Below, in pieces: positions 1 to 64,000 of a DNA stretch of 64,000 nt. Source of the stretch: Akkermansia sp. (GTDB lineage: Bacteria > Verrucomicrobiota > Verrucomicrobiia > Verrucomicrobiales > Akkermansiaceae); NCBI GenBank assembly GCA_022787425.1, contig JALFWB010000022.1, forward strand, positions 1 through 64,000, in the 5' to 3' direction. The translations under genes were made by a program, and so were the position numbers. The notes below the pieces were generated by a model. It saw nothing but the letters and a program-made list of their open reading frames with translations, did not search any database and was not told the DNA's origin. How positions within the stretch are numbered: the first letter of the stretch is position 1; each line of letters begins with the position of its first letter.

Positions 1-644
1 CCGCGGGGGCCGACGACTGTGTCCATCTCATGATGTCCGACCTCTGATTGATTATTAATAACATCAGGTCTCTGCTCAATGCTCACCCCGCGAAGGTTGT
101 TGAAAGCCAAGCGTTTGCGGACACTTTCCCTGCGAGGTTTGTGAGGACCCTGCACCATCTGATCCGGCAAGACCGGAAACCCATAAAGGTAAACGTAGTT
201 ATAGAGTGTTCTCTGACTGACTCGCACGTCAACGCCATCTTGAATGAGGCGTTGACGTGCGGCGGCGATGGAGTATTTGCGCTCGATGATGAGCTCCTTG
301 AACTTTGCAACCAGTGCATGGTCGCAACCGATCTTGAGATTCGGCCCCTTAGCCGTCATGTTCTCCGCGAGCCGTTCGGAGGCAAAGTCGGCTGAGTAGG
401 TCCGGAACTCCCTGCGCTCGGAGTCGATGTGAGTGACCATGCCCCTCTTGATTTCACGGGAGATGGTGCTGTGGGATACGTTGAGGCGCCGCGCTATTTC
501 ACGCATGGAAACTCGTTTTTTATACCAGGTCTCGATGAGTTGTCGATCCGAGTCGGTGAGGTGCCGGAATGACCGCCGCCGTCGCGGAGAGGCAGGCTTT
601 TCTTTGGTGTTATTTGGGATTGAGGATGGATTTGATTGAGGTGG
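1..644 (-). CDS. IS30-family transposase, N-terminal part (cut by window edge)
   Basis: Reading the minus strand from 644 downward gives a basic N-terminus, then a helix-turn-helix (HLTDSDRQLIETWYKKR, then MREIARRLNVSHSTISREIK) typical of IS30 transposases that bind element ends. About 150 residues later it reaches GHHEMDTVVG, which corresponds to the first catalytic aspartate region of the DDE integrase core (GHWEGDxV in the family). The rest lies beyond base 1. The frame opens after a stop at 645-647, but there is no ATG, GTG or TTG before the helix-turn-helix; the first in-frame ATG (504-506) falls inside it. Either a rare start such as ATC is used or the start was lost and the copy is inactive. 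The element end should lie near 700-720, just before the restriction genes. Confidence 0.8.
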
Positions 645-749
645 TTACCGGGATATTACCGCATTTGGTTACAGAAAGCAATAATAACCTGCGTCTTGGG
701 GGTGGTGCACTTAATGATGCAATGCAGAGTTCGGGATAATTTCTCTATT

Positions 750-778
750 TTGTCTTGCATTACGAGGGCTTTTATGAT
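750..778 (+). promoter_or_regulatory. Candidate promoter for the restriction-modification genes
   Basis: TTGTCT at 750-755 and TATGAT at 773-778 are 17 bases apart, about 30 bases before the start at 810. It lies just outside the presumed IS30 element end. Confidence 0.4.
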
Positions 779-809
779 ACCGTACAGACGCGATACGAAT
801 TAATCTCTC

Positions 810-1595
810 ATGGGTGCAGTAACACGTCACAAGCTCCGCATAAAAGCGGACGTGCCGGAGGATTTCATTATGGAGCAATCGCCGCTCCTGATGAGACTTC
901 TCCTGAAGGACCATACTACCAGCAGGGGGGAGGAGTGGAATAATATCTTTTGGGCCACCGATGATTACGAACATCTGGGGAGCGCATACAGTTACGAGGC
1001 CCCCATTTTGCCGGAGTTGATTACCGGGGAGAACAACCATGTTATCAAGCCCCGCGTGTTCAAGGCGAGAGAGAGACAGATAGAGCGCAGCCGAGAGATG
1101 GCTGAAGTTTTTACCCCGGCTTGGGTCTGCAATCATCAGAACAATCTCATTGACGATGCTTGGTTCGGTCGCGAAGATGTGTTTAATCACTCCAATCATG
1201 ATAAAACCTGGGACGTTAACGAGGAGAAAATTGAGTTTCCCGAGGGGATGACTTGGCATGATTATGTTCTTGCCAGACGTTTGGAGATTACTTGCGGTGA
1301 GGCTCCGTACATGGTGAGCAGGTATGATAGTACCACGGGTGAGGAGATTCCCATCGCGAGACGTATCGGATTGCTTGATCGCAAACTTCGTGTTGTCAGC
1401 GAGAATACGGAAGGGAGCGGAGAGTGGCTGAGGTGGGCGAAGATTGCCTTTCAAAATGTTTACGGCTATGAATGGCAGGGGGACAGTTTGCTGATTGCCC
1501 GTGAAAATCTGTTGATGACATTTTTGGAATACTACCGCGCCAGGTTCGGCAAGGATCCCTCGGTGAAGTCTATGGAGAGCATGAGGGATGTTTGA
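810..1595 (+). CDS. Restriction-modification subunit with SAM-binding methyltransferase motifs
   Basis: 261 residues. It carries FWATDDYEHLG, then MAEVFTPAWVCNHQNN, which matches motif X of N6-adenine methyltransferases, then RLEITCGEAPYMVSRYD, which looks like a motif I S-adenosylmethionine loop, followed by LLDRKLRVVSENTE and YGYEWQGDSLLIARENLL. From memory, this order matches proteins annotated as restriction endonuclease subunit M. There is no NPPY catalytic motif; that motif is in the next gene. Members of this family, as I recall them, continue for roughly another 100 residues (an ISWN...DGLKG stretch and a cysteine pair), so this copy appears C-terminally shortened. Its stop overlaps the next start by four bases (TTGA), implying translational coupling. 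The region is more AT-rich than nearby housekeeping genes. Confidence 0.65.
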   Translation: MGAVTRHKLRIKADVPEDFIMEQSPLLMRLLLKDHTTSRGEEWNNIFWATDDYEHLGSAYSYEAPILPELITGENNHVIKPRVFKARERQIERSREMAEVFTPAWVCNHQNNLIDDAWFGREDVFNHSNHDKTWDVNEEKIEFPEGMTWHDYVLARRLEITCGEAPYMVSRYDSTTGEEIPIARRIGLLDRKLRVVSENTEGSGEWLRWAKIAFQNVYGYEWQGDSLLIARENLLMTFLEYYRARFGKDPSVKSMESMRDV

Positions 1596-4500
1596 AAATC
1601 GGTGAGACCGGTCTCGGTGAGGTCGGTATTGAGGATCCCCTCACTTTGATTCCGGGCTGCCATCTCTTGAATGAGGCTGCCCGCAGACGCATTGATCAGT
1701 ATACTCGGACCGCAGGTGTCGAGTACGAGCTCCTCTATACAGAGTCCGCCCTGTTTTCAAAGGACGATGGTGTCGCGTGTTGCAGGGATAAGGATGTGCA
1801 TGCGGTGTTATTGCACTCCGGTGTTTCGCGCAAGACTTTCACCTCCAAGAACAGGGGAGGGCAGGAATGGTTTGTAACGGATTTGTCTACCGTCAAACGG
1901 GCTATCCGGGCAGTAAAAGAAGGACGGGGAGCGCTGACTGCCGCAGAGGTCACAACAGAGCAGTCTCCTGTCGTATTCCGTCCGGAGCAGAGAGCGGCCA
2001 TCGATAAGACTCGGAAGCGATTTAAGCACGGCAGTCGGATGCTTTGGAACGCAAAAATGCGTTTCGGTAAAACTCTTTCCGCTTTGGAGCTTGTTAAGGA
2101 AATGGGGGTTGCCCGTACGCTGATTCTGACACACCGCCCCGTTGTTGATAAAGGCTGGTTCGAGGACTTCAGCAAGATTTTTTATGACTCCCAGGCTTAT
2201 CAGTACGGCTCAAAATCCAACGGGGAGACATTTGAGAATTTGGAGAGAGCCGTTATCGAGGGAAGGGCGAAGTATGTCTATTTTGCCTCGATGCAGGATT
2301 TGCGCGGCTCGGAGACTGTCGGCGGCAAGTTTAATAAGAATGACAGTCTGTTCAAGGCAGAATGGGATCTACTCATTGTTGACGAAGCTCACGAGGGAAC
2401 TCAGACGGAACTCGGCAGAGCCGTCACCGATGAATTGACTAAAAAGGATACCAAGGTCCTTTCTTTATCGGGAACGCCGTTTAACTTGCTGGAAGGATTC
2501 AAGGAGGATGAAATCTTCACTTGGGATTATGTCATGGAGCAAAAGGCAAAGGACGAGTGGGATTACGAACACCTCGGCGATCCCAATCCGTACTCCGGTT
2601 TGCCCAAGCTGCATATATTTACCTATCAACTGGGGCGCATTTTCAGTCAATATGCCGATGAGACCATAGCCTTCAATTTCCGGGAGTTTTTCAGGATAGA
2701 AGGGGATGGTATTTTCAAGCATGGGGGGGATGTGCAGTCCTTCCTCAACCTTCTCACAAAGACGGATGAGAATAGCCTGTACCCCTTTGCCAACGAATAC
2801 TTCCGGTCGATTTTCAGGCACACGCTGTGGATGGTTCCCGGTGTCAGGGAAGCCAAGGCTCTGAGTGCCTTGTTAAAAAAGCACAGTGTCTTTCAACATT
2901 ATGAGATTGTTAATGTGGCCGGTGAGGGGGATGAGGACGAGGAATGTGCGGACGCTCTTTCCAAGGTGGAATCCGCCATCGGCAAAAATCCCGATGAGAC
3001 ATATACCATCACACTTTCCTGCGGGCGCCTGACGACCGGAGTTTCCGTGAAGGCGTGGACGGGTGTTTTGATGCTATCCGGAAGTTATAACACAGCGGCT
3101 TCCGCCTACATGCAGACAATTTTTCGAGTGCAGACTCCCGCTACAATTAACGGGCGGGTTAAGGAACATTGTTATGTGTTTGATTTTGCTCCCGATCGCA
3201 CACTCCGGGTTTTGGCTTCTGTCCCGCGAGTATCCACAAAAGTCGGTAAGACAACGGAGAACCAGAAGGCGGCTCTGGGGGAGTTCCTCAACTTCTGCCC
3301 CGTGATTTCCATATCCGGCGGCAAGATGGAGAAGATGGATGTAACGCGTATGCTGGTGCAGCTCAAAAAGGCTTACGTTGAACGCGTTGTTCAGAACGGC
3401 TTCGAGGACAACAGCTTGTATAATGATGAGCTTTTGAAGCTCGATGATATAGAAATCCGAAATTTTGAAAATCTCAAGGGAATTATCGGTTCCACGCCTG
3501 CCAACAGCAATCCCGGAAATATCGATATTAACAACCAGGGGTTGACGGACGAGCAGTACGAGGAAAAGGAAATGCTCGAAAAGAAGAAGCGGAGGGACCG
3601 ATTGACCGAGGAGGAGGAAAAGCGATTGGCAGAGTTAAAGAAGAAGAAAAAACTCAGGGATGAAGCCATTTCCATCCTTCGCGGAATTTCCGTGCGTATG
3701 CCTCTGCTCATCTACGGAGCTGATATTCAGAACGAGGATAAGGAATTGACGATAGAGAACTTCACCTCGTTGGTGGATGCCCAATCGTGGAAGGAATTCA
3801 TGCATGTGGGTGTTACCAAGGAGCTCTTTAACCGGTTCAGAAGGTATTATGATCCGGAGATTTTCTCGGCAGCCGGTAAGCGAATTCGCGACATGGTGCG
3901 GGCTGCAGACCGCTTGAATATTGAGGAGCGTATCGCTCGTATAGCAGCCATTTTCGCCACTTTCCGGAATCCGGATAAGGAGACGGTCTTGACATCTTGG
4001 CGAGTTGTCAATTTGCACATGGGCGATACACTCGGTGGCTATTCTTTCTTCAACGAGGACTACACCGCGGAAGTGGAGGAACCGAGGTTCATCCACCGCG
4101 GAGAAATCACGGACAATGTTTTTATGAGAAACAGCCACCTTCTGGAGATTAACTCCAAGACAGGTCTGTACCCGCTCTATCTGGCATACTCTCTGTATCG
4201 GGCGCGCTTAAAAGAATGTGCTGTGCCGCCCGATTCTCTTGAGGGGCACTTGTCTATCTGGGATAAAGCTATTGCTGAGAATATCTGTATCATTTGTAAA
4301 ACCCCTATGGCCAAAGCTATTACACGCCGCACACTTACAGGATTCCGTCAGGCTCGAGTCAATACTCATTATTTTGAGGATCTGACCAACCAGATCATTT
4401 ACAGACAGGCGAACTTTGTCCGCCGCGTTACAGACGGCCCCAAAACCTGGGGAATCAAAACTTCCGGAGCTTTGAGCTTTAACGCAGTCGTAGGCAATCC

Positions 4501-5527
4501 CCCTTATCAGGAGGTCGTGGCGAAGAAAAAGACAGACAACGGCCAAAAAACGAGCAGGAGCATCTTTCATCACTTCCAGACTGTAAGTGAGAAGGTCGGT
4601 CGCTACACCTCTTTGATTTATCCCGGTGCTCGTTGGATCCACCGTTCGGGCAAGGGGCTTGATAAATTCGGAATGTCTCAGATTAATGACCCCCACCTTT
4701 CCCTGCTTGAGTTTTTCCCGAAAGCAGGGGAAATTTTTGCCAACGTGGCGATAGCAGACGGCATATCCATTGTGCTGAAGGATATGAAGAAAATCAGATC
4801 GGGATTTAATTACATCTATGTGAAAGATGCAGCTCGCACCCATGTAGAAGCTCGAAATCCCGGAGAAAAATTGTTCGCTCTTAATCCTTTGGATGTTGAA
4901 ATAGCCGATCAGCTTACTAAGATCATAGCAAAATACGGGTGTTTGCATGAGTCTGTCCTGTCGCGCCAGTTGTTTGCTATTGAGAGTGACTTTGTGGAGA
5001 AGAACCCTGAGCTTGTCAGAGAGTATCGGGAGGGTGATCCATTCAACGAGCTGGAGGAGATCAAGCTTTTCACGAACAACAGGAGCGGTAAAGCCGGTCG
5101 GGGAACGTGGTATATAGTCAATCGGGATGTCATCAGTCCCGAAGCCTCAAAGTATATCGGGGAATGGCAGGTTGTCGTTTCGAGTGCGAATGCCGGCGGG
5201 CAGAAGCGAAGTAATCAAATTGCCATTATCGACAATCACAGTGCATTCGGGCGCTCGCGTGTTGCCCTCAAGTCGTTCAAGACGGAACAAGAGGCGCGAA
5301 ACTTCCTCAAATACGCAACCAGTGAAGTGATACGCTACGCATTTCTCCTGACGGATGAGGCTCTCAGCTCGCTGGCTAAAAAAGTGCCTGACCTTAGGGA
5401 TTACACTGATGATAATAAAATAATCGACTACAAGGGAGATGTGGATGCGCAGATATACGCTCTTATGGGGCTGAATGAGGCTGATCGACAGCATATTCGC
5501 AGGACGCTTGCAGAGATGGGAAGATAG
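1592..5527 (+). CDS. Restriction-modification helicase-methyltransferase (type IIG/ISP-like)
   Basis: 1311 residues from a TTG start. Residues 1-110 (KIGETG, ARRRIDQY, VHAVLL, QEWF) resemble the later part of a T5orf172-type GIY-YIG nuclease domain; the usual first strands are missing. Residues 130-560 form a superfamily 2 helicase/translocase with a divergent Walker A (NAKMRFGKT), DEAH at about 264 and SGTPF at about 293. A charged coiled coil spans roughly 655-695. The C-terminal third is an N6-adenine methyltransferase: LEINSKTGLYPLYLA near 851 fits the SAM-binding motif and NAVVGNPPYQEV near 964-975 is the catalytic NPPY. The rest is probably target recognition. It likely acts with the upstream subunit in DNA methylation and cleavage of unmodified DNA. 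Whether the nuclease domain is functional is doubtful. Confidence 0.75.
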   Translation: MKIGETGLGEVGIEDPLTLIPGCHLLNEAARRRIDQYTRTAGVEYELLYTESALFSKDDGVACCRDKDVHAVLLHSGVSRKTFTSKNRGGQEWFVTDLSTVKRAIRAVKEGRGALTAAEVTTEQSPVVFRPEQRAAIDKTRKRFKHGSRMLWNAKMRFGKTLSALELVKEMGVARTLILTHRPVVDKGWFEDFSKIFYDSQAYQYGSKSNGETFENLERAVIEGRAKYVYFASMQDLRGSETVGGKFNKNDSLFKAEWDLLIVDEAHEGTQTELGRAVTDELTKKDTKVLSLSGTPFNLLEGFKEDEIFTWDYVMEQKAKDEWDYEHLGDPNPYSGLPKLHIFTYQLGRIFSQYADETIAFNFREFFRIEGDGIFKHGGDVQSFLNLLTKTDENSLYPFANEYFRSIFRHTLWMVPGVREAKALSALLKKHSVFQHYEIVNVAGEGDEDEECADALSKVESAIGKNPDETYTITLSCGRLTTGVSVKAWTGVLMLSGSYNTAASAYMQTIFRVQTPATINGRVKEHCYVFDFAPDRTLRVLASVPRVSTKVGKTTENQKAALGEFLNFCPVISISGGKMEKMDVTRMLVQLKKAYVERVVQNGFEDNSLYNDELLKLDDIEIRNFENLKGIIGSTPANSNPGNIDINNQGLTDEQYEEKEMLEKKKRRDRLTEEEEKRLAELKKKKKLRDEAISILRGISVRMPLLIYGADIQNEDKELTIENFTSLVDAQSWKEFMHVGVTKELFNRFRRYYDPEIFSAAGKRIRDMVRAADRLNIEERIARIAAIFATFRNPDKETVLTSWRVVNLHMGDTLGGYSFFNEDYTAEVEEPRFIHRGEITDNVFMRNSHLLEINSKTGLYPLYLAYSLYRARLKECAVPPDSLEGHLSIWDKAIAENICIICKTPMAKAITRRTLTGFRQARVNTHYFEDLTNQIIYRQANFVRRVTDGPKTWGIKTSGALSFNAVVGNPPYQEVVAKKKTDNGQKTSRSIFHHFQTVSEKVGRYTSLIYPGARWIHRSGKGLDKFGMSQINDPHLSLLEFFPKAGEIFANVAIADGISIVLKDMKKIRSGFNYIYVKDAARTHVEARNPGEKLFALNPLDVEIADQLTKIIAKYGCLHESVLSRQLFAIESDFVEKNPELVREYREGDPFNELEEIKLFTNNRSGKAGRGTWYIVNRDVISPEASKYIGEWQVVVSSANAGGQKRSNQIAIIDNHSAFGRSRVALKSFKTEQEARNFLKYATSEVIRYAFLLTDEALSSLAKKVPDLRDYTDDNKIIDYKGDVDAQIYALMGLNEADRQHIRRTLAEMGR

Positions 5528-5529
5528 GC

Positions 5530-5563
5530 GGCACTCTGTCATTATATAATCTGACGGAGTGCC
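5530..5563 (+). terminator. Hairpin after the restriction-modification genes
   Basis: GGCACTC-T-GTCA pairs with TGAC-G-GAGTGCC around an AT-rich loop just after the stop codon. No U-run follows, so it may stop or stabilise the transcript rather than act as a classical intrinsic terminator. Confidence 0.5.
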
Positions 5564-5707
5564 GACATCTCGTCTCCCTGTTCGATAGGCCGACTCTGTT
5601 TTGCCGTTTCGGGAAGGGGGCGTATTCTGCGGGGGGCGTGTGTCCGGCGAAGATGGTCCGGCGGAGGGAAAAAGGGGCAGCGCGAGGGGGGCGGGCGCAA
5701 TCTGCGC

Positions 5708-5735
5708 TTGCAATCTGTCGGCAGAGCGGTATAAT
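5708..5735 (+). promoter_or_regulatory. ilvA promoter
   Basis: TTGCAA (5708-5713), 16-base spacer, TATAAT (5730-5735). Nineteen bases separate the -10 from the ATG, and no Shine-Dalgarno is seen. Confidence 0.65.
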
Positions 5736-5754
5736 AGCCGCGAGCAGTACCGAT

Positions 5755-7320
5755 ATGATGAACATCAGGGAACAACTTTTCGAGGAGATTCTGCAGGCCC
5801 GTCAGCGGGTGTATGCCGTGGGGGAGCCCACGCCGCTGCAGGAGGTGACCCTGCCCGGGGTGGAGGCGGCCATCTTTGCCAAGCGAGAGGATATGGGGCC
5901 GATTAAGGCCTACAAGTGGCGCGGCGCCTTCAACTGCATGAGCAAATTGGCGCCGGAGGATCGCGCCCGCGGGGTGGTGGCGGCCAGTGCCGGCAACCAT
6001 GGGCAGGGCGTGGCCCTGGCGGCGGCTCGGTTGGGCTGCAAGGCTTACGTGTTCATGCCCCGCTCCACGCCGCACGTCAAGCAGCGCGCGGTGCGCATGC
6101 ACGGCGGCGACCACGTGGAGATCGTGCTCTCCGGGGACTCCTATGATGCGGCCTCTGCGGCGGCCCACCGTTTTGCGGACGAGAAGGGGCTGACCTTTGT
6201 GCACCCCTACGATGACTTGGCCACGATGGGCGGGCAGGGGACCCTGGCGGATGAGGTGGTGATGAGCGGCAAGGGGCCCTTCGACCGCGTGTACCTGCAG
6301 ATCGGCGGCGGCGGTTTGGCTTCCGCCTGCGCCTGCTGGTTCAAGCGCTTTTGGCCGGGCTGCAAGTGCATCGGCGTCGAGGGCGTGGCCCAGGCTTCCA
6401 TGAAACTGGCGGTGGAGACCGGCGAGCGCGGCGTGCTGCCCTATGTGGATGTCTTCTGCGACGGTACGGCGGTGAAGCAGGCCGGCGAGAACACCTTCCT
6501 GCTCTGCCGCGAGCTGATCGACGGTTTTGTGACGGTAACGAATAACGAAGTCTGCCGCGCCATCCGCAGCCTGTGGAACTCCCTGCGCGTGGTGCCGGAG
6601 CCTTCCGGGGCCATGGGGCTGGCGGCTCTCATCAAGGATTGGGAGGCCGGTGCCATCCGCCCCGGGGAGCGCTGCCTCGTCATCCTTTCCGGTGCTAACA
6701 TGGATTTCTCCCAACTGGGGGTGGTGGCCGCACGGGCCGGTTTCACCCAGCCGGAGCGCAAGCTGCGCTACCTGCGCATCCCGATGCAGACCCGCCGCGG
6801 GCTCATCATCAAATATATGGACCAGATACCCGAGGGGGTTCAGCTGGTGGATGTGCAGTACGGTCGCCTGCAGGGGGAGATGCAGCACCCCGTCTTCGGC
6901 GTGTTGGGCACGGAGGAGGAGTTCGCGGAGATTGACAAACGACTGGCGGCCAAGGGGCTGGCGGCGGAGGATGTGTCCGATGCCGACGATGTGCGCTTCC
7001 GCATGATTTCTTACGACCGTGAGCACCTCAGCCACCCCGTCTTTTTCGTCATCGAGTTCCCGGAGCGCCCCGGTGCTTTCCGCGAGTTCATGAGCGCCAT
7101 GGGAACCTACGCCAACCTTTGCTACTTTAACTACCAGTACTCCGGTGAGCGAGTGGGCCGCGCCTTGGTGGGGCTGGAGTTCGAGTCGCGTGAGGATCGC
7201 GAGGCCTGCCGCGCACTGGCGCAGTCCCTCACGGGAACAACGATTCAGGGTATTCACGAGCTGTCCGACACCGTGCGCCGCCGCGTGTTGGATGCTATGT
7301 CCCCCCGCCCGCAGGCATGA
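5755..7320 (+). CDS. ilvA: Threonine dehydratase (biosynthetic threonine ammonia-lyase)
   Basis: 521 residues, close to the usual 510-515 of biosynthetic IlvA. It converts threonine to 2-oxobutanoate and ammonia, the first committed step to isoleucine, with PLP as cofactor in the cytoplasm. The PLP-lysine region is visible (EDMGPIKAYKWRGAFN), as are the phosphate loop SAGNHGQGVALA and the GGGGLA loop. The C-terminal part from about residue 335 fits paired ACT-like regulatory domains, so isoleucine feedback is likely. The start chosen (ATG 5755, or 5758) follows a good promoter; the frame is open further upstream to 5638, but that would place the promoter inside the gene. The stop overlaps the maf start by four bases (ATGA), so the two are coupled. 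Confidence 0.92.
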   Translation: MMNIREQLFEEILQARQRVYAVGEPTPLQEVTLPGVEAAIFAKREDMGPIKAYKWRGAFNCMSKLAPEDRARGVVAASAGNHGQGVALAAARLGCKAYVFMPRSTPHVKQRAVRMHGGDHVEIVLSGDSYDAASAAAHRFADEKGLTFVHPYDDLATMGGQGTLADEVVMSGKGPFDRVYLQIGGGGLASACACWFKRFWPGCKCIGVEGVAQASMKLAVETGERGVLPYVDVFCDGTAVKQAGENTFLLCRELIDGFVTVTNNEVCRAIRSLWNSLRVVPEPSGAMGLAALIKDWEAGAIRPGERCLVILSGANMDFSQLGVVAARAGFTQPERKLRYLRIPMQTRRGLIIKYMDQIPEGVQLVDVQYGRLQGEMQHPVFGVLGTEEEFAEIDKRLAAKGLAAEDVSDADDVRFRMISYDREHLSHPVFFVIEFPERPGAFREFMSAMGTYANLCYFNYQYSGERVGRALVGLEFESREDREACRALAQSLTGTTIQGIHELSDTVRRRVLDAMSPRPQA

Positions 7321-7874
7321 GGATTATTCTGGCATCCCAATCCCCCCGCCGGCGGGATCTGATGGAGCGGGAGGGCATCCCTTTCTGCGTGCTGACCAAG
7401 GAGACGGAGGAGGTGAGCGACCCGTCTCTGCCGCCGGAGGAGCTCTGCGCGCTGAATGCCGGCGCGAAGGCGGAGGCCGTGGCTGCGGAGCACCCGGAGG
7501 CTGTCGTCATCGGGGCAGATACGCTCGTGTTCATCGATGGGCACCCGCTGGGGAAGCCTGCGGACGAGGCGGATGCCAAGCGGATGCTGCGCGAGCTGCA
7601 GGGCCGCACCCACTGCGTCTGCACCGCCGTGGCGGTCTGCATGCCCGGCGGGGAACGGCGCGATTTTGCGGAGAAAAGCTATGTGACCTTCCGCCGCATG
7701 GATGACGCCGCCATTGCGGACTACATCCGCCGCGTGCCCGTGCTGGACAAGGCGGGTGCCTACGCCATGCAGGAGCACAGCGAGCTCATTGTGGAAAAGG
7801 TGGAGGGGGATGTGGATAACGTCATCGGCCTGCCCGTGCGGCGCCTCCTGCAGGTTCTGGGCCTGCGCGCATGA
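7317..7874 (+). CDS. maf: Maf-family nucleotide pyrophosphatase
   Basis: 185 residues, normal for Maf/YhdE proteins, which hydrolyse non-canonical or canonical nucleoside triphosphates to monophosphates and are linked to septum control. The N-terminal signature IILASQSPRRRDLM is present, followed by VIGADTLVFIDG (catalytic Asp), LGKPADEADAKRML, and a C-terminal DKAGAYAMQ block that completes the active site. It starts within the ilvA stop codon and shares its promoter. Immediately after it begins the repeat-bounded accessory array, so this gene is the left border of the insertion. Confidence 0.92.
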   Translation: MRIILASQSPRRRDLMEREGIPFCVLTKETEEVSDPSLPPEELCALNAGAKAEAVAAEHPEAVVIGADTLVFIDGHPLGKPADEADAKRMLRELQGRTHCVCTAVAVCMPGGERRDFAEKSYVTFRRMDDAAIADYIRRVPVLDKAGAYAMQEHSELIVEKVEGDVDNVIGLPVRRLLQVLGLRA

Positions 7875-7887
7875 ATATGTTCCCTCG

Positions 7888-7973
7888 GTAGGATGGGGCA
7901 GTGGAAAGTAAATACCTCAGTATGCAGCTGCGGCTGATGGGGCGGGGTGCTGAAATCCCGCGCATTTTTTGCT
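7888..7973 (+). repeat. Repeat segment 1, partial copy A
   Basis: The part from about 7929 to 7973 (ending in TGAAATCCCGCGCATTTTTT) matches the sequence at 11783-11831 beside pgm almost base for base. The first bases (GGTAGGATG) also match copies B and C. Copy A lacks the beginning of the segment. Confidence 0.75.
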
Positions 7974-7990
7974 CGAAGGAGGGGCGTGTA

Positions 7991-8147
7991 CTGAACCGGA
8001 GTGTCGCTCTGATTCGTCCTTTTCGCATAAAATTGTCATACTCTCCCCCAACAAAGTTTGTCGAATTCTCATTTTGGTGTTGACAAGACAGAAAGAAAGT
8101 GTAAAATGACATTTGTAAGGGGCGACTCTCAGCCGGATGACCGTATG
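7991..8147 (+). repeat. Repeat segment 2, copy A (promoter-bearing)
   Basis: About 157 bases matching 8747-8898, from CTGAACCGG through GTTTGTCGAATTCTCATTTT and a shared promoter to AAGGGGCGAC and CCGTATG. It supplies the promoter and leader of the gene at 8206. Confidence 0.8.
8080..8107 (+). promoter_or_regulatory. Cassette promoter in repeat copy A
   Basis: TTGACA (8080-8085), 16-base spacer, TAAAAT (8102-8107). The leader to the start at 8206 is about 90 bases. Confidence 0.6.
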
Positions 8148-8205
8148 GTGTCAGAGAAAGGTACACACCTGAATATCCAAATGCAGTATATATAAGCAAA
8201 TTCAT

Positions 8206-8628
8206 ATGAATACACATAACATCGCGGTCGTGTTTCTTGTTTTGTTTTGTCAATACGGTGTATGTTTCGCCTCCGGGACTACCGCCGTTGAAGAATCCGG
8301 AAAAGAATTACGAGAAAGTTCGGTAGACATACATATAGGTATGCCCTTAAAAGACGGATTGGCCATATTGAGAATGAGCCCTGATGTTTCATCAATTGAT
8401 TTGCATACAGGAGATATTGCGGTGGAAGATGGTTACGTAATCTTCATCGCGTCATTGAAGAATTCGAATGACGCATTGTTCGTGATATCGAACAGAAAAA
8501 ACGAACAAGAAGAATACAAGATCAGTGAGCTGATGCTATATCGCAATTGGAAAACGGATTGCACAAAACCTAAGAAGAAGAGAAAGGGAGAAATAGAGAG
8601 TGTGTATACATTTATTTTGGGGGTGTAA
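8206..8628 (+). CDS. Small exported protein of unknown function
   Basis: 140 residues with a signal peptide (MNTHNIAVVFLVLF, then a cysteine-containing stretch and CFASG). The mature part is charged, with a lysine-rich patch (KPKKKRKGE) near the end. I do not recognise a family. Its DNA is clearly more AT-rich than the flanking maf and pgm genes, which suggests transfer. It is preceded by its own copy of the promoter-bearing repeat, and its stop codon lies inside the first bases of repeat segment 1 copy B, so it forms one complete cassette. By position it could be an orphan immunity protein left from an earlier Rhs tip, but nothing in the protein shows this. Confidence 0.6.
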   Translation: MNTHNIAVVFLVLFCQYGVCFASGTTAVEESGKELRESSVDIHIGMPLKDGLAILRMSPDVSSIDLHTGDIAVEDGYVIFIASLKNSNDALFVISNRKNEQEEYKISELMLYRNWKTDCTKPKKKRKGEIESVYTFILGV

Positions 8629-8746
8629 GAGCTTGCCTGTAAAATCTGAGCAATTTCGCATGCCGTCTGTGTCGTCCGACCGATGGGCGCTGTTTGAAAT
8701 GAGCGACCGCGCCGGGGTAGGATGCGGCGGCTGATTGGGCGGGGTG
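8619..8746 (+). repeat. Repeat segment 1, copy B
   Basis: Matches 11672-11831: shared blocks GGGGTGTAAGA, CTGTAAAATCTGAGCA, TCGCATGCCG, GGGCGCTGT and GAGCGACCGCGCCGGGGTAG. It separates the first cassette from the Rhs cassette. Confidence 0.85.
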
Positions 8747-8898
8747 CTGAACCGGTGGGTTGCCTTAATTCTCCCTTTTCTCATAAAATTGTCATAATCC
8801 CCAACAAGTTTGTCGAATTCTCATTTTGGTGTTGACAGGACAGAGGAAAGGGGTAAAATGAGACTTGTAAGGGGCGACGCTCAGCCGAATGCCGTATG
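8747..8898 (+). repeat. Repeat segment 2, copy B (promoter-bearing)
   Basis: Second copy of the promoter-bearing segment, about 152 bases, aligned with 7991-8147. It precedes the Rhs tip gene. Similarity ends at CCGTATG, where the cassette-specific leader begins. Confidence 0.8.
8832..8859 (+). promoter_or_regulatory. Cassette promoter in repeat copy B
   Basis: TTGACA (8832-8837), 16-base spacer, TAAAAT (8854-8859), the same layout as copy A, upstream of the Rhs tip gene. Confidence 0.6.
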
Positions 8899-8955
8899 AA
8901 GACATCTTCGACAAGGAAGCGGTAAAGAACGCAGCGGGCTTCACGAACATTCAAC

Positions 8956-10671
8956 ATGGCTTCAAATACATATGATTCCATCCCGGCCGATAGGATCGGG
9001 GTGTTGACTGAGGAGGCGCCCCAGCCGAGCCCGGAGGTGCTCGGGGATGAGAGTGCTGCCTCTTGTGTATGGAGTGATATATTGAGGCCGATTGCTTCGG
9101 ACCCGACGCCTATGGAGTTGCGCTATCTCGGTACTTGGGCCGAGGTGGCGACAGGATTGGGAACCGAGAATCTGGATTGGAATGATACGGACACGGCAGG
9201 CCGTATAACCTCGCTGACCACCTTCTGTGCCGGGACGGAGACCATCAGCCGGTACCCGAGCTACGGTACGGATGCCTACGCCTATGCGTACGATAACATC
9301 GGCAACCGCCTCACGGCACAGGAAGCGGAGGAACAGACGGCCTACACTGCTAACAACCTGAACCAATACACTGCGATTCAGGAGGGGGCGGCAGAGGCTT
9401 TCGCTCCGAGCTACGACGCCGATGGCAATCAGACCTTGGTGAAGACCTCCACGGGCATTTGGTCGGTGACCTACAACGCCGCGAACCGCCCCGTCGTCTT
9501 CGCAAACGAGGCCACAGGCACGGTCGTGGAATGCAGCTACGACTCCTCCGGCCGCCGCGCCACGAAGAAGGTAACCGTAAACGGTACGGTTACCCTGCAT
9601 CAGCGCTACATCTACCGGGGCTACCTGCAGATCGCCTGCTGCGACCTCACCCGCACGGCACACCCCTGCCTCTGGCTCATCACTTGGGACCCGACGCAGC
9701 CGATCGCCACCCGCCCGCTGGCTATTCAGAAGGACGGCACGTGGTACACCTACGGCTGGGATCTCACCAAGAACGTGACGGAGGTATTCACCACCACCGG
9801 CTACATCGGCACGGCGTACACCTACACCCCCTACGGTGAGGTAAGCGCAAGCGGCAACATCACCCAGCCCATCCAATGGAGCAGCGAGTACCACGATGCG
9901 GAGCTCGACCTCGTCTACTACAACTACCGGCACTATAACCCGGCAGATGGAAGATGGACAGGAAGAGATCTTTCTTTCTCAAAGCATAAATATTTGTCTC
10001 CTGCTGTTCTGCAGAGAACAGATTTTCTGGGCTTAATTGAGATGAGTAAGCCCACTTACAAAGAGGTGGATTCACTGATGACTCTCAAAGGGAAAGAAAA
10101 ACTTTTATTCGGAGGAGTTTCAATCAGAGTGGAATTAGAAGCAACTAAGGAAGAGAGAGGGAAAGAATATTGTGTTATTGTAAAAATTGTTAAATTTTGG
10201 ATCCATACAGAAGTTTTGAAGAGAAACTCGTTGCAGTATGATTTCGATGAGAATAAGCCATCTTCTATTGATCAGAAATTTATATGGCGTCTAAGACGCA
10301 CAAGAGATGCATTCGAAATTATGGGGGAGGAAAATTTTTGGATACTATATAATTCTCCCTTCAAACAAGTATCATACGAAGGTGTAAAAGTCCACGAAAA
10401 CGAGCACGCGAGAATAATGTTGAGTTACTCGTCTAAGATTAAAGATCTGTTAGGTAGCAAAACTATTGTTCAATGCTATCAGGATTGTGCCTCAAGAGAT
10501 AGAATATACAAGGGGGTGATGGATAAGAAGTGTCGCTATCCCAGAGGGAGTGAGCTTTCGAAGAGAGTGAGGGACGAGGTGTACGCATTGTTTCCGCCAG
10601 AGAAAACAATGGAGGCACTTGCAACCAGGGCTGAGTACCAGTATTATATCAACACCTTATTGAAAGATTGA
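8956..10671 (+). CDS. Short Rhs/YD-repeat tip protein with HExxH C-terminal domain
   Basis: 571 residues. Roughly residues 80-338 are Rhs core: YDNIGNRLTA, SYDADGNQTLV, YDSSGRRATKK, AYTYTPYGEV, WSSEYHDAELDLVYYNYRHY and the closing DGRWTGRD at about 333-338. Full Rhs proteins exceed 1000 residues and are exported; this one has no signal peptide and only the last part of the barrel. After D338 the sequence changes to an unrelated domain encoded by visibly AT-richer DNA, the usual pattern of a variable toxin tip. That domain contains VHENEHARI with H480-E481-x-x-H484, a zinc metallopeptidase motif, and three cysteines. The next gene starts one base after the stop. It may be an orphan tip that recombines with a full rhs gene elsewhere. 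The peptidase role is inferred from the motif only. Confidence 0.75.
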   Translation: MASNTYDSIPADRIGVLTEEAPQPSPEVLGDESAASCVWSDILRPIASDPTPMELRYLGTWAEVATGLGTENLDWNDTDTAGRITSLTTFCAGTETISRYPSYGTDAYAYAYDNIGNRLTAQEAEEQTAYTANNLNQYTAIQEGAAEAFAPSYDADGNQTLVKTSTGIWSVTYNAANRPVVFANEATGTVVECSYDSSGRRATKKVTVNGTVTLHQRYIYRGYLQIACCDLTRTAHPCLWLITWDPTQPIATRPLAIQKDGTWYTYGWDLTKNVTEVFTTTGYIGTAYTYTPYGEVSASGNITQPIQWSSEYHDAELDLVYYNYRHYNPADGRWTGRDLSFSKHKYLSPAVLQRTDFLGLIEMSKPTYKEVDSLMTLKGKEKLLFGGVSIRVELEATKEERGKEYCVIVKIVKFWIHTEVLKRNSLQYDFDENKPSSIDQKFIWRLRRTRDAFEIMGEENFWILYNSPFKQVSYEGVKVHENEHARIMLSYSSKIKDLLGSKTIVQCYQDCASRDRIYKGVMDKKCRYPRGSELSKRVRDEVYALFPPEKTMEALATRAEYQYYINTLLKD

Positions 10672-10672
10672 G

Positions 10673-11614
10673 ATGAACTTTCGGAGAACACTTGGTATTT
10701 TCCTGATGACATTGGCACTGTTGACCACGATGCCGATGGATGCTCATGCGTACTACAAGAGAAAACCTAACAACGGAGGGCCTAGGACAGAGCTTCCCCT
10801 CAACTATCATCAAGAAGCTATGGATGCCACTCGGGAGCTGCTGAAACATGAGACAGAAGCCTTGGAGGAGGGACGTTTTGATGCAGAGACTTTCAACAGC
10901 ATCCTGTCTGAGGCGACTGCATGTGATAAGCTGACGGAGCTGAGCGGTTCAAACGTCCTCTATGGTACCTTTCTGGGTTCCCCTTCCCAGACTACATTCG
11001 TCTCGGCCGATGGTCGTCACCGATACACGTTCTGCCTGCACAGCAGCTTCTATTTGGAAATAACCGCACGCTCAGGCAAAGAAATTGTTTTCCCTGACAA
11101 AAACGAGGGAATCAATCGGATAATGTTCGAGGAGCTTCGGGACAGCACCGCAGCTCTGCTGAAAGGGCTGCCGAAGCGTCATCAGGAGGATTGTTGGGGT
11201 GCCGCATGCCTTATTGAGGCTAATTTGAAGATGAAACCCGGTATCACACTCGAGAGTCTACTGCATGCCGCCGGGGTGGAATGTGAGGAGGCTGACCGTT
11301 TCCTGAAGGATTGGCGGCAGGGATTGAATCCTACGGCAAAGGGTGACCATTCGATTTTCTCCTTTTTGCTGTTATGGCGCGAGTGCTTAGCCTGTGTCCT
11401 CATTGAATCGCGTCCCGACTTATCTCTGCATCATTTCGCGGAAGCTATGCGGGAGCAGGCGAGTCATGCCGATTTCCCGGAGTGCCTGCGTTTCTATGTC
11501 CCCCAAAATGATGAAGCGGTAGAGGAATGCCTGAACCCGGACCTCTGGGACTATTTTGACATTACAGCGGAGAAAAAGGCTCCGTCCGGGGATGCTCCGC
11601 AGGAAAAGAATTGA
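10673..11614 (+). CDS. Exported partner of the Rhs tip, candidate immunity protein
   Basis: 313 residues with a clear signal peptide (RRTLGIFLMTLALLTT, cleavage likely after MDAHA). The mature protein is mostly helical and acidic with no motif I recognise. It begins one base after the Rhs tip stop codon, so the two are almost certainly co-translated, which is the usual position of an immunity gene. Export would put it in the periplasm, where an incoming or self toxin could be neutralised. Base composition is nearer to the housekeeping genes than that of the toxin tip. It could instead be an effector partner or an unrelated cargo gene. Confidence 0.6.
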   Translation: MNFRRTLGIFLMTLALLTTMPMDAHAYYKRKPNNGGPRTELPLNYHQEAMDATRELLKHETEALEEGRFDAETFNSILSEATACDKLTELSGSNVLYGTFLGSPSQTTFVSADGRHRYTFCLHSSFYLEITARSGKEIVFPDKNEGINRIMFEELRDSTAALLKGLPKRHQEDCWGAACLIEANLKMKPGITLESLLHAAGVECEEADRFLKDWRQGLNPTAKGDHSIFSFLLLWRECLACVLIESRPDLSLHHFAEAMREQASHADFPECLRFYVPQNDEAVEECLNPDLWDYFDITAEKKAPSGDAPQEKN

Positions 11615-11671
11615 CAGAATCAGGCCTTTCATGAGAATAATCCATTTCGTATATGAAACCGTCATTCGACC

Positions 11672-11831
11672 GGGGTGTAAGATCTTGTCTGTAAAATCTG
11701 AGCACCTCTTTGCTATTCGCATGCCGGCTGTGGCGTCCGACCAACGGGCGCTGTCTGAATTGAGCGACCGCGCCGGGGTAGGATGCGGCGACTGATTGGG
11801 CGGGTTGCTGAAATCCCGCGCATTTTTTGCT
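11672..11831 (+). repeat. Repeat segment 1, copy C
   Basis: Full copy matching 8619-8746, with the terminal part also matching 7929-7973. It abuts the pgm promoter and is the right border of the cassette array. Confidence 0.85.
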
Positions 11832-11859
11832 TGCGGGCGGGCGGGGGGTGTGCTAAACT
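11831..11859 (+). promoter_or_regulatory. pgm promoter
   Basis: TTGCGG (11831-11836), 17-base spacer, TAAACT (11854-11859), 12 bases before the ATG. Confidence 0.5.
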
Positions 11860-11871
11860 GTCGGCAACGTT

Positions 11872-13815
11872 ATGGACAGCCGACTTCTTTCCGCACTTCA
11901 GCAGGCAGTTGCCGAGGGCAAACTGCTTGCCGCCGCCGTAGATAACATTTGCCTGCTGCTGGAGGGCACCGGAGACCCCGTGGTGCCCGCCGCCGTGCAG
12001 CAACTGGCAGAGCAGGGGGCTTGGGCAGAGCTCAACAACCGCTTCTACAAGACGCTCGCATTCGGTACCGGCGGCCTGCGCGGCCGCACCATCGGCTCCG
12101 TCATCGCCCCGGCAGAGGCCGGCGAGGGCGGGGTGAACGGCCGCCCGCAGTTCCCCTGCGTCGGTACGGCCTGCATGAACTTCTTCAATGTGGGGCGCGC
12201 GATGCGGGGCCTCATTGCCTATGTGCGCCGCTTTGTGGAGGCCGAGGGCAGCGGGCGCAAACCGCTCATCGTCATCGGGCATGACACCCGCCACTTCTCC
12301 CGCGACTTCGCGGAATTCTGCGCCCGCATCTCGACGGACCTGGGCTGCGACTGCGCCCTCTTCGACGGCCCTTGCTCCACGCCGGAGGTTTCCTTTGCCA
12401 TCCGTGAGTTGAACGCCGACACGGGCGTGGTCATCACGGCCTCCCACAACCCCGCGCACGACAACGGCTTCAAGGCCTATTTCAACGACGGCGCGCAGCT
12501 TGTCTCGCCGCATGACAAGGCGGTGATTGCGGAGGTGAACGCCCTCAAGACGGACGCCTACGAGCCGCTGCCCGCCGAGCAGCAGGGCAGCCTGAGCGTG
12601 CTGGGGCCGGACTTCGACCGCATCTACATCGACCGCCTCAAGGGCGTGGTGCTGCGCCCGGAGGTATTCGGCAAGGCTTCGGCCAAGGTGGTGTACACCA
12701 ACCTGCACGGCACGGGCAAGCGCTGCGTGGTGCCCATTCTGCAGGAGGTGGGCTGCAATGTCATCACCGTGCCGGAGCAGGATGTGCAGGACGGGCGCTT
12801 CCCGACCGTGGCCTCCCCGAACCCGGAGAACGCGCCGGCTCTGGATATGGCGATCCGCCTGGCCGATGCCGAGCAGGCCGATCTGGTGATTGCCACGGAT
12901 CCGGACTGCGACCGCATGGGCATCGCCGTGCGAGATGCCGCCACGGGCAAGATGCAGCTGCTGACGGGCAACCAGACGGGCTGTCTGCTGGCCTGGTACC
13001 GCTGCAAGTCGCTGCGCGACGCGGGCATCGTGACGGATGCGAACGCGGAGCACGCGGTGATGGTAAAGACCTTTGTGACCAGCCCGCTGCAGGACGCCAT
13101 CGCGGCCCACTTCGGTATTGCTACCGTGAATGTGCTGACCGGTTTCAAGTATATTGCAGCCAAGCTCGGTAAGTACGAGCGCGCCATCCCCGCCGAGCTG
13201 CGCGGCAATTATCGCCGCATGGATGAGGCGGCCACCCGCGCCCTGCGCCTGCAGCACAGCAAGTACTTCGTCTTCGGCGGTGAGGAGAGCTACGGCTACC
13301 TAGCCCAGGACTTCGTGCGCGACAAGGATGCCAACGTGGCGGCCCTCTGCCTAGCGGAGATGAATGCTTACCTCGCCTCGCAGGGTATCGGCCTCACCGA
13401 GTGCCTGGATCACATCTACGCCGAGCTGGGCTTCTACAAGGAGCTGGGCAAGAACATCGTGATGGAGGGCGCGGACGGTGCTGCCAAGATTGCCGCGCTC
13501 ACTCGCAGCTACATTGAGAACCCGCCCACCGAGATGGACGGAACCCCCGTGACGGCGGTGCGCGATTTCTCGTCCGGTACATTGGTGGATGCCGAGGGCG
13601 ACCCCATCCCGGCGGAGAAGATGCTCTTCATCGACCTGGCGGACGGCCGCAGCTTTGCGGTGCGCCCCTCCGGCACGGAGCCCAAGATCAAGTTCTACCT
13701 CTTTGCCCACGGTGAGCGCGGGGCGGAACTTGCCGCCTCGAAGGCTGCCGTAGAGGCGTCCATCAACGCCCTCTGGGCTGCGGTGGAGGCGGATGCGCGC
13801 GCGCGCATGGCATGA
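11872..13815 (+). CDS. Phosphoglucomutase/phosphomannomutase family protein
   Basis: 647 residues, in the range of the PgcA/PGM2-like alpha-D-phosphohexomutases. It interconverts sugar 1- and 6-phosphates, feeding glycogen, cell wall and LPS precursor synthesis in the cytoplasm. All four signature loops are visible: the phosphoserine loop VVITASHNPAHDNG, the metal loop ATDPDCDRMG, the sugar-binding loop GGEESYGYL (the GEESYG form favours glucose-type substrates), and the phosphate loop RPSGTEPKIKF. The ATG at 11872 is close behind a promoter. crcB begins four bases after the stop, so they form an operon. Exact substrate (glucose, mannose or pentose phosphate) cannot be decided from sequence alone. 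Confidence 0.9.
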   Translation: MDSRLLSALQQAVAEGKLLAAAVDNICLLLEGTGDPVVPAAVQQLAEQGAWAELNNRFYKTLAFGTGGLRGRTIGSVIAPAEAGEGGVNGRPQFPCVGTACMNFFNVGRAMRGLIAYVRRFVEAEGSGRKPLIVIGHDTRHFSRDFAEFCARISTDLGCDCALFDGPCSTPEVSFAIRELNADTGVVITASHNPAHDNGFKAYFNDGAQLVSPHDKAVIAEVNALKTDAYEPLPAEQQGSLSVLGPDFDRIYIDRLKGVVLRPEVFGKASAKVVYTNLHGTGKRCVVPILQEVGCNVITVPEQDVQDGRFPTVASPNPENAPALDMAIRLADAEQADLVIATDPDCDRMGIAVRDAATGKMQLLTGNQTGCLLAWYRCKSLRDAGIVTDANAEHAVMVKTFVTSPLQDAIAAHFGIATVNVLTGFKYIAAKLGKYERAIPAELRGNYRRMDEAATRALRLQHSKYFVFGGEESYGYLAQDFVRDKDANVAALCLAEMNAYLASQGIGLTECLDHIYAELGFYKELGKNIVMEGADGAAKIAALTRSYIENPPTEMDGTPVTAVRDFSSGTLVDAEGDPIPAEKMLFIDLADGRSFAVRPSGTEPKIKFYLFAHGERGAELAASKAAVEASINALWAAVEADARARMA

Positions 13816-13819
13816 CGGC

Positions 13820-14191
13820 ATGAAGAGCTTGCTCCTCATTGCCGCCGGTAGTGCCTGCGGAGGGGTGCTGCGCCACCTGCTCGGCTGCCGTGTGCGGCTG
13901 TTGTGGGTGGGCAGTGCCTTTCCCTGGCACACCCTGCTCATCAATTTGTCGGGCTGCTTGGTGTTGGGATTCCTCACCGGCTTGGCAGAGCGCTGCCCCG
14001 GGCTGCCGCAGGAGTGGCGTTTGGCCCTCACCGTCGGACTCTGCGGCGGCTTTACGACCTTCTCCACCTTCGCGCAGGAGAACATCGATCTGCTGCGCTC
14101 CGGCTCCCTCTTCCTTCCTGCCGCCTACATGGCCCTTTCACTCATCGGTGGCTTGGCCCTAGCCGCCCTCGGGTTCTGTCTCGCCCGGTGA
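13820..14191 (+). CDS. crcB: Fluoride exporter CrcB/Fluc
   Basis: 123 residues, the usual size, with four predicted membrane helices. Fluc proteins are dual-topology dimeric fluoride channels of the inner membrane. The conserved elements are present: GGVLRHLL near the N-terminus, LLINLSGCLVLGFL (the NxxG helix 2 motif), and GGFTTFSTFAQE with the helix 3 break and phenylalanines lining the pore. The start at 13820 was chosen because the upstream codons overlap pgm. No fluoride riboswitch fits in the four-base gap to pgm, so expression follows the mutase gene. Confidence 0.9.
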   Translation: MKSLLLIAAGSACGGVLRHLLGCRVRLLWVGSAFPWHTLLINLSGCLVLGFLTGLAERCPGLPQEWRLALTVGLCGGFTTFSTFAQENIDLLRSGSLFLPAAYMALSLIGGLALAALGFCLAR

Positions 14192-14198
14192 ATACGAA

Positions 14199-14233
14199 AA
14201 GCGGGCTGCGACTCCGTGAATCGCAGCCCGCTT
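14199..14233 (+). terminator. Terminator between convergent crcB and FKBP genes
   Basis: A perfect 13-base stem (AAGCGGGCTGCGA and its complement) with a nine-base loop. The minus-strand side is followed by TTTTCG, so it serves the FKBP transcript best, and it can also halt crcB. Confidence 0.8.
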
Positions 14234-14251
14234 CGTAAGATGGGGAAGGGG

Positions 14252-15121
14252 TTACTTCTTCGGTGTGGCGGGCACGATCTCGCCGCCCTGCGGGTCGAGA
14301 CCCTGAGCGCGGAGAGCTGCCTCAATCTCCGGGGTGAGGGCATCGAGGCTGCCGGCAGCGGGTTTCGCGGGGGCCTTCTTGATGTCCTTGAGCGTCATCG
14401 TGAAGATGAGGGTGCTGTTAGCGGAGATAGGACCGAGGTTCTGGTCGCCGTAGGCGAGCTCGGAGGGGATGCACACCTCCCAAGTGGAGCCGATGGGCAT
14501 GAGCTTGAGGGCCTCCGTGAAACCGGGGATGACCTGGGTGATGGGGAAGTCCACCGGCTGACCCTCCGAGGAATCGAACACGGTGCCGTTCACGAGCTTG
14601 CCCTCGTAGACAACGGCGGCAATGGCGCCGTCACCGTCTTTGTCGGCATCGAACTTACGGCCCTTACCCTCGGTGATCACCTTGTACTGCAGGCCGCTGG
14701 CGGTGGTGGTCACGCCGGGCTTCTTGGCGTTCTCCTCCAGGAACTTCTTACCTGCCTCCTCATTGGCGGCAGCGGCGGCGTCATCGCGCTTGGTGAGCTC
14801 CTCGGTAAAGGCCTTCATGGGAGCCTCCATGGCGGCGATGGTCTCCTGAGAGGGGCGCTCGCCCTTGAGGGCGGCAGCCAAGCCCTCCAGGAGCTTGTCC
14901 TTGTTGATGTCATCCATGGAGATGGACTTGGTCTCTGCGGTCATCTGGGCACCGGTCATGTAGCCGATGTAGTAGGAGAAGGCCTCAGAGGGGGTCCACT
15001 GCGCAGCGGGGGCTGCGGCTGCCGGGGCGGCAGCGGGAGCGGCGGACGGCTCTTGGGCAGCGGCCAAGGGAGCCATGGCTGCAAGAGCCAGGCCGAGCAT
15101 CGTTTTGTGCATGTTATTCAT
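14252..15121 (-). CDS. Exported FKBP-type peptidyl-prolyl isomerase
   Basis: 289 residues (or 286 from the second ATG). A signal peptide (MLGLALAAMAPLAAAQ) is followed by an Ala/Pro linker, a helical FKBP N-terminal dimerisation region (about 40-145) with repeated acidic-basic helices, then the FKBP domain: ASGLQYKVI, VVYEGKLVNGTVFDSSEG, VIPGFTEALKLMPIGSTW, IPSELAYGDQ, LIFTMTLKDI. This is the FkpA/Mip layout; such proteins speed proline isomerisation and act as periplasmic chaperones. An insertion in the domain reads DADKDGDGA, resembling an EF-hand calcium loop. The gene lies 12 bases after the exported protein at 15134, in one transcript. Confidence 0.9.
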   Translation of the reverse strand: MNNMHKTMLGLALAAMAPLAAAQEPSAAPAAAPAAAAPAAQWTPSEAFSYYIGYMTGAQMTAETKSISMDDINKDKLLEGLAAALKGERPSQETIAAMEAPMKAFTEELTKRDDAAAAANEEAGKKFLEENAKKPGVTTTASGLQYKVITEGKGRKFDADKDGDGAIAAVVYEGKLVNGTVFDSSEGQPVDFPITQVIPGFTEALKLMPIGSTWEVCIPSELAYGDQNLGPISANSTLIFTMTLKDIKKAPAKPAAGSLDALTPEIEAALRAQGLDPQGGEIVPATPKK

Positions 15122-15133
15122 AATGAAATGCAG

Positions 15134-15631
15134 TTATTTTTTTGTGGTGTCAAGGTAGGTGTTCTTGGTCTTGGTCCAAGAATCCATTAGGGATTTGTAG
15201 AGCTGCCGCACCTGCGCCTCGCTGTCGAGCTGGAACTCCACATTGTGACTGTAAGCCCCCTCCGGGAACTTGCGGCCGGGCAGGCGGGTGGCGCCGCCGG
15301 TCTTGCTGTCCACTAGGTCGCGGGTGTTGCTCAGGCGTTCCTTCCAGGTGTTCGCCTGCTCGCCGGTGTAGGCATAGAAGCGGATGGAGTGGTTGCCCGT
15401 CGTGTCCACCGTCAGCTCGATCATGCGCACGGAGCCATCCAGCAAGTAGGAGTGCAGGCTGACGGAGATGACGGAGGTGAGGAGGATGCTGGTGGCGCCG
15501 CCGGACAGGTTCGCCGTCCACAGCGGTTTGGAGCAGGAAGAGGTATTCACCGCGTTCTGCGCGGCGGCGGTGCCGGGCAGCACAGCGCAGGCAGTGCCGA
15601 GAAGAAAGAGAAGGTGGCGTGCGTTTTTCAT
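15134..15631 (-). CDS. Exported protein of unknown function
   Basis: 165 residues from the ATG at 15631. A signal peptide (HLLFLLGTACAVLPGTAAAQ) is followed by a mature domain with TANLSGG, SVSLHSYLLDGSVRMIELTV and HSIRFYAYTG, probably a beta-rich fold. I do not recognise a family. The start was chosen because it follows a well-formed promoter; codons further upstream overlap the promoter. It is the first gene of a two-gene unit with the FKBP isomerase, which suggests a periplasmic or outer-membrane folding client or cofactor, though this is only context. Confidence 0.75.
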   Translation of the reverse strand: MKNARHLLFLLGTACAVLPGTAAAQNAVNTSSCSKPLWTANLSGGATSILLTSVISVSLHSYLLDGSVRMIELTVDTTGNHSIRFYAYTGEQANTWKERLSNTRDLVDSKTGGATRLPGRKFPEGAYSHNVEFQLDSEAQVRQLYKSLMDSWTKTKNTYLDTTKK

Positions 15632-15644
15632 AACAGCAGATGCG

Positions 15645-15673
15645 ATTTTAGCGTGTGCGCGGCGGGACGTCAA
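15645..15673 (-). promoter_or_regulatory. Promoter of exported protein-FKBP unit
   Basis: On the minus strand, TTGACG (15673-15668), 17-base spacer, TAAAAT (15650-15645), 13 bases before the ATG. Confidence 0.65.
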
Positions 15674-15706
15674 GCTCATATGCAGTCATGACACACAGCG
15701 CGGCCT

Positions 15707-17491
15707 TCAGCGTCTGCGGTGGCGGGGGGAGGAGAAGCGCTCGTGGAAGGGCACGGCCTCCCGCTCGCGGCCCCGGTAGGAGCGGGTAGGGGCACTGTGC
15801 CGGCTGCGCGGCTCGCGGGTATCCCTGCGGTCGCGGTCCTCGCGCTCACGGGGGCGGTAGCTGTTCTCGCGGTGGTCGCCGCGGCCCTTGTCCTCCCGCA
15901 GGTTCACCTCATAGCCGCAGAGCATGCAGACCTGCAGGTGCTCCAGCAGCATGGGTGCTACCTCCGTGGATACCTCGATCAGGGTGTGCTTGGGGAAGAT
16001 GCGGATGTCCCCCACGCTGCCGCGGGGTGCGCCGCCTTCGTTATACAGCAGGCCCGCTACGTCCTTGGGCCGGATGCGCAGGCGGGAGCCCGCATTCATG
16101 AACAGCGTGGTGCACTCCTCCGGCGCGGGGAAGTCCGGCCGCTGCTCGCGTGGGGCCTTCTCGGCGGCCTCCCGGCGCGCGGGGCGGCTCGGGCGGTCCT
16201 CCGGTATGGTTTGTAGCTCGCGGCTCTGCTTGCTGATGAGCAGGTTGAACATGGCGGCAAGCAGCTTCTCCTGCGGCAGCTCCAGGTCGCGCAGTTCATC
16301 GGGGAACTCGGGCATCTGCGCCGCGGCATCCAATATCTCGTCTACCAAACTCTCCCGGCGTGCTTGCTGTACGCGCTCGGCGGTCATCACTTTTTCGCGC
16401 GGCATCTTTTGCCCCACAAAGCGCTCGATGCGGGCCAACAGGGAGAAATCGCGCCGCCCGATGAAGGTCACGGCTTTGCCCTTGCGCCCGGCGCGGGCCG
16501 TGCGGCCGATGCGGTGCACGTAGTCCTCCGGGTCGCGAGGCAGCTCAAAGTTCACCACGATGTCCACGTCATCGATGTCCAGCCCGCGCGCGGCGATGTC
16601 CGTGGCGACCAGCACATTGATGTTGCCCTTGCGGAAGGACTCCATCACGCGCTCGCGCAGGGTCTGCGGCATGTCGCCGTGCAGGCGGTCCACGGAGTAG
16701 CCGCGGGCCAGCAAGCCGTCTACAATATCATCGACTACGCGCTTGGTGTTGGCAAAGACAAGCCCACGCTTCATGCGGCCCATCTCGATGAGGCGGCTGA
16801 GTACCTCGATGCGGGAGGAGAAGAGTACCTCGTACACCGCCTGCTCGCAGGTGGGCACGGTGAGCACGGGACGTTCGATGGCAATCTCCAACGGGTCCTG
16901 CGCCAGGCTGTCGATGAGTCGGCGGATAACGGGTGACATGGTGGCGGAGAAGAAGAGGGTCTGCCGTTTCTCCGGCAGCATGGCCACCACGCGGTCAATG
17001 TCCTCCTGAAAGCCCATGTCGAGCATCTCATCCGCTTCATCCAAAATCAGCATGGAGATGTTTTCCGTGTTCAGCTCGCCCTGTTCCATCAGGTCGATGA
17101 CACGCCCCGGGGTGCCGACCACAAACTGGGCCCCGCGGCGCAGGGCTGCTATCTGCGGACCGAAGGAGGCCCCGCCGTAGATGGGGACGGAGGAGACGCC
17201 GTCCATGAAAATCGCCAGTTTTTCTACCTCGCGGCAAATCTGCACGGCCAGCTCGCGCGTGGGGGCCAGGCACAACACCTGCACGCCCGCTACCTCCGGG
17301 TCGATGCTTTCCAGCGCGGGGATGGCAAAGGACAGCGTCTTGCCCGAGCCCGTGTGCGAGATGCCCACGATGTCCGCCCCCTGCAGGGCCGGCGGGATCG
17401 CGCGCTCCTGAATCGGGGAGGGGGTGTCGAAGCCCAGTACTTCGATGGCTTCCAAGATGGCGGGGCATATGCCCAGGTCAGAAAAACTCAT
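15707..17491 (-). CDS. DEAD-box ATP-dependent RNA helicase (CsdA/DbpA type)
   Basis: 594 residues. The RecA-like helicase core has the Q motif (TPSPIQERAIP), motif I SHTGSGKT, PTRELAVQ, LDEADEMLDMGF, FFSATMSP, and motif VI HRIGRTARAGRKG. After a linker comes a DbpA-type RNA-binding domain (SRLRIRPKDVAGLLYNEGG, HTLIEVSTEV), then an Arg/Asp/Ser-rich tail (residues about 540-594). Such proteins unwind structured RNA during ribosome assembly and RNA decay. The start at 17491 (MSFSDLG) is the usual position; codons upstream of it are an open but unconserved extension. Confidence 0.93.
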   Translation of the reverse strand: MSFSDLGICPAILEAIEVLGFDTPSPIQERAIPPALQGADIVGISHTGSGKTLSFAIPALESIDPEVAGVQVLCLAPTRELAVQICREVEKLAIFMDGVSSVPIYGGASFGPQIAALRRGAQFVVGTPGRVIDLMEQGELNTENISMLILDEADEMLDMGFQEDIDRVVAMLPEKRQTLFFSATMSPVIRRLIDSLAQDPLEIAIERPVLTVPTCEQAVYEVLFSSRIEVLSRLIEMGRMKRGLVFANTKRVVDDIVDGLLARGYSVDRLHGDMPQTLRERVMESFRKGNINVLVATDIAARGLDIDDVDIVVNFELPRDPEDYVHRIGRTARAGRKGKAVTFIGRRDFSLLARIERFVGQKMPREKVMTAERVQQARRESLVDEILDAAAQMPEFPDELRDLELPQEKLLAAMFNLLISKQSRELQTIPEDRPSRPARREAAEKAPREQRPDFPAPEECTTLFMNAGSRLRIRPKDVAGLLYNEGGAPRGSVGDIRIFPKHTLIEVSTEVAPMLLEHLQVCMLCGYEVNLREDKGRGDHRENSYRPREREDRDRRDTREPRSRHSAPTRSYRGREREAVPFHERFSSPRHRRR

Positions 17492-17501
17492 ACGGGCGAG
17501 G

Positions 17502-17530
17502 ATAGTGCCACATATCCGCCGCGGCGTCAA
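17502..17530 (-). promoter_or_regulatory. Possible promoter of the DEAD-box gene
   Basis: Minus strand TTGACG (17530-17525), 17-base spacer, weak CACTAT (17507-17502), 10 bases before the ATG. Confidence 0.35.
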
Positions 17531-17635
17531 GCCAAATTCACGGTATGACGGGGAAATAAGCCTCCGGGGTGTAGAGCGTTGCCGTCTGTTTTCGTTCCTC
17601 TGAATTAAATTTTCAGCCATTCCGTGTTTTTTTGC

Positions 17636-17665
17636 TTGACTGTTTAGGCTGCTGCATGCTATTCT
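17636..17665 (+). promoter_or_regulatory. Promoter of ankyrin lipoprotein-TMEM43 operon
   Basis: TTGACT (17636-17641), 18-base spacer, TATTCT (17660-17665). Unlike most promoters here it leaves a leader of about 67 bases, and a GGAG sequence sits nine bases before the ATG. Confidence 0.6.
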
Positions 17666-17739
17666 TTGCCCGAGCGGTAAGGAGCTTTTGGTAGGCTCGG
17701 AGGCTGCTCCTTTCATCAAACTTAACCGGAGATTGATTT

Positions 17740-19086
17740 ATGAAGACCAAAGACCTGATGGCATTGGCTGCGTTCTGCGGCTGCGCCCTGTTCGTCTCCT
17801 CCTGCGGGGATGACAAGAAGGGCGAGACCCCCGCAGCCCCCGCTGCTGCGCCTGCACAGGCTACCGCTGCGCCTGCTGCTACCCCCGCCGAACAAGCGCC
17901 CGCTGCTGCGCCTGCGCCGGCAGCTCAAGAAATGTCAACCGCAACCCCTCCCGTTGCAGTAACACCTCTTGCGCCTGAATCCCCTGCACCGCAGGCAACT
18001 GCCCCCGCTGCCCCGAAGGTTGAGCTCGGCAGTGTTAAGTCGTACGATGATTTGCTCTCGGTGACCAAGGTTGCACGAAATGAGGAAGCGAAGGCTGTCT
18101 TCACGGCTTTGAAGGAGGGCAAGGCGGACATCAATGCCGAGATGCCGGAGGGGCACAAGACGCCGCTCGCTTGGGTGGCTCAGCGTGGTCTGGCGGATGC
18201 CGCCGCGTTCCTGATTTCCCAAGGTGCGGATGTGAACCAAACCTGCGGCAAGGCTAAGTACACCCCCTTCATGCACGCAGCGTGGAGCCAGGATATTCCC
18301 ACGATGAAGGTGCTGTTGAAGGCCGGTGCCGATCCCAAGGCTGTGGACTGGGACGGCCGCACTGCTCTCTTTGATGCCCTGCGCCGCGGGCCTTTCTCCA
18401 TGGGCAGTGCTCCGGACTACAAGGCTTTGGCGGACTTCTTTGTGGATGAGTGCGGTTTGGACCTGAAAGCCGCTGACGAGAAGGGTGTGACGCCGCTGAT
18501 GTATAACATCGTTTACTACACGCCGGATCAGCTGCAGCACCTCATCAGCAAGGGCGCTGACCCGAAGGCCAAGACCAAGGCGGGCCTGAGCTTGGTTCAC
18601 TATGTGTGCGGCAACGGTGACCCCGCCAAGGCTCTGGAGCAGCTCAAGGCCTTGGAGCAGTACGACCTTGATTACAAGATGGAGGGGTATGAGGGCCCCA
18701 CAGCTCTGCACCGCGTGCTCACTTCCCGCCGTTGCAAGGATGCCATTCCTTTGCTGGAGTACCTGTTGGCTAAGGGGGTGCGCTCGGATTATGCTTGGCC
18801 GAAGCTCAAGATGGGCTTGCTTTACGCTGCTGCCACGAACATCATTGCGGACAGCCCCGCTCTGGTGCAGTACCTCATTGACCACAAGTTGGGCGATGTG
18901 AATGAGGTCCTGCCCTCCAGTGGTGCTACGCCGCTCATGGATGTGAAGAAGGACTTTATGGTGGAGGTGCTCATCAAGGCCGGCGCAGATCCCAAGATGG
19001 TGGATAAGGCCGGTAAGACGGCTTATCAGCGCGCAACGCGTCCGGAGGTCAAGAAGGCTTTGGAGGCTTGCGGTGTGACGGAATAA
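17740..19086 (+). CDS. Ankyrin-repeat lipoprotein
   Basis: 448 residues. The N-terminus is a lipoprotein signal with lipobox FVSSC, followed by an Ala/Pro-rich linker of about 70 residues (residues 28-95) that would hold the domain away from the membrane. From about residue 120 there are ankyrin repeats, for example KTPLAWVAQRGLADAAAFLI, GADVNQTC, MKVLLKAGADPKAVDWDGRT, KGADPKAKTKAG and VLIKAGADPKMVDKAGKT. The role is likely protein binding at the periplasmic face of the inner or outer membrane; no enzyme motif is seen. It heads an operon with the TMEM43-like gene 21 bases downstream. Confidence 0.85.
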   Translation: MKTKDLMALAAFCGCALFVSSCGDDKKGETPAAPAAAPAQATAAPAATPAEQAPAAAPAPAAQEMSTATPPVAVTPLAPESPAPQATAPAAPKVELGSVKSYDDLLSVTKVARNEEAKAVFTALKEGKADINAEMPEGHKTPLAWVAQRGLADAAAFLISQGADVNQTCGKAKYTPFMHAAWSQDIPTMKVLLKAGADPKAVDWDGRTALFDALRRGPFSMGSAPDYKALADFFVDECGLDLKAADEKGVTPLMYNIVYYTPDQLQHLISKGADPKAKTKAGLSLVHYVCGNGDPAKALEQLKALEQYDLDYKMEGYEGPTALHRVLTSRRCKDAIPLLEYLLAKGVRSDYAWPKLKMGLLYAAATNIIADSPALVQYLIDHKLGDVNEVLPSSGATPLMDVKKDFMVEVLIKAGADPKMVDKAGKTAYQRATRPEVKKALEACGVTE

Positions 19087-19107
19087 CTCTTACAACCCAA
19101 CAAACAT

Positions 19108-20487
19108 ATGGCAGTAACAGAAGTAACAGAAGAAGGCTGGGGCTCGCGCCTCGGTAAGTCGTTCGGCGGTGTCATCGTCGGTATCATCCTCTTTTTCGGC
19201 TCCATCGCTCTCCTGTGGTGGAACGAGGGGCGCGCCGTGACCACGGCGAAGGCCTTGGCCGAGGGCGAGGGAAATGTGGTGGCCGTGAAGGACATCAGCA
19301 AGGTGGACAGTGCCAACGCGGGTAAGCTCGTCCACATGTCCGGTGAGGCGGCGACAACGGAGACCCTGACGGATCCCACGTTTGCGCTGTCCAAAAACGC
19401 CATCGGGCTCTCCCGCAAGGTGGAGTACTACCAGTGGGTGGAGCACAAGTCCGAGAAGCGGGAAAAGCAAATGGGCGGCAGTGAGAAGGTGATCACGACC
19501 TATACCTACTCGAAGGAGTGGGTCAGCAGCCCGCAGGATTCCTCCGCCTACAAGGAGGCCGGGCATGAGAATAGGGTCTTCATGACCCTGCCGGGCGACT
19601 GCGATGTCCGCGCCAAGGAGGTGAGCTTCGGCGCGTTCAAGCTGACGAGCGGCCAGATCTCCCGCATCGGCGGTGAGGAGTCCGTCTCTCTGGAGGAGTA
19701 CACCATCCCCGTTTCCATGGCGAACAACGCTGAGGTGCAGGGGGGTAACACGCTCTACCTGCATATGAACCCCGGTCGTGTTGTGCAGCCCGTAGCTACC
19801 ACGGTGCCCGCCCCCGTAGAGGGTCAACCTGTCGCGCAGCCCGTAGCTACCACGGTGCCCGCCCCCGTAGAGGGTCAACCTGTTGCGCAGCCCGTAGCTA
19901 CCACGGTGCCCGCCCCCGTAGAGGGTCAGCCTGTCGCGCAGCCCGTTCAGCAGCCGACGATCGTGTTTGACACCGAGGCGCAGATCGGTGATATGCGCGT
20001 GCAGTGGAGTTTCGTGGCCCCGCAGCGCACTATCAGCTTGGTCGCCGTTCAGGTGAACAACACCTTCGAGCCCTACACGGCAGAGGACGGCGGCGGTGAG
20101 GTGGACCTGCTGACGGACGGTGTGAAGTCGGCTAAGGCCATGTTCAACGATGCGAAGTCTGCCAACACCATGTTGACTTGGATCCTCCGCGGCGTCGGTT
20201 TCTTCGCCATGTTCATCGGTCTGAGCATGCTGGTGGCCCCGCTTGAGGTGATCTGCGACGTCCTGCCCTTCTTGGGCAACATCGTGGGCGCGGTCTCCAA
20301 GGGCGTGTGCTTCGTCATCGCTCTGGTCATCTCGCTGCTGGACATCGCCCTGGCTTGGCTCTTCTACCGCCCCGTGGTCGGCATCATCCTGCTTGCAGCT
20401 GTCGCCGGCGTCATCTACTTGGCAAAGAAGGCCCGCTCCAAGAAGGCAGCCCCCGCTCCCGCTACCCCCGCAGAGCCGCAGAGCTGA
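19108..20487 (+). CDS. TMEM43-like membrane protein with internal tandem repeats
   Basis: 459 residues. An N-terminal membrane helix (VIVGIILFFGSIALLWWNEG) is followed by a large loop domain beginning AVTTAKALAEGEG, and three or four helices near the C-terminus (FFAMFIGLSMLVAPLEVICD and later). The helix ending in WWNEGRAV, the long extracytoplasmic domain and the PLEVICDVLPFLGN segment match the TMEM43/LUMA family (PF07787), whose bacterial role is poorly known. In the middle of the loop domain the block VATTVPAPVEGQPVAQP is repeated three times from near-identical DNA. The last residues are Lys- and Pro-rich. It is co-transcribed with the ankyrin lipoprotein. Confidence 0.8.
   Translation: MAVTEVTEEGWGSRLGKSFGGVIVGIILFFGSIALLWWNEGRAVTTAKALAEGEGNVVAVKDISKVDSANAGKLVHMSGEAATTETLTDPTFALSKNAIGLSRKVEYYQWVEHKSEKREKQMGGSEKVITTYTYSKEWVSSPQDSSAYKEAGHENRVFMTLPGDCDVRAKEVSFGAFKLTSGQISRIGGEESVSLEEYTIPVSMANNAEVQGGNTLYLHMNPGRVVQPVATTVPAPVEGQPVAQPVATTVPAPVEGQPVAQPVATTVPAPVEGQPVAQPVQQPTIVFDTEAQIGDMRVQWSFVAPQRTISLVAVQVNNTFEPYTAEDGGGEVDLLTDGVKSAKAMFNDAKSANTMLTWILRGVGFFAMFIGLSMLVAPLEVICDVLPFLGNIVGAVSKGVCFVIALVISLLDIALAWLFYRPVVGIILLAAVAGVIYLAKKARSKKAAPAPATPAEPQS
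19786..19938 (+). repeat. Three 51-base tandem repeats inside the TMEM43-like gene
   Basis: Units at 19786, 19837 and 19888 differ by only one or two bases and encode 17 residues each, followed by a few bases of a fourth. Being in frame, copy number could vary without breaking the gene. Confidence 0.9.
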
Positions 20488-20507
20488 TTGACCCGAACAT
20501 TTCCTAC

Positions 20508-20541
20508 ACGGTGCCCGAGTTCCCCTTGGGCACCGTTTTTC
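20508..20541 (+). terminator. Terminator of ankyrin lipoprotein-TMEM43 operon
   Basis: ACGGTGCCC and GGGCACCGT pair around an 11-base loop, followed by TTTTCT. Confidence 0.85.
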
Positions 20542-20655
20542 TATCCCCCACTGACTCCTTCTCTGTTGTCATGGTAAGGGGCTTGTTTTTCCGTTCGTAA
20601 TGATACGCCTGAAGCATGCGGGTATGTGTCAATGGGCGGACTTTTTTTTGAATAA

Positions 20656-20843
20656 TTCGGGATATCCGGTATTGCAGCGGGAGCGGATGCGGATCCGAAT
20701 GCGGCGAATTGGCGGAAGGATACGCCGCTGATGCATGCCTGCCGGCATGGTTATGTTGAGATTGTTCGCATGCTTCCGGCGGCCGGTGCGGATGTGAACG
20801 CTCGCGATGAGGATGGGTGGACAGCGCTGATGGGGGGGCGTTT
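20656..20843 (+). pseudogene. Ankyrin-repeat gene fragment
   Basis: An open frame after a stop at 20653-20655 encodes AAGADADPNAANWRKDTPLM, then HACRHGYVEIVRML and [16 protein letters not shown], about one and a half ankyrin repeats. There is no start with promoter or signal peptide, and after residue 60 the sequence stops resembling ankyrin. It looks like a remnant of a gene similar to the lipoprotein at 17740 or the large protein at 47641. Its 3' side runs into the end of the Sel1 gene on the other strand. Confidence 0.65.
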
Positions 20844-20903
20844 CGTCAGCGGTTCACGCGATAAATCTTCGTCATGCGCGCGGCCGTCGGGACTTCCGGC
20901 GGC

Positions 20904-22259
20904 TTATTTTTCGGCGCGTTTGTTGAGGCGATGCGCAACGTAGGCAGGGAGGCCGAAGGCAAGGATGAGAACGAGGGGAATGAAGACGAAGTAGAATAGA
21001 TTGAGGTAGAGGCGGCAGGTGGAATCTCCGGCGGCGGAGCCGGTCTTCCACCAGCGGTAGCACTCCGTGGGGCTCCAGGAGAACCCGGAGAAGGGGTTGA
21101 GGTGCATGAGACCGCGCTTGGCCATGGCCTCCGGTGCCCCCAAGCGGGATGCTATCTCGAACCAGGTGCCGGCGAGAGAGTCCTCGCTGTGCTCATCATA
21201 ATAACGCGCCAGACGCAAGGCCGCCGCAGCAGAATTGTAACGGGTGGCCGCATGTTGAAGCAGGGTGAGAGCCTGTGCCTCGTCCGCCGCCAGCCCCTCA
21301 GCCCCGGTGAGGAGGAGATCCCCCAGCTGCTCGGTTGCTGCCACATTGCCCATGGATGCAGCCTGGCGCAGGTAGCCGACAGCATCGGCAGGTTTTTTCT
21401 TTTGCAAAAGCCGTTGGGCCTTGGCGTAGATAGCATTCGGAACGTTCGCCTTGGCCGCGATATCAAGGTAGTGATCCCCCTTTGTCTCATCCTTGGGCAG
21501 CACCTTTCCCTGCAGGTAGGCCGCCGCCACGGCATAGGCCATCAGTCCATCGCCGGAGGAATCCGCCGACCGAGCCGCAAAGCCCAAGGCCTTCGCTTCA
21601 TCACGGGGCAGCAGAGTTCCCTCGGCGTAGGTTTTGTAGAGCAGGGAGCAGGCCCAGTTATGCCCCTCCTCAGCCAGGGGAGTCAGGAGTGTCAGCGCGG
21701 CCTCGGTGTTCTGCTCCGTACCCGTTCCGCAGAGCTGCATGTAGCCCACCCAGTAGCGCAGTGTGGCATCCTGCGGGGATTTGCCGAGGGCATCGGTGTA
21801 GAGCTCGAAGGCATGTGCATAGGCTTGAGCGGACTCCTCTTTCTTACCCTTTTGGGCGAGCAGCTCGCCCCGAATGAACTCCGCCGACGGCTCACCCGCA
21901 GCTCCCGCGCGTTGCAGCCACTCCAAGGCCTTCTCCGTGTCCGGTGGGGTGTAGTCCTTACCGGTCAGGTAGTCCGTACCCAACACCAGCATGGCCTTCG
22001 TATCGCCTTCCTCTGCCTTCTTGGTTAACAGATTGCGATAAGTCTCTGCCCAGCGGCGCGCTTGCTCGTAGTCACCTTTTATCGCATAGCGCATGTAAAC
22101 CTGCTGCGCCGCATGAGCATCGCCTGCCTCGGCATCCTTTTTCATGGCGGCAATGGCGGACTCGAATGCGGCATCCGCGTCCGCAGCGTTGTCCTGCGCG
22201 GCGGCAAAGGAAAGGGCGAAGAGAAGGGAAAGGAGAATTTTACCGGATTTAACAAACAT
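20904..22259 (-). CDS. Exported Sel1-like repeat protein with C-terminal membrane anchor
   Basis: 451 residues. Signal peptide ILLSLLFALSFAAAQ, then Sel1/TPR-like repeats through most of the protein (for example EKALEWLQRAGAAGEPSAEF, ALTLLTPLAEEGHNWA, AVGYLRQAASMGNVAA, ALTLLQHAATRYNSAAAALR). Near the C-terminus is one membrane helix (YFVFIPLVLILAFGLPAYVA) followed by a basic tail, so the repeats face the periplasm with the tail in the cytoplasm. Sel1 proteins are scaffolds for protein complexes; the partner here is unknown. It lies 68 bases downstream of the pseudouridine synthase gene, with a hairpin between them, and no promoter of its own is evident. Confidence 0.85.
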   Translation of the reverse strand: MFVKSGKILLSLLFALSFAAAQDNAADADAAFESAIAAMKKDAEAGDAHAAQQVYMRYAIKGDYEQARRWAETYRNLLTKKAEEGDTKAMLVLGTDYLTGKDYTPPDTEKALEWLQRAGAAGEPSAEFIRGELLAQKGKKEESAQAYAHAFELYTDALGKSPQDATLRYWVGYMQLCGTGTEQNTEAALTLLTPLAEEGHNWACSLLYKTYAEGTLLPRDEAKALGFAARSADSSGDGLMAYAVAAAYLQGKVLPKDETKGDHYLDIAAKANVPNAIYAKAQRLLQKKKPADAVGYLRQAASMGNVAATEQLGDLLLTGAEGLAADEAQALTLLQHAATRYNSAAAALRLARYYDEHSEDSLAGTWFEIASRLGAPEAMAKRGLMHLNPFSGFSWSPTECYRWWKTGSAAGDSTCRLYLNLFYFVFIPLVLILAFGLPAYVAHRLNKRAEK

Positions 22260-22279
22260 GGATAGGGAAGGGGGGCAAT

Positions 22280-22310
22280 CACCCCGGACTCATGAGCGAG
22301 TGCCGGGGTG
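22280..22310 (-). terminator. Intergenic hairpin between rRNA pseudouridine synthase and Sel1 genes
   Basis: CACCCCGG pairs with CCGGGGTG, with an inner ACTC/GAGT stem. No U-run follows, so it may only reduce read-through or protect the upstream message. Confidence 0.5.
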
Positions 22311-22327
22311 AGATTAATGAATCGTGT

Positions 22328-23497
22328 TTAACGGCTGAAGCCGCGTCCGCCGCGAGGGCCGTCGGGTCGCCGGTTACCGAAGGACTTACGGTCACCGAAA
22401 GGTTTGCGACCACCGCCGAAGGGCTTGCGATCGCCGAAACCGCGCCGCTCACCGTCGAACTTACGCTCGCCGAAGGGCTTGCGGTCACCGAAACCGCGCC
22501 GCTCGCCATCGAACTTACGTCCACCGAACTCCACGCGTCCGCGCGGTGCCTTACCGAAAGGTCTGCGCGGATTCTCACGCTCCGGCTCGAACATCTCACC
22601 CTCCTCGAACTTCGTGTTGACCCCGGGGACCTCCGCATCGGACTCGAAGTCGGCGGGATTGAACACATAATCCTCATCGTCATCCTCCGCCGGAGCCTGC
22701 CCCTGAGCAGGTCCACTCTTGGGCTTGAAGGCCTGTTTAGCACTCACCATCCCCTTGCGCGGGCGCGGATTGACGCCTGCGAGAGCCACCTGCTCGGGAG
22801 TCAGCAGTGCCGTGTGACCCGGCTCGAGGTCACCGCCCCACAGGGAACCGATGCGAACGCGCACCAGCTTGCGCACACGCAGACCCAAGCAGGCGAACAT
22901 CTGCCGCACCTGCCGCTTCAGCCCTTGCTCCAGCACCACACAGGCGCGGCGGGGCGAGAGACGGGAGACATACTTGGCCTTGGCCTGCCCCTCCGGAATG
23001 CGCACGCCCTTCAGCAGCTGCATCAGCACGCCGGTGTCGAAGGCCTGATCCAGAGTCACCCAGTACTCCTTCTCCACTCCGCCGGCGGGGTGTGCCAGGC
23101 TGCGGCTCAGCTCCCCGTTGTTGGTGAAGAGCAACAGACCCTCGCTGTCGGTGTCCAGTCGGCCGATATAATTCACATAACGGTACTTTGCAGGCAGCAG
23201 GTCGTACACCGTCTTCTCGGCTCCCTGCTTCTCCCGGCTGCAGACGAAACCGCGCGGCTTGTTCAGCAGAAGCACAACCTCCGCCTTGGGCTCCGCTCGG
23301 TGGCCGTCTACCTTCACAAAGTCGCTCGGCACCACACGCAGTCCGGGGGTGTCCACCACCTTGCCGTTTACTTCCACGCGCCCCTCTTGGATCAGGCGGT
23401 CTGCCGCGCGGCGGGACTCATAGCCGCACGAGGCTAAAAACTTATTAAGGCGCACACTCCCTTCCGGGGCGCCGGGGTAATCACTCTTTTCTGGCAT
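22328..23497 (-). CDS. 23S rRNA pseudouridine synthase (RluB/RsuA family) with repetitive basic tail
   Basis: 389 residues. An S4 RNA-binding domain at the N-terminus (VRLNKFLASCGYESRRAADR) precedes the catalytic domain with NYIGRLDTDSEGLLLFTNNG, where the Asp of RLD is the catalytic residue, and LEQGLKRQVRQMFACLG. It isomerises specific uridines in rRNA. The usual protein ends near residue 245; this one continues with an acidic linker and then a repetitive tail of FGDRKPFGERKFDGERRG-like units ending in RGGRGFSR, an RGG-like RNA-binding region. The tail is encoded by near-identical 54-base repeats, so its length may vary between strains. Confidence 0.9.
   Translation of the reverse strand: MPEKSDYPGAPEGSVRLNKFLASCGYESRRAADRLIQEGRVEVNGKVVDTPGLRVVPSDFVKVDGHRAEPKAEVVLLLNKPRGFVCSREKQGAEKTVYDLLPAKYRYVNYIGRLDTDSEGLLLFTNNGELSRSLAHPAGGVEKEYWVTLDQAFDTGVLMQLLKGVRIPEGQAKAKYVSRLSPRRACVVLEQGLKRQVRQMFACLGLRVRKLVRVRIGSLWGGDLEPGHTALLTPEQVALAGVNPRPRKGMVSAKQAFKPKSGPAQGQAPAEDDDEDYVFNPADFESDAEVPGVNTKFEEGEMFEPERENPRRPFGKAPRGRVEFGGRKFDGERRGFGDRKPFGERKFDGERRGFGDRKPFGGGRKPFGDRKSFGNRRPDGPRGGRGFSR
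22421..22519 (-). repeat. 54-base repeats in the pseudouridine synthase tail
   Basis: The plus-strand block from 22421 recurs from 22475 with four or so differences in 45 bases. Shorter related units continue to about 22390. All are in frame. Confidence 0.75.
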
Positions 23498-23554
23498 AAA
23501 TCAATCAAATAGGATGGGGACGGTCTCTCGACCGGCCGGGAATATCGGGGCAAA

Positions 23555-23588
23555 GAAGCCTCGCGGCCACATGGAACCGAGAGGCTTC
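23555..23588 (-). terminator. Terminator of the small basic protein gene
   Basis: On the minus strand GAAGCCTC and GAGGCTTC pair around a long loop, followed by TTT. It lies 46 bases after the small basic protein stop codon. Confidence 0.6.
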
Positions 23589-23633
23589 AAAAGGTTCAGC
23601 TATCGCGTCCTTTGCAAAAGAGCAAGCGGGCGA

Positions 23634-23789
23634 TCAGGACTCGAACTTGGTCTTCGGCAGGCCGATGGGGCTCTGACCGGGCTTCCACTGTCCGCGCTCC
23701 TTCATGAGCTTCACTCGCTCGAAACGCTTGAGAACAGAACGCTTGCCGCCTACGGTACCGGTTGCTTTAAGTGTGGAGTGTTTAGACAT
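23634..23789 (-). CDS. Small basic protein of the Verrucomicrobia/Chlamydiae type
   Basis: 51 residues starting MSKHSTLKATGTVGGKRSVL and ending in LPKTKFES, with 14 Lys/Arg. The pattern RSVLKRFERVKLMKERGQW and the closing GLPKTK match, from memory, a short family restricted to Verrucomicrobia and Chlamydiae (TIGR04137) thought to be linked to the ribosome or rRNA. The size and composition resemble a small ribosomal protein. It has its own promoter and terminator, so it is a separate transcript and probably strongly expressed. It is the best taxonomic marker in the window. Confidence 0.8.
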   Translation of the reverse strand: MSKHSTLKATGTVGGKRSVLKRFERVKLMKERGQWKPGQSPIGLPKTKFES

Positions 23790-23842
23790 ATCTCTCTGAT
23801 TGTGTAAAGGTTGACCTGCATCACTGCAGAATGCGGTGGACT

Positions 23843-23871
23843 CTTATACACCGTTCCATGCAGAAAAGCAA
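23843..23871 (-). promoter_or_regulatory. Promoter of the small basic protein gene
   Basis: Minus strand TTGCTT (23871-23866), 17-base spacer, TATAAG (23848-23843). The leader is about 47 bases with a purine-rich AGAGAGAT just before the ATG, unlike most promoters in the window. Confidence 0.55.
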
Positions 23872-23879
23872 GCACAAAT

Positions 23880-25007
23880 TCAAGATTTCTGCGACATATC
23901 GGGTTGGTCGGGGGTATTTTGCACCGGAAGAGCGCGTAGGATGAGCTGTTGCACCCCGGTGTTCTGCATATAGCCCCGGAATGCCCCTGCGGCGCGCGTG
24001 CCCGCAGCGAAAACGGGGACCACGGTTCCGGAGTGTTCGTTTGTGCGGAAAGCGGCGCGCACCTCACCCCGGGCTGCATCCCCGTTCAGCAGGGCAAGAC
24101 CGGCCGTCTGGTGGTCTGCCGTGATGACCAGCAGAGTACCCGGGTGACGACGTGCGAATTCCAGCGCAACTCCGACGGCGCGGTCGAATTCCAGAAGCTC
24201 CTGAATCATCCCCCGCAGGTCTCCCCGGTGCGCCGCTTTGTCAATTTGTGAGCCCTCCACCATCAGGAAAAAGCCGTTCGGGCAGGGGGCCAGGTGATCC
24301 AGCGCGCGATGCACATCCTGCGGCAGGCTGGCCTTGCGTTCGACGGCGGCAGGAAGGTTGCCCGGGGCCGTCAGCTCTGCAAGGCGCCCGTCCTCCCGCA
24401 GACTCTCCTGTTGTTGCGGGGTAAAATGAGCCGAGCCGCCGCCCATCACCACCTGTGGCCGAAACCGCAGGAGGGCCGCCGCTATCTCCGCTGTCCGGCT
24501 GCGGTGCTCCACCTTGGCGTAAAAGGCTGCCGGTGTGGCGTCTGTGATGTCGCTGGTAACAACAAGCCCCACCGCCATGCCACGCCTTGCTGCCGCCTCG
24601 GCCAGGGATTCCTGCGGCTCACCCGCTGCATTCAGTCCCAGGCAACCGTTTCTCGTCTTGCAGCCGCAGGCCAAAGCCGTGCCTGCTGCAGCGGAATCCG
24701 TGATGGTCTGCGTAGCAGAGACGGTGCAGGCCAAGGCTGTGTGCGGCAGCGTGAGTAAGTGGAGCTGCCCGCCGTTGACCAAGGCCGCGCAGCTGATTTG
24801 TTCGAGCCCCATGCCGTCCCCGATCATGTAAATGACGTTCCGTACCGGCTCGGTTTCCCCCGGCATTTGCGACTCCCGCGCCACCTCATGCTGCACCTCC
24901 CCGGTCACGCAGCAAGGCACCGCCTCTTTCGCGGTAGCCATCCCCCCGATAAGTGAAACGGTCCCGAGCAGCGACCACATCCAACGGAATGCAAGACTCT
25001 TCTTCAT
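23880..25007 (-). CDS. phoA: Alkaline phosphatase
   Basis: 375 residues from the ATG at 25007. Signal peptide (FRWMWSLLGTVSLIGGMATA) then the alkaline phosphatase fold: IYMIGDGMG (metal Asp), ATQTITDSAAAGTALACG with the nucleophile serine in TDSAAAGTA, EGSQIDKAAH, ITADHQTAG and NEHSGTVVP with metal-binding His/Asp. It releases phosphate from monoesters in the periplasm using zinc and magnesium. Slightly shorter than E. coli PhoA. Two cysteines near the mature N-terminus and CGCKTRNGC could form disulfides. The start is supported by a promoter whose -10 ends nine bases upstream; no obvious pho box is seen. Confidence 0.9.
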   Translation of the reverse strand: MKKSLAFRWMWSLLGTVSLIGGMATAKEAVPCCVTGEVQHEVARESQMPGETEPVRNVIYMIGDGMGLEQISCAALVNGGQLHLLTLPHTALACTVSATQTITDSAAAGTALACGCKTRNGCLGLNAAGEPQESLAEAAARRGMAVGLVVTSDITDATPAAFYAKVEHRSRTAEIAAALLRFRPQVVMGGGSAHFTPQQQESLREDGRLAELTAPGNLPAAVERKASLPQDVHRALDHLAPCPNGFFLMVEGSQIDKAAHRGDLRGMIQELLEFDRAVGVALEFARRHPGTLLVITADHQTAGLALLNGDAARGEVRAAFRTNEHSGTVVPVFAAGTRAAGAFRGYMQNTGVQQLILRALPVQNTPDQPDMSQKS

Positions 25008-25016
25008 GCCGAGTCC

Positions 25017-25046
25017 ATTATATTCCTTCGCCCCCGGTAACGGCAA
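25017..25046 (-). promoter_or_regulatory. Alkaline phosphatase promoter
   Basis: Minus strand TTGCCG (25046-25041), 18-base spacer, TATAAT (25022-25017), nine bases before the ATG. Confidence 0.65.
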
Positions 25047-25160
25047 GCCGAAACCCTGCCCTGAATGCTTTTTTATGCAGTAGGGATACCGGACGCCCGA
25101 TTTTCGACACCGCGCAGGGCAGGGGTGCGGAAGATTTTGCGCGGCGGGCGCAGCTTGGTG

Positions 25161-25190
25161 TTGACTCCCCGCCGGGCGACGAGGTATAAT
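25161..25190 (+). promoter_or_regulatory. Thioredoxin promoter
   Basis: TTGACT (25161-25166), 18-base spacer, TATAAT (25185-25190), nine bases before the ATG; a nearly leaderless start is expected. Confidence 0.75.
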
Positions 25191-25199
25191 AGCTGCGTT

Positions 25200-25511
25200 A
25201 TGAGTTTAGCAGCCTATACAGCGAGCGTGGACCTCACGCAGGGAAATGTGGCACTGTTTTTCAGCGGCCCCTACTGCGGCCAGTGCAAAATGGTGAAGCC
25301 GATGATCGAGAAAGCCTCCCTCTCCGTCAAGGATAAGGTGACCGTGTTGGAGGCGGACACCGGCAAGCCGGAGGCCTTGGAGATTGCCAAGAAGTACGGC
25401 GTCTCCGCCCTGCCGACTATCGTGGTGCTCAAGGGCGGCGAGCTTGCGGGCAAGCTGGTGGGCGCAGGCCAGGCCAACATGCCGAACATTCTCAAGGCCC
25501 TCGGGTGCTGA
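25200..25511 (+). CDS. Thioredoxin-family protein with CGQC active site
   Basis: 103 residues, the size of a classical thioredoxin, with no signal peptide, so cytoplasmic. FFSGPYCGQCKMVKPMIEK holds the redox pair CGQC in place of the classical CGPC, and VSALPTIVVLKGG contains the cis-proline. Replacing the Pro by Gln is expected to shift the redox potential and may favour other partners. The start at 25200 was preferred to an upstream in-frame codon at 25065 because the promoter lies between them. It is a single-gene unit closed by its own terminator, facing the citrate synthase gene. Confidence 0.85.
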   Translation: MSLAAYTASVDLTQGNVALFFSGPYCGQCKMVKPMIEKASLSVKDKVTVLEADTGKPEALEIAKKYGVSALPTIVVLKGGELAGKLVGAGQANMPNILKALGC

Positions 25512-25540
25512 TCGCCTCGTTCCTTCATCCCCCCGCAGTT

Positions 25541-25566
25541 CTCCGGAGCCCCGGGGGGCTTTTTTG
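25541..25566 (+). terminator. Thioredoxin terminator
   Basis: A short GC stem (AGCCC/GGGCT) followed by TTTTTT. Confidence 0.7.
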
Positions 25567-25571
25567 CGCCG

Positions 25572-25604
25572 AAAAAAAAGGGGCTGCCCTCTGCGGACAG
25601 CCCC
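25572..25604 (-). terminator. Citrate synthase terminator
   Basis: Minus strand GGGGCTG and CAGCCCC pair around an 11-base loop, followed by eight T. It sits back to back with the thioredoxin terminator. Confidence 0.9.
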
Positions 25605-25628
25605 CGTTTAAGTGATTTTCGTGCCTCG

Positions 25629-26771
25629 TCAGCGCATATCCAGCACCGGAACCAGCAGCGGTTCGTCCGGGCCGGTGTAGCGGGAGAGCGGGCGGAAGAG
25701 TGTGTTGTCCTCCAGTTGCTCCAGAATCTGCGCTACCCAACCCGCGCAGCGAGCGATGGCAAACACCGTGGTGAACATGCGCGTGGGGATGCCCAGGCTG
25801 TAGTACACCGTGGCGGAGTAGAAGTCCACGTTCGCGTTCAGGTTCTTGCGGGAGCGAATCATCTTCGCGATCATATCGCTCATGCGGATCCACTTGGGCT
25901 CGCCGATGGTCTGGGTGAGGCGGATGGCGATGCGGCGCAGCTGCGGGGCGCGCGGGTCGAGCGTCTTGTAGACACGGTGGCCCATGCCGAAGATTTTTTC
26001 CTTGCGTGCCAGCTTGTCGTTGATGTAAGCCTCAACGTTGTCCTCGTCGCCGATTTCCTTGAGCATCTCGATGACGGCCTCGTTCGCACCGCCGTGCAGC
26101 GGCCCCTTGAGGGTACCGATGGCGGAGGTGATGGCGGAATACATATCCGACAGGGTGGAGGCCGTGACGCGTGCGGAGAAGGTGGACGCGTTCATGCCGT
26201 GGTCCGCATGCAGAATGTAGGCCACATCGAGAATGTGCGACTCACCGGGATCCGGTTCCTTACCCTTCAGCAGCCACAGGAAGTGCGCGGCCTCGTCCAA
26301 ATCCGTGCGGATGGGCGGCAGGTCCAGCCCCTGGCAAATGCGGTAGTAGTAGGCGGCCATCACCGGCAGCTTCGCGATGAGGGAGAGCCCGATCTCCTTC
26401 ATCTGGCTGGGGTCCTTCGTGCGGTCGTCATACATGCCGAGCATGGAGACGGCCGTGCGCAGGGCGCTCATGGGGCGCGCCGTCTTGGTGGCCGTCTTGA
26501 AGAAGTCCAGAATGGGCTGCGGCAGCTCGCGGTCGTTGCGCAGGCGCTGCTGCAGGCCCTCCAGCTCCTCGCGGTTCGGCAGGCGCTTGTTGAGCAACAG
26601 GAAGATGATCTCCGTGTAGGTGCAGAGGTCTACCAGATCCTCGATCTCATAGCCGCAGTAGAGCAGACGCCCCTCCTCGCCGCGCACATCGCTCAGCGCG
26701 GTTTCGTTGGCGATGACGCCCTTGAGCCCCTTGGCAAACACCGGCTGCGGTGCGGTCTGTTTGTCATCCAT
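25629..26771 (-). CDS. gltA: Citrate synthase
   Basis: 380 residues, the short form common in bacteria with homodimeric citrate/2-methylcitrate synthase. It condenses oxaloacetate and acetyl-CoA in the TCA cycle. The active-site histidines and Asp region are visible: HADHGMNAST, GPLHGGANEAV, FGMGHRVYKTLDPRA, and NVDFYSATVYYSLGIP. The gene starts 22 bases after yggL and lacks its own promoter, so it is expressed with it and ends at a strong terminator. A dedicated methylcitrate role is possible but no prp genes are nearby; together with icd at 55268 it supports a TCA function. Confidence 0.93.
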   Translation of the reverse strand: MDDKQTAPQPVFAKGLKGVIANETALSDVRGEEGRLLYCGYEIEDLVDLCTYTEIIFLLLNKRLPNREELEGLQQRLRNDRELPQPILDFFKTATKTARPMSALRTAVSMLGMYDDRTKDPSQMKEIGLSLIAKLPVMAAYYYRICQGLDLPPIRTDLDEAAHFLWLLKGKEPDPGESHILDVAYILHADHGMNASTFSARVTASTLSDMYSAITSAIGTLKGPLHGGANEAVIEMLKEIGDEDNVEAYINDKLARKEKIFGMGHRVYKTLDPRAPQLRRIAIRLTQTIGEPKWIRMSDMIAKMIRSRKNLNANVDFYSATVYYSLGIPTRMFTTVFAIARCAGWVAQILEQLEDNTLFRPLSRYTGPDEPLLVPVLDMR

Positions 26772-26793
26772 TATGGCGGAAAGGCAGAAAGGT

Positions 26794-27114
26794 TCAGTCG
26801 TACCAAGCGTCCGTCAGCTCACCGAAGGACTTGACCTCCACGTCGCTGCGGCCCTCCAGCCAAGTCTTGACGGCCAGACGCTGCTGCTCATTGGTGGTGC
26901 GCGGATCCTCTGCCTTCGCAATCACGTTGCAGGCGTCATTGGTCAGGTTCCCCTCGCAGGAGAGCCCGTTCGCCTCCACGCACTCGCTCACAAAGGCATG
27001 CAGAAACTGCTCGCACTCGGGGGATTCTACATCGCCCTTGTACTCAAAGGAAAATTCAAAGCAGAGTTCACGGAACTCGCCCACACGGTACTTCTTGCGG
27101 AGTCGTTTCTTCAT
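26794..27114 (-). CDS. yggL: YggL-family ribosome-associated protein (DUF469)
   Basis: 106 residues from the ATG at 27114. The opening KKRLRKKYRVGEFRELCFEF, the central EANGLSCEG and closing KTWLEGRSDVEV...DAWYD match E. coli YggL in order and length; that protein binds the 50S subunit. The upstream in-frame extension was discarded because the promoter lies within it. It heads the transcript that includes citrate synthase, an unusual pairing with no obvious functional link. Confidence 0.85.
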   Translation of the reverse strand: MKKRLRKKYRVGEFRELCFEFSFEYKGDVESPECEQFLHAFVSECVEANGLSCEGNLTNDACNVIAKAEDPRTTNEQQRLAVKTWLEGRSDVEVKSFGELTDAWYD

Positions 27115-27123
27115 AGCGCGCGC

Positions 27124-27152
27124 ATTATACGCCCTCCCGCCCGCCGCGTCAA
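27124..27152 (-). promoter_or_regulatory. yggL-gltA promoter
   Basis: Minus strand TTGACG (27152-27147), 17-base spacer, TATAAT (27129-27124), nine bases before the ATG. Confidence 0.75.
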
Positions 27153-27475
27153 GCCGTTTTTTGCCCCGTGACGCAAAAAGTCCTACCAATCCGCCCCCTT
27201 CACCCACCTCCCCGGGGAGAGTGGGTGGGCCGTTGCCCCTGCCTGTACGCTCCCCCGACAACGGGTGGGTAAAATACATTTTTACCTGCCGAGCTTGCGG
27301 AAACGCTTGGAATTCGTGCGGCGGTGTATCACGAAACCCGCATGAATGAAACAGCTAACCCACGCAGGCCGGTGTGGGTTTCACCCCCGAAATAGCTCTA
27401 TCAGACCGAATTCCTCATATCAGGAGGGGAAAATGGAGTTTTTTCAGATTTTTTGAAGGTCGATGACAAATTCGC
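27153..27475. other. Intergenic region with two hairpins, no gene seen
   Basis: CACCCAC and GTGGGTG pair near 27201-27227, and GGTAAAA/TTTTACC pair at 27268-27286. Only very short reading frames occur. It separates the citrate synthase operon from the second accessory block. Confidence 0.5.
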
Positions 27476-27504
27476 TTGACAGACGTGCCCGGATGTTGTA
27501 AATT
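27476..27504 (+). promoter_or_regulatory. Promoter of the cysteine-rich secreted protein block
   Basis: TTGACA (27476-27481), 17-base spacer, TAAATT (27499-27504). An ATG follows six bases later (27511), and the first large gene starts at 27623. Confidence 0.6.
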
Positions 27505-27510
27505 AAGGCC

Positions 27511-27600
27511 ATGGACGCGACGGCTACTCCATATGTAAAGAGCATCGGTAATGATATTACTGATGAAGTCGTCCGAGGCTGTTTATTCGGTATGTCTTGA
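27511..27600 (+). CDS. Possible 29-residue leaderless peptide
   Basis: ATG at 27511 lies six bases after the -10 box and opens 29 codons (MDATATPYVKSIGND...) ending at 27600, inside a hairpin repeat. In this window many genes begin at exactly this distance from a -10, which is the main reason to list it. The peptide has no recognisable motif. It could be a leader peptide controlling the secreted protein gene 22 bases downstream, or chance. Confidence 0.3.
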   Translation: MDATATPYVKSIGNDITDEVVRGCLFGMS

Positions 27601-27613
27601 AAATTGATACCAC
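27588..27613 (+). repeat. Hairpin-forming repeat, copy 1
   Basis: Sequence CGGTATGTCTTGAAAATTGA followed by TACCAC. It recurs at 30424-30450 with one inserted base and one substitution. Arms GGTAT/ATACC can pair. Confidence 0.7.
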
Positions 27614-27622
27614 TGTACATCT

Positions 27623-28576
27623 ATGAAATTAAAGCATATTGCTATGATTGTGCCGATGGTCCTGCTGACGAGCATGTCGGTCAGCGGAGCAACAACGTAT
27701 CGTCCGGGGCACGGGGAGGATTTGGAAAGTGACCGAAGCAAAGGCCTCTATGTCCTTCGGGCCGTGAGTATTCCGGTAGAGAGGCACGGTCTCAAGTCGT
27801 TCGTTACTGCTATTGTTAAATGCTACCCGGATGGTAAGTGTAATATTGTGTGTGCATACGCAGGGAAGTCATCGCTCAAGTGTTGCAGTGAGGAAGGAGC
27901 CGTATTGTACGAGGGGGCAGACAGATATGCTACGGGCATCCGGCCGGAGGATGTCGGAGATGAGGCAAATCCACCCGATGAAGTATACAGATGGATAGAT
28001 GCGTCGGCTCAATTCTCTGCATGCAAGGATGAAGCGCATGGAGCTTGGATTATACCTTGTCGAGCTGTGGAGCGCGTTCTTTTTACGGAACCTACAGTCC
28101 GCATGTGCCGGTCTCAGTGTAGCAAGCAAATTGGGTCGGAGGATCAGCAGCCGAAGGCAAAACTGACCGGAAGATTGTGCACGGCAGAACAGGCAGGTAT
28201 GCGGAAGTCCGAAGGTTCGATAACCTATCAGATTGAACTGGCAGCATCTGTGAACTGTGTGCTTCCTGATGGTTTGCCTGTCTATCGCATGAGGAACACG
28301 TATGAGGCAAGGTGCGAATATCTGAAAAAGAGGGGTGAGACGACGGAGGTGGACAAGGTGCCCTTTACTATCGGAAATCTGATGAACAATAATCTGACTT
28401 TCGAATATTGTGAGGGGTTTCCCGATCGTATCATCGTTATGAAAGGTAAAGTAACCTGGAGATTCCGGATTTTTAACGATGAGTTCGGGGAAAGGTCTAC
28501 TGATGATTACATGGAGTTCGAGGATCGTTATAACGAACCGCTGATAGAGTCAGTCAAGCAACAGTTCGGAAATTAA
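27623..28576 (+). CDS. Exported cysteine-rich protein, paralogue 1
   Basis: 317 residues with a signal peptide (HIAMIVPMVLLTSMSVSGAT). I do not recognise the family. The mature protein has many cysteines and two related halves of structure: LRAVSIPVERHGLKSFV at about 50 and a later beta-rich part (IELAASVNCVLPDGLPVYRM, VPFTIGNLMNNNLTFEY). These blocks are matched in order by the next gene, so the two are diverged tandem copies. The cysteines suggest disulfides in the periplasm or outside the cell. It sits between hairpin repeats with its own promoter. Function is unknown; a cell-surface or toxin/immunity role is possible but unsupported. Confidence 0.7.
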   Translation: MKLKHIAMIVPMVLLTSMSVSGATTYRPGHGEDLESDRSKGLYVLRAVSIPVERHGLKSFVTAIVKCYPDGKCNIVCAYAGKSSLKCCSEEGAVLYEGADRYATGIRPEDVGDEANPPDEVYRWIDASAQFSACKDEAHGAWIIPCRAVERVLFTEPTVRMCRSQCSKQIGSEDQQPKAKLTGRLCTAEQAGMRKSEGSITYQIELAASVNCVLPDGLPVYRMRNTYEARCEYLKKRGETTEVDKVPFTIGNLMNNNLTFEYCEGFPDRIIVMKGKVTWRFRIFNDEFGERSTDDYMEFEDRYNEPLIESVKQQFGN

Positions 28577-28591
28577 CCGGGTTTCACGTAT

Positions 28592-29599
28592 ATGATCAAT
28601 GCTTCTATATTGTTGTCCGTCTTGGCGGGTGCTGCTTGGTACCTTTCTCCTTCCTTGGATAGTGGGGGAAGGAAAGAGCCGCGGGGCGATGCCCTGCGTG
28701 CCGTGAGTGTGCCGGTGGAGGCGCATGGCCTTAAAGCGAACGTAACTCTTATCGTTAGCTGCTCGTGGGGAGAAATTCGTATTTTAGATGCTTACACAGA
28801 GAATTCCGTATTGGAATGTACCGATGATGATGGCCTCTTTATATACAGGGTCGACAACGAGACTGATCTGTGTGTGCAGGCAGAGGATATAGGTGATGGC
28901 GGCGTCCCGGCTGACGATGCCTACCGCCGTGTCGATGTGCAGGCACATTTGTCTGAATGCTGTGAGAAGGCCGGGGAGGAAGATGCGGCTTGGGTGGTAC
29001 CCTGTGACGCCCTTGGGAAGTCAGTACTCGGCACACCGAAGGTACGACTTTGCCGGGAAGATGCTCATATGATGAACTACTGCAGATGGGTATTTCATCC
29101 GTCGGAGGTTGAGAAAAAGCATGATGCGGGGAGTTACATGCAAATCAGAACGATTTATGAGACGCCGTCGGATCCCTTTTGGAGCGCATACTGTCGAAAA
29201 GCTGATTTTGAGGTGGCGGTGTCCTGTGAACTCCCCGAGGATATCTGTGTATATCGTCTGAATAATGTAACAAAGGCAAAGCAGGCTTTCCGCCGTAAAT
29301 CATGTACGCCTGAATCGCCGGACAAGCTGCCCTGGACACTCTGTGAGTTAATGGATAATGGTATGACTTTCGAGCGCGTGCCGGCACCCACTCGAACCAT
29401 CACGCTGGTGGGCAGGGCGAAGTGGGTGGTTCTGGTCTGCCATGATGATGAGGAGAAAACCTTGCGACGTCACGTCTACTTATGGCTCCAACAGCATGAT
29501 CGGCTTTTACTTTTATTTGTGCCCTCGATCTATCGGGACGATGCAGATGTGTGGTATTCGAGAGTGAGAAATAGGATTGACGGTTTTCGCCTGTACTGA
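28592..29599 (+). CDS. Exported cysteine-rich protein, paralogue 2
   Basis: 335 residues starting 15 bases after paralogue 1. The N-terminus (MINASILLSVLAGAAWYLSP) is a signal peptide or anchor. It matches the previous protein in blocks: LRAVSVPVEAHGLKANVTLI, AWVVPCDALGK, FEVAVSCELPEDICVYRLNN and LPWTLCELMDNGMTFERV. Identity looks well below half, so the duplication is old. The last 40 residues differ from paralogue 1. The spacing implies one transcript. I know of no family for it. Confidence 0.7.
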   Translation: MINASILLSVLAGAAWYLSPSLDSGGRKEPRGDALRAVSVPVEAHGLKANVTLIVSCSWGEIRILDAYTENSVLECTDDDGLFIYRVDNETDLCVQAEDIGDGGVPADDAYRRVDVQAHLSECCEKAGEEDAAWVVPCDALGKSVLGTPKVRLCREDAHMMNYCRWVFHPSEVEKKHDAGSYMQIRTIYETPSDPFWSAYCRKADFEVAVSCELPEDICVYRLNNVTKAKQAFRRKSCTPESPDKLPWTLCELMDNGMTFERVPAPTRTITLVGRAKWVVLVCHDDEEKTLRRHVYLWLQQHDRLLLLFVPSIYRDDADVWYSRVRNRIDGFRLY

Positions 29600-29810
29600 A
29601 CACAGGGAAGCCATTTTAAGGAAAACATGAGTTGGTTTTATTTTGAACGGCAGCCGGAGAAGAAGGTAAGAACAATGGAATTTTCCTATTAAGTTAATTT
29701 CGCAATAAGCTACATAAACAGCGAAGAGGAGAAACTCTCTTTCTGACCATCTGCCACCTTAATAATTCGTGTTGTTAACAAATCAAATAAGAATCTCCGC
29801 ATTATCTCTC
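29600..29810. other. Intergenic region, one 21-codon frame only
   Basis: A frame at 29627-29692 (MSWFYFERQPEKKVRTMEFSY) follows an AAGGAAAAC sequence but has no known match. The remainder is AT-rich with no clear promoter. Confidence 0.3.
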
Positions 29811-30365
29811 ATGAAGCAAAAATGTATCTGCCTAATTATTCCTGCGTTGCCATTATTTTTCAGCTTAAGTAACTGCTGTCTTATTTCGTCCCCGAGTACA
29901 AAGGATGATTCTCCGGTTGAAAAATCGGAAGTCTCCACACCCGCAATTATACAATGCGGCCATAAAGGGACTGTCGAAACAGATAGTTTGGTCTATCTGT
30001 ATGACGTAAATGAAAGAAGCAGGAGGACTTATAGAGATGTTATGAATGCTATCGATGGTTGTACCGATATCGATGTATATAAGGTGAATTATTACACCGG
30101 AGAGGAACGACTGATAAAGCACATAGACTCAATATCAAAACTTGCTCAGATTCGACAAACCATTCATGAGAGTGGCACAATGTATGAAAGAACTCGTCGT
30201 CCGGTTATGTGTGTATCAACTACGACATACTATTCTGTGCGATTTAAAAAGAAAGGTAATGAGTTCTTTTCATTATCTATTAAGGAAGCAGTAGATGAGT
30301 GTTATTATTTGAAATCAAAGAATACTCTCTTTATTTCTATTTTGGATTTAATAATATCTTTATAA
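29811..30365 (+). CDS. Putative lipoprotein in the accessory block
   Basis: 184 residues from the ATG at 29811 (the frame is open 14 codons further). The N-terminus (CICLIIPALPLFFSLSNCC) is a signal peptide whose SNC could serve as a lipobox. The mature part is charged with several cysteines and no motif I recognise. The DNA is the most AT-rich of the block, which suggests recent acquisition. It follows the two cysteine-rich exported proteins by 211 bases and is bounded downstream by the second hairpin repeat. Confidence 0.55.
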   Translation: MKQKCICLIIPALPLFFSLSNCCLISSPSTKDDSPVEKSEVSTPAIIQCGHKGTVETDSLVYLYDVNERSRRTYRDVMNAIDGCTDIDVYKVNYYTGEERLIKHIDSISKLAQIRQTIHESGTMYERTRRPVMCVSTTTYYSVRFKKKGNEFFSLSIKEAVDECYYLKSKNTLFISILDLIISL

Positions 30366-30423
30366 TGCGTATCGTCGGGAAATCAATTTCCTCTTTGAAA
30401 CGAATTGATAAGTGTGTATGTAT

Positions 30424-30450
30424 CCGGTATGGTCTTGAAAATTGAGACCA
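30424..30450 (+). repeat. Hairpin-forming repeat, copy 2
   Basis: CGGTATGGTCTTGAAAATTG followed by AGACCAC. TGGTCT pairs with AGACCA. Compared with copy 1 the core TCTTGAAAATTGA is kept while the pairing arms shift. Confidence 0.7.
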
Positions 30451-30536
30451 CCATGGGGGATCGGATTGTGCGGATGCACTTCTGTTCCCCGGTTTTGGAT
30501 AACAAAGGCCTCGGATGGTGTCCTTGTCGGATGCGC

Positions 30537-30551
30537 CTCCCCTGAGGGGAG
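30537..30551 (-). terminator. Small hairpin after the orphan Fic gene
   Basis: CTCCCC and GGGGAG pair around a three-base loop directly beyond the Fic stop codon; no U-run. Confidence 0.4.
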
Positions 30552-30552
30552 T

Positions 30553-31104
30553 TCAAGCCAAAAAATTCATCACCAACTTCACCATGGTCTCTTTCTCCTC
30601 CGGCTTGGACTCCGCGATCATCACCACCATGGCAACCAGGGTGTGATCGGCGATGACTTTCTCGCCGTTGCGCATCAGTAGTCCGTTTCTCTCAAGGAAA
30701 TATAAAAAGACCGCCGCAGCAATGCGTTTATTACCATCCGAGAAGGCGTGATTCTTGGTGACAAGATAGAGCAGGTTCGCTGCTTTTTCCTGATTGGTGG
30801 GGTACACGTCTTTGCCGCCGAAACTTTGGTAGATATTTCCCAAACTGCCCTTGAAAGAGTCGTCTTTCTCGTTGCCGAACACATCGCTCTCTGCCCCGAA
30901 ACGCATGGAGTCAATGAGCCTGCGACACTCCTCATAGGTCAGCACATAGGCCCGGGTGTCCCCATGGGGTTTTTGCAGACGCTGATGGTCATAGTCATCC
31001 AGCAGGTCCAGCGCACGGGTGTACTGCTGCACGACCTCGAACATCTGAGCCGAATCCGCCGTTGATTCACTTCCGCTGCCGGTTATCGTTTCTGATGATT
31101 TCAT
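30553..31104 (-). CDS. Fic/DOC-type protein (C-terminal part of RhuM-Fic family)
   Basis: 183 residues from the ATG at 31104. It contains the catalytic Fic loop NHAFSDGNKRIAAAVF with His, Asp, Gly, Asn and Arg in place, and upstream YTRALDLLDDYDHQRL, SMRFGAESDVFG, DSFKGSLGNIYQSFGG. These match the C-terminal half of proteins annotated as virulence protein RhuM/Fic, which normally carry an extra N-terminal DNA-binding-like region absent here. Fic enzymes transfer AMP or related groups to protein hydroxyls. No inhibitory (S/T)xxxE(G/N) motif is visible. It starts eight bases after the recQ stop, so it is probably co-transcribed with recQ. Confidence 0.8.
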   Translation of the reverse strand: MKSSETITGSGSESTADSAQMFEVVQQYTRALDLLDDYDHQRLQKPHGDTRAYVLTYEECRRLIDSMRFGAESDVFGNEKDDSFKGSLGNIYQSFGGKDVYPTNQEKAANLLYLVTKNHAFSDGNKRIAAAVFLYFLERNGLLMRNGEKVIADHTLVAMVVMIAESKPEEKETMVKLVMNFLA

Positions 31105-31112
31105 AACGGATA

Positions 31113-33257
31113 TCAAGATTCTACATAGTCCCGGATGAGCTCCACGAAGGAGCGGAGGAAGTGGGTGCGGAGCCAAGGCCCGACACCCTTGAGACGTTCG
31201 GCGGCCTCCATGGTGGTGGGTTTCGTGGCGGCCATGGCGCGCATGGTTTCGTTGCGCAGCACGCGATAGGCCGGCATGTGGGTTTCCGCCGCGATGTCAT
31301 TGCGCAGCTCGGCCAGGCGCGCGTATAACTCCTTGTCCTGCTTGGCATTTGCCAAGGCGGAGAGGGCCTGCACGGCGCGTTCACGGGCGGCCTTTTTATC
31401 CCGAGCGGCCCAGCCTCGGCGAGAGATCCGCGCCTCCTCGCGGCCCATCATGACAGACTCCCCCTTTGCGGAAAGCGAGATGAGCGGCATCTCCCCGCCG
31501 GTGGTGCTCAGGAGGGCCCCCTCCTGCATGGCACGGAAAAGAGCCTTCATCTGCGCGTCTGTCATCTGTGAGAGAATACCGTAGGTGCTCAACCCGGTGA
31601 GGTGGCGATTCATGTTAGCACTTTTTGACCCGCGCAGCATATCCATGATCTTCCCCCTGCCGTAGATGCCCTCCCAGATGCCGGGGGCGGGGTGGCGGCA
31701 GGCGCGAGCCACCCCGGAAAGGGCCTTGCGCACGATGATGAGCTCCTCGTCGGCGAGCGGTGGATAGTTGTTACTATCCGCCTCTCGGCAGGCATCGCAG
31801 TGGCCGCAGGGCTCGCTGTCCGTCTCCCCGAAATATTGCAGAATCCACTGTTGACGGCAGCCGATGCAGTAGGCGTAGCGGGTGATGGCATCGATCTTCC
31901 GGTGGTCGCGGGCGGCCTTGTCCTCCAGCGCCTCAATGTTCAGCGGCAGGTCCTCGAAGCGCAGCTCCGGGCGGAGCAGACGGGTGCCGCGCACGTTGCG
32001 CCCCGGGACATCGAAGCGCTCGATGGCCCCCGCGTGCATGAGCAGGGAGAGCGCTGTACCTGCGGCCATGGGGTTGACATCCTTGCCCAGCTTCTCCACC
32101 ATGGCATCCACGGTCATCTGGAGCTCATGCGTGGCCGGCGAGGCCTCCCGCCGCAGCAGATTATAGACCGCCCCGATGGTCTGCAGGGGCGGGTTACTGC
32201 CCTCGAAAAAGAACTCCTGCGTCTTGAGATCCGCGTGGTTAAATAACAGCTCGCAGACGGCGGGGAGACCATCCCGCCCCGCGCGGCCCGCTTCCTGATA
32301 ATAGGCCTCCACACTGCCGGGAATCTCGAAGTGGACCACGAAACGCACATCCGCGCGGTCGATGCCCATGCCGAAAGCGTTGGTGGCCACCACCACATCC
32401 GCCCGACCGGAGATGAAAGCCTCCTGCGAGAACTCGCGCTCCTCATCGGTCATGCCGGCGTGGTAAGCGACTACCTGACGCCCGTAGCCGGAGATTTCCT
32501 CGTACACGGCCATCACATTTTTCCGGGTGGAGCAGTAGATGATACCTTGCCCCCACTTATCCATCACGCTGCGAATGCGCTCGAACTTGGCCTTGCGGTT
32601 CTCGCAATGCACGATGGAGAAGTCCAGGTTCTGACGCCCGAAACCGGAGATGATGACAGCGGGGTCGCGCAGATCGAGGGTGCGCAGGATGTCCTCGCGC
32701 ACGGAGTCCGTGGCCGTAGCAGTGAGAGCGACGGTTTGGGGGTAGCCCAACTCCGCGCGGGCGCGCCCCAAGCGCAGGTAATCCGGGCGGAAGTCATGCC
32801 CCCATTGGCTCAGGCAGTGCGCCTCATCGATGGCCAGCAGGGAGATGGACATGCCGCGCAGCAGGCTCATGAAGCCCTCCTGTGCAAAGCGTTCCGGCGC
32901 AACATAAATAATCTTCAGCCGCCCGGCACGCAGATCCCCCATCACTTGGCGATATTCATCGGCCCCCAGGGAGGAGTTGACCGCGGCAGCGGGGATGTTG
33001 CGCTCCTGCAGGGCATCCACCTGGTCCTTCATCAGCGCGATGAGGGGAGAAACGACAACCGTGAGACCGGGGCGGCACAGGGCAGGGAGCTGGTAGCAGA
33101 GGGATTTGCCGCCGCCCGTGGGCATGATGGCCAGGGCATCCCGCCCCTCCATGATGGCCTCCACCACTTCGTCCTGCCCCTTGCGCAGAGACGCGAAGCC
33201 GAAGTGCTCCTGCAGCACCTCCTGCACGTCCGGCGTTTCCTCCTGTGGGGTCATCAT
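31113..33257 (-). CDS. recQ: ATP-dependent DNA helicase RecQ
   Basis: 714 residues. The helicase core is complete: FGFASLRKGQDEVV, MPTGGGKSLCYQLPAL (Walker A), AIDEAHCLSQWGHDFRPDY, TATATD, FGMGIDRADVR, and QEAGRAGRDG. The zinc-binding part (CIGCRQQWI with CGHCDAC), winged helix and an HRDC domain at the end (VLRNETMRAMA, LKGVGPWLRTHF) follow. It unwinds DNA 3' to 5' for recombination and repair. The ATG at 33257 was chosen because a promoter ends seven bases upstream. recQ diverges from nadA across about 100 bases containing both promoters. Confidence 0.95.
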   Translation of the reverse strand: MMTPQEETPDVQEVLQEHFGFASLRKGQDEVVEAIMEGRDALAIMPTGGGKSLCYQLPALCRPGLTVVVSPLIALMKDQVDALQERNIPAAAVNSSLGADEYRQVMGDLRAGRLKIIYVAPERFAQEGFMSLLRGMSISLLAIDEAHCLSQWGHDFRPDYLRLGRARAELGYPQTVALTATATDSVREDILRTLDLRDPAVIISGFGRQNLDFSIVHCENRKAKFERIRSVMDKWGQGIIYCSTRKNVMAVYEEISGYGRQVVAYHAGMTDEEREFSQEAFISGRADVVVATNAFGMGIDRADVRFVVHFEIPGSVEAYYQEAGRAGRDGLPAVCELLFNHADLKTQEFFFEGSNPPLQTIGAVYNLLRREASPATHELQMTVDAMVEKLGKDVNPMAAGTALSLLMHAGAIERFDVPGRNVRGTRLLRPELRFEDLPLNIEALEDKAARDHRKIDAITRYAYCIGCRQQWILQYFGETDSEPCGHCDACREADSNNYPPLADEELIIVRKALSGVARACRHPAPGIWEGIYGRGKIMDMLRGSKSANMNRHLTGLSTYGILSQMTDAQMKALFRAMQEGALLSTTGGEMPLISLSAKGESVMMGREEARISRRGWAARDKKAARERAVQALSALANAKQDKELYARLAELRNDIAAETHMPAYRVLRNETMRAMAATKPTTMEAAERLKGVGPWLRTHFLRSFVELIRDYVES

Positions 33258-33264
33258 GCGGCGC

Positions 33265-33293
33265 ATTGTAGCAGATTTTGCCCCGTGATGCAA
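33265..33293 (-). promoter_or_regulatory. recQ promoter
   Basis: Minus strand TTGCAT (33293-33288), 17-base spacer, TACAAT (33270-33265), seven bases before the ATG. Confidence 0.7.
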
Positions 33294-33324
33294 GCGTATT
33301 TCCGAGGAATGACTTTTTCCGCCC

Positions 33325-33353
33325 TTGACACGCCCGCCCCGCAGTGCTATATT
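33325..33353 (+). promoter_or_regulatory. nadA promoter
   Basis: TTGACA (33325-33330), 17-base spacer, TATATT (33348-33353). Only six bases separate it from the ATG, so transcription should begin at or next to the start codon. Confidence 0.75.
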
Positions 33354-33359
33354 CGCCGC

Positions 33360-34292
33360 ATGTCAAACGGGGACCTTATTGCAGAAATTGCCCGACTCAA
33401 GAAGGAGCGCAACGCCATCATTCTGGCGCACAGCTATCAACGGCCTGAAATACAGGACATTGCGGACTTTGTGGGGGACTCCCTCGCCCTGGCCCGTGCG
33501 GCGCAGAGCGCGCGGTGTGATGTGATTGTCTTCTGCGGCGTGCATTTCATGGCGGAGACCGCCTGCATTCTCAACCCCACTCGCACGGTGCTGCTGCCGG
33601 ATGCCGATGCGGCTTGCTCGCTGGAGGCCTCCTGCCCGGCGCAGGATCTGGCTGCGTTCCTAGAGCGGGAGAAGGAGAAAAATTATTTTGTGGTGGCCTA
33701 TGTGAACTGTTCCATCGGCGTGAAGGCCTTGGCGGATGTCATCGTGACCAGTGGTAACGCCGAGCGTATCGTCAGTGCAGCCCCGGCGGACCGCCCCATC
33801 CTGTTCGTGCCGGACCAAAACCTGGGCGCGTGGACGGCGGCCAAAACCGGGCGTCCCATGACCCTCTGGAACGGGGCCTGCCATGTGCATCAGCTCTTCA
33901 CCCGTGATACGTTGCTGAGCATGAAGGAGAAGTACCCGAATGCGAAGATTGTATGCCACCCCGAGTGTGCAGAGCCCATTCGTTTGTTGGCAGACCACAT
34001 CTGCTCCACGGAGAAGATGATTCCCTATTGCCGAGAGGCGGAGGCCACGCAGTTTATCATTGTGACCGAGACGGGTATTCTGCACCGCCTGCGCAAGCTG
34101 GTGCCGGACAAGGAGTTCATCCCCGTGCAGCTGGGAACCTGCTCTTGCGCGGAGTGTGAGTTCATGAAGCTCAATACGCTGGAGAAGATCCGCAACTGTC
34201 TGCGGGATATGGCACCGGAGGTGCGTGTGCCGGAGGACCTGCGCCTACGCGCTGCTGCGCCTCTGGAGCGTATGTTAGAACTCTCTAAGTAG
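33360..34292 (+). CDS. nadA: Quinolinate synthase A
   Basis: 310 residues, normal for NadA, which condenses iminoaspartate and dihydroxyacetone phosphate to quinolinate in NAD synthesis, using a [4Fe-4S] cluster. The conserved parts are present: ILAHSYQRPEIQDIADFVGD near the N-terminus, the three cluster cysteines in FCGVHFMAETA, HPECAEPI and GTCSCAECEFMKLNTLEKI (one from each), and PDQNLGAW. The frame is open far upstream through the recQ antisense, but the promoter fixes the start at 33360. The MidA-type methyltransferase follows by 15 bases in the same unit. No NadR box is evident. Confidence 0.93.
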   Translation: MSNGDLIAEIARLKKERNAIILAHSYQRPEIQDIADFVGDSLALARAAQSARCDVIVFCGVHFMAETACILNPTRTVLLPDADAACSLEASCPAQDLAAFLEREKEKNYFVVAYVNCSIGVKALADVIVTSGNAERIVSAAPADRPILFVPDQNLGAWTAAKTGRPMTLWNGACHVHQLFTRDTLLSMKEKYPNAKIVCHPECAEPIRLLADHICSTEKMIPYCREAEATQFIIVTETGILHRLRKLVPDKEFIPVQLGTCSCAECEFMKLNTLEKIRNCLRDMAPEVRVPEDLRLRAAAPLERMLELSK

Positions 34293-34307
34293 TCCCGCCG
34301 CTTTCCC

Positions 34308-35309
34308 GTGAAGATTGCGCCGCATATTCTCGCGCACGGTAACTGGCTCTCCATGGAGGAATTCATGGAGCTGGCTCTGTACGATGAGGAGTCCGGTTAT
34401 TATGCTACTCATATCGCGGATGTGGGAGCGCGAGGGGATTTCTCTACCTCCGCTACCCTCAGCGACCTGCCGGCACGGCGTATCGTGGCTCTGTGGCGGG
34501 AGACCTGTCGCGCCTGCGGGCGTTTTCTGCCTTTTCTTGAGGTGGGGGGCGGCAACGGGGATATGGCCATGGCGGTGTCTCGTTCGCTGGGATTTTGGGA
34601 GCGTCTGCGGGCGCGATACCTGATGGTGGACCGCTCCGAGCGCCTGCGTCAGGTGCAGCGTTTGGTAGGCGGCGGTTTTGTGCGGGTATATGATACGATA
34701 CAGCGCGCACTGAAGGCCTGCGGCGGGCGGGCTTTCATTTTCTCCAATGAGCTGCCGGATGCCTTCCCGGCGCGGCAGTTCGTGTTTCAGGGCGGGCAGT
34801 GGCTGGAGTTGGGCTGGGCCTGCGAGGGCGGACGCATCTTCCGCCAGGCCTCCCCCGTGGAATCTCTGCCGCAGAGCGCGGCGTTCGCCACCTGGGCGCA
34901 GGAGGGGCAGGTGGTGGAGGTGCAGGAGAGTTATCACCGCTGGTATGCCGCGTGGCAGCCGCTCTGGAAGTGCGGGGCCTGTGTTACCATTGACTACGGG
35001 GAGACCAATGATACCCTGTATTACCGCCGTCCCTCGGGAACCCTGCGCGGCTATAAATCCCATACCTTGCTTTCGGTGGACGAATTGCCCGTCCTGGCCG
35101 GCCACTGTGATGTGACGGCGGACGTGAACTTTACCGACCTGATGAACCTGGCCGCCCGCTGCGGCGGGGATGAACTTACTCTGCTCACCCAGCGCGAATT
35201 CCTCCTGCCCTTGGCTGATACCTCCAAGCCGGAAGAGGCCCACCTTGTAGCCGTCCCGGGAGCCGGCGACTACTTCCGCGTGCTGATCCAGCAGCGGCGC
35301 GAGGAATAA
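34308..35309 (+). CDS. MidA/NDUFAF7-type SAM-dependent methyltransferase
   Basis: 333 residues from a GTG start, 15 bases after nadA. The opening SMEEFMELALYDEESGYY and FSTSATLSDLPAR, the SAM loop FLEVGGGNGDMAMAV, FIFSNELPDAFPARQF and TIDYGE match the PF02636 family. The mitochondrial member NDUFAF7 methylates an arginine of complex I subunit NDUFS2 during assembly. The role here could be similar, given the nuoA gene in the window, but bacterial members are little studied. It shares the nadA promoter and ends at a bidirectional terminator. Confidence 0.8.
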   Translation: MKIAPHILAHGNWLSMEEFMELALYDEESGYYATHIADVGARGDFSTSATLSDLPARRIVALWRETCRACGRFLPFLEVGGGNGDMAMAVSRSLGFWERLRARYLMVDRSERLRQVQRLVGGGFVRVYDTIQRALKACGGRAFIFSNELPDAFPARQFVFQGGQWLELGWACEGGRIFRQASPVESLPQSAAFATWAQEGQVVEVQESYHRWYAAWQPLWKCGACVTIDYGETNDTLYYRRPSGTLRGYKSHTLLSVDELPVLAGHCDVTADVNFTDLMNLAARCGGDELTLLTQREFLLPLADTSKPEEAHLVAVPGAGDYFRVLIQQRREE

Positions 35310-35343
35310 AAATCCCCTGCCGAGGAATACCGGGGCAGGGGAT
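35309..35343 (-). terminator. Bidirectional terminator between methyltransferase and GT25 genes
   Basis: ATCCCCTGCC (35312-35321) pairs with GGCAGGGGAT (35334-35343). On the minus strand it is followed by TTTT, so it ends the GT25 operon, and it also faces the plus-strand methyltransferase. Confidence 0.85.
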
Positions 35344-35355
35344 GGGGGATGAACA

Positions 35356-36210
35356 TCAGCGGAACTTCAGTGCCTTGGCCAAGGTGCGCCGACCTCTCTG
35401 TTTGAGGTAGGACATGGTCCAAGTGTGCCATCGATAGTTCAGATAACGAAGTAATTTTCCAATGGGACCACGTTCTTGCTGTAGCTTCGGGTTCACCGTA
35501 CTCCGCGTTTCATCTCGGCGCGCCTCCACATTGTCGATAGCACTCTCCTCGCTGAAGGGGAAGTGGGTGGAGATAATGTTCTCCATGACACCCGGAGAAG
35601 GAATGTCATAGCGCATCAAGAAGTACGAAAGCTGCACATCGAAGGCAAGCCAATAGCCTTTTTCAAACAGTTTCAACAGCTTCTGTGCCGCATCTCTCGT
35701 GAGCATATATCCGACAGCTCCCCAAGGAAGTTTTTTATGGAATGCAAGCTTGACCTTCGCCCCCTCCGGGTTCCTCGGTGTCTCGAACATTTTGGTCGGC
35801 TCACTGTAGAATTTAACATAGCCCCAGCCGCTTGTGTGTTCAATAATGTAGCGAAGCTTCTCTGTGAACCCGGGCAGAATGACAGCATCATCCTCGAGGA
35901 TAACCGCGTATTTGGCATCTGATGCCAAAAAAGTCTTCATGGCTTTCAGATGGCTCATGATGCAGCCCTGTTCGCCGGCACCTATTTGTGTCGGCATAGA
36001 GCGCATGCGTCGTGCTGAGTCATAGCTCGTCAAATCTTTGTCCGTCAAGTCCGTACCCAAGATTCCCGGTACACGGTGCAGCACCACACCCTGTTCGCGA
36101 GCCTGTTGCTCCATATCATTCCGTCGGACGGTATCCCGGTCCAAGTTCAGGTAGTAGATTTTAACACCCAAATCGGCCACGGGGTCATCTGTATGATTCA
36201 TGTTTTTCAT
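35356..36210 (-). CDS. GT25-family glycosyltransferase, copy 1
   Basis: 284 residues. KIYYLNLDRDTVRRNDME at the N-terminus and KYAVILEDDAVILPGF with the EDD metal site are GT25 signatures, as is GAVGYMLTRDAAQKLL. GT25 enzymes add galactose or glucose to LPS core oligosaccharide in Gram-negative bacteria. The C-terminus is basic (LRYLNYRWHTWTMSYLKQR), suiting membrane attachment. It is about 60-70 percent identical by eye to the neighbouring copy, so it arose by tandem duplication. It is the last gene of the unit begun by the PIG-L-like gene. Acceptor and donor cannot be told from sequence. Confidence 0.85.
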   Translation of the reverse strand: MKNMNHTDDPVADLGVKIYYLNLDRDTVRRNDMEQQAREQGVVLHRVPGILGTDLTDKDLTSYDSARRMRSMPTQIGAGEQGCIMSHLKAMKTFLASDAKYAVILEDDAVILPGFTEKLRYIIEHTSGWGYVKFYSEPTKMFETPRNPEGAKVKLAFHKKLPWGAVGYMLTRDAAQKLLKLFEKGYWLAFDVQLSYFLMRYDIPSPGVMENIISTHFPFSEESAIDNVEARRDETRSTVNPKLQQERGPIGKLLRYLNYRWHTWTMSYLKQRGRRTLAKALKFR

Positions 36211-36240
36211 TGCCGGTAAAGTGAGTTTTATTTGCAGCAG

Positions 36241-37080
36241 TCAATGGTATTGTAGATTCTTTCGCAGAGCGCGTCTCCCGCGCAGTTTGAGATAGGACAT
36301 GGCCCAAGTATGCCATCTGTAGTTCAGGTAGCGAATGAGATTTCTGCACATGCAACCTCTCTTTTGGCTACATGAATTCGGAGCTCGTCGATCCTCCATT
36401 TCGTTGATAGTGCTCTGTTCGTTGAAGGGGTTGCGGGTAGAGACAATGTTTTCCACAACACCGGGGGCAGGAATATCATAGCGCATCATGAAATAGGCGA
36501 GCTGCGCATCATAAGGAAGCCAATAGCTCTTGTTGAAGAGGTTTAACAGTGTTTGGGCGGTCTCCCTTGTAATCATGTAGGCAACAGCTTTCCAAGGTAG
36601 TTTTTTGTGGAAGGCTAGTTTTACCTTTGCGTCCTTGGGGCTGAGGTCTGTTTCATACATTTTGGTCGGGTCGCTGTAGAGTTTGACATAGCCCCAACCG
36701 CTTGTGTGCTCGATAAGATAGCGCAGCTTGTCTGTGAATCCCGGGAGGATGATGGCGTCGTCCTCAAAAATGACTGCGTACTTGGCATCCGACTCAAGGA
36801 AGGTTCGAAAAGATTTGACATGGCTCAGCAGGCAGCCGAGTTCTCCCTTGCCGAGAGAGACAGTGGAGAGTTTTCTTCTTCGTTTGTCATCGTAGGCACT
36901 GATGTCCTCCGGGGTGAGGGCGGCGCCGAAGACGCCGGGGATGCGGTGCAGCACCACGCCCTGTTCGCGGGCCTGCTGCTCCATGTCGTCCCGTCTCGCG
37001 GTGTCGCGATCCAGGTTGATGTAGTAGAGGATGACGCCCAAATCGGCGAGCGGATCCTTCTGTTCGTTCATGTTATCCAT
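36241..37080 (-). CDS. GT25-family glycosyltransferase, copy 2
   Basis: 279 residues. Same layout as copy 1: ILYYINLDRDTARRDDME, KYAVIFEDDAIILPGF, KAVAYMITRETAQTLL and the basic C-terminal block NYRWHTWAMSYLKLRGRR. Differences cluster in residues 55-85 and 230-255, which may alter acceptor choice. It lies 18 bases after the PIG-L-like gene and 30 bases before copy 1, so all three form one transcript. The genes probably add successive or alternative sugars to a surface glycan. Confidence 0.85.
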   Translation of the reverse strand: MDNMNEQKDPLADLGVILYYINLDRDTARRDDMEQQAREQGVVLHRIPGVFGAALTPEDISAYDDKRRRKLSTVSLGKGELGCLLSHVKSFRTFLESDAKYAVIFEDDAIILPGFTDKLRYLIEHTSGWGYVKLYSDPTKMYETDLSPKDAKVKLAFHKKLPWKAVAYMITRETAQTLLNLFNKSYWLPYDAQLAYFMMRYDIPAPGVVENIVSTRNPFNEQSTINEMEDRRAPNSCSQKRGCMCRNLIRYLNYRWHTWAMSYLKLRGRRALRKNLQYH

Positions 37081-37098
37081 TGTTGTTGAGTGAGAGTA

Positions 37099-39003
37099 TC
37101 AGTAGAGGAGGGGATCGATGGTTCGGTAGAATCTCCGCAGGTAGCGGAGCCACCCGGGAGCGTTGTACAGACGGACGCGGTCGGCGATTCGCCCCTCATG
37201 GTCAAGCACAGTGACGAGGCATTCCTCCCCCGGCTTCACCTGCAGGGTGTACCACCCATCGATGGACTGCATCGGGCCGTTCGGGCCCTCCACGCGGTAG
37301 TCCGCTTGGCGGCCTATCGGGTAGGTGTATAGACGGAACTTGACTTTGCCGTCTTTCGGCACGGTGTAGTCGTACATGAAATCATCGTTCTCATCGACTG
37401 CTTTTACTAGGCTGACGGGGGAGATGGGGGTGGACTCGTAGGCCTCCACCTCCGCCAACCCGGCCCGAGGGCCTGCGCTTTGCGTGATCTCAATGCGGAA
37501 GCCTGTCTGGAGCTCCGAGCAGTCCGTGCGCAGGACGAGCGGTTCCCCACCGGCGGGCAGGGGTGGCAGCGGTATTTCCTTGCCGCTGCTCAGGAAGATG
37601 CGACCGGACAGCACCCGGTTAGCGGGATCCGGGTGGTCATAGAGCCAAATTTCCTCAATGCGCTTGGGCTCGGCCAGGGTGAACTCGATGCACCCCACAC
37701 GAGTGTCCGGACACCAGCCGTTATCAAAAGGTCTGGGGATTGTGGCGACGATATCGGCACTGTCCACCACCTTGAAGTCGTGGGCCTGTGAGGCATTTCC
37801 GCTGTCGGCCTTGGACGTGGCACGCAACAGGAGGTTACCTGTTGGCCGCCACCACATGACCTTGTCACCGTTAGGCAAGGAAGGATAAGTCGGGTGCTGG
37901 AACTTGTAGCATTGGAAGGCCTCGTACATGCTGTTACCGCACATGTAGTGAGTGAGCCCCCGTGAGGACACCGGCCAGCGCAGGCGTTGCTCCCACGAAA
38001 AATAGCTCACTTCGTCCATTCTGCCATCGCAATCACCCGGGGCCTTTAGGTCACCATCCTGCACCACGCGCGAGCTGCGGAGGTTCTCGCCTTCATAAAA
38101 GTCCTTGGGCGCGCGCCAGCAGGGGCGGTAGGCAAAGCCCTTCAGCACAAAGGGGCGGTAGTCCGGCTCGGTTCGAAGAACCTCGGCCAGTGCCTCCTCG
38201 AACAGGCAGCTCACGGAACGGTGCCCGGGATGTCTGTCATGGTCCACGCACACCATCATGTCGGGACGAATGCGGCGGATGACTTCTGTCATGTCCTCGC
38301 GCCAGTGGCGCTTGGTGTAGCTTCGCCCGGGCCGCAGGAGGGTTACGCCCTCCGGAGCCCATGTTTCGGTGGCGCCGCTGTAGCCGACCATTGCCTCGTC
38401 CTCCCCGGCGTTGTACAGGTCGCGTGTCTCCGGTTGCCAAGCATCTGCGTAGCCTAAGTAATAAATATGGTCATGCGGGATGCCGTAGAAGTCCGCCATT
38501 TTCAGCACCTCCCGCACGCGCTTGGGGGCATTTTTCACCCCACGTCTGTCCCCATTGGTAGCAAATACGATGTAGACCTCGCTGTCTGCGCGGATGAGCT
38601 CCTCCGTCAGGCCTGCCATCAGGTTTGTGTCATCGTCTTGGTGAGGAACCATGACCAGCACGCGACCCCGAGCATACAAGGTCGTTCGATCGACCTCGGG
38701 AACCCGGTAATCATTTGTTGCAAGATAGCCCCAAGTCCCTAGGGCGATGAGGACGAGCCCGGCAGCAGAAGCGGCGATAAGTCCCCTCCGTGTCCTTGGG
38801 GCTTTCCCGCTCCGCCTCCAACGAAACATGCCGAAAGCCGTCAACAGGGGGATCAGCCCCCACAGCAACCAACACAGCCAATTGTAGCGAATGTGAATCA
38901 CACCCCGGGCAAGAAGTGCTGCAAACAGGGTAACCACGACAACCCCGATGACGCCGTTCCCACGCGCCGCCGGTTGATGCTCCGATTTTTCTGTGCTTGT
39001 CAT
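37099..39003 (-). CDS. PIG-L/LmbE-type deacetylase with membrane anchor and C-terminal extension
   Basis: 634 residues. Three N-terminal membrane helices (about 16-38, 42-60 and 73-95) precede a PIG-L domain with the zinc motif VPHQDDDTNL near 120 (PHxDDE in the family, Asp replacing Glu at the last place) and VDHDRHPGHRSV near 250. These enzymes remove acetyl groups from N-acetylglucosamine-type sugars. The remaining 300 residues contain beta-sandwich-like parts (RIEEIWLYDHPDP, FRIEITQSAG) that may bind glycan. The active site would face the periplasm if the topology holds. As first gene of the unit with two GT25 genes it probably modifies a surface polysaccharide. Confidence 0.8.
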   Translation of the reverse strand: MTSTEKSEHQPAARGNGVIGVVVVTLFAALLARGVIHIRYNWLCWLLWGLIPLLTAFGMFRWRRSGKAPRTRRGLIAASAAGLVLIALGTWGYLATNDYRVPEVDRTTLYARGRVLVMVPHQDDDTNLMAGLTEELIRADSEVYIVFATNGDRRGVKNAPKRVREVLKMADFYGIPHDHIYYLGYADAWQPETRDLYNAGEDEAMVGYSGATETWAPEGVTLLRPGRSYTKRHWREDMTEVIRRIRPDMMVCVDHDRHPGHRSVSCLFEEALAEVLRTEPDYRPFVLKGFAYRPCWRAPKDFYEGENLRSSRVVQDGDLKAPGDCDGRMDEVSYFSWEQRLRWPVSSRGLTHYMCGNSMYEAFQCYKFQHPTYPSLPNGDKVMWWRPTGNLLLRATSKADSGNASQAHDFKVVDSADIVATIPRPFDNGWCPDTRVGCIEFTLAEPKRIEEIWLYDHPDPANRVLSGRIFLSSGKEIPLPPLPAGGEPLVLRTDCSELQTGFRIEITQSAGPRAGLAEVEAYESTPISPVSLVKAVDENDDFMYDYTVPKDGKVKFRLYTYPIGRQADYRVEGPNGPMQSIDGWYTLQVKPGEECLVTVLDHEGRIADRVRLYNAPGWLRYLRRFYRTIDPLLY

Positions 39004-39018
39004 GATGAGTCCGAGATC

Positions 39019-39048
39019 ATTCTATCACAGTATCCGCCTGTTTGGCAA
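39019..39048 (-). promoter_or_regulatory. Promoter of PIG-L/GT25 operon
   Basis: Minus strand TTGCCA (39048-39043), 18-base spacer, TAGAAT (39024-39019), 15 bases before the ATG. Confidence 0.6.
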
Positions 39049-39119
39049 GCACTATCACGCAGAAGCAGTGTTGAAAAAATGTTTTTTGGGGGTTGGTGTG
39101 TATTATTTTCCCTAAGGAC

Positions 39120-39148
39120 TTGACAGTATGTGAAAAATATACTAGAAT
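39120..39148 (+). promoter_or_regulatory. rml operon promoter
   Basis: TTGACA (39120-39125), 17-base spacer, TAGAAT (39143-39148), 12 bases before the ATG. Confidence 0.75.
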
Positions 39149-39160
39149 TCAAGGCACACC

Positions 39161-40048
39161 ATGAAGGGAATCATCTTAGCCGGCGGAAGCGGGAGCCGAT
39201 TGTATCCTTTGACGAGTACAACGTCAAAGCAACTTCTGCCTGTCTACGACAAGCCAATGATTTATTACCCGCTCTCAACACTGATGATGTTCGGGATTCG
39301 GGAGCTGTTGATTATCTCCACCCCGCAGGATACACCGAATATCGAGCGGCTCTTCGGGGACGGTAGTCACTTGGGTTTAGCAATTTCCTATGCTGTGCAG
39401 GAGGAGCCGAACGGTATCGCCCAGGCTTTCCACATCGGGGCGGATTTCATCGGGAATGATGATGTGGCGCTCATCCTCGGTGACAATATCTTCTACATGG
39501 GGGACCAAATCAAGAGCTTCAAGCAGGAGGTAGAGCGCAACCGCGGCACGCGTGCGACGATATTTGCCTACCATGTCTCGGATCCCGAGCGTTTCGGTGT
39601 GGTGGAGTTCGATGAGAACCGAATCGCCCTTTCCATTGAGGAGAAGCCGAAGAAGCCGAAGTCGAATTACGCTTCTGTCGGGCTCTATTTCTACCCGTCG
39701 GATGTGGTGCAGAGAGCGTGGACCCTGAAGCCCTCTGCCCGCGGTGAGTACGAGATCACGGATTTGAATAACATGTACCTTCGCGAGGGTCGCATGTCCG
39801 TGGTGCCGATGAAACGGGGCAATGCGTGGCTGGATGCGGGCACGCCGAGCAGCTTGATGGATTCCTCCAACTTTGTGCAGATTATCGAGGAGCGCCAGGG
39901 GCTCAAGATTGCCTGTGTGGAGGAGATTGCGTATCGCTTGGGCTTCATTACGGATGAACAGATGACGGCGATTATCCATTCCATCAAGCCTTGTAATTAT
40001 CGCAGCTATCTGGAGAAAGTTTACCAGGAGAAGCATGAACTTTATTAA
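39161..40048 (+). CDS. rmlA: Glucose-1-phosphate thymidylyltransferase
   Basis: 295 residues, full length. KGIILAGGSGSRLYPLT is the nucleotide-binding signature, SKQLLPVYDKPMIYYPL the sugar phosphate region, LILGDNIFY the metal Asp and GNAWLDAGTPSSLMD the product site. It makes dTDP-glucose, the first step of dTDP-L-rhamnose synthesis in the cytoplasm. First gene of a tightly packed operon A-C-D-B; its end overlaps rmlC by 14 bases. Confidence 0.95.
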   Translation: MKGIILAGGSGSRLYPLTSTTSKQLLPVYDKPMIYYPLSTLMMFGIRELLIISTPQDTPNIERLFGDGSHLGLAISYAVQEEPNGIAQAFHIGADFIGNDDVALILGDNIFYMGDQIKSFKQEVERNRGTRATIFAYHVSDPERFGVVEFDENRIALSIEEKPKKPKSNYASVGLYFYPSDVVQRAWTLKPSARGEYEITDLNNMYLREGRMSVVPMKRGNAWLDAGTPSSLMDSSNFVQIIEERQGLKIACVEEIAYRLGFITDEQMTAIIHSIKPCNYRSYLEKVYQEKHELY

Positions 40049-40583
40049 AACGGAAATCGAGGGGCTGGTCATCATCGAGCCGCGTATCTTCCGCGATGCT
40101 CGGGGGTATTTCTTTGAGAGCTATAATGCGGCGGAGTTTGCGCGCAACGGTATCAACGCCGTTTTTGTGCAGGATAACCAGTCGCAATCCTCATACGGTG
40201 TCATCCGGGGGTTGCATTGCCAGCTCGGGGAGCACTCCCAAGCCAAGCTTGTTCGCGTTCTTCAGGGGCGTGTGCTGGATGTGGCTGTCGATATTCGACC
40301 GGGTTCGCCGACCTTTGGTAAACACTTGGCCGTGGAGCTCTCCGCTGAGAATCATCGCCAGCTCTTCATTCCCCGTCATTTTCTCCATGGTTTCTCTGTG
40401 TTGAGCGAGACGGCGGTCTTTGCCTACAAGGTGGATAATTTATACTGCAAGGAATCCGAGTTCGGCATCCGCTATGATGACCCCGAAATCGGTATTGATT
40501 GGAAGATCCCGGCCGAGGCCGTTGTGACTTCGGAGAAGGATAGAATTGCAAACAGTCTCAAAGATGTACCTGATCACCGGTAG
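40035..40583 (+). CDS. rmlC: dTDP-4-dehydrorhamnose 3,5-epimerase
   Basis: 182 residues, the standard size of this cupin epimerase. Signature residues are visible: FRDARGYFFESYN, VFVQDNQSQSSYGVIRGLHCQ with the catalytic His of RGLHCQ, LQGRVLDVAVDIRPGSPTFG, and PRHFLHGFSVLSETA. It converts dTDP-4-keto-6-deoxyglucose to dTDP-4-keto-rhamnose. It overlaps rmlA by 14 and rmlD by 20 bases, so translation is coupled through the operon. Confidence 0.95.
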   Translation: MNFIKTEIEGLVIIEPRIFRDARGYFFESYNAAEFARNGINAVFVQDNQSQSSYGVIRGLHCQLGEHSQAKLVRVLQGRVLDVAVDIRPGSPTFGKHLAVELSAENHRQLFIPRHFLHGFSVLSETAVFAYKVDNLYCKESEFGIRYDDPEIGIDWKIPAEAVVTSEKDRIANSLKDVPDHR

Positions 40584-41385
40584 TTACGGACAACTGGGCA
40601 CGGAGCTGGGGCGCCTGCTCCCGGATGCCATCCTGACGGATTACGATACGCTCGACATCACGGATGCCGCAGCGGTAGGGCGTTTTGTAGCGGAGCACGG
40701 GGTGACACATATCATCAACTGCGCGGCCTACACAGCGGTGGATAAGGCAGAGGAGGATGCGGATAAGGCTTTGCTGCTGAATGCTGCGGGCCCTGCGAAT
40801 TTGGCTGCGACGGGGGCCACGGTGGTACACATCTCCACGGATTATGTATTTGACGGCACGGGACACCGCCCCTATGAGCCGACGGACGAGCCGAACCCGG
40901 TTTCTGTTTACGGGCGCACCAAGTTGAAGGGGGAGCAGGAGGTGCTTCGCTTGGCGAAAAACGCGATTATCATCCGCACGGCTTGGCTCTATTCCGCTCA
41001 CGGCAATAATTTTGTTAAGACCATGCGTCGTCTCGGTGCGGAGCGGGAGTCACTGAATGTGGTGAACGATCAAATCGGCACGCCGACCTTCGCCGGGGAC
41101 TTGGCTGCGGCCATCGCGGCCATCCTGCCGCAGATTCGGCCCGGTCAGAAGGGTATTTACCATTATACAAACGAGGGCGTGGCTTCTTGGTATGATTTTG
41201 CGCGGGAGATCATGGAGCTCTCCGGGCTTTCCTGCCGTGTGAATCCCGTACCTTCCTCGGCCTATCCCACCAAGGCGCAGCGTCCGTTTTACAGTGTTCT
41301 CAGCAAGGAGAGCATCAAGCACGATTTTAACCTCGCCATTCCTCATTGGAAAAATAGTCTCATCACATGTCTCAAGCAATTCTAG
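40564..41385 (+). CDS. rmlD: dTDP-4-dehydrorhamnose reductase
   Basis: 273 residues from the ATG at 40564; an earlier in-frame ATG at 40546 would add six residues. LITGSYGQLGTELGR is the NAD(P)-binding loop, HISTDYVFDGTG and SVYGRTKLKGEQ carry the SDR catalytic Tyr-Lys, and FYSVLSKESIK is near the substrate site. It performs the last step to dTDP-L-rhamnose. Its 3' end overlaps rmlB by 19 bases. Confidence 0.95.
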   Translation: MYLITGSYGQLGTELGRLLPDAILTDYDTLDITDAAAVGRFVAEHGVTHIINCAAYTAVDKAEEDADKALLLNAAGPANLAATGATVVHISTDYVFDGTGHRPYEPTDEPNPVSVYGRTKLKGEQEVLRLAKNAIIIRTAWLYSAHGNNFVKTMRRLGAERESLNVVNDQIGTPTFAGDLAAAIAAILPQIRPGQKGIYHYTNEGVASWYDFAREIMELSGLSCRVNPVPSSAYPTKAQRPFYSVLSKESIKHDFNLAIPHWKNSLITCLKQF

Positions 41386-42377
41386 TCACCGGAGGGGCCG
41401 GTTTCATCGGCTCCAATTTTGTTCCCTACTTCTGCGAGAAGTATCCGCAGTATCATGTTATTAACTTGGATCTGCTCACCTACGCGGGTAATCCGGACAA
41501 CCTGCGGGAGTGTGAGTCCATGCTGAATTACACTTTCGTACAGGGCGATATCTGCGATGCGGAGTTGATCTCACGCCTCTTCGAGGAGTATGATATTCGC
41601 GGTGTTATTCATTTCGCGGCGGAGAGCCATGTAGATAATTCAATCAAGAATCCGCTTGCGTTCATCCGTACGAACATCGAGGGTACGTTTACCTTGATTA
41701 ACACGGCCTACCGGCACTGGATGTCCGGCCCCAATCAGGTGAAGCCGGGCTATGAGTCCTGCCGTTTCCATCACATTTCCACGGATGAGGTGTACGGTAC
41801 GCTGGGGGCGGAGGGCTTCTTCCGGGAGACGACGCCCTATGCGCCGAACAGCCCGTATTCCGCCAGTAAGGCGAGCTCGGATTTTATCGTTCGCGCCTTC
41901 CATCACACCTACGGGATGAATGTAACGACATCTAACTGCTCCAACAACTACGGGCCGAAGCAGCATCGGGAGAAGCTCATCCCCCTCATGATTGAGCGCG
42001 CCTTGGCGGAGCAGCCCATGCCGGTTTACGGTGCCGGGGCGAACATTCGCGATTGGCTTTATGTGCTGGATCACTGCAAGGCGATCGACCTCATTTTCCA
42101 TCGCGGGCGCAGCGGGGAAACCTATAACATCGGCGGCCACAATGAGCGTAACAATATGCAGATTGTTCACCGTATCTGTGATCTCCTCGATGAACGCCGT
42201 CCGCGTTCCGGCGGGAAGAAGTATGCCGACCTTATCACCTTTGTGGCGGACCGCCCGGGGCATGACCTGCGCTACGCCATCGATGCGACCAAGCTCACGG
42301 AGGAGCTCGGCTGGCATGCTGACGAGAATTTTGACACGGGCATTGTCAAGACCGTTGATTGGTATCTCAACCATTGA
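41367..42377 (+). CDS. rmlB: dTDP-glucose 4,6-dehydratase
   Basis: 336 residues. ILVTGGAGFIGSNF is the NAD site, ISTDEVYGTLG carries the Thr-Asp-Glu active-site triad, and PNSPYSASKASSDF the catalytic Tyr-xxx-Lys. SNCSNNYGPKQHREKLIPLM binds the sugar nucleotide. It is the second enzyme of the pathway but the fourth gene, so the operon order A-C-D-B does not follow reaction order. With rmlA, rmlC and rmlD the route to dTDP-L-rhamnose is complete. Confidence 0.95.
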   Translation: MSQAILVTGGAGFIGSNFVPYFCEKYPQYHVINLDLLTYAGNPDNLRECESMLNYTFVQGDICDAELISRLFEEYDIRGVIHFAAESHVDNSIKNPLAFIRTNIEGTFTLINTAYRHWMSGPNQVKPGYESCRFHHISTDEVYGTLGAEGFFRETTPYAPNSPYSASKASSDFIVRAFHHTYGMNVTTSNCSNNYGPKQHREKLIPLMIERALAEQPMPVYGAGANIRDWLYVLDHCKAIDLIFHRGRSGETYNIGGHNERNNMQIVHRICDLLDERRPRSGGKKYADLITFVADRPGHDLRYAIDATKLTEELGWHADENFDTGIVKTVDWYLNH

Positions 42378-42385
42378 TCTTCGCC

Positions 42386-43261
42386 ATGTCTGCCGCCGCA
42401 CCGCTCATCTCGGTTCTCATTCCGACCTACAAGCCGACCCCCGCCTTTCTGCGCGAGGCCATCGACAGTATTCTGGCTCAGACGGAGCCGGACTTCGAGC
42501 TGTTGCTTCTCGATGACTCGCCCTCCGACCCGGCGGTGCGGGAGGTCGCGGAGTCGTACACGGACCCTCGTATCCGCTTCATCGATGATGGTGTGAACCG
42601 TGGCATCTCCGGCGCTCGGAATCGCCTGCTGGAGGAGGCGCGGGGGGAGTTTGTGGCCATCATGGACCACGATGATGTCTCTTTCCCGGAGCGTTTTCGC
42701 AAGCAGGTTGACTACCTGAGGGCGCATCCGGAGGTCGGGGTAGTGGGTTGCCTGATGGAGCGCTCCAATGACGGCAAATTCTTCAACTACCCCGAGAAGG
42801 ATGGGGATATACGCTTGGCATTCATGTATGACTGTGCCGTGCCGCACACGGGGACGATGCTGCGCCGCAGCCTTCTGGCGAAGTACGGTGTCAAGTATGA
42901 TCCCATTTACTCCCCGGCGGAGGATTACGCGCTCTTCTCCTCGCTGCTGCCGTATACGTCTTTTTACAATATTCCCGAGCCGCTTGTGCGCTATCGTCTC
43001 TACCCGGAGAACACGTCCAAGACGCAGCGTCAGCTGATGTGGCGTTCTGCCGCCTTGGTGCGTGCCAAAGCGCAGACGGTCGACCCCCTCGCGCGGCGTC
43101 AGTACCGAGCCATTGCCACGCAGGTTACTCGGGTGAAGCTGTTCGGTTGTCTGACAATTCTCGGCATTGTGACCGACCTGCACATCACCAGGGTTAAGCT
43201 CTTTAACCTGATTCCGATTTTGACGATCAAGCGGAGACGCCGTATTCGCGGGATCTACTGA
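42386..43261 (+). CDS. GT2-family glycosyltransferase
   Basis: 291 residues from the ATG at 42386, eight bases after rmlB. The GT-A fold is clear: ISVLIPTYKPTPAFLREAID, LLLDDSPSDP, NRGISGARNRLL, EFVAIMDHDDVSFPERF with the DHD metal site, and SPAEDYALFS as the catalytic Asp region. Placed at the end of the rhamnose operon it is a good candidate rhamnosyltransferase for O-antigen or another surface glycan, though this is context only. The C-terminus has two similar basic stretches (TRVKLFGCLTIL and TRVKLFNLIPIL), perhaps a small duplication. It ends 11 bases from the convergent metH. Confidence 0.88.
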   Translation: MSAAAPLISVLIPTYKPTPAFLREAIDSILAQTEPDFELLLLDDSPSDPAVREVAESYTDPRIRFIDDGVNRGISGARNRLLEEARGEFVAIMDHDDVSFPERFRKQVDYLRAHPEVGVVGCLMERSNDGKFFNYPEKDGDIRLAFMYDCAVPHTGTMLRRSLLAKYGVKYDPIYSPAEDYALFSSLLPYTSFYNIPEPLVRYRLYPENTSKTQRQLMWRSAALVRAKAQTVDPLARRQYRAIATQVTRVKLFGCLTILGIVTDLHITRVKLFNLIPILTIKRRRRIRGIY

Positions 43262-43272
43262 TTATTCCGAGT

Positions 43273-46200
43273 TCAGGACAGCGTGCGCCCCGTTCGGGCC
43301 CGGTAGTCCTCCCGCTGGTCATCACCAATGGGGCCTACTGCAAAGTATGCCGCCGTCGGGTGGTTGAAAAGCAGCGCACACACGGAGGAGGGCGGGGACA
43401 TCATGAAGGAATCGGTGAGCGTGGCCCCGGTATGCTCCGTGGCCTGTAACAGATCGAATACAATCGCTTTCTCCGCATGGTCGGGCTGGCTGGGGTAGCC
43501 GCAGGCGGGGCGTATGGAGGCACTGCCTTCCGTTGGCCATACGGTGTTAATGATTTGGTTAGAGCGTTCGGCGAGGGCCTCTGCCAGCATGTTGGCGCAG
43601 GCTTCGATGAGGATGGCATTATAGGAATCCATTTCCTTCTCGCGGAGTTGCTCTGCCCATTCCCGGGCTCCGGTGATAGAAAGTTGCAGTGCGCCGACAT
43701 AGCCGGGGTAGGGGGCGGGAGCAACGAAATCCGCCAGTGCGCGGCGCGCGGTCTTCGCTTCTTTCTGCTGGCGGAGGGTGTGCAGCACCACGCCGTTTTC
43801 CAGCCGAATATCGTCTCCCGTGCTGTTAGCAGGCCAGATGCCGAAACAGGCGGCGGCGTGCAGGCGGTGCTCCGCAAAGGCTCGCTTCAGCAGGGCATCT
43901 GCCTCGCTGAGCAGGGTGCGGGCTTGGGCCACCTTGTCCTGCGGGGCATCGGGATGGAAGTCCTGCCGCGCGGGGTTCCAGACGTCGTGCATGTCAAAGG
44001 TTCGCAGAACGATACTGCGGTCTGCGAGGGCGAGCAGTTCGTCCCAAGTGACGGGGAAATCCGGCATGCCGTGGCGGCTGCAGCAGGGGCAGCCCGTGTG
44101 CTCCGCCGGGGGAACCGCGATGGTGAAGACACCGGTGCGCTGCGGTGCGGGGTTCGGCCGGGCCTCCCAATCCGTCTGCGGCGCGCGTGCGCGAGCTTCG
44201 GCCAAGGAGAGCAGAGGAACTTTCTTTTGTTGGAAATCGTTGCGGGCTTTTTCTTGCTGCTGCTTGATATCCGTAATGTAGTCCTCGCGATTTTTCCCGC
44301 AGAGTGCGGCGGCACAGGGGACGATGGTTGAGGCATCTGCCGTGCGCACAACAACGCCGTCCGGGTAGAGAGGGGCGAGTTTCAGCGCGGTGTGCAGCTC
44401 GCTCGTGGTGGCCCCTCCTACCAACAGCGGCGTGTGTAACCCTGCTTCTTGCATGGCTCGTGCCACGCCGGCCATCTCTTCCAGCGAGGGGGTGATGAGC
44501 CCGGAAAGTGCCACGATGTCGGCCTTGTGCTCCAACGCTGCGGACAGTATCTGTTCACAGGGAACCATGACTCCGAGGTCAATGACGCGGAAGCCATTGC
44601 AGGCCAGCACAACGCCGACGATATTCTTGCCGATGTCGTGCACGTCGCCCTTCACGGTAGCGAGCACCACGGTCCCGGCACTGCTGCCGCCCTGTTGCTC
44701 CGCCTCGATGAGGGGAGTGAGAATAGCAACACTCTGCTTCATGACACGGGCGCTTTTAACAACCTGAGGCAGGAACATTTTACCGCTGCCGAAGAGTTCG
44801 CCCACCTGCCGCATGCCGTCCATGAGCGGTCCCTCGATGACCGACAGCGGTGAGGGGGCATCCGTGAGGGCCTCTCGGGTGTCGGCTTCGATGTGGGTGG
44901 AAATGCCGTGTACGAGGGCGTAAGCGAGTCTCTCGCCGACCGGGGCTTTTCGCCAAGCGTCCGCCGCCGGGGCGGTTTGGGTCGGGGCAGGGGCACCGGC
45001 CCCGGCCGCCTTCAGTTGGGCCTTGTGCTCCGCCAGTTCCTTAGAGTAGGAGATGAGGCATTCCGTTGCGTCCTCGCAGCGGTTCAGCAGCACATCCTCT
45101 ACCAATTTGCGGCGATGTTCGGGCAGGGTGGCGTAGTCCGTCATCAGGGCGGCGTTCACGATACAGAGGTCCAAACCCGCGGCCGAGGCGTGGTGCAGGA
45201 AGGCGGAGTGCATGGCCTCTCGCACGGCGTTGATACCGCGGAAGGAGAAGGAGACATTCGAGATGCCGCCTGAGATGTGGCAGAGGGGGTGCGCTGCGTG
45301 AATCTGCTCCGCTGCTTGGAAGAAATGCAGGGCGTGGTTAGCATGCTCGGCGAACCCTGTGCCGACGGTGAGGACGTTCGGGTCGAAGATGATATCCTCC
45401 TCCGGGAAGCCGACAACTTCCGTGAGGAGTTTGTGAGCACGGTGAGCAATAGCTATTCTGTCCTCGCGTTCGTGGGCTTGCCCTTGCTCATCGAAGCCCA
45501 TCACCACAACAGCAGCCCCGAAGCGGCGTATCATACGCGCATGGTCGATGAATTCCTGCTCGCCGTTTTTGAGGGAGATGGAGTTCACGATGGCTTTGCC
45601 CTGCAGGCAGCGCAGGCCGGCCAGAATGGTGCCCCATTCGGAGGAGTCTACCATCACGGGTACGCGGGCGATGTCCGGTTCCGCCGCCAAAAGATTCAGG
45701 AAGCGGGTCATGGCCGCCGGGCCGTCAATCATGCCGTCATCAAAACAAACATCCAATACCCGTGCGCCTTTCTGCACCTGCGCACGCGCAATCTCAACGG
45801 CTTCTTCGTAGGCGCCCGCGCGGATGAGTTTGGCAAACTTGGGAGAGCCTGCCACGTTGCAGCGTTCGCCGACAAAGAGTAGGTCTTCGCTGCGTTCGTG
45901 GTTCATGGGCTCCAGTCCGGAGAGACGCAGTACACCATCCTGCGGGTGGGGCTGCACGGTGTGCGGCGGCAGTCCTCGGACGGCTTCCGCGATAGCTCGG
46001 ATATATTCCGGTGTCGTGCCGCAGCAGCCACCGACGAAGTTCAGCAGGCCCTCCTCGGCATAGCGGCGCAGAATGCCGGCCATGTGCTCTGCCGTGTGCT
46101 CGTAGCCGGAGGGCGAGAGCGGGGTGGGCAGGCCTGCATTCGGGTACATGCTCAGGGCACAGTCTGCTACGCGTGCCAGCTCCTGCGCGAAGGGCAGCAT

Positions 46201-47037
46201 CAAGTCTGCTCCCAGCGCACAGTTCAGCCCCACGGCCAAGGGGGCACTGTGGCGCACAGAGTTCCAGAAGGCCTCCACCGTCTGCCCGGAGAGGGTGCGC
46301 CCGGCGCGATCCGTGACGGTAAAGCTGATGATATGCGGGGGCAGGGGACGCTCCTCGCGCAGTTCGGCCATAGCATACAAACATGCCTTGGCGTTCAGGG
46401 TGTCGAAGATGGTCTCCAGCAGCAGCAGGTCAGCCCCGCCGTCCGCCAGTGCGATGATTTGCTCGCGGTAGGCGCGGCGCAGTTGCTCGAAGTTGACGGC
46501 GCGGAAACCGGGGTCGGTCACTTCCGGGGAGAGGGAGGCGGTGACGGCCATGGGCCCGATGGAGCCTGCCACCAAGCGGGGGCATCCGTCCTGAGCCTCC
46601 GCTGCATCTGCCGCGCGGCGGGCAAGGGCGCAGGCTTCCAGGTTCATGCGCCGCACGATGGCTGCCAACTCCTCATCGGCCAATACGCCGTCGTAATAGG
46701 CTTGGTCGTGCCGCGTGTCTGCCGGCGCACGGTGAAAGAATTCGTGTTGACCGATGCAGGTAGCGGAAAAGGTGCAGGTGCTGATGATATCCGACCCGGC
46801 AGCCAGGTAATCGGCGTGGATTTTGGCGAGAATCTCCGGGTGGGTGAGCACCAGCACATCGTTGTTGTTCTTCAGGTCTTGCGGGTAGCGCTCACGGTCT
46901 GCAAACAGGGTGCCTCGGTAGTCCTCCTCGCTCAAATGGTGCTGCTGCACCACTGTGCCCATGGCACCATCCAACAGGATGATGCGTCGTTTCATCTCTT
47001 GCTGCAAATAGGCCAGCCGCTCTGCCGGGGTGCTCAT
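43273..47037 (-). CDS. metH: Cobalamin-dependent methionine synthase
   Basis: 1254 residues, full length. Domains in order: homocysteine-binding with [12 protein letters not shown] and the zinc cysteines in GLNCALGAD and [10 protein letters not shown]; folate-binding with [17 protein letters not shown]12 cap; B12-binding with [15 protein letters not shown], in which the His is the lower cobalt ligand; and the reactivation domain with [12 protein letters not shown]. It transfers a methyl group from methyltetrahydrofolate to homocysteine and needs cobalamin. The start used is the ATG at 47037; 47046 is also possible. It lies just beyond the nuoA terminator; a TTGACC sequence near 47081 lacks a good -10 partner, so its promoter is unclear. 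No cobalamin riboswitch fits in the short gap. Confidence 0.96.
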
Positions 47038-47056
47038 CGTTGTCAATAGTCAGGGG

Positions 47057-47095
47057 GAAGAAAAGAACCCTGCCGGGGTCAATCCCGCAGCAGGG
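47057..47095 (-). terminator. nuoA terminator
   Basis: Minus strand CCCTGCTGCGGG pairs with CCCCGGCAGGG around ATTGA, followed by TTCTTTTCTT. Confidence 0.75.
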
Positions 47096-47132
47096 TCAGG
47101 AAGAGAAAATGTCTTGTCGCGGGGAATGCGCA

Positions 47133-47525
47133 TCAGGCGCGCGGCTTCGGATTGCGGTGCCAAGTGATCACACCCTTGCCGACGGCATACAGGTATGCCA
47201 CCACCAGCACACCGATGAACGCTGCCATCGCGCCGAAGGCTGAGGCATTGCCCAGCACAAAGTCCTTGAAGCCCAAGGCCCACGGATACAGGAACACCAC
47301 CTCCAAGTCAAACACCAAGAAGAGGATGGCGACCATGTAGAACTTGATGGAGAAGAACGCCGGCGCACCCTCACCCTCCGGCACATTACCGCATTCGTAA
47401 GGTACCTCTGTAGGCTTCCGCAATTTAGCACGACGGCCGAAAATGATGCTGAGGACAATGATCATGCCGGCAAAACCGAAGCCTGCAAGCAACTGAATAA
47501 GCGCTGAAAAGTATTCCTGAAGCAT
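47133..47525 (-). CDS. nuoA: NADH-quinone oxidoreductase subunit A
   Basis: 130 residues from the ATG at 47525, three membrane helices. [34 protein letters not shown] and [12 protein letters not shown] are the family signatures, including the conserved acidic residues of the E-channel loop. It is a membrane subunit of complex I. In most genomes nuoA is followed by nuoB; here a terminator and metH follow and the ankyrin gene precedes, so it stands alone. Rest of complex I must be encoded outside the window. Confidence 0.93.
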
Positions 47526-47537
47526 AGCAACAGCCCT

Positions 47538-47566
47538 CTTATACGCCTTTCCTCCTCCTATGTCAA
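47538..47566 (-). promoter_or_regulatory. nuoA promoter
   Basis: Minus strand TTGACA (47566-47561), 17-base spacer, TATAAG (47543-47538), 12 bases before the ATG. Confidence 0.75.
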
Positions 47567-47640
47567 GCAAAAACAGCCGAAAATCGCGTCTCGCCGTACA
47601 AAAATGCCTCTTCCGGTGCACCCTCGCCACAGCAAGGGAT

Positions 47641-49437
47641 TCAGCATTCCCTGCCTCCTTTACCCCCGGCTGCTTTCAGTAGATGAATGATTGGGACGTT
47701 TCTTGCTGCGTCCAGTGCGGTTCTGCCTCGTTTGTCCTTGGCGTTGACCTCGGCTCCCTCGGTCAGCAGCATCTTGACGATGCCCGCCTGCTTCTTGCAG
47801 GTTGCCACAAACAGTGCGGTTCGTCCCTGTCTGTCCTTGGTGTTGATATTTGCACCGGCCTTCAACAGTAGCCTAACAATATCCGACTCTCCCCTGTCGA
47901 CAGCATCGAGCAGAAGCGAGTCTTTCTCCTCGGTGTCGGCCCCGTTGCCCGCCCCCGCCTTCAGAAGTATCTCGACGATTTCCGTGTTCCCCTTTGCTGC
48001 TGCAAAACTCAGCGGAGTAGAGCCTTGTCTGTCTTCGGTATTAACATTTGCACCTGCTTCCAGTAGAAGTTTGACGAGCTCCGTATGCCCCTTTTTGGCA
48101 GCCCGGTGCAGTGCCGTTCCTCCCTCCCTGTCTTTATTGTTATTGATATCTGCTCCTGCCTTCATCAACAGGCGGATAATAGCAATATAGCCGTGTTCCG
48201 CTGCCTCGAGCAAGGCTGTCTTGCCCCGTTTGTCCACGGCATTCACATCCGATCCGGCTTTCAGCAGCAGATCAACGCATCTCGCGCTTCCCGTATAGAT
48301 AGCCTGAAGCAGCGGCGTCTTCCCCTCCTCATTTTTCAGGGTAAGATCCGCACCGACATTCACCAGATGTTGCATGAGCTCCTCATCGAGCATGCGGATA
48401 GCAATCTCCAGAATGGTTCGTCCCCTCTTGTCCCTCGCATTGACATCAGCCCCCCGGTCGAGCATCAGCTTGATCAGATCATCATCGATAATTCTCTGAG
48501 AAAGCATGTATTGATACATCGTATCCCTACCGGACCTTTTGGCGTTGACGTTGACGCCTTTTTCTACGAGCAGTTTAATTGACTCCCGGTGTCGGAGGAA
48601 GAGTGCTCGCGTCAGGAGCGATTCTGCAGATGGAGAAGTGACATCGACATAGCCGGAAAGCAACAGCTTGAGAATGGATTCACACCCATCACCGATAGCG
48701 AATATAAGACTGTCAGGAAGCTCGGCACCGCGTTCAAGCAATAATTTGATCATTTCCTCATGCCGATTATCCAGAGCGTACTGCAGAGCCGTATCATACC
48801 CATTGTACCTTGTATTGACATCGACACCCTCATCGAGCAGACGGCGAGCCTCTGCTAATTGCCCGCCCTTGGCATAGGCCGGCAGTAGATCCCCTTTACA
48901 GTCGGCGGATGCTCCGGACTTCAGCAAAAACTCTGCTGTTTCCGTGTGATTGTTGCTGAAGGCAAGCATCAAAGGAGACCACCCTGACTTGTCTCTCCCA
49001 TTGACATCAGCACCGGCATCGAGCAGGATCCCGGCAATTTCTGTTCGTCCGGCAGCAGCGGCCGCGTGAAGGGCGTTCCTTCCGCTGTTATCTGCCTCAT
49101 GGACGTCAGCACCCGCATTCAGGAGCATTCTGACATCTTCCGCATCATTTCTCAAGATGGCAGGCACCAAATCCGGTTCGTCCGAAGAGGGGTACATCTC
49201 ACCAAAGGGGTCGCTGTATACATCATTGAACATCTTGACATATTTTGAGGCGATTGCCAAGGGCGAGAGGCCGACATGCTGTCGCATAAATTGCGATAAA
49301 TCACAACGCGCCCGGTATTCTGCATCCGGATTGAGTGCCCTGACGAATGGGATAATCTCCTTAATCCCGGCAGTCGGGACTGCACATGCAGGTGATTTCT
49401 CAGGGGAGGGGGAAGTAGGAAGGGAGTTGTTTCTCAT
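47641..49437 (-). CDS. Large ankyrin-repeat protein
   Basis: 598 residues. No signal peptide; the first 95 residues are unique, ending in [14 protein letters not shown]. From about residue 110 to the end there are some 14 ankyrin repeats, for example [20 protein letters not shown]-like, [20 protein letters not shown] and [20 protein letters not shown]. Without an export signal it is probably cytoplasmic, or sent out by a system not visible from sequence. Several repeats are nearly identical and may expand or contract. Its own promoter lies nine bases upstream. It ends 116 bases before the nuoA start. Confidence 0.88.
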
Positions 49438-49446
49438 GACCCTTTT

Positions 49447-49475
49447 ATTTTAGCACATATCGGATCATTTTTCAA
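49447..49475 (-). promoter_or_regulatory. Promoter of the large ankyrin gene
   Basis: Minus strand TTGAAA (49475-49470), 17-base spacer, TAAAAT (49452-49447), nine bases before the ATG. Confidence 0.65.
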
Positions 49476-49515
49476 GCCTAAAATCAGGAATGAACCGTGA
49501 GTCGAGTATTTTTTC

Positions 49516-49543
49516 TTGCATTGATGGCGTTTACATGTAGAAT
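49516..49543 (+). promoter_or_regulatory. Promoter of the class II Fic gene
   Basis: TTGCAT (49516-49521), 16-base spacer, TAGAAT (49538-49543). An AAGGAG Shine-Dalgarno follows at about 49552-49557. Confidence 0.55.
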
Positions 49544-49565
49544 AGGAGCGGAAAGGAGATTCGCG

Positions 49566-50405
49566 ATGTACTCGGATAATGACATAGGACTTCATGCTGC
49601 TGCCTCGGATGAAGAGGTGCGGGCACTGCTTACGCGCCTTGCCGAGCTCAGGAAACGCTGTGCCGTGCTGCTGCAGGGGGCTGCGGCAGAGGTGCTCTGC
49701 GGGGAGGCCCGCGTGCAGAGTGTTGAGGCATCTAACAGAATTGAAGGAATCGCGACGAGTCTTTCTCGCCTGCAGCGGCTCATGCGGTACGAGGCAGACC
49801 CGATGAACGGGGAGGAGGCGGAAATTGCCGGTTATCGGGATGTGCTGGATGCCGTGAATAAGAACTATACCACCCTGGAACCGACACCGTGCGACATCCT
49901 GCAGATGCACCGGGATCTGTATGCGTACAGCGGGGTGGGCGGCATGTGGAAGCGCTCCGATAACATCATTGCCGGAATGGACGCAAACGGCTGTCTCAGC
50001 GTGCGCTTTCGTCCTGTTTCTGCCCGCAACACTCCCGGTGCCATGGTTCGTCTGTGCTCGTCATTCCTCCGTTCCATGGCGGCGGGGAGGGGGGAACCCT
50101 TGCTGCTCATCATCCTTTTTGTCCTCGATTTCCTGTGTATTCACCCCTTCCACGACGGCAACGGCCGCATGAGCCGCCTACTCACCACTCTTCTACTCTA
50201 CCGCAACGGGGTTGAGGCAGGTCGTTACATCAGCCTCGACAAACTAATTTTTTCCTCCCGAAGGAATTATTATAAAACCCTTAAGACTGGCTCCTGCGGC
50301 TGGCATGAGGACCATGCGGACTGTGTGCCGTTTGTACGTTATTTCCTCGGTATTCTTGCCGAGGCATACACGGAGCTGGAAAATCGTATGCAGGCTGCAG
50401 GTTGA
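49566..50405 (+). CDS. Class II Fic-family protein (probable AMPylator)
   Basis: 279 residues from the ATG at 49566, chosen because AAGGAG lies eight bases upstream. The catalytic loop IHPFHDGNGRMSR (His 193 to Arg 201) is intact. SVEASNRIEG (Ser 56, Glu 60, Gly 61) is the inhibitory helix motif (S/T)xxxE(G/N), placed before the core, which defines class II Fic proteins held in check by the Glu. QMHRDLYAYSGVGGMWKRSD is the flap region. It likely transfers AMP to a protein or to itself. It stands alone with its own promoter between the ankyrin protein and the dynamin-like gene. Confidence 0.9.
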   Translation: MYSDNDIGLHAAASDEEVRALLTRLAELRKRCAVLLQGAAAEVLCGEARVQSVEASNRIEGIATSLSRLQRLMRYEADPMNGEEAEIAGYRDVLDAVNKNYTTLEPTPCDILQMHRDLYAYSGVGGMWKRSDNIIAGMDANGCLSVRFRPVSARNTPGAMVRLCSSFLRSMAAGRGEPLLLIILFVLDFLCIHPFHDGNGRMSRLLTTLLLYRNGVEAGRYISLDKLIFSSRRNYYKTLKTGSCGWHEDHADCVPFVRYFLGILAEAYTELENRMQAAG

Positions 50406-50449
50406 GTGGTAGGAACTGCATATTTCCTCCCATACGGCGCAATTAGGTA

Positions 50450-50478
50450 TGGACAAGACGCCCTCTGCGTATTATAAT
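50450..50478 (+). promoter_or_regulatory. Promoter of dynamin-like/U32 unit
   Basis: TGGACA (50450-50455), 17-base spacer, TATAAT (50473-50478), 11 bases before the ATG. Confidence 0.65.
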
Positions 50479-50489
50479 GCCGAGAGCAT

Positions 50490-52127
50490 ATGATCAGTCG
50501 AGCGTTCAGAAAGGGTGAGAGCACGCTGCGTTTTTTAGCGCGGCAGGTGATCGACCTTTGCGCCGAGATTGACGATACCGGCTTGGAGAGCGGGATTGAT
50601 GACCTGCGTCAGGCTCTGCAGACGATGGAGCGCTACCGCCGTGTGCTTTTTTTCGGCGGTGCCGGTTGCGGACGCGCGGCGATGATTGCGGGGGTAGCCG
50701 GCTTTCCGGCAATTGCTCGTGTCGCTTGGTCCGGCCCCTATCGCAGTTGGCGCTATATCGCCTCCATGGGGGAGGATCTGAATGCTCGTTATATACCGGT
50801 GCCTGAGCTGGAGGGGCTGGAGCTGACGGATACGCCGGATTGCGAGCCGGAGAGTGTGCAGGAAAGCATCGTGAGCTTGGCCGAGTCGGCGGATGTGATT
50901 GTGGCCGTGGTGGATGCTCGCCGGGCGGAGCAGTCTCCGTGCTGGCAGCTGCTCAGTCGCCTGCCTGCGGAATTCGGGCGTTGTCTGGTAGCTGTTACCG
51001 GAGCGGGGGCACTCTCTGCCGATGAGGGCTTGGAGCTGAAGGAAAAGCTCCGCTCCGGATGCGGACATTCCCTGAAAGTACCGCTGACGGTTTGTTTTGT
51101 GAACCCGACCGTGCAGCATGAGATGGAAATGTTCTGCGGTCGCGTACAGGCCGAGCTTTCCGGTGAGCGGGGGATGCGGCGAGACCTCAAGGCGGTGGAC
51201 GAGGCTATGAGGCGGCTTCAGGACCGCCAAGGGGCGATTCTGAAACGTCGCGAGGAGGTGCAACGCTCGGATAACGGCTTTTTGGACGAAGTGGAGTCGG
51301 AGTTTGAATCCATCCGCCGCAGGCAGGAGAACGGTGTGGCAGCGTGGGTGCAAAAGCTGTTTGCCGGTGCTCGCGCTCTGTTGCCCTCTTTGCAGAAAAG
51401 TTTCCTCCGCAGCTTCGGTTTATTTTATTCGCCTGTTAACTTGGTGCGCCTGTCTCTCTACGGCAGAGGTGTAGAAAAATGTTATGCGCGCATGCTGGAA
51501 GAGATGATGCGCAAGAGTCAGGAGGATTACGATGCTACTTTTGTTCAGAATTGCTCGAGCCTGTGGGAAACCGTGCGCCCCAAGATGAAGGCGGTGCTGG
51601 AGTGTGAGCCCGGCGTGTTCCCGGAGGAGTCCCTGAGCGTTAATTTAGCCGGATTACGGGATAGATTTTCCTTGGAGATGCGTAGCTTTCTGGCCTCCCG
51701 GGGGCTGGGCGCATCCCTGTCGCGTGCTGTGGCAACCTGCCGTGAATGGATGCATGGGGTGCTGGTACTGGATAGCATCCTGCTTTCCGTGGCCGGTATG
51801 CTCGGTATTTTTCAGCAGATCGAGGCGGCTTGCATTGTCCTGTGCTTGGCGGTGACGGTGTGGTTGCTGGCTTGGGTGCGGCATTTGATTGATCGTCGGC
51901 GACTGTGCCGCATCCTGGGCGAGCTTGTGGAGGGGATGCACGAGGCCTTGTATGCCTACCTCTGCGAGGCGGTGCATACTTTAGTGCTCTCCCGCGTGGC
52001 GGCTTATCGTAGTTTGTATAACGCGCCCCGGCGCAAGGTGGCTGCAAATGCTGAGCTTCTCCACCCCCTGCAGAAGCGTCACCAGACCCTCTGTTCCATC
52101 CGGCGGCGCAATGATTTGTTTGTGTGA
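50490..52127 (+). CDS. Dynamin-like membrane protein with degenerate GTP-binding motifs
   Basis: 545 residues. The region VLFFGGAGCGRAAMIAG occupies the place of a P-loop but the essential Lys-Ser/Thr is Arg62-Ala63, and LELTDTPDCEP resembles the DTPG switch II with Gly changed to Asp. ADVIVAVVDARRAEQ and CLVAVTGAGALS follow the usual G-domain order. Beyond that come long helices with coiled coils (about 230-400) and two membrane helices (about 430-475). The layout fits bacterial dynamin-like GTPases that remodel membranes, but nucleotide binding is doubtful. The next gene starts on its stop codon (TGATG), so both are translated together. Confidence 0.6.
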   Translation: MISRAFRKGESTLRFLARQVIDLCAEIDDTGLESGIDDLRQALQTMERYRRVLFFGGAGCGRAAMIAGVAGFPAIARVAWSGPYRSWRYIASMGEDLNARYIPVPELEGLELTDTPDCEPESVQESIVSLAESADVIVAVVDARRAEQSPCWQLLSRLPAEFGRCLVAVTGAGALSADEGLELKEKLRSGCGHSLKVPLTVCFVNPTVQHEMEMFCGRVQAELSGERGMRRDLKAVDEAMRRLQDRQGAILKRREEVQRSDNGFLDEVESEFESIRRRQENGVAAWVQKLFAGARALLPSLQKSFLRSFGLFYSPVNLVRLSLYGRGVEKCYARMLEEMMRKSQEDYDATFVQNCSSLWETVRPKMKAVLECEPGVFPEESLSVNLAGLRDRFSLEMRSFLASRGLGASLSRAVATCREWMHGVLVLDSILLSVAGMLGIFQQIEAACIVLCLAVTVWLLAWVRHLIDRRRLCRILGELVEGMHEALYAYLCEAVHTLVLSRVAAYRSLYNAPRRKVAANAELLHPLQKRHQTLCSIRRRNDLFV

Positions 52128-54577
52128 TGGCTATGGAGTTGCATGCACCGGAGGTTTTGGCACCGGCGGGTAATTGGGACTGCGTTCGCGCTGCCGTTGC
52201 CAATGGGGCGAATGCCGTTTATTTCGGCTTGGATAAGTTCAACGCCCGCATGCGTGCGGATAATTTTACCCGGGCGGACCTGTCGTCCTTGGTGCCGTTT
52301 TTGCATGCTCACGGTCTGCGGGCCTATGTTACCATGAATGTACTCATCTTCACGGATGAGGTAGAGGAGGCTCTGGAGTACCTGCTTGCTTTGGATGCGG
52401 CGGGGGTGGATGCGGTGATTGTGCAGGATGTGGGATTGGCGGCGCAGATTACGCAGTGGCGGCGCGAGGGGAGATTGCGGATAGCACTGCATATATCGAC
52501 ACAGATGACAGTGACGGACCCGGAGGGGGTGCGGCTGGTGGATGAGCTGCTGGATCCGGAGCAGATCGTGACGGCCCGCGAGCTCTCCCTGCGGGAGATT
52601 GCCGCCTGCGCCAAGGCCACGAAGAAGCCACTGGAGGTGTTCTGCCATGGTGCTCTCTGTGTGGCGTACTCCGGGCAGTGCCTTACCAGCGAAAGTTTAG
52701 GCCGCCGCAGTGCCAACCGGGGCGAGTGCGCGCAGGCCTGCCGCATGCCGTACCGCTTGGTGGTGGATGGGCGTCCGCTGAATCTCGGGGAGCGTCGCTA
52801 TTTGTTTTCTCCGCAGGATCTCTGTGCGTTGGATCGCATCCCGGAGATGCTGGAGGCGGGGGTGCGTAGTTTCAAGATTGAGGGACGCCTCAAGAGCCCG
52901 GAATATGTGGCCGCTGCTGTGCGGGCCTACCGCCGCGCGCTGGATGCCGCTCTCGCGGGGCGTCCCGTGCTCCCGGAGGAGCGGGCGGCGGACCTCTATG
53001 CACTGCAGATGGCTTTCTCTCGCGGTTTTTCTACGGGCTGGCTGGATGGCACGAATCACCCCCTGCTGACGCATGGTCGCTTCGGAAAAAAACGCGGGGT
53101 TCTCGTGGGGCGTATCGCCGCCTGCGGTGAGGGCTGGGTGGAGCTCGCGGAGTTGCCACCCGTGCCTATTTCTCCGGGGGATGGATTTGTGGTGGATGCG
53201 GGGCAGGATCGCAATGAGGAGAGGGGCGGCCGCATTTGGCGGGCGTCGGGTAAGCGGCTGTTCTTCCATGGTAAGGGCAGCAACATTGTACCCTCGGAGG
53301 TGAGGCCGGGTTGCTTGTTGTGGAAGACGGCGGATCCCGCTTTGGAGCGCAGCCTGCATGCGACCTGGTGCAATTTCGCGCGCCATGCGGCGGAGGGAAC
53401 AGGCGGGGCACTGGATATGGCCTTTTCCGGTCGCATCGGTGAGGCACTGATTGTTACCTGTCGAGGCGTGTCCGTGCGCAGTGAGCGTCCCTTGGAGTCC
53501 GCGCAGAATCGCCCGTTGACCCCGGAGGTTATCGAGGCTCAGTTTTCGCGTCTGGGCGGTACGGGGTATGTGCCGGGGCATTTTACCTACGCGGTGGAGC
53601 AGGGGGCCATGCTGCCGCTTTCCGTGCTCAACCGCATGCGCCGCGAGCTTGTGGCAGCCCTGCCCGATGCTTCGGGTGCCGAGGTCGCTGCATCCGCTGA
53701 GCTGCCCGTGTTGCCGCGTCTCTTTCCCGCGCCCCCGCCTGCTGCGGAGATTTTGCTTTCCGTGCTTTGCCGCACGCCGGAGCAGGCCCGTGCGGCTGCT
53801 GCTTCCGGGGTTCGTCTGCTCTACTTGGATTTCACGGATATTAGTCGTTATCCGGATTTCGTTCCGTCACTTCGGGCGGAGTTCCCGGATGTACAAATTG
53901 CCCTCGCCACCCTGCGCATCATGAAGCCGCATGAGGAGGGCTACTTCAAGTTCTATCGCGCCGCGCAACCGGATGCCGTGCTGGTTCGCAACCTCGGTGC
54001 CGCTCGCTGTTTCCGCTGCACGGGTATACCGATGATAGGCGATTTTTCCCTCAATGCGTCCAACCCGCTCAGCGTGCATTTCTGGCAGCGTTTCGGCATG
54101 CAGGCGATCACAGTCAGCTATGATTTGGACTCGGCTCAGATAACGGATTTGCTGCGCACGGGATGCGGCCCCGCGCTGGAGCTGACGCTGCACCAGCACA
54201 TCCCGCTTTTCCACACAGAGCACTGCGTCTTCTGCACCTTCCTTTCTGAGGGGCACAGCTTCAAGGACTGCGGTCGCCCCTGCGAGCAGCACGAGGTGCG
54301 CATGGCGGATCGCACCGGCGCGATGCACTACCTGCGCAGTGATGAAGGGTGCCGCAACACGCTTTTCAACGGAAGACCGCAGACGGCGGCTCGCCATATG
54401 GCGGCTTTCCGGACCCTGGGGCTGGCCCGCTTCCGTCTCGAGCTGTTAGCAGAAACGGCCGAGGAAACATCGCGGCTCATTGCATCCTACCAAGCTCTTG
54501 CGGCGGGGAGACTTGCCCCGGAGGAACTCATACGCCGCTTGCATGCGCTTGACCGCGTGGGCGTAACGGAGTATTGA
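52127..54577 (+). CDS. U32-family peptidase-like protein (RlhA/TrhP type)
   Basis: 816 residues. PEVLAPAGNWDCVRAAVANG and ANAVYFGL open the U32 domain, and the cysteine-rich part EVFCHGALCVAYSGQC with CAQACRMPYRL is its signature; FKIEGRLKSPEYVAA follows. The long C-terminal half contains a DUF3656-like part and a second TIM-barrel-like region with a cysteine cluster (HCVFCTF, FKDCGRPCEQ). Characterised relatives hydroxylate 23S rRNA C2501 (RlhA) or tRNA uridine 34 (TrhP), using iron-sulfur chemistry; peptidase activity is doubtful. The start overlaps the dynamin-like gene stop as TGATG. It ends six bases from menG on the other strand. Confidence 0.85.
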   Translation: MAMELHAPEVLAPAGNWDCVRAAVANGANAVYFGLDKFNARMRADNFTRADLSSLVPFLHAHGLRAYVTMNVLIFTDEVEEALEYLLALDAAGVDAVIVQDVGLAAQITQWRREGRLRIALHISTQMTVTDPEGVRLVDELLDPEQIVTARELSLREIAACAKATKKPLEVFCHGALCVAYSGQCLTSESLGRRSANRGECAQACRMPYRLVVDGRPLNLGERRYLFSPQDLCALDRIPEMLEAGVRSFKIEGRLKSPEYVAAAVRAYRRALDAALAGRPVLPEERAADLYALQMAFSRGFSTGWLDGTNHPLLTHGRFGKKRGVLVGRIAACGEGWVELAELPPVPISPGDGFVVDAGQDRNEERGGRIWRASGKRLFFHGKGSNIVPSEVRPGCLLWKTADPALERSLHATWCNFARHAAEGTGGALDMAFSGRIGEALIVTCRGVSVRSERPLESAQNRPLTPEVIEAQFSRLGGTGYVPGHFTYAVEQGAMLPLSVLNRMRRELVAALPDASGAEVAASAELPVLPRLFPAPPPAAEILLSVLCRTPEQARAAAASGVRLLYLDFTDISRYPDFVPSLRAEFPDVQIALATLRIMKPHEEGYFKFYRAAQPDAVLVRNLGAARCFRCTGIPMIGDFSLNASNPLSVHFWQRFGMQAITVSYDLDSAQITDLLRTGCGPALELTLHQHIPLFHTEHCVFCTFLSEGHSFKDCGRPCEQHEVRMADRTGAMHYLRSDEGCRNTLFNGRPQTAARHMAAFRTLGLARFRLELLAETAEETSRLIASYQALAAGRLAPEELIRRLHALDRVGVTEY

Positions 54578-54583
54578 CCTCTC

Positions 54584-55258
54584 TCACGGCTTCTCCGCCG
54601 TGTACAGCGAGGCGATGCCAAGAGTGAGCGGCAGGCAGGTGGGTGCCGTGTAACCGCAGGTGCTCAGCAAATTCAGGAAGTCCTGCCCCGCAGGGAAGGC
54701 TTCAATGCTGTCGCCCAGATAGGTGTAAGCCCCGCTGTTGCCGGTAACAAGTCGGGCGATACCGGGTAACACCCGGTGAAGGTAGGCGCGGTAGAAGGGC
54801 AGGAAGATGCCCTCCGGCATGCTGAAGTCCAGCACCAGCAGATGTCCACCGGGGCGCAGGATGCGGAGGAATTCCCGCAGAGCGGCAGGGTAGTCCGCCA
54901 TGTTGCGCAGACCGAAGGCCACCGTAGCGGCATCGAAGCTGTCATCCGGAAGGGGCAGGTGCAGGGCATCCGCCTCCAGTACCTTGCTCAAGCCGCGCCG
55001 CACGGCCACATCCAGCATAGGTTGGCAGAAGTCTGTGCCCAGGACATCCACCTCCGGCAGGGCGCGGGTGATGGCCAGTGCCAAGTCACCCGTGCCTGTC
55101 GCAATATCCAATAAATTACGAGGTTTCCATTCTGCTACACGTTGCACAACCCGCTGCCGCCACAGCACATCCACCCCGCAGGAGAGGATGTGATTGGCCG
55201 TGACGTATTTCTCCGCGATGGCAGAGAAGGCTGCGTGGACGAACGCGGGATCCGGCAT
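54584..55258 (-). CDS. menG: Demethylmenaquinone/ubiquinone methyltransferase
   Basis: 224 residues. LLDIATGTGDLALAI is the SAM loop, VEVLGTDF-like acidic residue and ATVAFGLRNMADYPAALREF are UbiE/MenG signatures, followed by LVLDFSMPEGIFLPFYRAYL. It methylates demethylmenaquinol, or the ubiquinone precursor, in quinone synthesis. Menaquinone is more likely for this type of bacterium but cannot be proven from this gene. It starts nine bases after icd and is co-transcribed. Confidence 0.9.
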   Translation of the reverse strand: MPDPAFVHAAFSAIAEKYVTANHILSCGVDVLWRQRVVQRVAEWKPRNLLDIATGTGDLALAITRALPEVDVLGTDFCQPMLDVAVRRGLSKVLEADALHLPLPDDSFDAATVAFGLRNMADYPAALREFLRILRPGGHLLVLDFSMPEGIFLPFYRAYLHRVLPGIARLVTGNSGAYTYLGDSIEAFPAGQDFLNLLSTCGYTAPTCLPLTLGIASLYTAEKP

Positions 55259-55267
55259 GGGCGGAGC

Positions 55268-56491
<1,224 letters not shown>

Positions 56492-56533
56492 GTATTGCTC
56501 TGATTTTGCGGTGAATTCCAAAACTTCATCGGG

Positions 56534-56561
56534 ATTATATCACTTTTGAGGCAGAAATCAA
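56534..56561 (-). promoter_or_regulatory. icd-menG promoter
   Basis: Minus strand TTGATT (56561-56556), 16-base spacer, TATAAT (56539-56534). Confidence 0.65.
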
Positions 56562-56613
56562 TAAGAGAATTAAGATTTTTTGCAGAAATTGACGCAAAAA
56601 GTTGAATTCGGGC

Positions 56614-56642
56614 TTGATTTCTGCTCTTCGTTCTGCTAGAAT
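56614..56642 (+). promoter_or_regulatory. Promoter of the small lipoprotein pair
   Basis: TTGATT (56614-56619), 17-base spacer, TAGAAT (56637-56642), nine bases before the ATG. Confidence 0.65.
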
Positions 56643-56651
56643 CCAAGCGTC

Positions 56652-56792
56652 ATGGGAATGCCGCGCCGTCTTATCTCCGGAGCTTTGCTGCTCTTGCTTG
56701 CCTCCTGTCATACCTCGTGCTCGACCGTTAATAACACGCTCAACGGGGTGCTCAGTACACCTGCGCGGGTTCTCCAAGGCTTTAATATCTAA
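56652..56792 (+). CDS. 46-residue lipoprotein
   Basis: MGMPRRLISGALLLLLASC is a short lipoprotein signal with lipobox LLASC, followed by a 28-residue mature peptide (HTSCSTVNNTLNGVLSTPAR...). The size and Asn/Thr-rich mature part recall entericidin-like small lipoproteins, but no specific match is claimed. The promoter nine bases upstream and the lipobox make this a real gene despite its length. The next gene follows by six bases in the same unit. Confidence 0.65.
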   Translation: MGMPRRLISGALLLLLASCHTSCSTVNNTLNGVLSTPARVLQGFNI

Positions 56793-56798
56793 TCCGTC

Positions 56799-57266
56799 AT
56801 GAATAAGATTTTTTCACTCCTCTGTGCGTTGCCGATGCTCTTCTTCGTTTCCTGCCAGCAGGGAACGCTGCCCACGAACGGTCAGGTTCGCCGCGGGCCC
56901 GCTCCCGTGGATATGGTGACCTGCCTGCGGGATGTACATCCTGCCTACCGCTCGGCTTTTGCGGGGCAGAATGGGGCCAACTTCGATGCTCAGTCCCAGC
57001 GCGCCGCCTACTATGCAGCCATGGAGACGGCCCGCACGCCGGTTCCTTCCGCCATTGCGGCTCGCGGTCGTTCGGCCAAGCCTGCCACACGCGTTGCCTC
57101 CAAGTCTCGCTATGCTAAGTCTCGCTCGGTGGCTTCCCGCTCTCGTTCCTCGGCATCGCGCAGCAAGTCTCTGGCTTCTTCCCGCAGTAAGGCGGCTAGG
57201 TCCAAGAATAAGGCATCTTCCCGTAAGCTGGCGGTCAACCGTTCCACCTCCAAGCGTCGCCGCTGA
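56799..57266 (+). CDS. Lipoprotein with Lys/Arg/Ser-rich histone-like tail
   Basis: 155 residues. Signal LLCALPMLFFVSC gives a lipidated cysteine at about residue 19. Residues 35-85 form a small domain (VDMVTCLRDVHPAYRSAFAG). From about 90 to the end the protein is almost entirely Ser, Arg, Lys and Ala (for example SRSRSSASRSKSLASSRSKA), like a histone H1 or protamine tail, and would be strongly positive in the envelope. Such a tail could bind LPS, peptidoglycan, nucleic acid or host glycans. It is paired with the 46-residue lipoprotein. Confidence 0.75.
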   Translation: MNKIFSLLCALPMLFFVSCQQGTLPTNGQVRRGPAPVDMVTCLRDVHPAYRSAFAGQNGANFDAQSQRAAYYAAMETARTPVPSAIAARGRSAKPATRVASKSRYAKSRSVASRSRSSASRSKSLASSRSKAARSKNKASSRKLAVNRSTSKRRR

Positions 57267-57310
57267 GGTTTGAGTCGGCCCGTGCCCGCTGCCGCCTGCG
57301 CAATGGGGGC

Positions 57311-57339
57311 TTGAAATGCGGCGCGGGCTGTGCTACAAT
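57311..57339 (+). promoter_or_regulatory. Topoisomerase subunit A promoter
   Basis: TTGAAA (57311-57316), 17-base spacer, TACAAT (57334-57339), eight bases before the ATG. Confidence 0.7.
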
Positions 57340-57347
57340 AGCCGCCG

Positions 57348-59480
57348 ATGAGTGAAAAGGACACACCGGTACCGTTTCCGGAGAACTCGAGCATCATTCA
57401 GCAGATGTTCGGGGATTACTACTTGGAGTACGCCTCGTATGTGATTTTGGAGCGAGCTGTGCCGCATGTGGTGGACGGATTGAAGCCGGTGCAGCGCCGC
57501 ATCCTGCACTCCATGGACAGGATGGACGATGGTCGCTATAACAAAGTGGCCAACATTGTGGGGGATACGATGAAGTACCACCCGCACGGGGATGCCTCCA
57601 TCGGCAGTGCCTTGGTAACGCTGGGGCAGAAGGGGCTGCTCATCGATACACAGGGAAACTGGGGTAACATTCTCACCGGCGATGCGGCGGCGGCGGCGCG
57701 TTATATTGAGGCGCGTCTCTCCAAGTTCGCCAAGGAGGTGGTTTTCAGTCCCAAGGTGACGGATTGGAAGCTGAGTTACGATGGCCGCAACAAGGAGCCC
57801 GTGGCACTGCCTGTCAAGTTCCCTCTGCTGCTGGCCCAGGGGGCTCTCGGTATTGCCGTGGGCATGAATTGTCGCATCCTGCCGCACAATTTCAACGAGC
57901 TGATCGATGCCGCCATCCACTATCTGCGCGGTGAATCCTTTGAGCTGTATCCGGATTTCCCCACGGGTGGGTTGTTGGATGTCAGTAACTATAACGATGG
58001 CACGGGGAACAGCCGCCTGCGCTGCCGTGCCAAGTTGGATACCTCCTCCAAACGCCTTATCCGCATCACGGAGATTCCTTTCGGTACCACCACGGAGTCC
58101 GTTATCGCGAGCATCGAGACGGCGGTGGAGAAGGGGAACCTCAAGATTGCCCGCATTGAGGATAACACGGCCGCAACGGCGGATATCCTTGTCTATCTGA
58201 ATCCGGGGACGGATGTGGAGAAGACCTGCAACGCGCTCTATGCGTTCACGGAGTGCCAGGTGAGTATCTCGCCGAATGCGGTGGTCATCAAGGATCGCAA
58301 GCCCGTTTTTATGGGTGTGAGCGAGATCCTCAAGTGCAATGTAGATCACACGCGCGATACCCTGCGGCGGGAGTTGGAGGTGCAGTTGGCGGAGTTGCAG
58401 GAGGCTTGGATGCAGTCGAGCTTGGAGAAAATTTTCATTGAGAATCGCATCTACAAGGTGCTGGAGGAAAGCGAAAGCTGGGAGCAGTCTCTGGAGGAGA
58501 TCGGCGAGCGTCTCAAGCCCTTCACCACGCATTTCCTGCGACCCGTGACGCGGGAGGACATCATTCGCCTGACGGAGATCAGGATCAAGAAAATCGCCAA
58601 GTATGAGATTCACGAGGCGGAGTTGCACCTTGCCTCCCTGGAGGCGGAAATCGCCAAGACCAAGAGTAATTTGGCACAGTTGACCCGCTACACTATCCGC
58701 TGGTTCGAGAACTTGCGCAAGAAGTATGGGGATGCTTGGCCCCGCCGCACGGAGTTAGCGGAGTTTGAGAATGTCAGCCGTGCTATCGTTGCGGTCGAGA
58801 ATGAGACGCTTTATCTGGACGAGGAAGGCTTTGCGGGCTACGGACTGCGCAAGGGCGAGGAGGTGGATAAGTGCTCCACGCTCAGTGATGTACTGACGGT
58901 GGATAAGCAGGGGATTCTCATGGTGCGCCGTGTGCAGGAGAAGTTCTATGTCGGTAACAATTTGCTGCTTATCCGTGTGCTGCGCTCCGGGGATGACCCT
59001 GTCTTCAATATGGTCTATCGGGATGGCAAGGACGGCGTGACCTACGCCAAACGCTTCCGAATCGGCGGCTTTACGCGCGACAAAGAGTACGACCTGACGC
59101 AGGGGACCAAGGGCAGCCGTATCTTCTACTTTTCCGTCCACGCGAATGAGACGGAGAGTGCCTGTGTGTGTCTCAATGTCTTCCTCAAGAATCAGATCAA
59201 GCGCTTGCGGCGCCCCATTCCTTTTGCTTTCTCCCGCTTGCGCGTGAAAGGGCGCGCGGTGCTGGGTAACATTGTCACCAAGAATCAGGTGGAGCGCATC
59301 TCCCGTGTGGCGGATCGTGAGCCGGAGCCGGAGGATCTGCCGCCGGTTCAGCCTGCGCCTGCCGCTCCTGCGCCGGAGTCGGAGCCCGACACCCCGCCCA
59401 TGCAGCAGGGGCATCTCTTCGGGCCGGAAGCGGAGAAGCCTGCAACAACAGAGGCGGAGAATCCTACAACAGAGGAATGA
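57348..59480 (+). CDS. DNA gyrase/topoisomerase IV subunit A
   Basis: 710 residues, shorter than GyrA, closer to ParC. ILERAVPHVVDGLKPVQRRI opens the winged-helix DNA-binding part, GDTMKYHPHGDASIGSAL is the helix touched by quinolones, and AAAARYIEARL carries the catalytic Tyr 119. The coiled coil (about 340-480) and a degenerate C-terminal region rich in Pro/Glu follow. It passes one DNA duplex through another with an ATPase subunit not in this window. The position of E. coli GyrA Ser83 is Ala83. Whether it is ParC or a second GyrA cannot be settled here. The 3' end overlaps the convergent gmhB by 17 bases. Confidence 0.88.
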   Translation: MSEKDTPVPFPENSSIIQQMFGDYYLEYASYVILERAVPHVVDGLKPVQRRILHSMDRMDDGRYNKVANIVGDTMKYHPHGDASIGSALVTLGQKGLLIDTQGNWGNILTGDAAAAARYIEARLSKFAKEVVFSPKVTDWKLSYDGRNKEPVALPVKFPLLLAQGALGIAVGMNCRILPHNFNELIDAAIHYLRGESFELYPDFPTGGLLDVSNYNDGTGNSRLRCRAKLDTSSKRLIRITEIPFGTTTESVIASIETAVEKGNLKIARIEDNTAATADILVYLNPGTDVEKTCNALYAFTECQVSISPNAVVIKDRKPVFMGVSEILKCNVDHTRDTLRRELEVQLAELQEAWMQSSLEKIFIENRIYKVLEESESWEQSLEEIGERLKPFTTHFLRPVTREDIIRLTEIRIKKIAKYEIHEAELHLASLEAEIAKTKSNLAQLTRYTIRWFENLRKKYGDAWPRRTELAEFENVSRAIVAVENETLYLDEEGFAGYGLRKGEEVDKCSTLSDVLTVDKQGILMVRRVQEKFYVGNNLLLIRVLRSGDDPVFNMVYRDGKDGVTYAKRFRIGGFTRDKEYDLTQGTKGSRIFYFSVHANETESACVCLNVFLKNQIKRLRRPIPFAFSRLRVKGRAVLGNIVTKNQVERISRVADREPEPEDLPPVQPAPAAPAPESEPDTPPMQQGHLFGPEAEKPATTEAENPTTEE

Positions 59481-59964
59481 GGTCGGCGGGAGTGCGCACC
59501 ACGCCCGTGACGGCGGGGGATTCCACCGCTTCCGTGCCCAGCAGATAGTTCCTGCCCACCCCGGCGGCGTGGCCCGCTTCGGCGTCTCGTACTTTGTCGC
59601 CCAGACTGAGGCTGGCGGGCATGTCCAGCCCCAGTTCTTCCGCAGCCTGCAGGAACATCCCGGGGGCCGGTTTGCGGCGCGGTCCGCTCAGCTCCGGGCA
59701 GTGGTAGACGCCCTGCAGGGGGCAGCCGGCCGCCTCGAAAATGCCTAACATATGCTCGGTCAGGCGGCGGTAATCCGCCTCGGTGTAGTACCCCCGGGCG
59801 ATGCCGCTTTGGTTGGTGCAGACCACAACGGCGTAGCCCCGCTCCCGGGCAGCGCGCACCAGATCGAGAATGCCCGGCAGCAGCTCGAATTCCTCCGGCC
59901 GCCACAGGTAGTTCTTCTCCACGTTGACGGTGCCGTCGCGGTCCAGAAACAGGGCCTTCTGCAT
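59464..59964 (-). CDS. gmhB: D-glycero-D-manno-heptose 1,7-bisphosphate phosphatase
   Basis: 166 residues. KALFLDRDGTVNVEKNYLW is the HAD motif with nucleophile Asp in DRDG, VVVCTNQSGIARGYY motif II, RRKPAPGMFLQAAEE with motif III Lys, and SLGDKVRDAEAG motif IV. The CPELSGPRRKP segment corresponds to the zinc-binding/substrate loop of GmhB. It removes the C7 phosphate during ADP-heptose synthesis. It follows hldD by four bases, so the two are one unit, and overlaps the topoisomerase gene 3' end. Confidence 0.85.
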   Translation of the reverse strand: MQKALFLDRDGTVNVEKNYLWRPEEFELLPGILDLVRAARERGYAVVVCTNQSGIARGYYTEADYRRLTEHMLGIFEAAGCPLQGVYHCPELSGPRRKPAPGMFLQAAEELGLDMPASLSLGDKVRDAEAGHAAGVGRNYLLGTEAVESPAVTGVVRTPADLIPLL

Positions 59965-59968
59965 GGTG

Positions 59969-60955
59969 TTACATGTAGGGGTCCTCGGTGTTCAGATAGC
60001 CCTGCACATAGCGGCGCACGCCTTCCTCCAGCGGGGTCATGGGTTCCGTATAACCGGCAGCGCGCAGCTTGCTGATGTCCGCCTTGGTGTAGTACTGGTA
60101 CTTGGGGCGCAGACTTTCGGGCATTTCCTTGTAGCCGATCTTCGGCTCCAGACCGAGGGCGGCAAAGGTCGCCGCTGCCAGGTCGTAGAAGGACCGCGCC
60201 TCGCCCGCGCCGACGTTGAACAGGCCGCTCACCTCCGGGTGCTTCAGCAGCCACAGCACCACCTTGGCAATGTCGCCCACCCACACGAAGTCGCGCAGTT
60301 GCCAGCCGTCTTTGTAGTCGGGGTGGTAGCTCTTGAAGAGTTTGACCTCCTCGTTCTGCTTAGCAATGGGGAAGATATGGGCGATAACACTCTTCATGCT
60401 GCCCTTGTGGTACTCATTCGGGCCGTAGACATTGAAGAATTTGAGCCCCGCATACTGCGGCGGCGTCGGGCGGTGTTCATCGCGCTCGCGGGCCATCTTG
60501 CGATCGAAGGCGGCCTTGCTCCAGCCGTAGCAGTTCAGGGGGCGCAGGGCATTGAGGTGCTCCTGCGTCTCGTCATCGCGGAAGCCCAGCTCGCCCGCGC
60601 CGTAGGTGGCGGCGGAGGAGGCGTAGATGAAGCTGCATTGCTGCCGGCAGCAGAAGTCCCACAGCTTGTGGGTCAGGTTGAAGTTCGAGCGGTTGATCAG
60701 GTCGGCGTCCGTCTCCGTGGTGGAGGAGATGGCTCCCATGTGGATGATGGCCTGCACCTCGTCTGCGTGGGCGGCCAGGTAGGCGTCTGCGTCATCGGGG
60801 TGCACGCAGTCCGCCAGCTCGCGCTTGGCAATGTTTTTCCATTTCTCATCCGTGCCCAAATAATCAATGACCACGAGATCCCTGTACCCTGCGTCCTGCA
60901 GAGCAGCCAAGATGCATGAGCCGATGAAGCCGGCTCCTCCGGTGACGATAATCAT
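59969..60955 (-). CDS. hldD: ADP-L-glycero-D-manno-heptose 6-epimerase
   Basis: 328 residues from the ATG at 60955. MIIVTGGAGFIGSCIL is the NADP loop, HMGAISSTTETDADL and YASSAATYGAGE match the HldD signature with its active-site residues, and NCYGWSKAAFDRKM the catalytic Tyr-xxx-Lys. KFFNVYGPNEYHKGSMKSV follows. It inverts C6 of ADP-heptose, the last step before LPS core assembly. Its unit runs towards gmhB, opposite to hldE. Confidence 0.95.
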   Translation of the reverse strand: MIIVTGGAGFIGSCILAALQDAGYRDLVVIDYLGTDEKWKNIAKRELADCVHPDDADAYLAAHADEVQAIIHMGAISSTTETDADLINRSNFNLTHKLWDFCCRQQCSFIYASSAATYGAGELGFRDDETQEHLNALRPLNCYGWSKAAFDRKMARERDEHRPTPPQYAGLKFFNVYGPNEYHKGSMKSVIAHIFPIAKQNEEVKLFKSYHPDYKDGWQLRDFVWVGDIAKVVLWLLKHPEVSGLFNVGAGEARSFYDLAAATFAALGLEPKIGYKEMPESLRPKYQYYTKADISKLRAAGYTEPMTPLEEGVRRYVQGYLNTEDPYM

Positions 60956-60969
60956 AGCTTGTGCCCCCC

Positions 60970-60997
60970 ATGATAGCACATCTGCGCGTCAAGGCAA
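60970..60997 (-). promoter_or_regulatory. hldD-gmhB promoter
   Basis: Minus strand TTGCCT (60997-60992), 16-base spacer, TATCAT (60975-60970), 14 bases before the ATG. Confidence 0.5.
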
Positions 60998-61029
60998 GAA
61001 GTTTTTTGCCTCTCTCGCTCAATTTATGC

Positions 61030-61059
61030 TTGCCAAAGCCCGCCGCAAGGCTTTAGAAT
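61030..61059 (+). promoter_or_regulatory. hldE-gmhA promoter
   Basis: TTGCCA (61030-61035), 18-base spacer, TAGAAT (61054-61059), 11 bases before the ATG. It diverges from the hldD promoter 33 bases away. Confidence 0.65.
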
Positions 61060-61070
61060 AGAAAGCAGAT

Positions 61071-62531
61071 ATGGGAGCTTCTCACCTCAGGACGATTGTG
61101 GACCGCTTTTCCGCTGCGCGCTTGCTGTGCATCGGGGATATGATGCTGGATGTGTTTGTGTACGGCAAGTCTTCCCGCCTGTCGCCGGAGGCACCGGTGC
61201 CCGTGATGCTCTTCGGGCGCGAGAAGCGGATGCCGGGCGGCGCGGGTAACGTGGTGAGCAATCTGCGCAGTCTCGGGTGCGCGGTGCACTTCTTGGGCGT
61301 GGCGGGTCAGGATGCGGAGGGTCAGGAGCTGCTGGATTTCCTGCAGGGCATGGGGGCCGAGCCGGAGCTGCTGACTCCCCCGGGGCTGCCCACGCCGGTC
61401 AAGACGCGCTATGTGGCGGGCGGTCACCACTTGCTGCGGGTGGATCGCGAGCAGAAGACTCGCCTGACTCCGGAGCTGCGGGAGCACCTCTTGCAGCGGG
61501 TGGAGGCTCTGTTGCCGTCCGTGGATTTGGTGCTGATGTCGGATTACGGGAAGGGGCTGTTTGATCTCGAGACGGCTCCCGCTATCATCGAGTGCTGCCG
61601 CAGGGCGGGGAAGACGGTGGTGGTTGACCCCAAACAGATGGATTACAGTTATTACCGAGGTGCTTCCATGGTCAAGCCGAATCTCAAGGAGTTCTCCGGG
61701 GCCGTGGGCTGCGAGTTCGATGCCGCTGCGCCGGACTTTGCGGAGGAGGCCGTGCGGGCCGGTCGCGAGCTCTGTCGGCGTTTTGATATAGACAATATCC
61801 TCGTGACGCTCAGCGAGCACGGTATGCTCTTTATCCCCGGGCGGGAGGATGCCCGCCATTTCATCATCCCGACGGAGGCGCAGGAGGTGTTCGATGTCTC
61901 CGGTGCGGGCGATACCTCTCTGGCGACCTTGGGTGCAGCCTTGGCCGTGGGGGCGGGGATGGAGCAGGCCATCCGCCTGGCGAACGTAGCGAGCGGTATC
62001 GTGGTGGGTAAGTTCGGTACGGCTTGCGCCACCCCGGCGGAGATCCGCGCGGGGCTTTCGCCTGCAGCCGCTGCCGGTTGCGTGTCGCGGGAGGATGCGG
62101 TGGCTCTGGTGCGCAGTCTCAAGGCGCAGGGGAAGGTGGTCGGTTTCACGAACGGTTGTTTTGATATTCTGCATCCGGGGCATTTGCAGTCCTTTGTGCT
62201 GGCAAAGCAGGAGTGTGATGTGCTCATTGTGGGCATGAACAGCGATGCATCCGTGCGACGTCTCAAGGGACCGGAGCGGCCTGTGAACGATGAGCGGAGC
62301 AGGGCGGCCATGCTGGCGGCGCTCAAGCCCGTGGATTATGTGGTGGTGTTCGATGATGACACGGCTCTGCCGCTCATCGATGAGCTGCGCCCGGATGTTA
62401 TCGCCAAGGAGGGTTACCCCCTCGACCGCTGGCCGGAGGGGCGCGCGGTTATCGCCTATGGGGGACGTGCCGTGGAGCTTCCGCGCCTTCCCGGGTTCTC
62501 TACCACCGGCATCATCAATAAGTTGTCATGA
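61071..62531 (+). CDS. hldE: Bifunctional heptose 7-phosphate kinase/heptose 1-phosphate adenylyltransferase
   Basis: 486 residues, both domains present. The N-terminal PfkB kinase (about 1-335) has CIGDMMLDVFVYGK, PGGAGNVVSNLRSLG, VVDPKQMDYSYYRG and DVSGAGDTSLATL. The C-terminal adenylyltransferase (about 350-486) has FTNGCFDILHPGHLQS, VGMNSDASVRRLKGPERP and VIAKEGYPLDRW. It phosphorylates heptose 7-phosphate at C1 and later adds AMP. gmhA overlaps its stop codon by four bases. Confidence 0.96.
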   Translation: MGASHLRTIVDRFSAARLLCIGDMMLDVFVYGKSSRLSPEAPVPVMLFGREKRMPGGAGNVVSNLRSLGCAVHFLGVAGQDAEGQELLDFLQGMGAEPELLTPPGLPTPVKTRYVAGGHHLLRVDREQKTRLTPELREHLLQRVEALLPSVDLVLMSDYGKGLFDLETAPAIIECCRRAGKTVVVDPKQMDYSYYRGASMVKPNLKEFSGAVGCEFDAAAPDFAEEAVRAGRELCRRFDIDNILVTLSEHGMLFIPGREDARHFIIPTEAQEVFDVSGAGDTSLATLGAALAVGAGMEQAIRLANVASGIVVGKFGTACATPAEIRAGLSPAAAAGCVSREDAVALVRSLKAQGKVVGFTNGCFDILHPGHLQSFVLAKQECDVLIVGMNSDASVRRLKGPERPVNDERSRAAMLAALKPVDYVVVFDDDTALPLIDELRPDVIAKEGYPLDRWPEGRAVIAYGGRAVELPRLPGFSTTGIINKLS

Positions 62532-63100
62532 ATCAGTATATTTCTTCCGAGTTGAATGTCATCGCGGCCGGTATGCAGCAACTGGCCGCCGAATGCACCG
62601 ATACGCTGGCGAACATCGCGAAGCTCTGCTTGGACAGCATGCGCGCGGGGGGCAAGGTGATGTTTTGCGGCAACGGCGGTTCTGCGGCGGATGCCCAGCA
62701 TCTGGCGGCGGAGTTGGTGGGCCGCTACAAGCTCAATCGTCCTGCCTATGCGGCCTTGGCTCTCACCACGGATACCTCCATCCTCACTGCGGTCGGTAAC
62801 GATTTCGGCTACGATACGGTCTTCGAGCGTCAGGTGCAGGGGCTCGGGCGCGCGGGGGATGTGCTCATCGGTATCTCGACCTCCGGTAACAGTAAAAACG
62901 TGCTTCTGGCCATGCAGGCGGCGCGTGCGATGGGTATTCACACGGTGGCTTTCACGGGCAGCGGCGGCGGGGCCATGGCGCAGCAGGCGGACCTCGCGCT
63001 TCGCGTGCCGTCCGATGTTACGAACCATATCCAGGAGATGCACATTGCCTGCGGTCATCTGCTCTGCGGTTTGGTGGAGAAGGCTCTGGCAGACGATTGA
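62528..63100 (+). CDS. gmhA: Sedoheptulose-7-phosphate isomerase
   Basis: 190 residues, normal for GmhA. MFCGNGGSAADAQHLAAELV is the phosphate site and catalytic His region, LTTDTSILTAVGNDFG and GISTSGNSKNVLLAMQAAR bind the sugar phosphate, and NHIQEMHIACGHLLC carries the metal His/Glu. It starts the ADP-heptose route. With hldE, gmhB and hldD it makes a complete pathway within 3.7 kb, split into two divergent operons. Confidence 0.95.
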   Translation: MNQYISSELNVIAAGMQQLAAECTDTLANIAKLCLDSMRAGGKVMFCGNGGSAADAQHLAAELVGRYKLNRPAYAALALTTDTSILTAVGNDFGYDTVFERQVQGLGRAGDVLIGISTSGNSKNVLLAMQAARAMGIHTVAFTGSGGGAMAQQADLALRVPSDVTNHIQEMHIACGHLLCGLVEKALADD

Positions 63101-63136
63101 TGCCGACCTTTTGTCGTTGCATACTTCTTTTAGGCT

Positions 63137-63164
63137 TGATTTGCTCCCCCAATTCGGTACAATA
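63137..63164 (+). promoter_or_regulatory. Glycyl-tRNA synthetase promoter
   Basis: TTGATT (63137-63142), 16-base spacer, TACAAT (63159-63164), nine bases before the ATG. Confidence 0.7.
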
Positions 63165-63173
63165 AGCGCGTTA

Positions 63174-64000
63174 TGGCAGATCGTACACAGACGGATCCGG
63201 AAAAAATGGAGAAAATCGTCAGCCTTTGCAAGCGCAAGGGTTTCATCTTTCAGTCGGCGGAAATCTACGGCGGCCTGAACGGTTGCTGGGATTACGGTCC
63301 CCTCGGTGCGGAGTTGAAGCGCAACCTCAAGGATTACTGGTGGCGTGTCAACGTGCAGGAGCGGCCCGACATCGTGGGTATGGACGGCTCGATCCTCACG
63401 CACAATTCGGTGCTCGTGGCCTCCGGTCACGTCAGCGGCTTCACGGACCCGCTCTGCGACTGTCTGCTGACCAAGGAGCGCTTGCGTGCCGACCAGATTC
63501 CCGCACAGAGCGGCATCGCCTACTGGTGGAAGGGCGCGGCCCGCAAGGACGGTTCTTGGGCTACCAAGAAGGAGTTTTCCATGCTGGTGCCCTCGGAGAG
63601 TGAGAAGGACGCCAAGACGGCCCGCCAGGGTGCCCTGCGTTACTACAGCCAGATTGCCGGTAAGGATTGCTCCCCCGCTGACCTGGAGCTGAAGGACGAG
63701 ACGCATGAGGCCGTGACGGATTCCGTGCGTTATAACCCTGCCAACGGTTCGTTGGTGACGGAGGCGCGTTCTTTCAACCTCATGTTCAAGACCACCATCG
63801 GCGCGGCGTCCGATGAGAATGACCCGAGCAGCATCGGCTGGCTGCGTCCGGAGACGGCGCAGAGTATCTTCTGCCAGTACAAGAATATCCTGGACTCTTC
63901 GCGCATGAAGATCCCCTTCGGTATCGCGCAGATCGGTAAGTCTTTCCGCAATGAAATCAACCCGCGTAACTTCACCTTCCGCTCCCGTGAGTTCGAGCAG
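63174..64000 (+). CDS. glyQS: Glycyl-tRNA synthetase, single-chain type (cut by window edge)
   Basis: The first 275 residues are visible. LCKRKGFIFQSAEIYGG and CWDYGPLGAELKRNLKDYWW are the start of the dimeric, eukaryote-like class II glycyl-tRNA synthetase rather than the two-subunit GlyQ/GlyS form. IGWLRPETAQSIFCQYKNIL and IPFGIAQIGKSFRNEINPRN carry class II motif 2. It charges tRNA-Gly in the cytoplasm. The promoter ends nine bases upstream of the ATG. Confidence 0.95.

What the first reader, a model, noticed from the sequence alone, without database searches (positions are those of the whole stretch)
10673..11614. Exported partner encoded one base after the Rhs tip, candidate periplasmic immunity protein
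The partner has a signal peptide and nothing recognisable otherwise. Position fits an immunity gene, and export implies the toxin acts in the periplasm or is received there.
Basis: inference. Interest (0 to 1): 0.6.

Follow-up and report, generated by a model that had tools for sequence, protein, structure and literature searches.

The report
Exported immunity gene beside Rhs toxin
A gut bacterium (an Akkermansia species) carries a short toxin gene followed immediately by a gene for an exported protein that most likely protects the cell envelope from that toxin; comparison across the genus shows that exported partners are the rule there, so these weapons seem to be aimed mainly at the outer layers of rival cells.

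Summary
An intact 313-codon gene (10673-11614, +) starts one base after the stop of a 571-aa Rhs protein. It has a clear signal peptide and no match in Pfam, NCBIfam or PDB. The immunity reading is supported by pattern, not by a test of this pair. In Akkermansia, 51 of 61 well-delimited Rhs partners carry an N-terminal signal or anchor, against 33% of genes in this window. Most recognisable tips are envelope-type hydrolases (colicin M, Tlde1, NlpC/P60, phospholipases, metallopeptidases). The two Ntox16 tips, which I take to act in the cytoplasm, have partners without a signal peptide. Best explanation: the exported cognate immunity protein of a periplasm-acting, metallopeptidase-like Rhs toxin. 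Limits: no relatives of tip or partner were found outside this genome, so co-occurrence cannot be surveyed. The Rhs protein is internally deleted by about 1,100 residues, so the locus is a displaced cassette that probably cannot deliver its toxin as it stands. A 73-residue remnant of the partner lies without its toxin in another Rhs array of the same genome. AlphaFold models were unusable.

The parts
10673..11614 (+). Exported partner P0002, 313 aa, candidate immunity protein; predicted signal peptide residues 1-26, mature protein from 10751
   Evidence: no family match; 73-aa remnant at 93% identity elsewhere in the genome
8956..10671 (+). Shortened Rhs gene, 571 aa: residues 1-83 = N-terminus of a full-length Rhs, residues ~104-338 = C-terminal Rhs core, residues 344-571 = variable tip
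   Evidence: (TIGR03696, E 1.5e-10)
9985..10668 (+). Variable tip (candidate toxin domain, 228 aa), GC 0.39 against 0.61 for the core
10393..10407 (+). HENEH = HExxH zincin motif in the tip (Rhs residues 480-484)
   Evidence: found in 0.4% of shuffles of this tip; DUF922 match E 0.081, below cut-off
8799..8955 (+). Rhs leader with sigma-70-like promoter TTGACA-16-TAAAAT (8832-8859), repeated before other Rhs genes of the genome
8206..8628 (+). P0003, 140 aa with signal-peptide-like N-terminus, directly behind an earlier copy of the Rhs leader: probable solo partner left from an older cassette
   Evidence: no Pfam match
8047..8139 (+). Earlier copy of the Rhs leader (promoter-like site 8080-8107)
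8620..8751 (+). Direct repeat behind P0003, paired with 11672-11812 behind P0002
   Evidence: D1 92%, D5 94% identity
11672..11812 (+). Direct repeat behind P0002, paired with 8620-8751; the two bound the shortened-Rhs cassette

Best explanation
[quoted passage not shown] It is exported by Sec and its mature part sits in the periplasm, where it would bind and block a zinc-metallopeptidase-like (HENEH) toxin that attacks envelope targets. The pair sits in a displaced, shortened Rhs cassette with its own promoter-like leader and is one of several such cassettes in this Akkermansia genome. The toxin would become deliverable mainly if recombination through the shared leader/N-terminus or the ~700-bp Rhs core moved tip and partner onto a full-length Rhs gene. 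Meanwhile the exported partner protects against siblings that carry the same tip. Shown here: gene order, signal peptide by inspection, HExxH motif, truncated Rhs, shared core DNA, and the genus-wide pattern of exported partners with envelope-type tips. Inferred: peptidase activity, periplasmic target, binding, protection and recombination.
For: (1) Intact ORF one base behind the tip, with a signal peptide. (2) Genus survey: 63 of 76 Akkermansia species have Rhs cores. Of 61 strictly chosen tip-partner pairs, 51 partners have an N-terminal signal or hydrophobic anchor, against 13 of 39 genes of this window (Fisher p 5e-7) and 81 of 174 neighbouring ORFs (p 4e-7). (3) Recognisable tips are mostly Colicin_M, Tlde1, NlpC/P60, phospholipase A2 and C, M35, M76 and YkuD types. 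By my own reading of the listings, 12 of 13 have an exported or membrane partner, while both Ntox16 tips have partners without one; Fisher p 0.03 on that hand count. (4) HExxH occurs in 9 of 82 tips (0.33 expected from shuffles) and in none of the partners. (5) In other Verrucomicrobiota, HExxH/DUF922-type tips of Rhs proteins (L121, L122, L123, L126) are followed directly by genes with signal-peptide-like N-termini. (6) The cassette reading rests on the same N-terminal/core junction in a copy on C25, 69-94% DNA identity of the ~700-bp core with other copies, leader repeats, and a 95%-identical partner remnant in the C5 Rhs array.
Against: No experiment and no usable structure. No relatives of either protein found outside this genome, so cognate pairing cannot be tested by co-occurrence. 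Partner GC (0.52) differs from tip GC (0.39), unlike most pairs in the survey, so the two may not have arrived together; the large Ank and Sel1 partners of this genome show the same shift. A remnant of the partner lies without the toxin at C5. The tip fails the DUF922 cut-off, and the profile comparison covers only the HExxH helix (probability 2.5%). The signal-peptide calls come from a home-made heuristic.
Confidence: 0.6

Rival explanations
1. The partner is a solo or non-cognate envelope protein that came to lie behind this tip by cassette shuffling; it protects against some other toxin or has another function.
For: GC mismatch with the tip (0.52 against 0.39); a remnant of the partner without the tip in the C5 Rhs array; this genome has another apparently solo exported partner behind an Rhs leader (P0003).
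Against: One-base spacing and same-strand arrangement, as in most of the surveyed pairs (gaps mostly -10 to +15); the remnant also lies inside an Rhs array, where a cassette with the tip may have been lost.
Confidence: 0.2
2. The whole cassette is a decaying, unexpressed leftover: the tip may be inactive and the partner has no current function.
For: The Rhs protein lacks about 1,100 residues of the cage; the partner's second copy is reduced to 73 residues; the C25 copy with the same junction is broken.
Against: Both ORFs are intact, the HENEH motif is present, a near-consensus promoter precedes the gene, and codon-position GC is that of a coding frame.
Confidence: 0.13
3. The exported partner is an effector or accessory factor (second toxin, adaptor or surface receptor) rather than an immunity protein.
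For: No recognisable immunity family; function untested.
Against: Partners across the genus are mostly unrelated in sequence (70 partner clusters among 82 pairs), as expected of immunity proteins and not of a common accessory factor; Ank and Sel1 proteins, common in immunity roles by prior knowledge, fill the same slot.
Confidence: 0.07

Closest known systems
VgrG2b C-terminal metallopeptidase and PA0261 (Tpe-Tpi pairs), Pseudomonas aeruginosa (PMC6899460)
   Same: HExxH toxin domain at the C-terminus of a delivery protein, followed directly by a gene with a signal peptide whose product protects in the periplasm
   Different: There the toxin is on a T6SS VgrG spike and was tested; here it is on a shortened Rhs, no sequence relation was found in the searches made, and nothing has been tested
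Orphan rhs-CT/rhsI modules, Salmonella LT2 (PMC3967940)
   Same: Displaced Rhs fragment with tip and immunity gene, sharing several hundred base pairs of core with a full-length rhs, allowing recombination that arms the orphan tip
   Different: Salmonella orphans usually lack start and export signals; the window copy has its own leader, promoter-like site and Rhs N-terminus joined in frame to the core. Evidence for recombination was shown there; here it is inferred
DUF922-type Rhs tips of other Verrucomicrobiota
   Same: Rhs core, HExxH tip, directly followed by a gene with a signal-peptide-like N-terminus
   Different: The window tip is below the DUF922 cut-off and aligns only around HExxH
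Polymorphic toxin systems with Tox-MPTase1-5 and signal-peptide immunity such as Imm65 (PMC3482391)
   Same: RHS repeats with C-terminal zincin-like toxin domains; one listed immunity family has a signal peptide and lipobox
   Different: No match of the tip to any Pfam or NCBIfam model; the held text of that paper does not mention Akkermansia

Membership tests
Rhs polymorphic toxin (tip/immunity pair) | Rhs-associated core domain directly before a variable C-terminal tip | tested here: met
   TIGR03696 E 1.5e-10 at residues 290-342, over cut-off; tip unlike all others in the genus
Rhs polymorphic toxin (tip/immunity pair) | Full-length YD-repeat cage that encloses the tip | tested here: not met
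   Residues 1-83 jump to the C-terminal core; about 1,100 residues of the C5 full-length copy are missing. It is a fragment of an Rhs, not a complete one
Rhs polymorphic toxin (tip/immunity pair) | Small gene directly downstream that neutralises the tip | tested here: inconclusive
   Gene present, one base downstream; neutralisation not testable here
Periplasmic immunity protein | Signal peptide or envelope anchor | tested here: met
   Signal peptide by inspection and heuristic; SignalP not available
Periplasmic immunity protein | Binds and blocks a toxin that is active in the periplasm | not testable with these tools
   Needs expression assays; models unusable
Zincin metallopeptidase / DUF922 | HExxH motif | tested here: met
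   HENEH at 10393-10407
Zincin metallopeptidase / DUF922 | Score over the DUF922 family cut-off | tested here: not met
   13.5 bits against 27; profile comparison probability 2.5%
T6SS-delivered Rhs | PAAR domain in the Rhs N-terminus or a PAAR protein in the genome | tested here: not met
   No PAAR match in the own genome
T6SS-delivered Rhs | T6SS apparatus in the genome | tested here: met
   TssC, ClpV, TssG and VgrG-type genes on C3, completeness not established; Rhs is also in 51 of 63 species without TssC (counted), so a link is not shown

The most novel reading that the evidence does not exclude
Akkermansia Rhs systems form a large, shuffling arsenal aimed mainly at the cell envelope: the tips are mostly envelope hydrolases, the partners are exported almost by rule, and shortened Rhs cassettes with their own promoter act as a store of tips. 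This pair is an orphan member with a new zincin-like toxin and a new periplasmic immunity protein.
Probability: 0.5. Interest if true: 0.65.

Novelty: new member of a known kind. Interest (0 to 1): 0.45.

Why it matters
Rhs toxins are best known (my general knowledge) for tips that act in the cytoplasm. If a whole genus of gut commensals arms Rhs proteins mainly with envelope-directed tips and protects itself with exported partners, then export of the partner becomes a cheap predictor of where an unknown toxin acts, and competition among Akkermansia strains, which are of probiotic interest, becomes testable. The single pair is a small addition; the genus pattern is the more useful result.

Tried and rejected
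Separate AlphaFold jobs without an alignment: pLDDT 38 and 37, so no fold search was made. Relatives of tip and partner: none in 84,980 species genomes by pattern scan, viral contigs, plasmids, 76 Akkermansia genomes or 387 genomes drawn from the phylum; some of these collections may leave out the window's own genome. Two weak partner matches in G054 and G031 (E 0.003-0.006) did not lie behind Rhs genes that I could recognise in the stretches read and were taken as chance. PDB matches of the partner to Sonic hedgehog (E 0.17) and of the tip to a PCNA entry (a score summed over three repeats, no stretch significant on its own) were rejected as chance. Filing the tip as DUF922 was considered and rejected. 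Cysteine content as a mark of export: no difference in the expected direction between partners with and without signal peptides. T6SS presence does not track Rhs presence (Fisher p 0.45).

Full report
Observation. The Rhs ORF 8956-10671 ends in TGA at 10669-10671 and the partner ATG lies at 10673, so the spacing is one base. The partner is an intact 313-aa frame that random sequence of the same make-up did not produce in 20,000 trials. Its first 26 residues read as a signal peptide ending in AHA (by inspection; SignalP was not available). It has no match in Pfam, NCBIfam or PDB.

Setting. The genome has 2.51 Mb in 56 contigs and belongs to a genus of which 76 species are held. I take the genus to be Akkermansia because one member (G005) has exactly 2,664,102 bases, which I recall as the size of the A. 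muciniphila type genome; no tool named it. Nine places in the own genome match the Rhs core.

The Rhs protein. Residues 1-83 match the N-terminus of a full-length Rhs on contig C5, then the protein jumps to the C-terminal core (residues 104-338, 60-96% identical to other copies in the genome). About 1,100 residues of the C5 copy have no counterpart. The same junction occurs in a broken copy on C25. A leader with a near-consensus promoter (8832-8859) precedes the gene. It recurs at 8047-8139, where it precedes P0003, a 140-aa ORF with a signal-peptide-like N-terminus, and before Rhs copies elsewhere. Direct repeats at 8620-8751 and 11672-11812 bound the cassette. I read this as a displaced cassette, like the orphan rhs modules of Salmonella (PMC3967940), but with its own start and leader. 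Recombination is inferred.

The partner elsewhere. The only other trace of the partner is a 73-residue stretch at 93% identity (95% in DNA) on C5, upstream of a full-length Rhs gene and next to a transposase-like ORF. Neither tip nor partner has a clear relative in other Akkermansia species, in a draw of 387 genomes of the phylum, or by pattern scan of 84,980 species genomes. Co-occurrence therefore cannot be surveyed.

Genus survey. I fetched Rhs ends from many species and paired each tip with the next ORF. Eighty-two pairs were usable. Under a stricter rule, 51 of 61 partners have an N-terminal signal or hydrophobic anchor, against 13 of 39 genes in the window and 81 of 174 neighbouring ORFs. 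The signal call is my own hydropathy rule, some partners are membrane proteins, and a few related pairs were not removed from these counts. Partners fall into 70 clusters, so this is not one family copied many times.

What the tips are. Among 70 tips the leading Pfam matches were Colicin_M, Tlde1, phospholipase A2 families and Peptidase_M76, with single matches to M35, NlpC/P60, zinc phospholipase C, YkuD and reprolysin-like families (located). DUF4329 and DUF6402, whose targets I do not know, were also found. The table shows only 25 of 34 families, most tips match nothing, and not every tip was scanned one by one, so absence of other cytoplasm-acting tips is not shown. Two tips left out of that scan are Ntox16, and both have partners without a signal peptide. 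I regard Ntox16 as nuclease-like from general knowledge; PMC3482391 lists it as an alpha-helical toxin domain found in Verrucomicrobia among others. My hand count is 12 of 13 recognisable envelope-type tips with exported or membrane partners against 0 of 2 Ntox16 tips (Fisher p 0.03); numbers are small and the sorting was mine.

The window's tip. It contains HENEH. HExxH occurs in 9 of 82 tips against 0.33 expected from shuffles and in no partner. DUF922, a predicted zincin family (PMC3650047), matches weakly at this place (E 0.081, below cut-off), and a profile comparison supports only the motif helix. Rhs tips of the DUF922 kind in other Verrucomicrobiota are followed by genes with signal-peptide-like starts. 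So the tip is zincin-like by motif, not a proven member of a family.

Mechanism. The best-supported reading is a periplasm-acting metallopeptidase-like toxin and its exported immunity protein, as in VgrG2b and PA0261, where protection needed the signal peptide (PMC6899460). Against it stand the GC mismatch between tip (0.39) and partner (0.52), the solitary remnant, and the lack of any direct test.

Delivery. The own genome has T6SS genes but no PAAR match. Rhs cores occur in most species without TssC. The delivery route is open, and this shortened Rhs probably cannot deliver its tip as it stands.

Verdict. Observation confirmed; interpretation partly supported and sharpened; the pair is a new orphan member of a known kind, and the genus-wide pattern is the more interesting part.

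Noticed in passing
8206-8628: P0003, a 140-aa ORF with a signal-peptide-like start, directly behind an earlier copy of the Rhs leader; looks like a solo partner of a lost cassette.
   Followed up: partly
L030 (G000:C5), 4937-5212: 73-residue remnant of the partner, 93% identical, upstream of a full-length Rhs gene and next to a transposase-like ORF.
   Followed up: yes
L128/L129 (G000:C3), about 11-24 kb; G000:C52:108-116 kb: Type VI secretion genes (TssC, TssG, ClpV, VgrG-type) in an Akkermansia genome; TssC in 13 of 76 species of the genus. Completeness of the cluster was not established.
   Followed up: partly
L079 (G002:C1:147055-163093): Tandem array of several shortened Rhs ends, each with its own tip and downstream ORF.
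   Followed up: partly
L098:7018-7959 and L100:6427-7467: Ntox16 tips whose partners lack a signal peptide, the exception that fits the rule.
   Followed up: yes
8799-8891 and copies at C25, C5, C11, C14: A shared leader with TTGACA-16-TARAAT precedes Rhs genes and also, on C14, an ORF that is not an Rhs; possibly a common promoter element.
   Followed up: partly
L030:5745-8054 and L029:3295-5583: Large exported ankyrin- and Sel1-repeat proteins serve as partners in this genome, with much higher GC than their tips.
   Followed up: partly
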